Shown here: piece by piece, positions 1 through 34,217 of the stretch
Layout: each line of letters starts with the position of its first letter
Numbering within the stretch: position 1 is the stretch's first letter
Assembly: GCF_002283365.1 (NCBI RefSeq)
Contig: NZ_MQWD01000001.1
Coordinates: 3,292,516 to 3,326,732 of the forward strand
Source: Rubrivirga marina
Lineage (GTDB): Bacteria > Bacteroidota > Rhodothermia > Rhodothermales > Rubricoccaceae
Direction of reading: 5' to 3'
DNA: 34,217 bases
Notes under the pieces: generated by a model
Database searches by the model: none
Seen by the model: the letters and a program-made list of their open reading frames with translations, nothing else
What the model was told of the DNA's origin: nothing
Made by a program: the position numbers and the translations under genes

Positions 1-975
1 GAGGGAAAACACGGGGGCTCCGTTGGACGCCGGGGGAACGGTCGCCGGCGGGCTCGCAGGCGGGGACGCCGGCATCGACGCGACGGGCTCCGCCTCGGGG
101 GCCGTCTGGGGTGGGCTCGGCGTCGGCGCCGAGGCGGCCGGAGCCGGACGACCGCCGGCGGCGCCCTCCACCGGCGGGGCCGGCCCGGCCTCCGTCGACG
201 GGGCCTCCGGGACCGGGACGTCGCCGAACACGTAGCCGGCGATCTCCTCCGCCGCCGCCATGTAGTCGACGGCCCCGCGCGTCGTGTGGCGCGCGTCGAA
301 GACCGTCCGCCCGTCGCGGCTGGCCACTGCAAGCGACGACGACGTCCGGATGGCCGTCGAGAGGACGGCCTCGCCATACTTGGCGCGGAGGTACTCGGCG
401 TAGCGCGCGTGCCGGTTGAGCCGCGCGTCGACCTGGGTGAGGAGGAACCGGGGCGTGGCGAGCGCCGGGTTCAGCTTGTCCTGGACGAGGCCGGCCGTCT
501 GCCACGTCTGCTCGGCCCCCACGACCGGTTGGTACTCCGGCGTCACCGGGACCACGACGTGGTCGCTGGCGACGAGGGCGTTCATCGTGTAGACCGACAG
601 CGCGGCGGCCGTGTCGACCAGGATGAGGTCGTAGTCGTGTCCGGCGCGGACCGTCTCGCGCAGCCACAGGACGTCGGTCGGGCGCGTCAGGCGGCGGAGC
701 GCCTTCGTGAGCGCCATCGATGAGCCGACGAGGTCGAACCCGCTCACCGAGTGGACCGGGAACGTGCGGAGGTCGGCGGTGGCGTCGAGGAGGCCGAGCG
801 CCGAGTGCTCCGGCTCGGGGTCGGGCGCGCCGAGCATGCGCGTGAGGAACCCCTGGGGGTCGAGGTCGACGACGAGCACGCGTCGTCCCTGGCGGCCGAG
901 GGCGGCGGCCAGGTGGATCGACGACGTGGTCTTGCCGGTACCCCCTTTGTGGTTGCAGACAGTGAGAACGGGCAC
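1..975 (-). CDS. ParA/MinD-like ATPase with low-complexity tail (3' end outside window)
   Basis: The protein reads VPVLTVCNHKGGTGKTT from a GTG at 975. This is the deviant Walker A motif of the ParA/Soj/MinD family, with Lys10 and Lys15 placed as in the family. VVDLDPQG (A' motif) and ILVDTAAAL (Walker B region) follow. Such ATPases dimerise on ATP and position DNA or protein cargo. The usual fold ends near residue 250. Here it continues into a tail rich in Pro, Ala, Ser and Glu that is still open at the window edge, giving at least 325 residues. No parB is visible on this side, so chromosome partition is not assured, and it may be an orphan ParA that positions other cargo. It is divergent from the Lnt-family gene. 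GTG was chosen because it sits directly before the conserved VxTVxNxKGG strand. Confidence 0.85.
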   Translation of the reverse strand, partial: MPVLTVCNHKGGTGKTTSSIHLAAALGRQGRRVLVVDLDPQGFLTRMLGAPDPEPEHSALGLLDATADLRTFPVHSVSGFDLVGSSMALTKALRRLTRPTDVLWLRETVRAGHDYDLILVDTAAALSVYTMNALVASDHVVVPVTPEYQPVVGAEQTWQTAGLVQDKLNPALATPRFLLTQVDARLNRHARYAEYLRAKYGEAVLSTAIRTSSSLAVASRDGRTVFDARHTTRGAVDYMAAAEEIAGYVFGDVPVPEAPSTEAGPAPPVEGAAGGRPAPAASAPTPSPPQTAPEAEPVASMPASPPASPPATVPPASNGAPVFSL

Positions 976-999
976 GGTGAGCCGGGCGGGCGAGAATCG

Positions 1000-1007
1000 G
1001 GAAGATA
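1000..1007 (-). promoter_or_regulatory. Possible -7 promoter element for parA-like gene
   Basis: On the minus strand this reads TATCTTCC, close to the Bacteroidota -7 consensus TAnnTTTG, 24 nt before the GTG. I see no clear -33 TTTG, so the call rests on one short element. Confidence 0.25.
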
Positions 1008-1020
1008 GGCCGGTCCCCGA

Positions 1021-1033
1021 CTCCGGACCGGAG
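1021..1033. promoter_or_regulatory. Short palindrome in divergent spacer, possible operator
   Basis: CTCCGG-A-CCGGAG is a perfect 6+6 inverted repeat in the 133-nt spacer between the divergent ParA-like and Lnt-family genes. The symmetry and placement fit a dimeric repressor site, but short GC palindromes are common at this base composition. Confidence 0.2.
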
Positions 1034-1108
1034 GCGGGCGACGCGGTCCCGAAGCGTTTAAGGGCCGGGGGAACCCTCCGATACCGGAGCGGCCACCACC
1101 TCGGCCCG

Positions 1109-2719
1109 ATGGTTCCCCGCAAGCGCCCGCAGCCGCCCCCCTTGAGCACCTTCGGGTGGTCCCTGACCGGCGCGCTGCTCCTCGCCCTCAGCCTCCCCCC
1201 CCTCGGGGTCTACCCGCTCGCGTGGATCGGTCTCGTCCCGCTCATCGCACGCTGGGCCCACCGTCGGCCGAGCGTCGACTACATCCGGGAGCTCTACGCC
1301 CTGCTCCTGACCACGAGTTGCTGCGTCGGGTTCTGGCTCCTCTTCAACCCGGACGCCCAGACGGCGGCCCTTGGGGGCGTGAGCCTCTTCATCGTCCCGC
1401 TCCCGCTCGTGGCGGCGTTCGGGCTCGCGAACCTCGTCAAGGAGCGCCTCGGGATCTTCCCCGGCCTCGCGTCACTCGCGTTCAACGTGGTCGCGGCTGA
1501 GTTCCTGACCCTGTCGATGGGCATCTCCGTGCCGTGGCTGCTCCTCGGGCACACCCAGGCCGACGCCGTCGAGTTCATCCAGATGGCCGACGTCGGCGGC
1601 GTCCTCTTGCTCAGCCTCTGGGTCCTCCTCCTCAACGGGACCGCGTTCCTCGCCCTCCCGCGGTCGGGCCAGCCCGGCGAGCGCTACGGCGAGCGCGGCG
1701 CCTCGATGGCGGTCTTCACGGCCCTCGTCGCCCTGCCCGTGGCCTACGGGAGCGTCCGGACGGCCCAGGCCGACGTGCCCGCGGGCTTCACCACCGTCGG
1801 CATCGTGCAGCCCGGCGTGGCGCCCGGGACCTGGGACCGGCAGACCGCCACGGTCAAGGTCGATCACCTCGCGAGCCTCTCTGACGACATACTCGCCCCC
1901 GCCCTCCCCGTCGGCGACTCCACGGCTCCTGCCATCGCACCGACGCCGCCGGTGGGCCTCCTGATCTGGCCGCAGATGTCGCTCCCGTTCATGGGAACCG
2001 ACCAGGGAGAACGGCAGCTCTACGACCGGCTCCAGCGGTGGGCCGGCGCCCGAGGCGTCTCGCTCCTCGCGGGCGCGCAGACGGCAGGCGACGGCGTCGA
2101 ACGCGGCCGGCGCGCCCCCAAGCCCGGCGACCTCGCCAACTCGGCCATCCTGATCCGCCCCGGCAAGCCGATGGTGCGCTACGACCAGATGCGGTCGGTC
2201 CCGTTCGCCGACGCCAAGTCGGCCGCCGGCACCGACCGCGTGCTGTTCCAGGCCGACGGCGCCGAGATCGCGACGACGGTCGGGTTCGAGTCCATCTTCG
2301 GCGACCACGTCCGCCAGTTCACCGCCGACGGCGCCGACCTCATCGTGGTCCTCTCGCGGAACGACCTCTGGGGGCGCTCGGCAGGGCTCTACCAGCACCT
2401 CCAGTTCACGCGGCTCCGGGCCATCGAGTCGCGCCGCGCCGTCGTGCTCTCGACCGTGAGCGGGATCTCGGCCCTGATCCACCCGACGGGCGAGATCGAA
2501 GAGATCGCCGGCTGGATGGACCAGGACGTGGAGCCGATCCAGGTCCCGACCTACCGGGGTTCGACGTACTACGTCCGCCACGGCGACTGGCTCGGCCGAT
2601 GGGCTCTCGTGTTGGGGCTGATCTACAACCTCGGCGCGATCGGGCTGACGATCTTCGCCCCGGAGCTCGTCGGGATCCGGAAGCCGGGCACCCGGCCCGC
2701 CGCCCGCCCGGCGTACTAG
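1109..2719 (+). CDS. lnt: Apolipoprotein N-acyltransferase (Lnt) family protein, catalytic triad replaced
   Basis: A 536-residue membrane protein. About six N-terminal hydrophobic segments are followed by a nitrilase-fold domain and a last membrane helix (WALVLGLIYNLGAIGLTIF), the Lnt architecture. Lnt adds the third acyl chain to lipoproteins in the inner membrane with a Glu-Lys-Cys triad. The landmarks are recognisable: WPQ for WPE, YDQMRSVPF for YxKxxLVPF, VGFES for ICYES, NDLWG for NDxWF, then RAIESRR and SGISALIHPTG. At all three catalytic positions the residue is changed (Gln289, Gln360, Gly392), and the loop between the Lys and Cys positions is about 20 residues shorter than in E. coli Lnt. 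I infer a pseudoenzyme or a protein with a new role; a true Lnt would then be encoded elsewhere. The ATG at 1109 was chosen because upstream codons overlap the divergent promoter region and lack family similarity. Confidence 0.85.
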   Translation: MVPRKRPQPPPLSTFGWSLTGALLLALSLPPLGVYPLAWIGLVPLIARWAHRRPSVDYIRELYALLLTTSCCVGFWLLFNPDAQTAALGGVSLFIVPLPLVAAFGLANLVKERLGIFPGLASLAFNVVAAEFLTLSMGISVPWLLLGHTQADAVEFIQMADVGGVLLLSLWVLLLNGTAFLALPRSGQPGERYGERGASMAVFTALVALPVAYGSVRTAQADVPAGFTTVGIVQPGVAPGTWDRQTATVKVDHLASLSDDILAPALPVGDSTAPAIAPTPPVGLLIWPQMSLPFMGTDQGERQLYDRLQRWAGARGVSLLAGAQTAGDGVERGRRAPKPGDLANSAILIRPGKPMVRYDQMRSVPFADAKSAAGTDRVLFQADGAEIATTVGFESIFGDHVRQFTADGADLIVVLSRNDLWGRSAGLYQHLQFTRLRAIESRRAVVLSTVSGISALIHPTGEIEEIAGWMDQDVEPIQVPTYRGSTYYVRHGDWLGRWALVLGLIYNLGAIGLTIFAPELVGIRKPGTRPAARPAY

Positions 2720-2750
2720 GCGAGCGATCTTGGGGCGACCCCGCGTGCCC

Positions 2751-3338
2751 ATGATCGCCCTCGCCTGCCCGCTCGTCCTCGCGTCCGCCTCGCCGCGGCG
2801 CCGCGACCTCCTCGCCCGCCTCGGGCTCACGTTCGGCGTCCGCCCCACCGACGCCGACGAGACGTGGCCGGAGGGCCTCGACCCGGGCCCCGCCGCCGCC
2901 GAGGTCGCCCTCCGCAAGGCCCGCGCCCTCCCGCCCGACGGCGCGCTCGTCCTGGCCGCCGACACCGTCGTGGTCCTCGACGGCGAGGTCCTCGGCAAGC
3001 CCGCCGACGACGCCGAGGCGGCCCGGACCCTCCGCCGGCTCGCCGGGCGCACGCACACGGTCGCGACCGGGATCGCGCTTCGGCTCGGGGGACGGGAGAC
3101 GACGGCGTTCGAACGCACCCACGTCACGTTCGCGGACCTGACGGACGACGAGATCGCGGCCTACGTCGCGACGGGCTCGCCGCGCGACAAGGCGGGCTCG
3201 TATGGGATCCAGGACGACCTGGGGGCCGTGTTCGTGGAGCGGATCGACGGCGACTACTTCAACGTTGTCGGCCTCCCGCTGCGCCGGCTCTACGCCACGC
3301 TGCGCGCCTTCGTCCCCGACCTCGTCTCGCTCGCCTGA
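2751..3338 (+). CDS. maf: Maf/YhdE-type nucleoside triphosphate pyrophosphatase
   Basis: A 195-residue Maf protein, the usual family length. Maf hydrolyses non-canonical or excess nucleotides to the monophosphate and pyrophosphate in the cytoplasm. Visible motifs are LASASPRRRDLL near the N-terminus, a metal-binding AADTVVV, LGKP, and DKAGSYGIQ. The DKAG-YGIQ form is typical of the dTTP/UTP subclass (YhdE) rather than the m7GTP subclass (YceF). The ATG at 2751 gives the standard start a few residues before the LASASPRR strand; a TTG at 2730 and a GTG at 2745 are in frame but unnecessary. It starts 31 nt after the Lnt-family stop and is followed 2 nt later by the fasciclin lipoprotein, so these are probably co-transcribed. 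Confidence 0.93.
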   Translation: MIALACPLVLASASPRRRDLLARLGLTFGVRPTDADETWPEGLDPGPAAAEVALRKARALPPDGALVLAADTVVVLDGEVLGKPADDAEAARTLRRLAGRTHTVATGIALRLGGRETTAFERTHVTFADLTDDEIAAYVATGSPRDKAGSYGIQDDLGAVFVERIDGDYFNVVGLPLRRLYATLRAFVPDLVSLA

Positions 3339-3340
3339 CC

Positions 3341-3880
3341 ATGCGCCTCGCCCTCACGCTGCTGCTCGCGGCCCTCACCGCCGGCTGCTCCGACTCCGCT
3401 CCCGAGGCGGACCCGGCGCCCTCCGACACGACGACGGTCCTCACCCCGCCCGACGACGCGGGCCGCCAGTCGGTCGCGGACATCGTGAGCACCAGCCCCC
3501 GCCTCCGCACGCTCGCCCGACTCCTCCAGGCCTCCGGACTGAACGAGACGCTCGCGGACACCTCGACGGCCTACACCCTCTTCGCTCCGTCCGACGACGC
3601 GTTCGCCGTCCTCGGCGACGATGCGATCGCAGCCCTGGAGGCGAATCCCGACGCGGCTCGTGAGGCGCTCCTCGCCCACGCGCTCCCCACGCGGATGCTG
3701 TCGGTCGACGTCTTCCCGGAGCTCTCGATCGAGTCCATGGCCGGGACGGAGCTCGCGTTCCTCGAACAGGACGGTGGCTTGGCGGTCCGTTCGGGCGGCA
3801 CCACGGCCCAGATCACCGACGCCGACCTCGACGCCGACAACGGCGTGGTCCACGTCATCGACACCGTCCTCCAGCCATGA
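3341..3880 (+). CDS. Fasciclin (FAS1) domain lipoprotein
   Basis: A 179-residue protein starting with a lipoprotein signal peptide: MRLALTLLLAALTAG then Cys16 in an LTAGC lipobox. The mature part has a short Ser/Thr/Pro/Asp linker and one FAS1 domain: LRTLARLLQASGLNETL, YTLFAPSDDAFAVL, then DADLDADNGVVHVIDTVLQP at the C-terminus. FAS1 domains are extracytoplasmic adhesion modules, and single-domain bacterial versions are common with no defined ligand. The gene lies between maf and the SDR-like gene, and its stop overlaps the next start as ATGA, so translation of the two is likely coupled. Confidence 0.9.
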   Translation: MRLALTLLLAALTAGCSDSAPEADPAPSDTTTVLTPPDDAGRQSVADIVSTSPRLRTLARLLQASGLNETLADTSTAYTLFAPSDDAFAVLGDDAIAALEANPDAAREALLAHALPTRMLSVDVFPELSIESMAGTELAFLEQDGGLAVRSGGTTAQITDADLDADNGVVHVIDTVLQP

Positions 3881-4626
3881 GCGCTCCCATCTACCTCCTC
3901 CTCGGCGGGACCGGCGGCATCGGTGCGCCCCTCGCGCGGCGGCTCGCCGCCGACGGCGCCACCGTCGTCCTCGGCGCCCGCGACGCCGACCGCCTCAGCG
4001 CGCTCGCCGACGAGACCGGCGCCAAGGCGTTCACGCTCGACGCGACCGACGCCGACGCCGTCTCCGGACTGGTCGACGCGGCCGTCAAGGAGTACGGGCG
4101 GATCGACGGGGCGATCAACCTCGTCGGGTCGATCCTCCTGAAGCCGGCCCACGCGACCTCGCCCGACGAGTTCGACGAGACGCTCACCATGAACCTCAAG
4201 ACGGCCTTTTACCTCGTCCGCGCGGCGGCGAAGGCGATGCAGAGCAACCGCGACCCGGAGGGCGGGTCCATCGTGCTGATGTCGAGCGTGGCCGGCCGCT
4301 ACGGGCTTTCGAACCACGAAGCGATCGCCGCGGCGAAGGCCGGCGTCGAAGGGCTCGTTCGTGCCGCGGCGGCGACGTACGCCCCGAAGGGGGTCCGCGT
4401 GAATGCCGTCGCGCCCGGGCTCGTGCGGACGCCGCTCGCGGGCCGGCTCGTGGCGACCGAGCAGGCCGTCGAGGCGTCGGCGAAGCTCCACCCGCTCGGG
4501 CGGATCGGCGAGCCCGACGACCTCAGGGACGCACTCGCGTTCCTCCTCAACCGCGACGCGAGCGGGTGGGTCACGGGCCAGACGCTGTCCGTCGACGGCG
4601 GCTTCGCGACCGTCCGGCCGCGCTAA
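3877..4626 (+). CDS. Short-chain dehydrogenase/reductase family protein lacking the catalytic Tyr
   Basis: A 249-residue Rossmann protein of classical SDR length. The nucleotide-binding turn is LGGTGGIG (GxxxGIG kept, leading Thr replaced by Leu). NLVGS stands for the NAG motif at about residue 81, MSSVAG supplies the Ser, and VRVNAVAPGLVRTPL and TGQTLSVDGG are standard. In the active site the family pattern is YxxxK. Here the Lys is Lys154 (AIAAAKAGVEGL) but the residue four before it is Ile150, and Tyr142 is too far away. It may bind NAD(P) without normal dehydrogenase chemistry, or use another residue. Its start overlaps the fasciclin gene by 4 nt (ATGA). The substrate cannot be inferred. 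Confidence 0.88.
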   Translation: MSAPIYLLLGGTGGIGAPLARRLAADGATVVLGARDADRLSALADETGAKAFTLDATDADAVSGLVDAAVKEYGRIDGAINLVGSILLKPAHATSPDEFDETLTMNLKTAFYLVRAAAKAMQSNRDPEGGSIVLMSSVAGRYGLSNHEAIAAAKAGVEGLVRAAAATYAPKGVRVNAVAPGLVRTPLAGRLVATEQAVEASAKLHPLGRIGEPDDLRDALAFLLNRDASGWVTGQTLSVDGGFATVRPR

Positions 4627-4699
4627 CCCCGAACCGGCGCACGGTCGAGCCCCGGTCTCCCGTTCGGAAAAGGCGCCCGTTCGAGGTGGCTCTGGACGC

Positions 4700-4707
4700 T
4701 ACCTTGC
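4700..4707 (+). promoter_or_regulatory. Possible -7 promoter element upstream of GH3/beta-lactamase fusion
   Basis: TACCTTGC matches TAnnTTTG at most positions and lies in the 117-nt gap after the SDR-like gene. It ends 6 nt before an in-frame ATG at 4714 and 36 nt before the ATG at 4744. That placement makes 4744 the more likely start unless the transcript is leaderless. Confidence 0.3.
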
Positions 4708-4743
4708 CACCCGATGGCGCGTCCCCCCGGACCCCGCACCCGC

Positions 4744-7479
4744 ATGTCTTTCCTCGTCAAGGTCGCCGTGGCCATCGGGCTCGCCTGGGCGGCCCTCTGG
4801 TCCTCCACCACCGTCCCCGTCACCGCGCCACGGGCGACGGTCCCCGCGCCCTGGACGCGTGCGGAGTCGCCCGCCGCGCGCGTCGCCGACACGCTGTCGC
4901 TCGACGCGGCGATCGGCCAGCTGATCGCCGCCCCCGACGACGCGCCGGGGTTGGACGCCGCCGTACGAGCGGGTCGCGTAGGGCGTGTGGTGGTGTCGCC
5001 GCGATCGACGGAGGCGCACCTCCGCCGGCTGCGCGCGTGGCAGGCCTCTGCCCCGCTCCCGGTCGCGCTCGAGACCGAGGCGGAGCGGCCGACGTTCGAC
5101 GGCCCCACGACGGCGGCGGCCCGCCAGCTCGCGGCGAGCGGCCGTCCGGACCTCGCGTTCATGACGGGGAAGGCGCGCGCGCAGGCCGCGCGCGGACTCG
5201 GCATCCAGACCCCCGGCACCGCACTCGTCCTCGCCGCCGGCGCCTCCGATTTCGGCCCGACGCCCGGCGGCGATGTCGAGCAGGCCCTCGTCCGGGGCCT
5301 CCGTGAGGGGCGGGTGCTCCCCTCCGCCCGGCTCCTCGACGAGACTGGCCTCGACGCCCTTGACGCCCTCGCCAGCGCGGGGCTGATGGAGGTCCACGTG
5401 GCGAGCCCGGCGTTGGTGACCGAGGTGAAGCAGCGGAATGGCTACAACGGGCTCGTCGTCGCCGAGGTAGGCCGCCTCGGCGAGGGCGCGGTCGCTGCCA
5501 TCGAGGACGGAGCCGACCAGATCGTCTCGGCCTCGCCACGCGCGGCCTATGACTCGCTCGCGCGCGCGCTCCGCATGGGCACGCTCGACGCGCAGCGGGT
5601 CCGCGACGCCTCGCGGCGGGTCCTCGCGGCGAAGGTGTGGAGCGGCCTCGAGCTGGCCCCGCCGTCCCGCCGGGGCGCGGACGGCACCGGCGGGGGCCTC
5701 CAGATCGACCCGTGGCGGACGCCCTCGGCCTCGCTCCTCCACCGCTCGGACCTCCTCGCCGCCGAGGTCGCACGGCGGAGCGTCACGGTCATCCAACGCG
5801 AGCAGGGCCTGCTCCCGCTCGTCGGGCCGGCAGGAGGCCCCGTGTTCACCGTCCTCCTCGACCCGTCCGCCGACGCCGAGCGTGGGCTCTACTTCGCCAA
5901 CGCGCTCGCCGACGGCCTCTCGCCCGACCGCCCCGCCTCCTACGCCCGCCTCGGCCTCGGCACGGAACCGGCCCGCTACGCCGACGCCCTCGACGCCGCC
6001 GGCGACGCCGACGTGGTCGTCCTCGCCGCGTTCCCCGACACCGACGGGGAGCTCTCGGCGCGGCACCGGGCCTTCGTGCGCGCCCTCAACGACCGCACGC
6101 CCGCGGTCCTCGTGGCCTTCGGCGACGCGCGGCTGGCCGCGGGACTGCGCCGGCCCGAGGCGTTCGTCGTCGCCCACGACCGCTCGGCGACGGCGCAGAT
6201 GGCGGCGGCGCAGGCCATCGCCGGACAGATCGAGGTCGCCGGCTCGCTGCCGCACGGCGTGGCCGGACTGGCCGCCGCTGGCGACGGCGTCCGCTACCGC
6301 CAGCAGGCGCTCCGGTCGGGCGCCCCCGAGGAGGCCGGCCTCGACGCCGAGGCGGCCGCCCGCGTCGACGCCGTCATGGAGCGGGCGCTCCGCTCGGGCG
6401 CGTTCCCCGGCGGGGCCGTCGCCGTCGGCCGCGACGGCGTCCTCCTTCGGCTCCGGGGCTACGGCCAGCTCACGCGGGGTGGCGCCCCGACGACGCCCGA
6501 CACCCCCTACGACCTCGCCTCGCTCACGAAGGTCGTCGGGACGACGGCCGCCGCGATGCGGCTCGTGGAGGACGGCCGGCTCGACCTCGACGCGCCCGTC
6601 GCCGACTACCTCCCGCGGTTCCGGCCGCTCGGCAAGCAGTACGTCACGGTCCGCCAACTCCTCTCCCACTCGGCCGGCCAGCGGCCGTGGTACCCGTTCT
6701 ACGCCCACGGCCTCCTCGACCGCCGCGCAGCCCTCGACTTCATCTACGCCGACACGCTCCAGTACCCGCCCGGGACCCGCTCGCGCTACAGCGACTTCGA
6801 CATGATCGTGCTCGGCGAGGTCCTCCAGTCGATCACCGGCGAGCCCATCGACCGGCTCTTCGACGAGGCCGTGTTCGAGCCGCTGGGGATGCGGAGCACC
6901 GGCTTCCGGCCCGTCGGCGTCCGCGACCCGGACGCGGCGCCGACCGAGCGCGACGACGTCTGGCGCGGGCGGACCCTCCAGGGCGAGGTCCACGACGAGG
7001 CCGCCTCGGTGTTCGACGGCGTCGCCGGCCACGCCGGCCTGTTCTCGACGGCCTCCGACATGGCCCGGTTCGCGTTCACGCTCGCCAACGGTGGCGAGGG
7101 CTACGGCACGCGCCTCTTCCGCCGGACGACCATCGACGAGTTCACCGAGCGCGTCCGCCTCCGGAGCACGTACCCCACCGGCCTCGGGTGGATGGTCAAC
7201 CACGGCGACACGTCGGCCGGCGACGAGTTCGGGCCGCGGTCGTTCGGCCACACCGGCTTCACCGGGACCTCGATCTGGATCGACCCCGACCAGAACCTCT
7301 TCGTCGTTCTCCTGACCAACCGGGTCAACCCGTCGCGCCGGAACACCCGGATCCGAGAGGTCCGCCCCGCGCTGGCCGACGCCGTCGCCGGGGCGGTCCG
7401 CACGCCGCCGGGCGAGGCGGCCCAGGCGTGGGGCTTCGGCCCCGTCCCCGCCGACCTCCCGCGCGTCGCCCGCCGCTAG
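4744..7479 (+). CDS. Exported fusion: degenerate GH3 domain plus class C beta-lactamase-like serine hydrolase
   Basis: A 911-residue protein with an N-terminal hydrophobic segment (VKVAVAIGLAWAALW), so probably periplasmic or membrane-anchored. Residues ~55-520 resemble the GH3 beta-N-acetylglucosaminidase fold; GLMEVHVASPAL, GLVVAEVGRL and DASRRVLAAK align with family blocks. However, the Asp nucleophile position holds Glu241, and no KH(F/I)PGxG or DxH loop is present, so this half looks inactive as a NagZ-type glycosidase. The C-terminal half (about 540-900) is a serine beta-lactamase/transpeptidase-like domain with its motifs intact: SLTK (Ser593, Lys596), YSD (Tyr682) and HTG (His836). 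Fusions of these two folds are known in Bacteroidota and suggest cell-wall peptide or muropeptide processing. An alternative ATG at 4714 would add 10 residues; 4744 gives a compact signal sequence. Confidence 0.85.
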   Translation: MSFLVKVAVAIGLAWAALWSSTTVPVTAPRATVPAPWTRAESPAARVADTLSLDAAIGQLIAAPDDAPGLDAAVRAGRVGRVVVSPRSTEAHLRRLRAWQASAPLPVALETEAERPTFDGPTTAAARQLAASGRPDLAFMTGKARAQAARGLGIQTPGTALVLAAGASDFGPTPGGDVEQALVRGLREGRVLPSARLLDETGLDALDALASAGLMEVHVASPALVTEVKQRNGYNGLVVAEVGRLGEGAVAAIEDGADQIVSASPRAAYDSLARALRMGTLDAQRVRDASRRVLAAKVWSGLELAPPSRRGADGTGGGLQIDPWRTPSASLLHRSDLLAAEVARRSVTVIQREQGLLPLVGPAGGPVFTVLLDPSADAERGLYFANALADGLSPDRPASYARLGLGTEPARYADALDAAGDADVVVLAAFPDTDGELSARHRAFVRALNDRTPAVLVAFGDARLAAGLRRPEAFVVAHDRSATAQMAAAQAIAGQIEVAGSLPHGVAGLAAAGDGVRYRQQALRSGAPEEAGLDAEAAARVDAVMERALRSGAFPGGAVAVGRDGVLLRLRGYGQLTRGGAPTTPDTPYDLASLTKVVGTTAAAMRLVEDGRLDLDAPVADYLPRFRPLGKQYVTVRQLLSHSAGQRPWYPFYAHGLLDRRAALDFIYADTLQYPPGTRSRYSDFDMIVLGEVLQSITGEPIDRLFDEAVFEPLGMRSTGFRPVGVRDPDAAPTERDDVWRGRTLQGEVHDEAASVFDGVAGHAGLFSTASDMARFAFTLANGGEGYGTRLFRRTTIDEFTERVRLRSTYPTGLGWMVNHGDTSAGDEFGPRSFGHTGFTGTSIWIDPDQNLFVVLLTNRVNPSRRNTRIREVRPALADAVAGAVRTPPGEAAQAWGFGPVPADLPRVARR

Positions 7480-7526
7480 AGCCCGACTCCCCCACCCGGG
7501 GGATCCCCCCGCCCCACCGACTCCCC

Positions 7527-7826
7527 ATGCCGACCTACGTCTACCGCCGTCCCGACGGGACCACGTTCGAGGTGTTCCAGAAGATCTCCGACCCCGCGCT
7601 CACCGAGGACCCGGACACCGGCGCGCCCGTCCAGCGCGTGATCTCCGGCGGCGCCGGCCTCCAGTTCAAGGGCGACGGCTTCTACCTCACCGACTACGCC
7701 CGCAAGGGCAAGGACGGATCGTCCGAGTCGAAGGGCGAGTCGTCCGGCGACGGCGACTCGAAAAAGGCCGAGCCGAAAAAGAAGGAGTCGAAGCCCGCGA
7801 CGAAGGCGGCGTCCTCTGACGACTGA
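7527..7826 (+). CDS. FmdB-family small protein without zinc-ribbon cysteines
   Basis: A 99-residue protein. The frame MPTYVYRRPDGTTFEVFQ, then PVQRVISGGAGLQFKGDGFYLTDY, is that of the FmdB/CxxC_CxxC_SSSS putative regulatory family. In that family two CxxC pairs bind zinc. Here the first pair is replaced by RPDG and the second by DPDTG, and the protein contains no cysteine at all. The C-terminal third is a low-complexity Lys/Ser/Glu/Asp tail, as is usual for the family. It follows the GH3/beta-lactamase gene by 47 nt on the same strand. The function of the family is not established. I am confident of the family and cautious about the role. Confidence 0.85.
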   Translation: MPTYVYRRPDGTTFEVFQKISDPALTEDPDTGAPVQRVISGGAGLQFKGDGFYLTDYARKGKDGSSESKGESSGDGDSKKAEPKKKESKPATKAASSDD

Positions 7827-7832
7827 CCCGCG

Positions 7833-7852
7833 CCGCCTCGGCGTCGAGGCGG
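7833..7852. terminator. GC stem-loop between convergent genes
   Basis: CCGCCTC-GGCGTC-GAGGCGG forms a 7-bp stem with a 6-nt loop in the 32-nt gap between the convergent FmdB-like and GWxTD genes. There is no U-run on either strand, so it is a terminator candidate by position and symmetry only. Confidence 0.4.
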
Positions 7853-7858
7853 AGGGAG

Positions 7859-9250
7859 CTACGGCACGATGCCGGTGCGCCACTGACGCTGGAGCCGGCG
7901 GAACAGGTCGTGGTACACGCGGCTCCGCTCCAGCGTGAGGACGCGGAACGGAGCGTTCTCGTAGATGCGCCCGGCCGTCCGCTCGAACACGAACACGGAC
8001 GGCTGGCCCCCGCCGATGGCGTAGCTCCAGCGCTCGCCGGTCGGGGTCGCCTCGACGTAGCGCGGCGCGCCGAGCAGGACGTAGAGCATCCCGGGGTCCG
8101 TCTTCCACCCGTCCTTGTAGGTCGCGAACAGTCGGTTGGCCTCCTCGACCCGCTCGTAGTAGGCGCGGACCGTGGCCGCCGCCAATCGTCGGTCGTCCAT
8201 CTCCTCGCCCCAGAACCGGTCGAACGCGCGGCGCAGCGCCTCGGGGTCCTCCGCCTCGACGAGCGGGTCGAGCTCGCCGGGCGTGGCGACGTACACGAGC
8301 GGGCCCACGAGGTCGCCGAGGCGGGTCACCAGCGGGTAATCACGGCGGCGGACGACGAACAGCCGGTCGGACTCGTCGAGCGGCGTCCCGTCGGGCGCGA
8401 CGAGGCGGACGCGGGCACGGTACACGCCGGGCCCGAGCGCGGGGAGCGGCGCCTCCACATCGAGCGCCTCGGACGGGTTGAGGATCGTTTGGCGGACGGC
8501 CTGCACGGTGTCGACGTCTGACAGGTCGACGCCGCGCGCGGCGAGGCTCGCCTGATTGGGCGTTAACCCGTCGAGCCGCTGGGCCGGCTCGTCGTCGGCG
8601 CGGACGCGGACGACCGAGAGCTCCGTCGTCGCGCCGTCGGGCACGCCGGTCGCCTGGACGATGGCGCGAAGCGAGTCGAGCCCGGCCGGGACCGACGACG
8701 CGTCGACGGGATCGACAGCGCCGTCGACGGCCTCGGCTTCGAGGCGGAGGCCGCCGAGAGCGGGCGCACCGGACGGAGGCGGGACCCGGAGGTCGAGCCG
8801 CCGCTCGGCGGTCCGGTCACTCGTCAGATCCTCCAACACGGCGCGGACGACGTACTCGCCGGGCGGCACGTCGAACCGCTCGACCCGCCATTCTGGGACG
8901 GCCGACCGTGCCGCGTCCGACGTGCCCACCCGGAAGGTGTCGCGCGGAGACGCGGAGCGCGGGGCGCCCCCCTCCTGCTCGACCGTCACGATCCATCCGG
9001 CGACAGCCGTGAGGGAGTCGGCGGTCTGGCGGAAGACGAGGGAGGCGGGCGGGACGCCGAGGTACACGTCGAGGCCGGGCGCGTCGTCGCGGACGCTGGC
9101 GACGGCGTCGAGGACGAACACGGGCTCGCCGGCCCGGTACGCGGCGGCGCCCGCGTCGAGAGGAGGCCGGGCCGGGCCGGACCCCGCGCACCCGGCGAGC
9201 CCCGCCAACCCCGCGAGGAGGGCGCAGAGGCCGAGACGGCAGCTCGTCAT
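7859..9250 (-). CDS. GWxTD domain lipoprotein
   Basis: A 463-residue protein with a lipoprotein signal peptide ending in LAGC (Cys21). The middle consists of beta-rich segments (VERFDVPPGEYVVRAVLED, ALGPGVYRARVRLVAPDG) that look like Ig-like or bacterial surface modules. The C-terminus holds the defining GWKTD at about residue 381 followed by PGMLYVLLGAP, the GWxTD domain. This domain is found in exported proteins of Bacteroidota and related phyla, and its biochemical role is unknown. The ATG at 9250 was chosen because it begins the signal peptide; longer in-frame ORFs run antisense into tpiA. It lies 106 nt downstream of tpiA on the same strand, with an inverted repeat between them. Confidence 0.9.
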   Translation of the reverse strand: MTSCRLGLCALLAGLAGLAGCAGSGPARPPLDAGAAAYRAGEPVFVLDAVASVRDDAPGLDVYLGVPPASLVFRQTADSLTAVAGWIVTVEQEGGAPRSASPRDTFRVGTSDAARSAVPEWRVERFDVPPGEYVVRAVLEDLTSDRTAERRLDLRVPPPSGAPALGGLRLEAEAVDGAVDPVDASSVPAGLDSLRAIVQATGVPDGATTELSVVRVRADDEPAQRLDGLTPNQASLAARGVDLSDVDTVQAVRQTILNPSEALDVEAPLPALGPGVYRARVRLVAPDGTPLDESDRLFVVRRRDYPLVTRLGDLVGPLVYVATPGELDPLVEAEDPEALRRAFDRFWGEEMDDRRLAAATVRAYYERVEEANRLFATYKDGWKTDPGMLYVLLGAPRYVEATPTGERWSYAIGGGQPSVFVFERTAGRIYENAPFRVLTLERSRVYHDLFRRLQRQWRTGIVP

Positions 9251-9295
9251 GGAGGGGCGTGCGGGACGCGACGGTGAGAAAGGGAACCGACCGCA

Positions 9296-9346
9296 CGGGA
9301 CCCGCGGCCTCCGCCCGAACGGCAGATGCCCCATCCGCGGATCCCG
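9296..9346 (-). terminator. Inverted repeat downstream of tpiA
   Basis: The arms at 9296-9307 and 9335-9346 are complementary at 11 of 12 positions, and the mismatch can pair as G-U in the minus-strand RNA. The loop is 27 nt. It starts 10 nt after the tpiA stop. No U-run follows, so it may be a Rho-type or mRNA-stabilising 3' structure. Confidence 0.3.
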
Positions 9347-9356
9347 GCGCCGGCCG

Positions 9357-10100
9357 CTACCGGGCCTCCCGCGCCGCCGCCACGATCGCCGCGAACGACT
9401 CGGCGTCGAGGCTCGCGCCGCCGACGAGCGCTCCGTCGAGGTCGGGCTGGGCGAACAGCTCGGCCGCGTTGCCCGGCTTGACGCTCCCGCCATACAGGAT
9501 CTCGATGCCGTCGCCGCCGGTGAACCGATCGGCCAGCGCGCCGCGGATCGCCGCGTGCATGGCCTGCGCCTGCTCCGGCGAGGCCGTCCGCCCCGTGCCG
9601 ATGGCCCAGACCGGCTCGTAGGCGACGACGAGGTCGCCCGCCTCGACGCCGTCGAGCGACGCCGCGAGTTGGTCGAGCACCGTTGCCTCGGCGTCGCCGG
9701 CCTCCCGCTCGTCGAGCGTCTCGCCGACGCAGAGGATCGGGACGAGGCCGGCGGCCTGGGCCGAGCGCACCTTCTCGGCGGCGAACGCGCTCGTCTCACC
9801 GAAGAGCTGGCGGCGCTCGGAGTGGCCCACGATGACGTAGTGGACGCCGAGGTCCCGGAGCATCGGCGGCGACACCTCGCCCGTGAACGCGCCAGACTCT
9901 TCGGGGTGGACGTTCTGTGCGCCGAGGCGGACCCCGCTGTCGCGCAGGCGCTCGGCGACGGCGTCGAGCCACACGGCGGGCGGGCAGACCGCCACGCCGA
10001 CTGCGTCGGTCGCGTCGGCCGTGACCTGCACGACGTCGGCCGCAAGGCCGACCGCGTCGGCGTGGCCGAGGTTCATCTTCCAGTTTCCAGCGACAAGCAT
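9357..10100 (-). CDS. tpiA: Triosephosphate isomerase
   Basis: A 247-residue cytoplasmic enzyme that interconverts dihydroxyacetone phosphate and glyceraldehyde 3-phosphate in glycolysis and gluconeogenesis. It has full family length. All catalytic landmarks are present: GNWKMN (Asn6, Lys8), GHSERR (His93), AYEPVWAIGTG (Glu162) with the flexible loop 6, and LYGGSVKPGN near the phosphate site. The start ATG overlaps the stop of the upstream PAS/GAF gene as TGATG, so the two are translationally coupled. That is an unusual pairing of a sensor with a central metabolic enzyme. Confidence 0.97.
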   Translation of the reverse strand: MLVAGNWKMNLGHADAVGLAADVVQVTADATDAVGVAVCPPAVWLDAVAERLRDSGVRLGAQNVHPEESGAFTGEVSPPMLRDLGVHYVIVGHSERRQLFGETSAFAAEKVRSAQAAGLVPILCVGETLDEREAGDAEATVLDQLAASLDGVEAGDLVVAYEPVWAIGTGRTASPEQAQAMHAAIRGALADRFTGGDGIEILYGGSVKPGNAAELFAQPDLDGALVGGASLDAESFAAIVAAAREAR

Positions 10101-11824
10101 CAGAGTCGATCGGGTGAGTTCGGGGAGTGGGCGGCGACCTCGGCCGTGACGACTTCGGCGAGCGACGAGAGGGCGCGGACGTCGTCCTCGGTCCAGTCGT
10201 GGGGCTCGTGGTCGATGGCGCAGAGGGCGCCGATGACGTGGCCGTCGGGGGCCGCGACGGGCACGCCGAGGTAGGCCACCACGTCGAGGTCGTCGATGGC
10301 GGGGTTGCCGGCGAGGCGCGTCGACTGACGGGCGTCGGCCACGACCAGCGGGCGCCGTTCGTTGGCGACGTGCTGGCAGAACGAGTGCGTGAGCGGCGTC
10401 TCGCGCGCGTCGGCCACGGCGCCACCGAGGCCGACCTGGCTCTTGAAGAACTGCCGGTCCTCGTCGACGAGGGAGATCAGGGAGACCGGCACGCCGAGCG
10501 ACTCCGACACGAGACGCGTGAGGGTGTCGAACGCCTCGGACGGCGGCGAGTCGAGGAGCGCCGTCCGGCGGAGCGCGGAGACCCGGCCCGCCACGCGGGT
10601 CGCGTCAGGGGGGCCTCCGGCCTCCGCCGTTGGAACCAACTCGACCGGCTGGGCGCCGCCCCACCCGGCGTTCGCGAGGAGGTCGGCCCACCGGTCCTCG
10701 GCCGTCTCAACGGGCAGAGCCTCGCCCCGGTACACGACGCCGCTGATCCGTACCTCCTCCCCCACAGCGATGGAGCGCCCCCTCAGCCGATACGGGACTC
10801 CGTCGAGATGGAACGGGAGGTCCACGGCGCTCCCAGGCTCGGCCAGCGCCTGCTCAAACGACTCCCGGAGCGTCTCGGCAGCGTCCATCCGGTGGACTAT
10901 CGCGTCGAGCGAGACCACGTCATCGAGCAGGCCCGGCGCCTCGACTCGACCGTCGGGGTGGAGCGTCACCGGGTGGGCGCTGGCGCCCTTGAGCGCGACG
11001 TGCAGCCGCGCGGCGTCGACCTCGGCCGTCACGTCGCGCCCGACGAGGGCGGCCCCGGCGACCCGCCCGTCGGCCGTACGCACGGGGACGAACGACGCGT
11101 CGAACCATCGGGGAGCCTCGGCCGACCTGACAGCGATCCGCTTGCGGACGGCGTCGCCATTGAGCGCTCGCCGCCACGCCTCCGATTGGGGACTCGTGCC
11201 GGCGTGGTCCTCTCCGATCGACGGGGTCTCGGGCAGGGTAGCAGCCGCCGTCCTCCGCCACGCCTCGTTCACGACCGACAGCCTCCCATCGGCGTCGACG
11301 GCGCAGAGGGCGTCGGGGGTCGCGTCGATGACGGCCCGAAGGAGCGCCCGCTCGCGATCGAGTTGCGCGTTGAGATCGTGGAGTTGGCGCTCCGACGCGA
11401 GCAGCGTCGTGACGTCGCGCGCTTCGAAAAGAAGCCACGTCTCGTCGGCGGGCCCTTCCACGCTCTGGATGTCCACCAGGAGCGTCCGGCGCGCGCCGTC
11501 GCGGGTCACGGGCGCGTAGAACCGGTCGAGCACCCCGCCTCGCGCGAGATGAACGCTCTCACGGACCCGGTCGGGCTCGTCCCACCACGGCGCGTCGTAA
11601 ATGGAGGTCCCGAGGGCCGCACCACGCGACGAGTAGTAGGCGGATGCGGCATCGCTCAACGCCCGGATGCCGCCGTCCGCCTCGAGGAGCATCCCCAAAC
11701 CGAACGACGACTGGAACGCACGTCGGAAGACGTCGTCGGGCACGGCCGCCTCCCGCCCGTCGCTGACGACTTCGGCGGGAGCGGCCGGCGCGCCGTCCAC
11801 AGGGTCGAGGGAGGGGCGGTCCAT
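10100..11824 (-). CDS. PAS/GAF multi-domain sensor protein without an output domain
   Basis: 574 residues. An N-terminal PAS-like region (about 30-130) is followed by a coiled segment (ERQLHDLNAQLDRERALLRAVIDATPDALCAVDADG) leading into a second, clearer PAS (about 155-270). A more divergent PAS-like stretch (about 275-370) and a GAF domain (about 415-565; SLISLVDEDRQFFKSQ, SFCQHV, YLGVPV, IGALCAIDH) complete it. SFCQHV is typical of stand-alone sensory GAF domains. I see no histidine-kinase, GGDEF, EAL, HD-GYP or DNA-binding module, so it probably works by protein contact or passes a signal to a separate partner. It follows bcp by 5 nt and overlaps tpiA by 1 nt. The link to peroxiredoxin may hint at redox sensing, but that is inference. 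Confidence 0.85.
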   Translation of the reverse strand: MDRPSLDPVDGAPAAPAEVVSDGREAAVPDDVFRRAFQSSFGLGMLLEADGGIRALSDAASAYYSSRGAALGTSIYDAPWWDEPDRVRESVHLARGGVLDRFYAPVTRDGARRTLLVDIQSVEGPADETWLLFEARDVTTLLASERQLHDLNAQLDRERALLRAVIDATPDALCAVDADGRLSVVNEAWRRTAAATLPETPSIGEDHAGTSPQSEAWRRALNGDAVRKRIAVRSAEAPRWFDASFVPVRTADGRVAGAALVGRDVTAEVDAARLHVALKGASAHPVTLHPDGRVEAPGLLDDVVSLDAIVHRMDAAETLRESFEQALAEPGSAVDLPFHLDGVPYRLRGRSIAVGEEVRISGVVYRGEALPVETAEDRWADLLANAGWGGAQPVELVPTAEAGGPPDATRVAGRVSALRRTALLDSPPSEAFDTLTRLVSESLGVPVSLISLVDEDRQFFKSQVGLGGAVADARETPLTHSFCQHVANERRPLVVADARQSTRLAGNPAIDDLDVVAYLGVPVAAPDGHVIGALCAIDHEPHDWTEDDVRALSSLAEVVTAEVAAHSPNSPDRL

Positions 11825-11829
11825 CTCGG

Positions 11830-12306
11830 TCAGGCGGTGAGCGAGTCGAGCTTGGCGAGGATCTCCTCGGCGTGAGCGGCGGTCTTGGGCCGCTTGAACA
11901 CGTGGAGGACCACGCCGTCGGGGCCGATCAGGAACGTCGTCCGCTTGATGCCCATCGACTTTTTGCCATAGAGGTTCTTCTCCCCCCAGGCGCCGTAGGC
12001 CTCGAGAATGTCTTGGTCCGGGTCGGCCAGGAGCGGGAACGGGAGGTCGTACTTGTCGGCGAACCGCTCGTGGCTCTCGGTCGAGTCGGCCGAGACGCCG
12101 ACGACGGCCACGCCCGCCTCGGCGAGGGCGCCGAGGTTGTCGCGGAGGTTGCAGGCCTGCTTGGTGCAGCCCGGCGTGTCGTCCTTGGGGTAGAAGTAGA
12201 GGGCGAGCGGCCGGCCGGCGAAGTCCGCGAGGCGGACGGTCTCGCCGGTCTGGTCGGTCCCCTCGAAGGGCGGCGCGGGGTCGCCGGGGGCGGGCATGTC
12301 AGCCAT
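11830..12306 (-). CDS. bcp: Thioredoxin-dependent peroxiredoxin (Bcp/PrxQ)
   Basis: A 158-residue Bcp/PrxQ peroxiredoxin that reduces hydrogen peroxide and organic peroxides using thioredoxin. The active site is TPGCTKQAC: peroxidatic Cys47 and resolving Cys52 five residues later, the atypical two-Cys arrangement. [27 protein letters not shown] and [11 protein letters not shown] are standard blocks. The ATG at 12306 overlaps the end of surE by 8 nt; a second ATG at 12297 would remove three residues and also fits. It sits in a surE-bcp-PAS/GAF-tpiA run. Confidence 0.95.
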
Positions 12307-13117
12307 CGGTCGGGATCGAGTCGGTGAGGGCGCGGACGCGGTCGAGGTGGGCGTGCGCCGTGAGGTCGAGCTGGAGCGGCGTGATCGAGACGTAGCCGTC
12401 CCGGATCGCCGCGAGGTCGGTGTCGGGGCCGTCGTCGAGGTCGATGAACCGGCCGCCGAGCCAGTAGTAGGGCCGCTGCGTCGGGTCGAAGCGCTCCTCG
12501 AACTCCTCCTCCCAGCGCGCCCGCGCCTGCCGCGTCGTGCGGATCCCGGCGAGTTCGCCGAGCGGGACGTCGGGCACGTTGACGTTGAGGAGCACGCCGT
12601 CGGGGAGCCCACCTGCGAGGACGCGCTCGGCGATCTGGCGGGCGACGTGGCCGGCCGTCTCGAAGTCCGTCGGGCGCCACGCGTCGTGGGAGACGGCGAA
12701 CGACGGGATGCCGAGGATCGTCCCCTCCGTCGCCGCGCTGACCGTCCCCGAGTACATCACGTTGACGGCCGTGTTCGGCCCGTGGTTGATGCCGGAGACG
12801 ACGAGGTCGGGCGGGCGCGGGAGCAGCCGCTGCGCCGCGATCTTGATGCAGTCGGCCGGGGTGCCCGTCACGGCGCGGGCCCAGACCGGCCCGCTCGGCC
12901 CGTCGAACACCCACGGGTGGACCCGCATCGGGTCGCGGACGGTGATCGCGTGGCCGACGGCGCTCTGCTCGGCGAACGGCGCCACCACGGCGACCGTGCC
13001 GATCCCGTCGAGGGCCGCCGCGAGGGCCGCGATCCCCGCTGCGTCAATCCCGTCGTCGTTGGAGACGAGGACGAGCGGCCGGTCGGCCGGTGCGTCGAGC
13101 GGGTCAGGACGGGTCAC
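12299..13117 (-). CDS. surE: 5'/3'-nucleotidase SurE
   Basis: A 272-residue metal-dependent phosphatase that removes phosphate from nucleoside monophosphates, a stress and stationary-phase survival protein. Motifs are [10 protein letters not shown] (metal ligands Asp21, Asp22), [24 protein letters not shown] and [10 protein letters not shown]. The length is normal for the family. Its end overlaps the bcp start. Upstream there is a 100-nt gap to panB; this region holds a CCCCGGCCGGGG palindrome but no convincing promoter. Confidence 0.96.
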
Positions 13118-13217
13118 GGGCGGCGGAGAGGGGACGGAAAGATCGCACCGGTCGGGCGCGGCGGGGATGGAGAGTCCGGAAGGGTCCCCGGCCGGGGCGG
13201 CGCCCCCGACGACCGGT

Positions 13218-14054
13218 CTAGTAACTCTCCTCGTCCCCAGGGAACGCCCGCCGGCGGACGTCCTCGACGTACCGCCCGACCGCCCCGGTGACGGTGCCGG
13301 CGAGGTCGGCGTAGTGGCGGACGAAGCGCGGGTTGAAGTCCTTCGTCAGCCCGAGGAGGTCGTGCGTCACGAGGACCTGCCCGCTGCACCCGACGCCGGC
13401 GCCGATCCCGATCGTGGGCACGTCGACGCTCTCGGTCAGCTCGGCCGCCAGCTCGGCCGGGATCTTCTCCAAGACGACGCCGAACGCGCCCGCCTCGGCG
13501 AGGGCGCGGAGGTCGCGGCGGAGCGCGTCGGCCTCCTCGACGTCGCGGGCCCGCACCTTGTAGGTCCCGAACTTGTAGATGCTCTGGGGCGTGAGGCCGA
13601 GGTGGCCCATGACCGGGATGCCGGCGCCGAGGATCCGCTTTACGGACTGGAGCACGCCGGCCCCGCCCTCCAGCTTCACCGCGTGCGCCCCGGTCTCCTT
13701 CATCACGCGGATCGCCGAGCGGAGCGCCTCGCGGCTCGACCCCTGGTACGCCCCGAACGGGAGGTCCACCACGACCAGCGCGCGGTTCACGCCGCGGACC
13801 ACGCACTGGGCGTGGTAGATCATCTGGTCGAGCGTGATCGGGAGCGTCGTCTCGTGGCCCGCCATCACGTTCGAGGCCGAGTCGCCGACGAGGAGCACGT
13901 CGACTCCGGCCTCGTCGAGGAGCCGGGCCGACGTGTAGTCGTAGGCCGTGAGCATGGCGATGGGCGTCCCCTCGGCGCGCATGGCCTGGAGCGTCTGCGT
14001 CGTGACGCGGCGGACGTCGGCGGCGGTGTCGGCGGAGACGGTCTGGGTGCTCAT
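13218..14054 (-). CDS. panB: 3-methyl-2-oxobutanoate hydroxymethyltransferase
   Basis: A 278-residue PanB, the first committed enzyme of pantothenate and CoA synthesis. It adds a hydroxymethyl group from 5,10-methylene-tetrahydrofolate to alpha-ketoisovalerate. Visible motifs are [37 protein letters not shown] with metal-binding Asp, [15 protein letters not shown] and [15 protein letters not shown]. The ATG at 14054 fits family length; the longer in-frame ORF upstream runs through the terminator hairpin of the skp genes. panB stands alone; no panC or panD is in the window. Confidence 0.97.
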
Positions 14055-14121
14055 CGGGGTCGGGAGAGGGCCGGACAGGATACGGGGTGTCCATCGCGCC
14101 GAGGCATGGCCGGCCCCAACG

Positions 14122-14155
14122 AAAACGGGCGCCGCCTCCGAAGAAGCGGCGCCCG
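14122..14155 (-). terminator. Rho-independent terminator after the skp pair
   Basis: A perfect 10-bp stem (14126-14135 with 14146-14155) around a 10-nt loop is followed on the minus strand by TTTTC. It lies 23 nt after the stop of the second skp gene and ends 67 nt before the panB start, so it should separate the bamA-skp transcript from panB. Confidence 0.75.
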
Positions 14156-14178
14156 TCGGACGGGTCACCGAGGCGGGC

Positions 14179-14796
14179 CTACTGGCCGGCGCCGGTGCTC
14201 GGCGGGTCGATCGGCGGGGCCGGGGGCTGCTGCGGCTGGCCGACCGGCGCGGCGTTCGGGTCGATCCCGAGCCGGTTCATGATCGACACGGTGAGGTCGT
14301 CGACGCGCTCGCTCCGGTACAGGAAGACGGGCGCGTTGTTGGCGACCGTCGGGAGCACGAGGTCGTAGCCGCCCGCCTCGGCCTCGGCCTGGATGGCCTG
14401 GTCGATCCGGTTGAGGACGGGCTGGAGGAGCCGGGCCTCGGCGTACGAGAGGTACTGGAGGCCCTGGACCTCGGCCTGCTCGATGTCGTTGCGGATCTGG
14501 AGGAGCTCCTGCTGGCGCTCCTGGCGCGCGGCGTCGGTCGCCACGGCGCTCTGGTCGAAGGTCTGGTACTCCTCGAGCTTCGTGTTGAACACCTGCTGGA
14601 GCGAGTCCTGGACCACGGCCACGCGCTGGCCGACGGCCTGCTGCTGCTGCTGGAGCTGCTGCTGGACGTCGGCGAAGGCCGGCATCCGGATCACGATCTG
14701 GTCCGTGTCGACGAAGCCGACCTTCATCGGCTGCGCGAGGGCGGCCGGCGCGAGGGCGACGGCGAAGGAGAGGAGGAGGAGTCGGCGGAGGGTCAT
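14179..14796 (-). CDS. OmpH/Skp family periplasmic chaperone (copy 2)
   Basis: 205 residues with a signal peptide ([19 protein letters not shown]). The mature N-terminal strand [16 protein letters not shown] is typical of OmpH/Skp. It is followed by a long helical stretch very rich in Gln ([15 protein letters not shown]), then a return strand and a Pro-rich tail ([13 protein letters not shown]). Skp-type trimers hold unfolded outer-membrane proteins and hand them to BamA. It is the second of two adjacent paralogues (39-nt gap) just downstream of bamA. The poly-Gln and Pro-rich ends are not shared with its neighbour, so the two copies have diverged. Confidence 0.9.
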
Positions 14797-14835
14797 GGGA
14801 ATGTCGTGGGGGACGGTCGGGTGAACGGCCGTGTC

Positions 14836-15387
14836 TTAGCCGCTCGTGCCGGTGAGCCCGGCGGCGCCGAGCCCGATCCCGAGCTCTTCGAGCACGAGGT
14901 CGGTCACGTTGTTGCGGGGGCGGGTGTAGAGGAAGAGGTACTCGCCGGCCCGGTCGAAGATGTAGTCGTAGTCGCCCTCCTCCGCGACGACCTCGATGGC
15001 CGCGAGGAGGCGCTCCTGGGCCGGGCGGAGCTGCGTCTGCTGCTCGCGGAAGAGCTCGCCCTGCGGCCCGAAGTAGCGGCTGCGCAGCGCGTCGCGCTCC
15101 TCCCGCTTGGCCTCGATGGCCTCAAGCTGGGCCTCGCGCTCGTCGTCGGTGTAGAGGATCTCGCGGGCCGCGAACCGGTCCGCCATCTGCTCGGCCTCGA
15201 GCGCGACGGTCTGGACCTCGGCCTGCCACTGCTGCGTGAGCCGGTCGAGCTCCTGCTGGGCCGACTGGAACTCGGGCATCTGCGGCAGGATCGTCGACGA
15301 GTCGATGAACCCGATCGTCTGCTGGGCCAGCGACGCGGGCGCGGCGAGGACAGCGAAGAGAGCGGCGAGGACGATCGGCGTGCGCAT
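14836..15387 (-). CDS. OmpH/Skp family periplasmic chaperone (copy 1)
   Basis: 183 residues with a signal peptide (MRTPIVLAALFAVLAAPASLAQ). It begins IGFIDSSTILPQMPEFQSAQQELDRL, the OmpH/Skp N-terminal pattern. A long charged coiled coil follows (residues ~50-130, including EREAQLEAIEAKREERDALRSR broken by short turns) and then a C-terminal strand region ending near YIFDRAGEYLFLYT. This protein should chaperone outer-membrane proteins on the way to BamA. It starts 41 nt after the bamA stop. The ATG at 15387 marks the signal peptide; the longer ORF to 15426 overlaps the bamA end. Confidence 0.93.
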   Translation of the reverse strand: MRTPIVLAALFAVLAAPASLAQQTIGFIDSSTILPQMPEFQSAQQELDRLTQQWQAEVQTVALEAEQMADRFAAREILYTDDEREAQLEAIEAKREERDALRSRYFGPQGELFREQQTQLRPAQERLLAAIEVVAEEGDYDYIFDRAGEYLFLYTRPRNNVTDLVLEELGIGLGAAGLTGTSG

Positions 15388-15423
15388 GGGGATCAATGGG
15401 GCGACGAGGAAGACGGAGGACCG

Positions 15424-15431
15424 CAAGCCTA
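15424..15431 (-). promoter_or_regulatory. Possible -7 promoter element for the skp genes
   Basis: On the minus strand this reads TAGGCTTG, one mismatch from TAnnTTTG. It overlaps the bamA stop codon and lies 36 nt before the start of skp copy 1. It could give the chaperones a transcript of their own in addition to read-through from bamA. Confidence 0.3.
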
Positions 15432-17912
15432 CCGCCCGCCGAGCGAGAACTGGAAGCGCCAGCCGGGCTGGGCATCCTCAATGGCCCCGGCCGACGTGTC
15501 CAGCGGCGCGTACGGGTCGATCTGGTAGCCCATGTTCAGGTCCACCAGCCCGAGGATCGGCAGGAAGATCCGGGCGCCGACGCCGGCGGCGCGGTACAGC
15601 CGGGACGGGTCGTAGTCCTCGAACCCGTTGTACGTGTTCGCCGCGTCGGCGAAGAGGTACGGGGCGAGCGAGAGCTGCGGCGTCTGGAACAGGAGGATGC
15701 CGAGCTCCGCCTCGTACTTGTTGAGGATCCGGCCGCCGACGCTCTGCCCGTTCTGGCGGGGACCGATGGCCTCGATGGGGTAGCCCCGGAGGAACACGAG
15801 GTCCTTGCCGAAGCCGCGCGAGATGCTCGACGTCCCGCTCGCCTCCAACGGCGTGCCGCCGACGAGGAAGCGCTGGAACCGCACGTCGTCGCCCGTCAGC
15901 GACCCGATGTAGCCGAACTGCGTCCGGACCGACGCCGTGAGCCGCCCGACGACCGGCGTATAGAACGCCGTCTGGAGGTCCCACTTGTGGTACTGGATAA
16001 AGTCGCCGATCGGCGGGGCGACCGTCACCGTCAGGCCGACCTGCGACCCGCTCTGCGGGAAGGTCGGGTTGTCGAGCGCGTTGCGCGAGATCGACTGGCT
16101 GAGCGTGACCTCCTGGCTCACGCCCTCGGGGAGGAATGAGGAGCTCAGGCCCCGGACGTTGTAGAGCCGGTAGCCGAGGTTCGTCCCCGTCACGAAGAAG
16201 TCGTCGGGCCACTTCAGCCGCTGCCGGTAGAACACCGAGGCGCCCGCGGTCGAGTAGAGGCCCTGCGTCGTCGAGGTCAGCGAGGAGAACTCCTGGCGGC
16301 GGTACGAGAGGGCGAACCCGGCCGGTGTGGCCTGGCCACGGAACCATGGCTCGGTAAACGAGAGCGAGTAGATCTGCGCCCGCGTGCCGTACGTCTGGAC
16401 CTGGAGCGAGAGCTGCTGCCCGTCGCCCGTCGGCATCCCACCGTCGAAGCCTTCCAAGAGGTTCTGGACGGAGAAGTTGGCGAACGTCACGCGGGCCGAG
16501 AGGATCAGCCCGATGCCCGAGCCGCCGTAGCCTCCCGAGAGCTCGAGCTGATCCGACGACGTCTCGGCGAGGTTGTAGACGAGGTCGACCGTCTTGTCCT
16601 CCTCGTTGACGTTGATGGTCGGGCCGGCGCCGAAGCTGGCCGGGTCGAAGTAGTTCAGCGTCGAGAGCTCGCGGACGCTCCGCTCGATGGCCTGCCGGCT
16701 GTACGGCTGACCCGGGACCGTCCGGAGCTCGCGGCGGATGACGTGCTCTTTCGTCCGCGTGTTGCCCGCGATCCGGACCTCGCCGAACTCGTAGACCTCG
16801 CCCTCGGTGACCTCGAAGTAGAGGTCGAGCGAGTCGCCCGGGGCCTCGACGATCTCGGGCGCGATGTAGAACTCGTAGTAGCCGCGGTCCTGGTAGAGGC
16901 TCGTGATGTCCGTCTTGTCCTGTGTGTAATACAGGTTCTGCTCGATCCGCGTGCGGTCGTAGGCATCGCCGGGCTGGAGGCCGAGCGCGAACTGGAGCTG
17001 CTCGTCCGTGTAGAGCGTGTTGCCCTCGAAGACGATGTCGCGGATGTGGTACTCCGGCCCCTCCTCGACCTCGATCTGGACCACGAGCTCTTCCTCGCCC
17101 TCGCCGTTCGTCTCTGTGAACACCGAGTCGCTGACGACGCGGGCGCCGTAGTAACCGCGGTCGTTGTAGAACCGGACGAGGCTGGCGAGGTCCTCCTGGA
17201 AGCCGTCGTCGTCGAACGTCTCGCGTTTCCAGAACCGCCACCAGCGCTTCTCGGGTGTGTTCGAGAGCGTCTTGCGGAGCGTCCGCTCCGAGAACACCTC
17301 GTTCCCGACGAACCGGACGTCGGCGACCGACTGGCGCTCGCCGCGCTCGACGTTGAACGTGACGACGACGCGCCCGTCCTCGTCGATCCGCTGGCTCGTG
17401 TTGACCGTCGCGAGTCGGTAGCCCTCGTCGCGGAGCTTCTCGCGGATGACCAGCTCGGACCGCTCGATGTCGGACGGGCGGACGGCACGCCCGCGGAGGA
17501 GCGGGATCTGCGGCTGGAGGTCGTCGATGGTCGACGACCGGAGTCCCTCGTACTCGACCGACGCGAGGCGCGGCTCTTCCGTCACGTTGATCGTGAGGAA
17601 CACGCCGTCGCCGGCGACCTCGGTCGCCTCGACGGAGGCGTCGGAGTAGCCGCCGCGGCTGTAAAGGTTGCGGACGGCCTCGCCGAAGGCGGGGTCCCAG
17701 GGGAGCGTCACGCGCTGGCCAGGCCGGAGGCCGCTAATGGAGCGGACGAGGGCGTGGCTGTTCTCGTCGAGCGCGCCGTCCACCGACACCGACAGGATCT
17801 CGTAGGACGGGGCCGGGGGGGGCGGGCCGGCCGGCGTCTGCGCGAACACGGGCGCGACGGCGGCGGCGAGGAAGACGGCGAGGGCGCGCACGGGGGCGAG
17901 CGATCGGAGCAT
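15429..17912 (-). CDS. bamA: Outer membrane protein assembly factor BamA
   Basis: An 827-residue Omp85-family protein with a signal peptide (LAVFLAAAVAPVFAQ). Five POTRA-like repeats occupy about residues 35-440; recognisable pieces are VASVEYEGLRSSTIDDLQ, VADVRFVGNEVFSERTLRKTL, IRDIVFEGNTLYTDEQLQFALGL and FGEVRIAGNTRTKEHVIRREL. A C-terminal 16-strand barrel follows, with LRGYP (family VRGF/Y motif on loop 6) and LAPYLFADAANTY. BamA folds outer-membrane proteins. The protein ends FQFSLGGR, so the usual terminal aromatic is followed by polar residues. The order uppS-bamA-skp-skp matches the common Bacteroidota arrangement. Confidence 0.96.
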   Translation of the reverse strand: MLRSLAPVRALAVFLAAAVAPVFAQTPAGPPPPAPSYEILSVSVDGALDENSHALVRSISGLRPGQRVTLPWDPAFGEAVRNLYSRGGYSDASVEATEVAGDGVFLTINVTEEPRLASVEYEGLRSSTIDDLQPQIPLLRGRAVRPSDIERSELVIREKLRDEGYRLATVNTSQRIDEDGRVVVTFNVERGERQSVADVRFVGNEVFSERTLRKTLSNTPEKRWWRFWKRETFDDDGFQEDLASLVRFYNDRGYYGARVVSDSVFTETNGEGEEELVVQIEVEEGPEYHIRDIVFEGNTLYTDEQLQFALGLQPGDAYDRTRIEQNLYYTQDKTDITSLYQDRGYYEFYIAPEIVEAPGDSLDLYFEVTEGEVYEFGEVRIAGNTRTKEHVIRRELRTVPGQPYSRQAIERSVRELSTLNYFDPASFGAGPTINVNEEDKTVDLVYNLAETSSDQLELSGGYGGSGIGLILSARVTFANFSVQNLLEGFDGGMPTGDGQQLSLQVQTYGTRAQIYSLSFTEPWFRGQATPAGFALSYRRQEFSSLTSTTQGLYSTAGASVFYRQRLKWPDDFFVTGTNLGYRLYNVRGLSSSFLPEGVSQEVTLSQSISRNALDNPTFPQSGSQVGLTVTVAPPIGDFIQYHKWDLQTAFYTPVVGRLTASVRTQFGYIGSLTGDDVRFQRFLVGGTPLEASGTSSISRGFGKDLVFLRGYPIEAIGPRQNGQSVGGRILNKYEAELGILLFQTPQLSLAPYLFADAANTYNGFEDYDPSRLYRAAGVGARIFLPILGLVDLNMGYQIDPYAPLDTSAGAIEDAQPGWRFQFSLGGR

Positions 17913-17958
17913 GCGGAGCGCGGCGGCGAGAGCAGGCCGGGGGGCCAAACGGGGCGTC

Positions 17959-17966
17959 GGAGGGTA
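17959..17966 (-). promoter_or_regulatory. Weak -7-like element before bamA
   Basis: TACCCTCC on the minus strand, 46 nt before the bamA ATG, within the 176-nt uppS-bamA spacer. It resembles the other elements listed here but is weaker. Confidence 0.18.
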
Positions 17967-18002
17967 CGGAGGGGCCCGAGGGGCACGGGCGCAGAGACGG
18001 CG

Positions 18003-18032
18003 AAAACCGGGGGGACTCACCGCGTGGGTCCC
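18003..18032 (-). terminator. Possible weak terminator after uppS
   Basis: GGGAC/GTCCC arms (18012-18016, 18028-18032) with an 11-nt loop precede a TTTT run on the minus strand after a 5-nt gap. The stem is short, so this is tentative. Confidence 0.22.
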
Positions 18033-18088
18033 GAACGGCACCCCGGACGGCTTATTGCAACCGCCCGGCCCGGGGACCGGCTTCCCCC

Positions 18089-18889
18089 CTACTCGCCCTC
18101 GACGCGGCCAAAGCGGCGGTCGCGATCCTGGTAGCTCCGGACGGCCTCGTAGAGCGCCTCGCGCCGGAAGTCGGGCCAGAACTTCTCCGTCACGTAGAGC
18201 TCCGTGTAGGCGACCTGCCAGAGGAGGAAGTTGCTCAGCCGCATCTCGCCGGCCGTCCGGACCAAGAGGTCGGGGTCCGGGAGGCCGCGCGTGAGGAGCG
18301 CGTCCGAGACGGTCTCCTCCGTGATGTCGGCCGGGTCGAGGCGGCCGGCCCGGGCCGCCTCGGCGATCTGGCGGACGGCCCCGGTGATCTCCCACCGCGA
18401 GCCGTAGCTGAGCGCGAGCGTCAGCGTCATCCGCGTGTTGCCGGCCGTGAGGTCGAAGGCCTCCTGGAGCTCGCGCTGCCCGCGCGCCGGCAGGCGTCCG
18501 AGGTCGCCGATGGCGTGGAGTCGGATCCCGTTGCGGTGGAGCTTCTCGGCCTCGCGCCGGAGCGTCCGCACCAACAGCTCCATCAAGGCCGTGACCTCGG
18601 CCTTCGGGCGGTGCCAGTTCTCGGTCGAGAACGTGTAGAGCGTGAGGTGCTCGACGCCGAGCTGCGCCGCGGCCTCGGTCACGTCGCGGACGGAGACGAC
18701 GCCCTCGTGGTGGCCCGTCACGCGGGTCTTGCCGCGCGACTTGGCCCAGCGCCCGTTCCCGTCCATGATGCAGGCGACGTGCGCCGGGATCGGCCCGCGC
18801 GCCCTGAGGGCGGCCTGCGCCTCCCGGTCGGCCGCGGTCTGCTCGGCGCCGGAGAGCTGGATGGGCTGGTCGAGAGTCTCGGACGACAT
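18089..18889 (-). CDS. uppS: Isoprenyl transferase (undecaprenyl diphosphate synthase)
   Basis: A 266-residue cis-prenyltransferase that builds the undecaprenyl diphosphate carrier for peptidoglycan and glycan export. All signature blocks are present: HVACIMDGNGRWAKSRG with the catalytic Asp, GHHEG, TLYTFSTENWHRP, LALSYGSRWEI, and LPDPDLLVRTAGEMRLSNFLLWQVAYTELY (split by me only for naming). There is a variable 30-residue N-terminal extension before the conserved core. The ATG at 18889 lies just after a TACCTTCC element. It is upstream of bamA on the same strand, an order seen widely in bacteria. Confidence 0.96.
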   Translation of the reverse strand: MSSETLDQPIQLSGAEQTAADREAQAALRARGPIPAHVACIMDGNGRWAKSRGKTRVTGHHEGVVSVRDVTEAAAQLGVEHLTLYTFSTENWHRPKAEVTALMELLVRTLRREAEKLHRNGIRLHAIGDLGRLPARGQRELQEAFDLTAGNTRMTLTLALSYGSRWEITGAVRQIAEAARAGRLDPADITEETVSDALLTRGLPDPDLLVRTAGEMRLSNFLLWQVAYTELYVTEKFWPDFRREALYEAVRSYQDRDRRFGRVEGE

Positions 18890-18893
18890 GCCC

Positions 18894-18901
18894 GGAAGGT
18901 A
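18894..18901 (-). promoter_or_regulatory. TACCTTCC element directly before uppS start
   Basis: On the minus strand TACCTTCC ends 4 nt before the uppS ATG. If it is a -7 element the transcript would be leaderless, or it would serve a slightly later start. It is nearly identical to the element at 4700-4707. Confidence 0.25.
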
Positions 18902-18959
18902 GCCCGGCGCCACGTCGGCGTCGCGAGAGGTCCTGCGAATCCCTCGCCGGCGCGCCCCC

Positions 18960-19229
18960 TTACCCTCTCCGACGGAGCTTCGAGACGGCGTACGCGCCGC
19001 CCGCGAGGGCCAGCAGGCCGAGGCCGCCGTCGATCGGCACCGTCGCCGGGTATTGCGTGGGCGTCCCTGGCGGCGCCGGCGGGCCCGCCGGCGGCGGGGC
19101 CCCACCCGGGTACTGGGTCGGAGTAGCGGGGGGAGCGGGGGGCGACGGCGCGGCCCAACTCGGGACCGACTGCGCGGCGGCCGACGAGAGCCCGAGGACG
19201 ACGAACCAGATGAGGACGAGAACTCGCAT
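18960..19229 (-). CDS. Small exported protein with PID-CTERM-like sorting tail
   Basis: 89 residues: a signal peptide (MRVLVLIWFVVLGLSSAAAQ), then a Pro-rich linker carrying two copies of PAPP(A/G)TPTQYP, and a C-terminus VPIDGGLGLLALAGGAYAVSKLRRRG. That tail (PIDGG, a short hydrophobic helix, a basic end) matches the layout I know as the PID-CTERM sorting signal of Bacteroidota small proteins. Such tails resemble processed membrane anchors; the processing enzyme is not in this window. It begins 4 nt after the stop of the T9SS cargo gene, so both are probably on one transcript. Confidence 0.75.
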   Translation of the reverse strand: MRVLVLIWFVVLGLSSAAAQSVPSWAAPSPPAPPATPTQYPGGAPPPAGPPAPPGTPTQYPATVPIDGGLGLLALAGGAYAVSKLRRRG

Positions 19230-19233
19230 GGGC

Positions 19234-21090
19234 TCAGCGGACGAGGGTGATCGCTCGCGTCCGCGTCACGCCCGCGGCCTGGAGCCGGAGGACGTACACC
19301 CCGGCCGGCACCCGAGAGGCGTCGAACGACGCGGCGTGGTCGCCCGCCGGCCGCTCGGCGTCCTCGATCACGGCGACGAGGCGGCCCAGCACGTCGACCA
19401 CGTCGAGGCGGACGGGGCCGGAGCGCCCCGTCTGGTAGGCAAGCCGGACGAGCTCGCGCGCCGGGTTCGGCGCCGGTGGGCGGAGGACGAGGTCGTTCGC
19501 AGTCGGCGCCCCTGCCTCCGCCTCGACCGACGCGCCGAAGCGGACGACGAACCGGGGCTCGGACGCGAGCGCCGCGGTGGTGGCGGGCAGGGCCGGCAAC
19601 GCGGTCCGCCGACGGCCGGCCGCCCCGGTCCCGGTCAGGGTGAACGTGTAGGAATCGGACGCGCGGAGGTCGATCGTCTGGCCCGTCTCCCGGTCCACGA
19701 GCGCGAGCGGCGTCGACGGCGCGGCGTCGAGGTCAGGCCAGGAGATCGTGTAGGTGCCGGTCCGCGTCGCCGCGACGTCGAGCGCCAGCGTCTGGCCGTC
19801 GGCGTCGGCGGGGCGGCCCTCGAACACGAGCGGGGCGCCGTCGGCGCGGACGAACCGGGCGGCGACGTGGTCGGGCGAGAGCGGGACGAGCCACGCCGCG
19901 TCGTAGCGGTCGGCGCCCTCGGCCCCGCCGTCGAGGAACACGGCGATGGGATCCGTGGCCTCGAGCCCCTCGCCCTCGACGTGGAGCCGGAGCTCGGCCG
20001 TCGGCGCCCGACGCCCGACGAACACCGGGCTCTCCCCGACCGCCTTCCACGACCGGTCGAAGGCGAGCTCTCCGGGCGACGCGTCCGTGGCCTCAGCCCA
20101 GAAGGCCTGAAAGGCGGGGATGTAGCGGCCGGCGCGACCCGTCGCCGTCCCCGCCAGCGAGTAGTAGGCGTAGTTGCCAGCGCCGCCGTTGGCCGCCGGG
20201 TCCCACACGGCGTAGGTGGTCTGGAACGCCCCCGCGGCCTGGACCGCCCGCCAGTCGAGCGGGGCCGCGAACGGGTTGCCGAGCAGGTTGAAGCTCGCCA
20301 GGCTCTCCTCCGCCTCGTACCGGATGGGGACCCCCGCGGAGACGTTCTCCTCGCCCTCGACGTCCCAGACCCCAGGCAGAATCGGCGTCTCCCCGTCCGC
20401 CTCGGTATCGAAGGCGAAGAAGAAGAACCCGACGCCGGCCGGGAACACCTTCGTGTAGTCGGAGACGGGTTCGTAGCGGGCGTCTGGGGGAGCCCCCGGG
20501 TCCCAAGCGTAGAGGATCGGGTCGCCGTCCTCGTAGTCCGCGCCCGCCGCACCCTGCGTGTGGAAGTCGTCGTTGAGGCTCGCGAAGGGGACGCCCGCGA
20601 ACGGGCTCGCGATCATGCGCCAGCCCTCGCCGTCGACGTACGGCCGCTCGTAGACGATGGCGTCGCCGGACCGCTCGGCCCCCGCTCCGTCGATGGCCCC
20701 GAGGCGGACGACCTCGCCGCCGCTGACCTTCGCTGCGAGGGTGGCCGGCCCCTCCTCGAACGCGTACGACCCCGCGTAGAGCCCGAGCACGCCCATGATC
20801 CGGGGGACCACGTAGACGAGCACGTCGCCGCCGGGGTTGTCGAAAGCGAGGTCCTGCACGACGAACAACTGGCCGTCCCCGTCGCGGTCGAAGAACTGCT
20901 GGCTAACGGCGGCGCCGCCGAAGGTGAGGCCGCCGGAGGCCGCGTCGAGCGTCCCGCCGCTCTCCACGACCAGATCGCCGGTCACGACGACCCGGGACCC
21001 GTCGAGGACGACGGTGCCGGATACCGCAACGTCGGCTTGAGGGAGGGCCGGGACGGCCAAGAGGACGAGGAGCAGGGCGATGTGGCGCAT
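19234..21090 (-). CDS. T9SS-secreted protein with type A sorting domain
   Basis: 618 residues with a signal peptide (MRHIALLLVLLAVPALPQA). The N-terminal part (about 20-75) is a short beta-helix-like stretch (GTVVLDGSRVVVTGDLVVESGGTLDAASGGLTF). A large middle region (about 150-520) has phrases common in Bacteroidota surface proteins (GEGWRMIASPFAGVPF, FNLLGNPFAAPLDW, YIPAFQAFWAEA). The end, from about residue 537, is a T9SS type A C-terminal domain: PAPNPARELVRLAYQTG, LDVVDVLGRLVAVIE, VPAGVYVLRLQAAG. It should cross the outer membrane by the type IX system and be attached or released. No catalytic motif is visible, so its function is unknown. It is 13 nt downstream of the next gene. Confidence 0.88.
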   Translation of the reverse strand: MRHIALLLVLLAVPALPQADVAVSGTVVLDGSRVVVTGDLVVESGGTLDAASGGLTFGGAAVSQQFFDRDGDGQLFVVQDLAFDNPGGDVLVYVVPRIMGVLGLYAGSYAFEEGPATLAAKVSGGEVVRLGAIDGAGAERSGDAIVYERPYVDGEGWRMIASPFAGVPFASLNDDFHTQGAAGADYEDGDPILYAWDPGAPPDARYEPVSDYTKVFPAGVGFFFFAFDTEADGETPILPGVWDVEGEENVSAGVPIRYEAEESLASFNLLGNPFAAPLDWRAVQAAGAFQTTYAVWDPAANGGAGNYAYYSLAGTATGRAGRYIPAFQAFWAEATDASPGELAFDRSWKAVGESPVFVGRRAPTAELRLHVEGEGLEATDPIAVFLDGGAEGADRYDAAWLVPLSPDHVAARFVRADGAPLVFEGRPADADGQTLALDVAATRTGTYTISWPDLDAAPSTPLALVDRETGQTIDLRASDSYTFTLTGTGAAGRRRTALPALPATTAALASEPRFVVRFGASVEAEAGAPTANDLVLRPPAPNPARELVRLAYQTGRSGPVRLDVVDVLGRLVAVIEDAERPAGDHAASFDASRVPAGVYVLRLQAAGVTRTRAITLVR

Positions 21091-21103
21091 GACGGTCGCG
21101 GGC

Positions 21104-21637
21104 CTAGAGGTCTCCGGTGCGCGAGGCGCCGAGGTCGAGCGGGCCGTCGCCGACCGTGCGGGCGGCCGCCTCGAGCGTCACGTCGAGGCACCAGATCCGC
21201 GCCTGGAACGTGACCGTGCTCGCGGTCCGACTCTGGTACGTACAGATGTATCCAGCTGGGAATGTGGGCTCTTCCCAGTCCAGAGGCGACCACGACAACG
21301 GCATGCCCTCCTGGATGCCCTGCATGAAACACGAACCTGTGACAGGGACCTGATCCACAGAGTCACATCTCGCCACGGCGGTCAGAACGGCGCCACCCGA
21401 TGTTATCGAACGAACTTCGCTGCGCAAATAGAGTCGGCCCCGCGTCATTCCATTGAAGAGACCACCCCGGATCTCGTCGGGCGAGATGCAGTCGGTGCAG
21501 GTCACGGTCCCGTCGTCGTTGACGGCGAAGTGGAGCGTGGCCCCTGAGGCGTCGCGGACCTCGAACACGGGCGACTGGGCCGCGGCGAGCGGGGCGATGA
21601 GGAGCAGCGCCAGCGGCGCGAGACGGAGGGCGATCAT
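21104..21637 (-). CDS. Exported cysteine-containing protein of unknown function
   Basis: 177 residues with a signal peptide (MIALRLAPLALLLIAPLAAAQ). The mature protein starts SPVFEVRDASGATLHFAVNDDGTV, then TCTDCISPDEIRG; further cysteines follow (ARCDSVD, GSCFMQG, YICTYQ, IWCLDV), which suggests disulphides outside the cytoplasm. I do not recognise the family. The central part (about 21230-21450) has visibly lower GC than the flanks, so part of this gene may be recently acquired or less constrained. The ATG at 21637 begins the signal peptide. A CTDC motif also occurs in the repeat protein at 23200-24222. Confidence 0.7.
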   Translation of the reverse strand: MIALRLAPLALLLIAPLAAAQSPVFEVRDASGATLHFAVNDDGTVTCTDCISPDEIRGGLFNGMTRGRLYLRSEVRSITSGGAVLTAVARCDSVDQVPVTGSCFMQGIQEGMPLSWSPLDWEEPTFPAGYICTYQSRTASTVTFQARIWCLDVTLEAAARTVGDGPLDLGASRTGDL

Positions 21638-21716
21638 GGAGGGCGAGAGGTGGGCTCCCTTCCCCATGCGGATTCTCTCCGCCGATCCCACCACGCCCGC
21701 CCGACTTATTCCCCGG

Positions 21717-22277
21717 TCAGCTCGCCACCGTCCACCGGACGCCCTCCGCGCGCCCGTAGCCGACGGCCTCGACGTAGATGAAGTAGCCCTTGAGCCCGCT
21801 GATGAGCCGGCCGCTGAGGCGGAGCGGCTCGCCTGGCCGGGCCTCGGCCCAGCGGTACCCCTCCGAGTCCGGGTCGCGGAGGTACACCCGGAACCGCCCG
21901 CGCTCGACCGACGCCGTGGCCGTGACCGTCAGCCCAGCGTCCGTGTCGAACGAGACCGAGTGGCGCCCGCTCATCCAGCGGATCGTCCCCTCGACGCCGA
22001 GGCGCTTCTCGAACCCCGTCCGCACGCGCCCGCGCCGCCGGCTCCCCTGGACCCGGCCACGCCCGCGCGGCAGCTCCGACACGACGCCCGAGGTGGGGCC
22101 GAGCGGCTCGGCCGACACCACGAACGTCGTGTCGAGCGGCGGGCCCGGCGGAGCGTCCGGCCCGTAGAGCTGCGCGGCCCGCTGCCTCCGCTCCCACGCG
22201 TAGTACTCGTGCACGCCCCACCAACCGGCCGCGCCCAGGGTGCTGAGCGCGACGAGGCCGAGGCAGACGAGACCCAT
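21717..22277 (-). CDS. Membrane-anchored protein of unknown function
   Basis: 186 residues. One N-terminal membrane helix (MGLVCLGLVALSTLGAAGWWGV) is followed by HEYYAWERRQR, a basic stretch (RGRGRVQGSRRRGRVRTGF) and beta-rich sequence ending EAVGYGRAEGVRWTVAS. No family recognised. It probably faces the periplasm. A GTG at 22286 would add three residues. It is 15 nt downstream of the tandem OB-like lipoprotein gene and likely co-transcribed with it. Confidence 0.6.
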   Translation of the reverse strand: MGLVCLGLVALSTLGAAGWWGVHEYYAWERRQRAAQLYGPDAPPGPPLDTTFVVSAEPLGPTSGVVSELPRGRGRVQGSRRRGRVRTGFEKRLGVEGTIRWMSGRHSVSFDTDAGLTVTATASVERGRFRVYLRDPDSEGYRWAEARPGEPLRLSGRLISGLKGYFIYVEAVGYGRAEGVRWTVAS

Positions 22278-22292
22278 GGTGCGCACCGGAGG

Positions 22293-23141
22293 TTAGCGGC
22301 CCGCGAAGTGACAGTCGGCCAGTTCGATCACGCTCCGGTCCACCGAGCGGAGGGAGAGCGTCCACTCCTCGGTCACGATCCCGGTCAGGACCACGCGGCC
22401 CCGGTCCTCCGACGCGATCTCGGGCACCTCCTCGGCCATCACGCAGACGACGGTCTGCGGTCCGCGCTCGTCGCCCGGAGGCGCGAGCCCGACCGTCACC
22501 TTCTCCCCGCTCGGGAGCTGCGAGGTGGTCGTCCCGTTGTAGCGGCCGATGACGGAGACGCCGGTGCCGACCCACCCGAACATGGCGCCGTGGAGGTCCT
22601 GCGCTGAGATCGCCCCGTCCGGCGCCGCCTCTCCCACGCTCACAATCTCGCAGCCGTTGCCGAGTCGCATCTTGCCGCTGCTGGGCGCACTGACTTCCCC
22701 GCGTAGCACGAGGACCGCGTCCGGCTCGACTCGGTTCTCCTCGGGGCGCTCCGCCAGCCGGCAGGTGACGAGCCCCGCCTCGCGGTCGCCCTGACCGGGC
22801 TCGGCCGCCAGCGCGACGGTCTGCCCAATCTGGACCTTGCCATTCACGCTCGACGGCGCGTCCTGGACGTAGCCGTAGACCGTGACCGTTTTTCCGTAAG
22901 GCGCAGCGACGACATCGCGGAGGTCCTGGACGGGGATGGGCGTCTCGTAGTCCATCGTCGCGGGCGTGAGGCTCGGCAGCACGAAGGCCTCGGTCGAGTC
23001 GGGCACAGGCCCGGGGTCGGCGGGCGCGTCAGACGCCGTCGATGTCGGGACAGCGGGGAGGGCGGCGGCGGGGACAGGCTCGGCGTCGCCGCCGCACGCG
23101 AGGAGGGCGACGGGCAGGGCCAAGAGAAAGAGTCGAGTCAT
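22293..23141 (-). CDS. Lipoprotein with two tRNA_anti-like (OB-fold) repeats
   Basis: 282 residues; signal peptide MTRLFLLALPVALLA then Cys16 (LLAC lipobox). After a Pro/Ala/Ser linker, two similar halves follow. Each has a GxxVxVxG strand (GKTVTVYGYV; GTGVSVIGRY), a central VTC/VVC strand with Arg or Met then Ala, a V(V)L(R/T)G(E/I)V strand, and an ending in a Cys (NGCEIV; LADCHF). This is the pattern of the tRNA_anti-like/OB-fold family of exported proteins. The ligand is unknown. The internal duplication is clear by eye. The Cys pair in each half may form a disulphide. The family call is by pattern, moderately sure. Confidence 0.65.
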   Translation of the reverse strand: MTRLFLLALPVALLACGGDAEPVPAAALPAVPTSTASDAPADPGPVPDSTEAFVLPSLTPATMDYETPIPVQDLRDVVAAPYGKTVTVYGYVQDAPSSVNGKVQIGQTVALAAEPGQGDREAGLVTCRLAERPEENRVEPDAVLVLRGEVSAPSSGKMRLGNGCEIVSVGEAAPDGAISAQDLHGAMFGWVGTGVSVIGRYNGTTTSQLPSGEKVTVGLAPPGDERGPQTVVCVMAEEVPEIASEDRGRVVLTGIVTEEWTLSLRSVDRSVIELADCHFAGR

Positions 23142-23199
23142 GGGGATGGAGGTCAAAGGTGGAGGGCGCGCCCCCACGCGGGCGCGGCCGAGGAGGTGA

Positions 23200-24222
23200 C
23201 TAGCGCGCGACGGTCACTGGGACGGATCGGACCGCCGCGCCCTCCGCGATCCGGAGGAGGTAGGGGCCCGGCGCCAGCCCGGCGCCGTCGAGGCGGACGC
23301 GGTGCGCGCCGGCCGGCCGCTCGCCCTCCGACACGACGGCCACCTCGCGCCCGAGCACGTCGACCAGCGACACGCGGACCGGGCCGGCCTCGCCCGTCTC
23401 GAACGTGACCGTCGTCCCACCGGCGAACGGGTTGGGCGCGACGCCGAGCGCCGGTGTCGCCGTCGCGGAGGCGCGCGGCGCGCGCACGTCCGACGGCGCG
23501 GCGCCGTCCACGAGGTCGAACGGCACGATGATGGCGCTGCCGGCGAACGTGTGACGGTTGCCGTCGAGGCCATACGAGATCAGGACGAGGGCGTGCTCGG
23601 TGCCTACGAGCTCTTTGGCTCGCCCCCAGACCGCGTCCAGACCGAAGAGCGGATCCTCGTATCCGAGGTACGGCTTGTCGAAATAGGTGTCGCCGTCGCC
23701 CCAGATCCCGAACAGCGGGTCCTCGTAGCTCACACTGGGGTCCTCGTACCCGAACAGCGGCTCCTCATACCCGAGGCGTGGATCGTCGAAGCCGAAGAGG
23801 GGGTCCTCGTAGCCGACGTTCCCGGTCCCCCAGATCCCGAACAGCGGGTCCTCGTAGCCCTCGACCGGGCCGTGGCCGACTCGGATCAGCGGGTGCTTGC
23901 CCGGTGTCGCCCGGAGGTCGTCGGAGGTCACGCTCACGACCAGCTCGCCGTTGCGGACGAGCCCGTAGGCCATCTGCATCTTGGCGGGCTTGTCGACGAC
24001 CACCTGGAGGTCGACGGCGGCGTCGAGGGCCCGGGCGATCCCGTTGAGCGACCGCTCCGGGAGTGGGACCGTGGTGCCGCCGACGTCGGCGGCGCGGAGG
24101 CCGAGGAGCGCGTCGGGCTTGAAGACGGGAGGCGGCTCGCAGTCGGTGCAGACTTGGGCCGAGGCGGACGGGGCGAGGGTGATCGCCGCGAGGGCGAGGG
24201 AGAGAATCGAGAGGCGAGTCAT
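23200..24222 (-). CDS. T9SS-secreted protein built around a tandem (Y/F)EDPLFG heptapeptide repeat
   Basis: 340 residues. A signal peptide (MTRLSILSLALAAITLAPSASA) is followed by QVCTDCEPPPVF, a short alpha/beta-looking stretch (60-115), the repeat region (about 123-194), a small strand-rich part, and from residue 261 a T9SS type A sorting domain (APNPFAGGTTVTFETG, VSLVDVLGREVAVV, LAPGPYLLRIAEG). The repeats are ten units of 7-8 residues, most reading YEDPLFG, with two IWGxGxx spacer units. The spacing suggests a regular elongated or metal-binding structure, but I know of no named family. The ATG at 24222 begins the signal peptide. Confidence 0.85.
   Translation of the reverse strand: MTRLSILSLALAAITLAPSASAQVCTDCEPPPVFKPDALLGLRAADVGGTTVPLPERSLNGIARALDAAVDLQVVVDKPAKMQMAYGLVRNGELVVSVTSDDLRATPGKHPLIRVGHGPVEGYEDPLFGIWGTGNVGYEDPLFGFDDPRLGYEEPLFGYEDPSVSYEDPLFGIWGDGDTYFDKPYLGYEDPLFGLDAVWGRAKELVGTEHALVLISYGLDGNRHTFAGSAIIVPFDLVDGAAPSDVRAPRASATATPALGVAPNPFAGGTTVTFETGEAGPVRVSLVDVLGREVAVVSEGERPAGAHRVRLDGAGLAPGPYLLRIAEGAAVRSVPVTVAR
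23641..23856 (-). repeat. Tandem heptapeptide-encoding repeat (ten 21-24 nt units)
   Basis: Within the T9SS gene, residues 123-194 break into YEDPLFG, IWGTGNVG, YEDPLFG, FDDPRLG, YEEPLFG, YEDPSVS, YEDPLFG, IWGDGDTY, FDKPYLG, YEDPLFG. At the DNA level a 28-nt stretch is repeated exactly at 23702-23729 and 23831-23858, so expansion appears to have been partly recent. Confidence 0.9.
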
Positions 24223-24259
24223 GGGTCTGGGGATGGGGTCGCGGGATGGGGTCACCCCG

Positions 24260-24281
24260 GCCGGCGTCCCGCACCGCCGGC
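24260..24281 (-). terminator. Stem-loop in the gap between secreted-protein genes
   Basis: GCCGGCG (24260-24266) pairs with CGCCGGC (24275-24281) around an 8-nt loop, 14 nt after the stop of the next upstream gene (24296). There is no U-run. Two near-copies of GGGATGGGGTC lie beside it at about 24230-24252. Confidence 0.3.
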
Positions 24282-24295
24282 TGGGCAGGACGGGT

Positions 24296-25471
24296 CTACT
24301 GGTTGGGGATCCGGTCGAGCGCCACGAACTGGTTGCTCAGACCGACGTGGTAGCCCGCGTCGAACGGCGGGCGCTGGGGCGCCGGGAGGCCCTCGGGGGC
24401 GAGCATCGTCAGCTCGTAGAGCTGCGCGGCGCCGAAGTCGTCGCGCCACGAGGGCTTCGTCGTGGCCACCACGACCGGGAGGCCCCATTGGATCACCTGC
24501 CCGAGGAGGTTGTGCTTGACCGGCCGCCAGTCGCCGCGGACGGCGACGGCGAGGACCTCGTACCCGTCGCCCCGCTGTCCCCAGCGGTCGTCCCCGCGGA
24601 GGTAGTCGAGGACGGCCCGGGCGTGCTGGGTCGGGGCGCCGCCGGCGTGGCCGGGCCACCGGTTCGTCGCGATCTGGTCGCGGAACGCGGACTCCATCTC
24701 GGCGACGAGCTCGATCGTCTCGGCCCGCATCTCGTTGAGGTCCGCGTTCGACGGGTCGTAGCGGAGCGCGAGGTCGGTCTGGTCGCGGATCCGCGCGGCC
24801 CACTCGAGGTCGTAGTCGTCGAGGTCGTCCTCGTTGCGGAGCGTCTCGAGCTGGAACCGGAGCGTGCCGACCTCGCCGGCCGCCTGCTCGCGCCGATAGG
24901 TCGCCGCGTCGGCGATGGCCTCGGTCATGGTCCGGAGGGCCCAGTCGAGGTCGCCCTCGAACGTGGCGCCGACCTCCATGTAGTCGGCGTCCTCGATCTC
25001 CATCCGGCGGAACGCCTGCTCGACGTTGAGCCAGAACTCGTCGTACTCGCCGTCGCTCCACCGCTCGGCGAGCGGGAGCATGGCGGCCTGGAGGGTGGGG
25101 AACGTGGCCTCGAGCGCCTCGATGCGCGCGAGGTCCTCCTCGGAGAGCTCCCGGACGTAGCCGGCGTCGAGGTCGCGGAGTTGGTCGCGGTGCGCGAAAA
25201 ACACGGTCATGAGCTCCCGGGCGAGCGCGATGGCCTCCTGGCGCTCGGGGCTGGCTTCGAGGGCGGCGCGCTCGGCCGCCTCGCGGGCCCGAGAGGCCTC
25301 GAGCTGGCTGGGCCCGTCGGAGAGGCGTCGGCCGGACCGGGCGTCGTCGCGGCCGGTCACGTTCTCGACGGCCCGGCGGGCGCGGTCGCGGAGGTTGCCG
25401 AGCTGGGCCTGCGCGGGCATCGCGCTCAGCGCGATCGCCGTGAGACAGAGGGTGGAGAGAATTCGGGTCAT
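24296..25471 (-). CDS. Exported helical protein of unknown function
   Basis: 391 residues with a signal peptide (MTRILSTLCLTAIALSAMPAQAQ). The first two thirds are largely charged alpha helix (NLRDRARRAVENVTG, RAREAAERAALEASPERQEA, ARELMTVFFAHRDQLRDLD). The last third (LRGDDRWGQRGDGYEVLAVAVRGDWRPVKHNLLGQVIQWGLPVVVATT) is more compact and strand-rich; it looks like a globular C-terminal domain. No family recognised. It is divergent from the ECF sigma factor across 105 nt, so it could be a target of that regulator. The ATG at 25471 begins the signal peptide. Confidence 0.7.
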   Translation of the reverse strand: MTRILSTLCLTAIALSAMPAQAQLGNLRDRARRAVENVTGRDDARSGRRLSDGPSQLEASRAREAAERAALEASPERQEAIALARELMTVFFAHRDQLRDLDAGYVRELSEEDLARIEALEATFPTLQAAMLPLAERWSDGEYDEFWLNVEQAFRRMEIEDADYMEVGATFEGDLDWALRTMTEAIADAATYRREQAAGEVGTLRFQLETLRNEDDLDDYDLEWAARIRDQTDLALRYDPSNADLNEMRAETIELVAEMESAFRDQIATNRWPGHAGGAPTQHARAVLDYLRGDDRWGQRGDGYEVLAVAVRGDWRPVKHNLLGQVIQWGLPVVVATTKPSWRDDFGAAQLYELTMLAPEGLPAPQRPPFDAGYHVGLSNQFVALDRIPNQ

Positions 25472-25547
25472 GGGAATGGCGGAGGACGGGGACACCGAGC
25501 CCATACGTGGCCTCGACCCCGATCCCGCCATCGTCCTGTTTCTGCCC

Positions 25548-25555
25548 TACTTTCT
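25548..25555 (+). promoter_or_regulatory. Possible -7 element for the ECF sigma factor
   Basis: TACTTTCT, 21 nt before the ATG at 25577, fits TAnnTTTG at five of six fixed positions. I see no clear -33 TTTG at the expected distance. Confidence 0.35.
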
Positions 25556-25576
25556 TCCCGTTACGCGCCCCCGCCC

Positions 25577-26140
25577 ATGGACGCCCCCGCCGGCCCCGTC
25601 ACCCGACTCCTGTCGGACCACGCCGACGCGCCCGACCTCGTCGACCGGCTCGTGCCCCTCGTCTACGACGAGCTCCGCGAGGCCGCGCGCCGCCAGCTCC
25701 GCCGCGTCGGGCCGCAGACGATCCATACGACCGAGCTCGTCCACGAGGCCTACGCCAAGCTCGTCAGCTCGGCCCGGGTGCCGGCGTCGAGCCGGGCCCA
25801 CTTTTTTGGCGCCGCCTCGCGCGCCATGCGGCAGGTCCTCGTCGACCGCGCCCGCGCCCGGACGGCCGCGAAGCGCTCGGGCGGCCAGCGCGTGACCGTA
25901 GACTTCGACCGGGCCGACCTCGGGGCCGACCCGGCCGAGGAGATCCTCGCCGTCCACGAGGCGCTCGAGCGGCTCGCCGAGTTTGACGCGCGCTCGGCGC
26001 GCGTCGTCGAGTGCCGCTTTTTCGGCGGCCTCACCGAGCCAGAGACGGCCGAGGCCCTCGGCATCAGCGAGCGGACCGTGACGCGCGACTGGGCCGACGC
26101 ACGGGCTTGGCTCCGGGCCGCCCTCCAGGCGGAGGCGTGA
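25577..26140 (+). CDS. ECF-family RNA polymerase sigma factor, kinase-linked type
   Basis: 187 residues. Region 2 runs from about residue 8 to 85 (VTRLLSDHADAPDLVDRLVPLVYDELR, then TTELVHEAYAKLV and RAHFFGAASRAMRQVLVDRAR), and region 4 from about 120 to 180 (RVVECRFFGGLTEPETAEALGISERTVTRDWADAR), an HTH. The wording matches the sigma family often found beside Ser/Thr kinases. Where most ECF factors carry an acidic run before LVQEtF, this one has IHTTELVHEAY, with Thr51 and Thr52. No anti-sigma gene is adjacent; instead a transmembrane Ser/Thr kinase follows after 56 nt. Phosphorylation of these threonines could supply the missing charge. That is inference from the known ECF43-type mechanism. 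Confidence 0.9.
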   Translation: MDAPAGPVTRLLSDHADAPDLVDRLVPLVYDELREAARRQLRRVGPQTIHTTELVHEAYAKLVSSARVPASSRAHFFGAASRAMRQVLVDRARARTAAKRSGGQRVTVDFDRADLGADPAEEILAVHEALERLAEFDARSARVVECRFFGGLTEPETAEALGISERTVTRDWADARAWLRAALQAEA

Positions 26141-26196
26141 GCGACGGCGGGGACCGGCACGGGGATCCGTATGGGGAGGCATCCCCCCCGCCCCCC

Positions 26197-28662
<2,466 letters not shown>

Positions 28663-29154
28663 GGGTCTCCGGTCCCGGACCGAGGCCGGGCGGGCCGGTC
28701 GACGACGCCGTCGGCGCGACCCGTCCCACCTCGTCGATCCCGCGTGGACGTGCAGGAGGAGTGCGCAGTGGTCGCGGGCTCGACCCGTGCGCGGCCGGCA
28801 CGACGACGCCGAGCGGCGCGAGCACCGTGAGCAGGACGACGACGTCGAGGGCGCGTCGCTCTCGGTGCGGTAAGTGTACCGCGCGTCCCGGGCGCCGGAA
28901 ACGGCGAGGACCCGCGCCTCCGCGTCGTAGAGACGGGCGGCCGGGTTCTCGGCATGGAGCCGCCCGAATGCGCGGGCGACGCCCCAGGGGCCCGCTCGGC
29001 CCCGTCGGATACGGAACCGACGGTCAGGGGGCCGCCCCCGTGCGAGCGGGCCGGAACCGCACCGTCACGGTGCCAAGGTCGGCGTGCGCCGTCCGCGTCT
29101 CCACGGGGTCGTCGTCCGCTCCGCCCGCCTTGGCACCGAGGCGGGCGGGGCCTG
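28663..29154. other. 492-nt region without a convincing intact gene
   Basis: This gap lies between the convergent kinase and carB. On the minus strand a frame at about 28840-28970 reads HAENPAARLYDAEARVLAVSG then ARDARYTYRTES, which is protein-like. A second frame just after it reads LDVVVLLTVLAPLGVVVPAAHG. Neither has a credible start plus full length, so this may be a decayed gene or chance open frames. I see no promoter or tRNA. The carB-proximal end holds stem-loops listed separately. Confidence 0.4.
29068..29148 (-). terminator. Overlapping alternative stem-loops after carB
   Basis: A perfect 10-bp stem pairs 29121-29130 with 29139-29148 (8-nt loop), 6 nt after the carB stop. A second, 11-bp pairing joins 29068-29078 with 29128-29138 and cannot form at the same time as the first. 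No U-run follows either. I call this a probable 3'-end structure, mechanism uncertain. Confidence 0.45.
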
Positions 29155-32010
29155 CTACCGCTTCAGATAGAGGTTCCGCATCTCGAACGGCTTCGAGATG
29201 TGCTCGTCCGTGATGTCGTCGACGAACGCGATGGCCTCGCCGGTCGACTTCATCTCGGGCCCGAGCTCCTTCGTGACCTCGGGGAACTTGTCCCACGAGA
29301 AGACCGGCTCCTTGACGGCGTAGCCCACCAGCGAGCTCTCCAGCTCGCCCGCCTCGCGGAACGTCTGGAGCGTCTCGCCGAGCATCAACATGGTGCCGAT
29401 CCGGGCGATCGGGACGCCCGTCGCCTTCGCCACGAACGGGACCGTCCGCGAGGCGCGCGGGTTGGCCTCGATGACGTAGACCGTCTCCTTGCCGTCGCGC
29501 GTCTGGACCGCCAGCTGGCAGTTCATCATGCCGACGACGCCGAGCCGCTTGGCGATGTCCGCCACGTACTGGCGGATCGTGGCGACGGCCTCGTCCGAGA
29601 GGTCGTACGGCGGGAGGACGGCCGTCGAGTCGCCCGAGTGGACGCCTGCCGGCTCGATGTGCTGCATGACGCCCGCGATCCAGACCTCGTCGCCGTCGGA
29701 GAGGCAGTCGCAATCGATCTCGACGGCGTCCTCGAGGAAGAGGTCGAGCAGGATCTCGTTGTGCGGGAACAGCTTGAGGATGTTGGCGACGTACTCGGCC
29801 ACCTCGTCCTTGTTGATCGCGATCCGCATGCCCTGCCCGCCCAGGACGTAGCTCGGCCGGATCAGGATCGGGTACCCGATCCGCTCGGCGACCTCGACGG
29901 CCTCCTCGACCGTGTGCGCCATGCCGTAGGGAGGGAACGGGATCTCCAGGTCGCGGAGCACGTGCGAGAACTTGCCGCGGTCCTCGGCGAGGTCCATGTT
30001 CTCGAACGGGGTCCCGAAGATGGGCAGCCCGTGGTCGACGATGTCGCGCGCCAGCTTGAGGGCGGTCTGGCCCCCGAGCTGGAGGATGATGCCGTCCGGG
30101 TCCTCGAGGTCGATGATGTCGGCGACGCGCTCCCAGAAGACCGGCTCGAAGTACAGCTTGTCGGCGATGTCGAAGTCGGTCGAGACCGTCTCCGGGTTGC
30201 AGTTGACCATGATGGCCTCGTAGCCCATCTCGCGCGCCGCGAGGACGCCGTGGACGCACGAGTAGTCGAACTCGATGCCCTGCCCGATCCGGTTCGGCCC
30301 GGAGCCGAGGATGAGCGCCTTTTTCCGGTCGCTCCGCTCCGACTCCGACTCGCCCTGGTCGTAGGTCGAGTAGAAGTACGGCGTCTGCGCCTCGAACTCG
30401 CCCGCGCACGTGTCGACGACGCGGTACGTCGGCGTGAGCCCGAGACCGATCCGGTGCTCGCGTACCTCCGCCTCGGAGGTCTCGCAGAGGGCGGCGATCT
30501 GGACGTCCGAGAACCCGTGCTGCTTGAGCGCCAGGAGGCGGTCGCGGCCGAGATCCGCCAGCGGCGTGCCCTCGGTCGCCGTCTCCATCCGCACGAGGTC
30601 CTGGACCTGGTGGAGGAACCACGGGTCGACCTTCGTCACGTCGTGGACCTCGGCGACGGAGGCGCCGAGGCGGAAGGCGTGGCGGATGTTGAGCAGCCGG
30701 TCCCAGTACGGCTTCGCGAGCCGCTCGCGGACGACGTGACGGTCGGGGAGCTCGCCGTCGAGACCGGCGTGCCCCTGCTCCAGGCTCTGGAACGCCTTCT
30801 GGATCGACTCGGTGAACGTCCGCCCGATCGCCATCACCTCGCCGACCGCCTTCATCTGCGTCGTCAGCTCCTCGTCGACGCCCTCGAACTTGTCGAAATT
30901 CCAGCGCGGGATCTTGGTGACCACGTAGTCGAGCGCGGGCTCGAAGCAGGCGCTCGTGGTGCCCGTGACCTCGTTGGGCAGCTCGTCGAGCGTGTAGCCG
31001 ACGGCGAGCCGGGAGGCCACCTTCGCGATCGGGTAGCCCGTCGCCTTCGACGCGAGCGCCGACGACCGGCTCACGCGCGGGTTGATCTCGATCACGATCA
31101 TCCGCCCCGACGCCGGGTCGACGGCGAACTGGATGTTGCAGCCGCCCGCGAACGTCCCGATCGAGCGCATCGCCTTGATGGCCGCGTCGCGCATCCGCTG
31201 GTACTGCTGGTCGGTCAGCGTCTGCTGCGGGGCGACGGTCACCGAGTCGCCGGTGTGGACGCCCATCGGGTCGAGGTTCTCGATCGAGCAGATGATGACG
31301 ACGTTGTCCTTGGCGTCGCGCAGGAGCTCGAGCTCGTACTCCTTCCACCCGAACAGGCACTCCTCGATGAGCACCTCGTGGACCGGCGAGAGCTCGAGCC
31401 CGCGCGTCACCTTCCGGTCGAACTCGCCCTCGGTCCAGACGATGCCGCCGCCCGCGCCGCCGAGCGTGAAGCTGGGCCGGATGACGATCGGCGCGAACCC
31501 GCGGATGCCGTCGGCGCCGCCGGCCAGCTCCTGCGTGATCTCCTTGGCTTCGAGGAGCGACTTCGCCACGCGCGACCGCGCCTGGTCGATCCCGACCCGT
31601 TCCATGAGGTCGCGGAAGGCCTGCCGGTCCTCGGTCGTGTGGACGGCGTCCATGTCTACGCCGATGACGGCGATCCCCTCCTTCTCCCAGTAGCCCTCCT
31701 GTTGGAGCTGGTCGGCGAGGTTGAGCGCCGTCTGTCCGCCCATCGTCGGGAGCACGGCGTCGGGCCGCTCCTTCTCGACGATCTGCTTGATGCTCTTGGG
31801 CGTGAGCTCCTGGAGGTAGACCGCGTCCGCCGTCATGGGGTCGGTCATGATCGTGGCCGGGTTCGAGTTGACCAGGATCACGCGGTAGCCCTCGTCGCGG
31901 AGCGCGCGGGCGGCCTGCGTGCCGGAATAGTCGAACTCGCAGGCCTGCCCGATCACGATGGGGCCGGAGCCGATGAGGAGGATCGAGGAGATGTCGGTGC
32001 GCTTGGGCAT
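29155..32010 (-). CDS. carB: Carbamoyl-phosphate synthase large subunit (no MGS domain)
   Basis: 951 residues. CarB makes carbamoyl phosphate from ammonia supplied by CarA, bicarbonate and two ATP, for arginine and pyrimidine synthesis. Both ATP-grasp halves are present: [19 protein letters not shown] and [11 protein letters not shown] in the first, [18 protein letters not shown] and [11 protein letters not shown] in the second, with [13 protein letters not shown] and [12 protein letters not shown] as the grasp loops. The chain stops at EMRNLYLKR, soon after [17 protein letters not shown]. The usual ~1,070-residue enzyme continues into an MGS-like domain that binds UMP, IMP and ornithine; that domain is absent. 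Short CarB forms occur in some Bacteroidota, so this is lineage-typical rather than broken. Feedback control must then act elsewhere. Confidence 0.96.
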
Positions 32011-32013
32011 TCT

Positions 32014-32071
32014 TCGGTACGGGGTACCAGGTGCGGGGATGGGGGGCGACGTACCCGGTACCGCGTACCGA
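32014..32071 (-). promoter_or_regulatory. GGTACC-rich inverted repeat directly before carB
   Basis: The arms 32014-32028 and 32057-32071 are 15 nt long with 14 matches; the loop is 28 nt. The repeat ends 3 nt before the carB ATG, so in mRNA the stem would sit where a ribosome loads. It contains several copies of GGTAC. It could control carB translation or mark RNA processing, or be a dispersed intergenic repeat. Confidence 0.55.
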
Positions 32072-32086
32072 GCACCCGCCGGTGCT
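32071..32086 (-). other. Short hairpin at the end of the small ORF before carB
   Basis: AGCACC-CGCC-GGTGCT makes a 6-bp stem with a 4-nt loop, overlapping the stop codon of the upstream small ORF (32085) and touching the larger inverted repeat. Together the two structures fill the spacer. Confidence 0.45.
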
Positions 32087-32303
32087 AGCTGGCGCTGAAG
32101 CCGCCGACGGTCTTCTTGTCCTCCCGCTCGAGGACGACGAGGCAGGCGAACTGGGCAGGCGCCGTGGCGCCGCCGGTGCCGCCCATGGCGGACGTCGACG
32201 TGATCCGCCAGTCGTCGTTGAGGAGGGCGGTGAGCTCGTCGACGGCGTCGGTCGGGTGGGTGGGCGCGTAGTGGACGACGACGACCTTGCGTTGGGTAGC
32301 CAT
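32085..32303 (-). CDS. Small protein of unknown function in the car operon
   Basis: 72 residues: [20 protein letters not shown] then [22 protein letters not shown], an Ala/Gly/Thr stretch and [21 protein letters not shown]. The pattern of a strand, a helix with LN-x-x-W, and a last strand of the form FxCLVVLER recalls DUF4177-like small proteins, but the match is weak. It starts 8 nt after the DUF3291 gene and precedes carB by 74 nt. I cannot assign a role; its position suggests it is expressed with carbamoyl-phosphate synthase. Confidence 0.65.
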
Positions 32304-32311
32304 GGGGTGGG

Positions 32312-32770
32312 TCAGCCCGCCTCGGCGTCGAGGCCGGACGGGTCGAAGACGTGGGTGAAGGTGAAGGCGTCCGGCGTCGGACCGTGGGCCTGGAGGGATT
32401 CGAGGCGCTGCTTGGCCTCGCGTGGGGACGGGCGGTGCCCCTCGTCGACCCACCAGAGGGCGTAGTGGGGCCGGCCGAAGGTGGAGAACCACTCCTTCCG
32501 ACGCCGGACGTACTGGGCGTGGCCTGACTGGTAGGTGTAGTCGCGCAGCGCGTCGACCGAGCGCCACACGCTCAGATTGACGAGGAGGTGGCTGTCACCG
32601 AAGACCCGCCCAACGAGCCGGTTGACCTCGTCGCCCTGGAGGCGCCAGACGAACCCGGGGGACTGCTCGGCGAGTCGGTTCATGGGCTCGATGGCCCGCG
32701 CAAACTCCGACATCGTGGTGCCGTCCATGGGCCCGAGGGGGCGAGCGAGGTTGACCTGGGCGAGGTGCAT
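32312..32770 (-). CDS. DUF3291 domain protein
   Basis: 152 residues covering a whole DUF3291 domain: [72 protein letters not shown] and [16 protein letters not shown]. The fold resembles dimeric alpha/beta-barrel (ABM-like) proteins. Function unknown. Its ATG abuts the carA stop with no gap (TAG then ATG), so translation is coupled to carA. Its presence between carA and carB is unusual for a carbamoyl-phosphate synthase operon. Confidence 0.88.
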
Positions 32771-33913
32771 CTACGCGTCCTCGACGGGATCGGCAGACGG
32801 CTCGGGGACGGCGGGCTGCGCGAGCTCCCGGCCGTCCATGAGCGCGACGAACTGGTCGAACAGGTAGCGGCTGTCGTGCGGGCCGGGGCAGGCCTCCGGG
32901 TGGTACTGGACCGAGAAGCCGGGGAACCGGAGGAACTTGAGCCCCTCGACCGTCTGGTCGTTGAGGTTCCGGTGGTCCACCTCGGCGATCCCGTCGAGGC
33001 CGGCTTCCTGAACGGCGAACCCGTGGTTCTGGGTCGAGATCTCGACGTGGCCCGTCGTCAGGTTGAGGACCGGGTGGTTCGCGCCGCGGTGCCCCACCTT
33101 CATCTTGTAGACCTCGAGCCCCTCAGCGAGGGCCATGAGCTGGTGGCCGAGGCAGATCCCGAACGTCGGCGTGCCGCTCCCGATGACCTGGCGGGCGAGG
33201 TCGACCGCCTCGGGCATCGCGCGGGGGTCGCCGGGGCCGTTCGAGAAGAAGATGCCGTCGGGCTCCCAGGCCATCACGTCGTCGAACGACGTGCCGGCGG
33301 GGAACACGCGGACGGCGCAGCCGAGGTGGGCGAACGACCGGAGGATGTTCCGCTTGACGCCGTAGTCGAGGACGGCGACGCGGCGCTCGCCGCTCTCCGC
33401 GAAGTCGTACGGCTCGCCGGCGGTCACGCGGCTGGCCAGCTCGAGGCCGGCCATGCTCGGGACGGCCTTCGCCTTGGCGACGAGCGAGGCGTCGTCGAGG
33501 TCCTCCGACGAGATCACGCAGTTCATCACGCCCTGCTCGCGGATGTGGCGGACCAGCTTCCGCGTGTCGACACCGGAGATGCCGACGAGCCCGTGGCGCT
33601 CCATGTAGGCCGCGAGCGTCTCCTCCATGTCGCTGTTGGACGGGTCGCGTGAGAACTGGCGGACCACGAGGCCGGCGACGTGGGGGCGGGGCGCTTCGGT
33701 CGCCTCCTCGAAGGCGCCGTAGTTGCCGATGTGGGGGTACGTCATCAGCATGACCTGCCCGGAGTAGCTCGGGTCGGTCAGGATCTCCTGGTACCCGCTC
33801 ATCGACGTGTTGAAGCAGAGCTCGCCGGCCGTCTCGCCGACGGCGCCGACGGACTGCCCTTCGACGACGGTGCCGTCTTCGAGCGCGAGCTTGGCGGGGA
33901 GCGGAGTGGGCAT
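32771..33913 (-). CDS. carA: Carbamoyl-phosphate synthase small subunit
   Basis: A 380-residue glutamine amidotransferase subunit that supplies ammonia to CarB. The N-terminal half has FNTSMSGYQEILTDPSYSGQ and TYPHIGNYG. The C-terminal class I glutaminase has GDPRAMPEA, FGICLGHQLMALA with the nucleophile Cys, and VQYHPEA with His/Glu. All catalytic residues are intact. The ATG at 33913 is preferred: it gives MPTPLPAKLALEDGTVVEG, the family start. The same frame is open further upstream to 34036, but that would place a terminator hairpin inside the coding region. The gene heads the carA-DUF3291-small ORF-carB set and is preceded by a leader ORF and hairpin listed separately. Confidence 0.97.
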   Translation of the reverse strand: MPTPLPAKLALEDGTVVEGQSVGAVGETAGELCFNTSMSGYQEILTDPSYSGQVMLMTYPHIGNYGAFEEATEAPRPHVAGLVVRQFSRDPSNSDMEETLAAYMERHGLVGISGVDTRKLVRHIREQGVMNCVISSEDLDDASLVAKAKAVPSMAGLELASRVTAGEPYDFAESGERRVAVLDYGVKRNILRSFAHLGCAVRVFPAGTSFDDVMAWEPDGIFFSNGPGDPRAMPEAVDLARQVIGSGTPTFGICLGHQLMALAEGLEVYKMKVGHRGANHPVLNLTTGHVEISTQNHGFAVQEAGLDGIAEVDHRNLNDQTVEGLKFLRFPGFSVQYHPEACPGPHDSRYLFDQFVALMDGRELAQPAVPEPSADPVEDA

Positions 33914-33926
33914 GGGCGTGGGGTAC

Positions 33927-33955
33927 AAAAAAAGCCTTCCGAAAAACGGAAGGCT
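33927..33955 (-). terminator. Intrinsic terminator/attenuator hairpin in the carA leader
   Basis: On the minus strand AGCCTTCCG-TTTTT-CGGAAGGCT gives a perfect 9-bp stem (33947-33955 with 33933-33941) and a 5-nt loop, followed by a run of seven T. It ends 13 nt before the carA ATG, so there is no room for a promoter after it. No same-strand gene lies in the 260 nt upstream that it could serve. Confidence 0.85.
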
Positions 33956-34014
33956 CAACGGCGGCGGGGCCGTTCTTGGGAAGGCGAGGCGGTCGAAATC
34001 CGGGGGGCTTGCAT
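33955..34014 (-). CDS. Putative 19-residue Arg-rich leader peptide upstream of carA
   Basis: From the ATG at 34014 the frame reads MQAPRISTASPSQERPRRR and stops at TGA, whose last base is the first base of the terminator stem. Five of 19 residues are Arg, and four of the last five. The three final codons are CGC CGC CGT. A ribosome slowed on these codons would cover the 5' arm of the hairpin and let RNA polymerase continue into carA. This is the layout of amino-acid leader peptides, here for an enzyme that feeds arginine synthesis. It is too short to be found by ordinary gene prediction and could still be chance. Confidence 0.55.
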   Translation of the reverse strand: MQAPRISTASPSQERPRRR

Positions 34015-34217
34015 AGCGTCCGACGGCTCCGCCCAAGCTACGCAGGGCCGCGCGGCGCGGCGGGACACCGTCCCACTTTCACATGGCGTTTGCGACGCGG
34101 CCCGTTCCAGCCCCCTCGGAAGGCGTCGGGATTGATCTCTGACGGCGCGTCGCGGGCGCGTATCCTCGCCGACGCCCGTTCCGCTCCCGTGCCCGCCGCG
34201 CCGCCCCCGCTCCCCTC
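34015..34217. other. Upstream region of carA and probable divergent gene start at the right edge
   Basis: This stretch holds the proposed carA promoter and the palindrome at 34062-34074. On the plus strand TATCCTCG (34161-34168) precedes a GTG at 34189 that opens VPAAPPPLP to the window edge, possibly the start of a divergent gene. Only nine codons are visible, so the gene itself cannot be named. Nothing else is recognisable. Confidence 0.25.
34033..34040 (-). promoter_or_regulatory. Possible -7 element for the carA leader transcript
   Basis: TAGCTTGG on the minus strand fits TAnnTTTG at five of six fixed positions. Transcription would start near 34025, about 11 nt before the leader ATG. No clear -33 TTTG is visible. 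A GGGAC-ACC-GTCCC inverted repeat at 34062-34074 lies just upstream and might be an operator. Confidence 0.3.

Follow-up and report, generated by a model that had tools for sequence, protein, structure and literature searches.

The carA gene feeds both arginine and pyrimidine synthesis through their first shared step, and how bacteria balance the two supplies is a long-standing question. The classic attenuators of the trp, his and leu operons combine a short ORF, a terminator and control codons, and in the E. coli rph-pyrE attenuator the stop codon of the leader ORF, which is a full gene, lies just before the terminator. To our knowledge, the pyrBI attenuator works without an antiterminator; in the E. 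coli pyrL sequence, which we inspected, the terminator lies inside the ORF and the ORF ends 3 nt before pyrB. On the small subunit of fungal carbamoyl-phosphate synthetase, an upstream ORF encodes the arginine attenuator peptide, which stalls translation at high arginine.

According to the available sections of the cited sources, a ribosome at a stop codon closely upstream suppresses a terminator, whose efficiency drops from about 90% to less than 10% when the stop is shifted from a distance of 28 bp to one of 5 bp (PMC4824070), the pyrBI terminator works inside its 135-bp leader ORF under normal UTP (PMC4824070; PMC5021804), and pyrE expression is low in E. coli K-12 (PMC3071312). The carAB genes of Pseudomonas aeruginosa have a leader peptide, and their control by pyrimidines is said to be exerted through attenuation (cited in PMC4997734, in extract), while the Polynucleobacter carA motif RNA of the beta-proteobacteria, an extended imperfect hairpin, is described as a riboswitch candidate (PMC8632094, in extract). 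E. coli strikes the balance between arginine and pyrimidines at two promoters, and its arginine genes are said to be free of attenuation (PMC6245113, in extract). Our literature search, whose reach was papers outside subscription, found no description of a carA or argG element of the order studied here, the Rhodothermales; as far as we found, we therefore file the carA leader as a previously undescribed variant of the pyrBI/pyrE kind.

Organization of the carA leader in Rubrivirga marina

The window, i.e. the whole stretch of DNA analysed, comprises 34,217 nt of the Rubrivirga marina genome (G000). Its carA leader contains the following features.

34033..34040, minus strand: putative promoter-like box TAGCTTGG (-7/-10 element)
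33955..34014, minus strand: leader ORF of 19 codons, MQAPRISTASPSQERPRRR followed by a stop (ATG at 34014, TGA at 33957-33955)
33978..33984, minus strand: pyrimidine tract CCTTCCC, about 22 nt upstream of the terminator
33957..33974, minus strand: predicted small hairpin AACGGC/GCCGTT, directly 5' of the terminator and overlapping the Arg codons
33958..33972, minus strand: RPRRR codons CGG CCC CGC CGC CGT, the proposed arginine signal
33927..33955, minus strand: intrinsic terminator with a 9-bp stem, a T5 loop and a T7 tract; stem arms AGCCTTCCG (33955-33947) and CGGAAGGCT (33941-33933), T7 at 33933-33927
32771..33913, minus strand: carA, carbamoyl-phosphate synthase small subunit, the presumed regulated gene (ATG at 33913)

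Read along the minus strand, the TAGCTTGG box is followed by the 19-codon ORF, the 9-bp terminator, its T7 tract and, after 13 nt, carA, with the final A of the TGA stop codon forming the first base of the terminator stem, exactly to the base as an earlier note on this DNA had described it. The identity of CarA is supported by NCBIfam TIGR01368 (463.8 bits, cut-off 307.35), and a TAGCTT box is located 25-26 nt upstream of the leader ATG in G000, G002, G003, G007 and G008, all members of the window's family (f1). Because the gene upstream of carA is divergent and encodes a TonB-like protein, the terminator belongs to carA's own leader, and a terminator of an upstream gene was ruled out.

Compared with pyrBI (pyrL), this leader likewise combines a terminator that would be gated by an ORF crossing or abutting it, a pyrimidine-rich stretch before the hairpin and a gene of the pyrimidine pathway; it differs in that the gene is carA, that the ORF of G000-G002 stops at the terminator foot without crossing, and that the leader is C-rich, not U-rich. 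An ORF stop just before the terminator is shared with rph-pyrE, where, however, the ORF is a full gene and not one of 19 codons. The carAB leader of P. aeruginosa, likened here by description only, also pairs carA with a leader peptide but belongs to another phylum. The short ORF, the terminator and the candidate control codons recall the classic trp, his and leu attenuators, from which the carA leader departs by having no antiterminator signal and by control codons that lack conservation and sit at the terminator foot; within the order, it is the argG leader that comes closer to these attenuators. The Polynucleobacter motif, also found upstream of carA, is set apart by its description as an extended imperfect hairpin, and the fungal arginine attenuator peptide, although likewise an upstream ORF on the same enzyme subunit, is eukaryotic, acts on translation and stalls at high arginine.

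Conservation of the leader terminator

Taken by itself, a loose terminator scan of positions 32000-34217 is no evidence for a terminator (one found, 0.6 expected from shuffles); that it is more than chance follows from its conservation across the order. Among 114 genomes of the order 110 match carA, and 109 leaders were analysed, G009 being left out as it starts at a contig edge. A carA leader terminator, mostly of the CCTTCCC/GGGGAGG form, is present in 94 of these 109 genomes, which supports the proposal that the carA leader is a leader-terminator attenuator. The 15 genomes without one comprise all six of family f15, five of f3, one of f12 and three whose start could not be assigned (G020, G037 and G060), which were scored as misses even though G037 visibly has the terminator. 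The carA genes of f15 (L091, L074, L085, L096, L099 and L097), for which no leader terminator was detected, have a box resembling TAATTT or TAACTTT no more than about 60 nt from the ATG.

The exact terminator sequence pattern occurs a single time in the G000 genome, and a looser, strict-type pattern, searched in 18 of the 24 genomes used for pyrB and argC, was found at carA in 14 genomes and at two places elsewhere. A generic house terminator was rejected on these grounds. In 41 genus representatives, stem pairing is kept while both sides change, most clearly at positions with GC 17/AT 15, CG 35/TA 5 and GC 16/AT 8, counts that were obtained by anchoring on the 3' GG, which fixes G at two 3' positions, and that are biased towards pairing as the terminator search demanded it. 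All 41 representatives have pyrimidines at six core positions of the 5' arm, two of the six being partly set by the anchoring. MAFFT with RNAalifold gave no consensus for the terminators because the 5' arms were misaligned, and outside the terminator the leader is poorly conserved between families. Given this conservation of the terminator, its nearly carA-specific pattern and the divergent neighbour, a carA attenuator is well supported, and we regard the leader as very probably a regulator of this type, acting on transcription.

Leader ORFs that reach the terminator

An ATG-initiated ORF reaches the terminator in all nine genomes of family f1, ending at the terminator foot in six of them and crossing it in three, where it ends in overlap with the carA start. 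When the scan is limited to 75 nt this holds for 8 of 9 genomes, with a genus-weighted value of 0.94 against 0.33 in shuffles (0 of 200). The suggestion that a short ORF is placed such that its ribosome would cover the 5' arm is thereby supported. Across the order, ORFs with an ATG or GTG start and their stop codon at the foot are mildly above shuffles (0.32 against 0.20; 4 of 200). For ATG-ORFs that reach the terminator there is no excess over shuffles (0.42 against 0.36; 23 of 200), and of the ATG-ORFs that cross it 15 of 29 end close to the start of carA, a slight excess (genus-weighted 0.48 against 0.38; 9 of 200). In the window genus the leader ORF shows no coding-like substitution (2 synonymous changes among 26 changed codons); the peptide-conservation test for coding failed there and in f9 and f14 and was mixed in g40. 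Coding-like substitution was found in the leader ORFs of f11, g47 and four genomes of g35; the ORFs of f11, mostly VxGSxxGQLHFRRFRGG followed by a stop, terminate at the foot in 6 of 7 genomes.

The comparison also took in all of the 31 listed genomes that belong to the class but not to the order. Twenty-nine of them belong to families f17 and f18, and 26 entered the ORF test, with G223 (short contig end), G270 (a shorter form missed by the pattern) and G227 (no terminator) left out. A carA leader terminator is present in 26 of the 29, with the different arms AATCCGAC/GTCGGATT, and in 23 of the 26 it is crossed by an ORF whose ATG often lies some 31 nt upstream (genus-weighted 0.87 against 0.43 in shuffles; 0 of 200). 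In 21 of these 23 the crossing ORF has its stop between -15 and +14 nt relative to the carA ATG (genus-weighted 0.93 against 0.11; 0 of 500), in most of them 1-4 nt before carA, as in pyrL, and where terminator and carA are 100-248 nt apart the stop still lies beside carA in 12 of 14 genomes (0.05 in shuffles; 0 of 500). The peptide and the reading frame through the terminator vary between genera, which fits a mechanism that needs translation but no particular amino acids. The window leader and the f17/f18 leaders are alike in layout, a likeness that may reflect either homology or mere resemblance. In other classes, some other terminator-like match was found in 3 of 6 genomes.

The pyrL-like crossing ORFs, in our view the most telling hint at the mechanism, are located in most of the loci L257-L268 and L276-L291. 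In L260, L277, L281 and L287 the long leader ORFs share stretches (e.g. ..FLSKTKSFPS..) between terminator and carA, which keep the frame open, as if a repeat had been captured by the leader ORF.

These ORFs bear on the alternative that the leader is a constitutive partial terminator or a small-RNA gene, which dampens carA or yields a trans-acting RNA. The leader would indeed yield a discrete terminated RNA, and there is a precedent in P32, proposed before carA in Pseudomonas syringae (PMC4997734, in extract); an ATG-ORF that runs to the terminator throughout f1 and stays open to carA in the class relatives, together with the poor conservation of the leader outside the terminator, speaks against it, and we consider it rather improbable. 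Slightly less probable still is recognition of the CCUUCCC/GGGGAGG stem by a trans factor, an RNA-binding protein or RNA, with the ORF being incidental. The invariant pyrimidines of the 5' arm (two of the six positions partly anchored), the near carA-specificity of the strict pattern and the PyrR encoded beside pyrB would agree with such a factor, but the PyrR-like motif TCCNGNGAGG, searched as a single pattern, occurs in 0 of 94 leaders, no Rfam family (T-box or known riboswitches) matches the window or 18 leader loci at gathering score, and the class relatives have other arms with the ORF running through.

Pairing of the upstream leader with the terminator arms

Over 41 genera, no excess pairing of the upstream leader with the terminator arms, as expected for an antiterminator, was found: the genus mean z is 0.17+-0.15 for the 5' arm and 0.09+-0.12 for the 3' arm. 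The classic antiterminator design was therefore rejected for the carA leader, in agreement with the earlier description of this leader as unlike the four-segment attenuators. A partial upstream copy of the 5' arm, GCCTTCC, had been put forward as a competitor for the 3' arm; it is present in G000, where pairing between the leader and the 3' arm is stronger than in shuffles (z -2.8), but reads GCCTTCT in G001 and GCCTCAC in G002 (z -0.0 and -1.3), so as a conserved feature it was rejected.

In the mechanism that we propose, RNA polymerase would start near position 34030, yield a leader of about 100 nt and meet the terminator just before carA. A ribosome that translates the 19-codon ORF would finish at a stop codon within the terminator foot; given this position of the stop codon, the layout suits suppression of the terminator by the ribosome. 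With the ribosome close behind the polymerase the 5' arm would be covered, the hairpin would not form and carA would be transcribed, while with a ribosome that lags or has already gone transcription would terminate before carA. That the ribosome itself blocks the hairpin is, in our judgement, probable. The distance between the two would most likely be set by the polymerase, which at low CTP or UTP would slow down along the pyrimidine-rich leader and in the 5' arm with its pyrimidines, so that carA would be expressed under pyrimidine shortage; the CCTTCCC tract is a possible pyrimidine-sensitive pause site. We thus tentatively place the carA leader, at somewhat less than even confidence, among the translation-coupled attenuators without antiterminator of the E. 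coli pyrBI/pyrE kind, a placement for which we also counted that the terminator, with its neighbour divergent, serves the carA leader alone.

Arginine codons in the leader ORFs

The earlier note had read the terminal Arg codons as an arginine sensor: scarce Arg-tRNA would stall the ribosome on these codons, mask the 5' arm and let carA be read. A qualifying ORF is present in 78 of the 94 leaders, and these 78 entered the Arg comparison. Arg in the last eight codons exceeds shuffles in f1 (2.38 against 1.15; 0 of 500) and in f11 (2.86 against 0.83; 0 of 500), while the remaining families pooled are at shuffle level (276 of 500); pooling of all families gives 33 of 500 shuffles. A looser measure scores the best window of eight codons among all ORFs of a leader; by it, f1, f11 and f12 exceed shuffles (3, 5 and 11 of 200, respectively), but f3, f6, f9, f13 and f14 do not. 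For G000 alone, at least four Arg in eight codons are seen in 15.5% of leader shuffles, which is within chance. Within the window genus the ORF ends with RPRRR in G002 and with RPCCR in G001 and has no Arg codon at any position in G003, and the conserved part of the Arg codons also forms the predicted small hairpin, of which a 5-bp version (ACGGC/GCCGT) is predicted in G001 and G002 too.

Conservation of the Arg codons across the order was accordingly rejected, with none beyond f1 and f11 in the last eight codons and f12 added only by the looser test, and the conserved run of cognate codons that marks a classic Arg leader-peptide attenuator is absent from the carA leaders of the order. Comparison of the carA upstream regions, along the lines of the check that the note itself had proposed, gave a conserved hairpin and, throughout f1, an ORF, but no conserved terminal Arg codons; of its overall reading, the leader-terminator attenuator with an ORF at the 5' arm stands, and arginine sensing as a conserved property does not. 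Since the Arg excess is limited to f1 and f11, the ORF end varies in G001 and G003 and the Arg codons overlap a hairpin, arginine sensing at carA is possible in f1, as judged from these comparisons, and is not conserved.

As an explanation of the carA leader at large, the arginine-sensing peptide draws support from the Arg excess in f1 and f11 (and f12 in the best-window test), from the f11 ORFs, which mostly end at the foot and change in a coding-like way, and from the fact that no antiterminator is required. It is weakened by the families without Arg excess, by the variation within the window genus and the chance-level cluster of G000, by the double role of the Arg codons as a hairpin, and by the class relatives, where several genera do have an Arg-rich crossing frame but 7 of the 8 g52 genomes do not.

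Leaders of argG and pyrB in the same order

A leader terminator precedes argG in 17 of 20 genomes, which were 20 of the 23 argC matches; a long ORF with a common start motif lies downstream in 16 of the 17, and the two that were checked are ArgG (TIGR00032 over cut-off). These leaders carry Arg-rich ORFs, MTARPFPRRPRRRPAQPGSGDDA followed by a stop in G000 and ..SRRTRRVKPPRRRK.. or ..PVRPIRPVRRPRRPRGGG.. in other genomes, with at least four Arg in an eight-codon window in 14 of 17 and a genus mean for the best window of 4.25 against 2.47 in shuffles (0 of 200). Over 12 genera, these leaders pair with the 3' arm beyond shuffle level (z -1.23+-0.27), and the same may hold for the 5' arm (z -0.8+-0.44). 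From their sequences, the argG leaders thus appear to carry arginine attenuators of the classic type; the Arg-rich ORFs, the terminator and the arm pairing together indicate that the order uses Arg attenuation on argG and that the carA leader is built differently. The G000 argG leader is found in L196 (G000:C1:27827-31387), about 2.4-2.6 kb upstream of argC, and the other argG loci are among L184-L203.

For pyrB, no leader terminator was found within 1.5 kb upstream in 22 of 24 genomes, the exceptions being G007 (at -784) and G027 (at -140), and pyrB was rejected as a co-regulated target. In G000 the PyrR gene lies directly before pyrB (L152 891-1460, plus strand), and this pyrB is among those without a leader terminator within 1.5 kb. 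That the same order has Arg attenuation on argG, and that leader terminators precede carA and argG whereas pyrB lacks one in most genomes, counts in favour of arginine as the signal at carA; such a distribution would fit an arginine regulon better than control of the pyrBI type.

Pyrimidine content and the candidate signal

Across the order, the pyrimidine fraction of the 60 nt before the carA terminator is 0.594+-0.011, compared to 0.523+-0.015 in argG leaders, with a small gap over the last 34 nt (0.602+-0.012 against 0.559+-0.026). In f1, the 34 nt upstream of the terminator reach 0.65. The sequence after the carA terminator is also somewhat enriched (0.556), and the carA leaders of the order show no excess of long pyrimidine runs. 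In f17/f18, the last 34 nt are U/C-rich (0.646), whereas the 60 nt are not pyrimidine-rich (0.548 against 0.586 further upstream). The enrichment before the carA terminator is modest; it is consistent with, and does not prove, pyrimidine-sensitive pausing.

Weighing these data, we consider pyrimidine supply a likelier signal at the carA attenuator than arginine, which stays a live rival: pyrimidine nucleotides are our tentative choice, to which we give not quite half of our confidence, and arginine is unlikely though well worth keeping in view. The assignment to the pyrBI type leaves the Arg enrichment in f1 and f11 unexplained, and the modest pyrimidine enrichment, the weak order-wide ORF signal and the lack of a terminator in f15 count against it as well. 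An integration of both signals by the f1 terminator, through slowing of the polymerase in the pyrimidine tract and stalling of the ribosome at RPRRR, either of which would let a ribosome cover the hairpin, seems improbable to us; if true, it would be a two-signal attenuator without antiterminator that reads both end products of carbamoyl phosphate.

The whole class appears to place an ORF-gated terminator before carA, beside a separate attenuator of the arginine type on argG, and it is this pairing that makes the product sensed at carA directly testable.

Some further features of the carA surroundings were observed. A DUF3291 gene (32312-32770, minus strand) starts directly after the carA stop codon, and a run of five N (assembly gap; L004 2734-2738) lies just past the window end, between carA and the TonB-like gene. 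All nine f1 genomes have a single GTGAA motif 5' of the promoter region, in the window at about 34078-34082 (minus strand) and, where a -10-like box was found, 42-54 nt before it; the motif represents a possible DNA operator.
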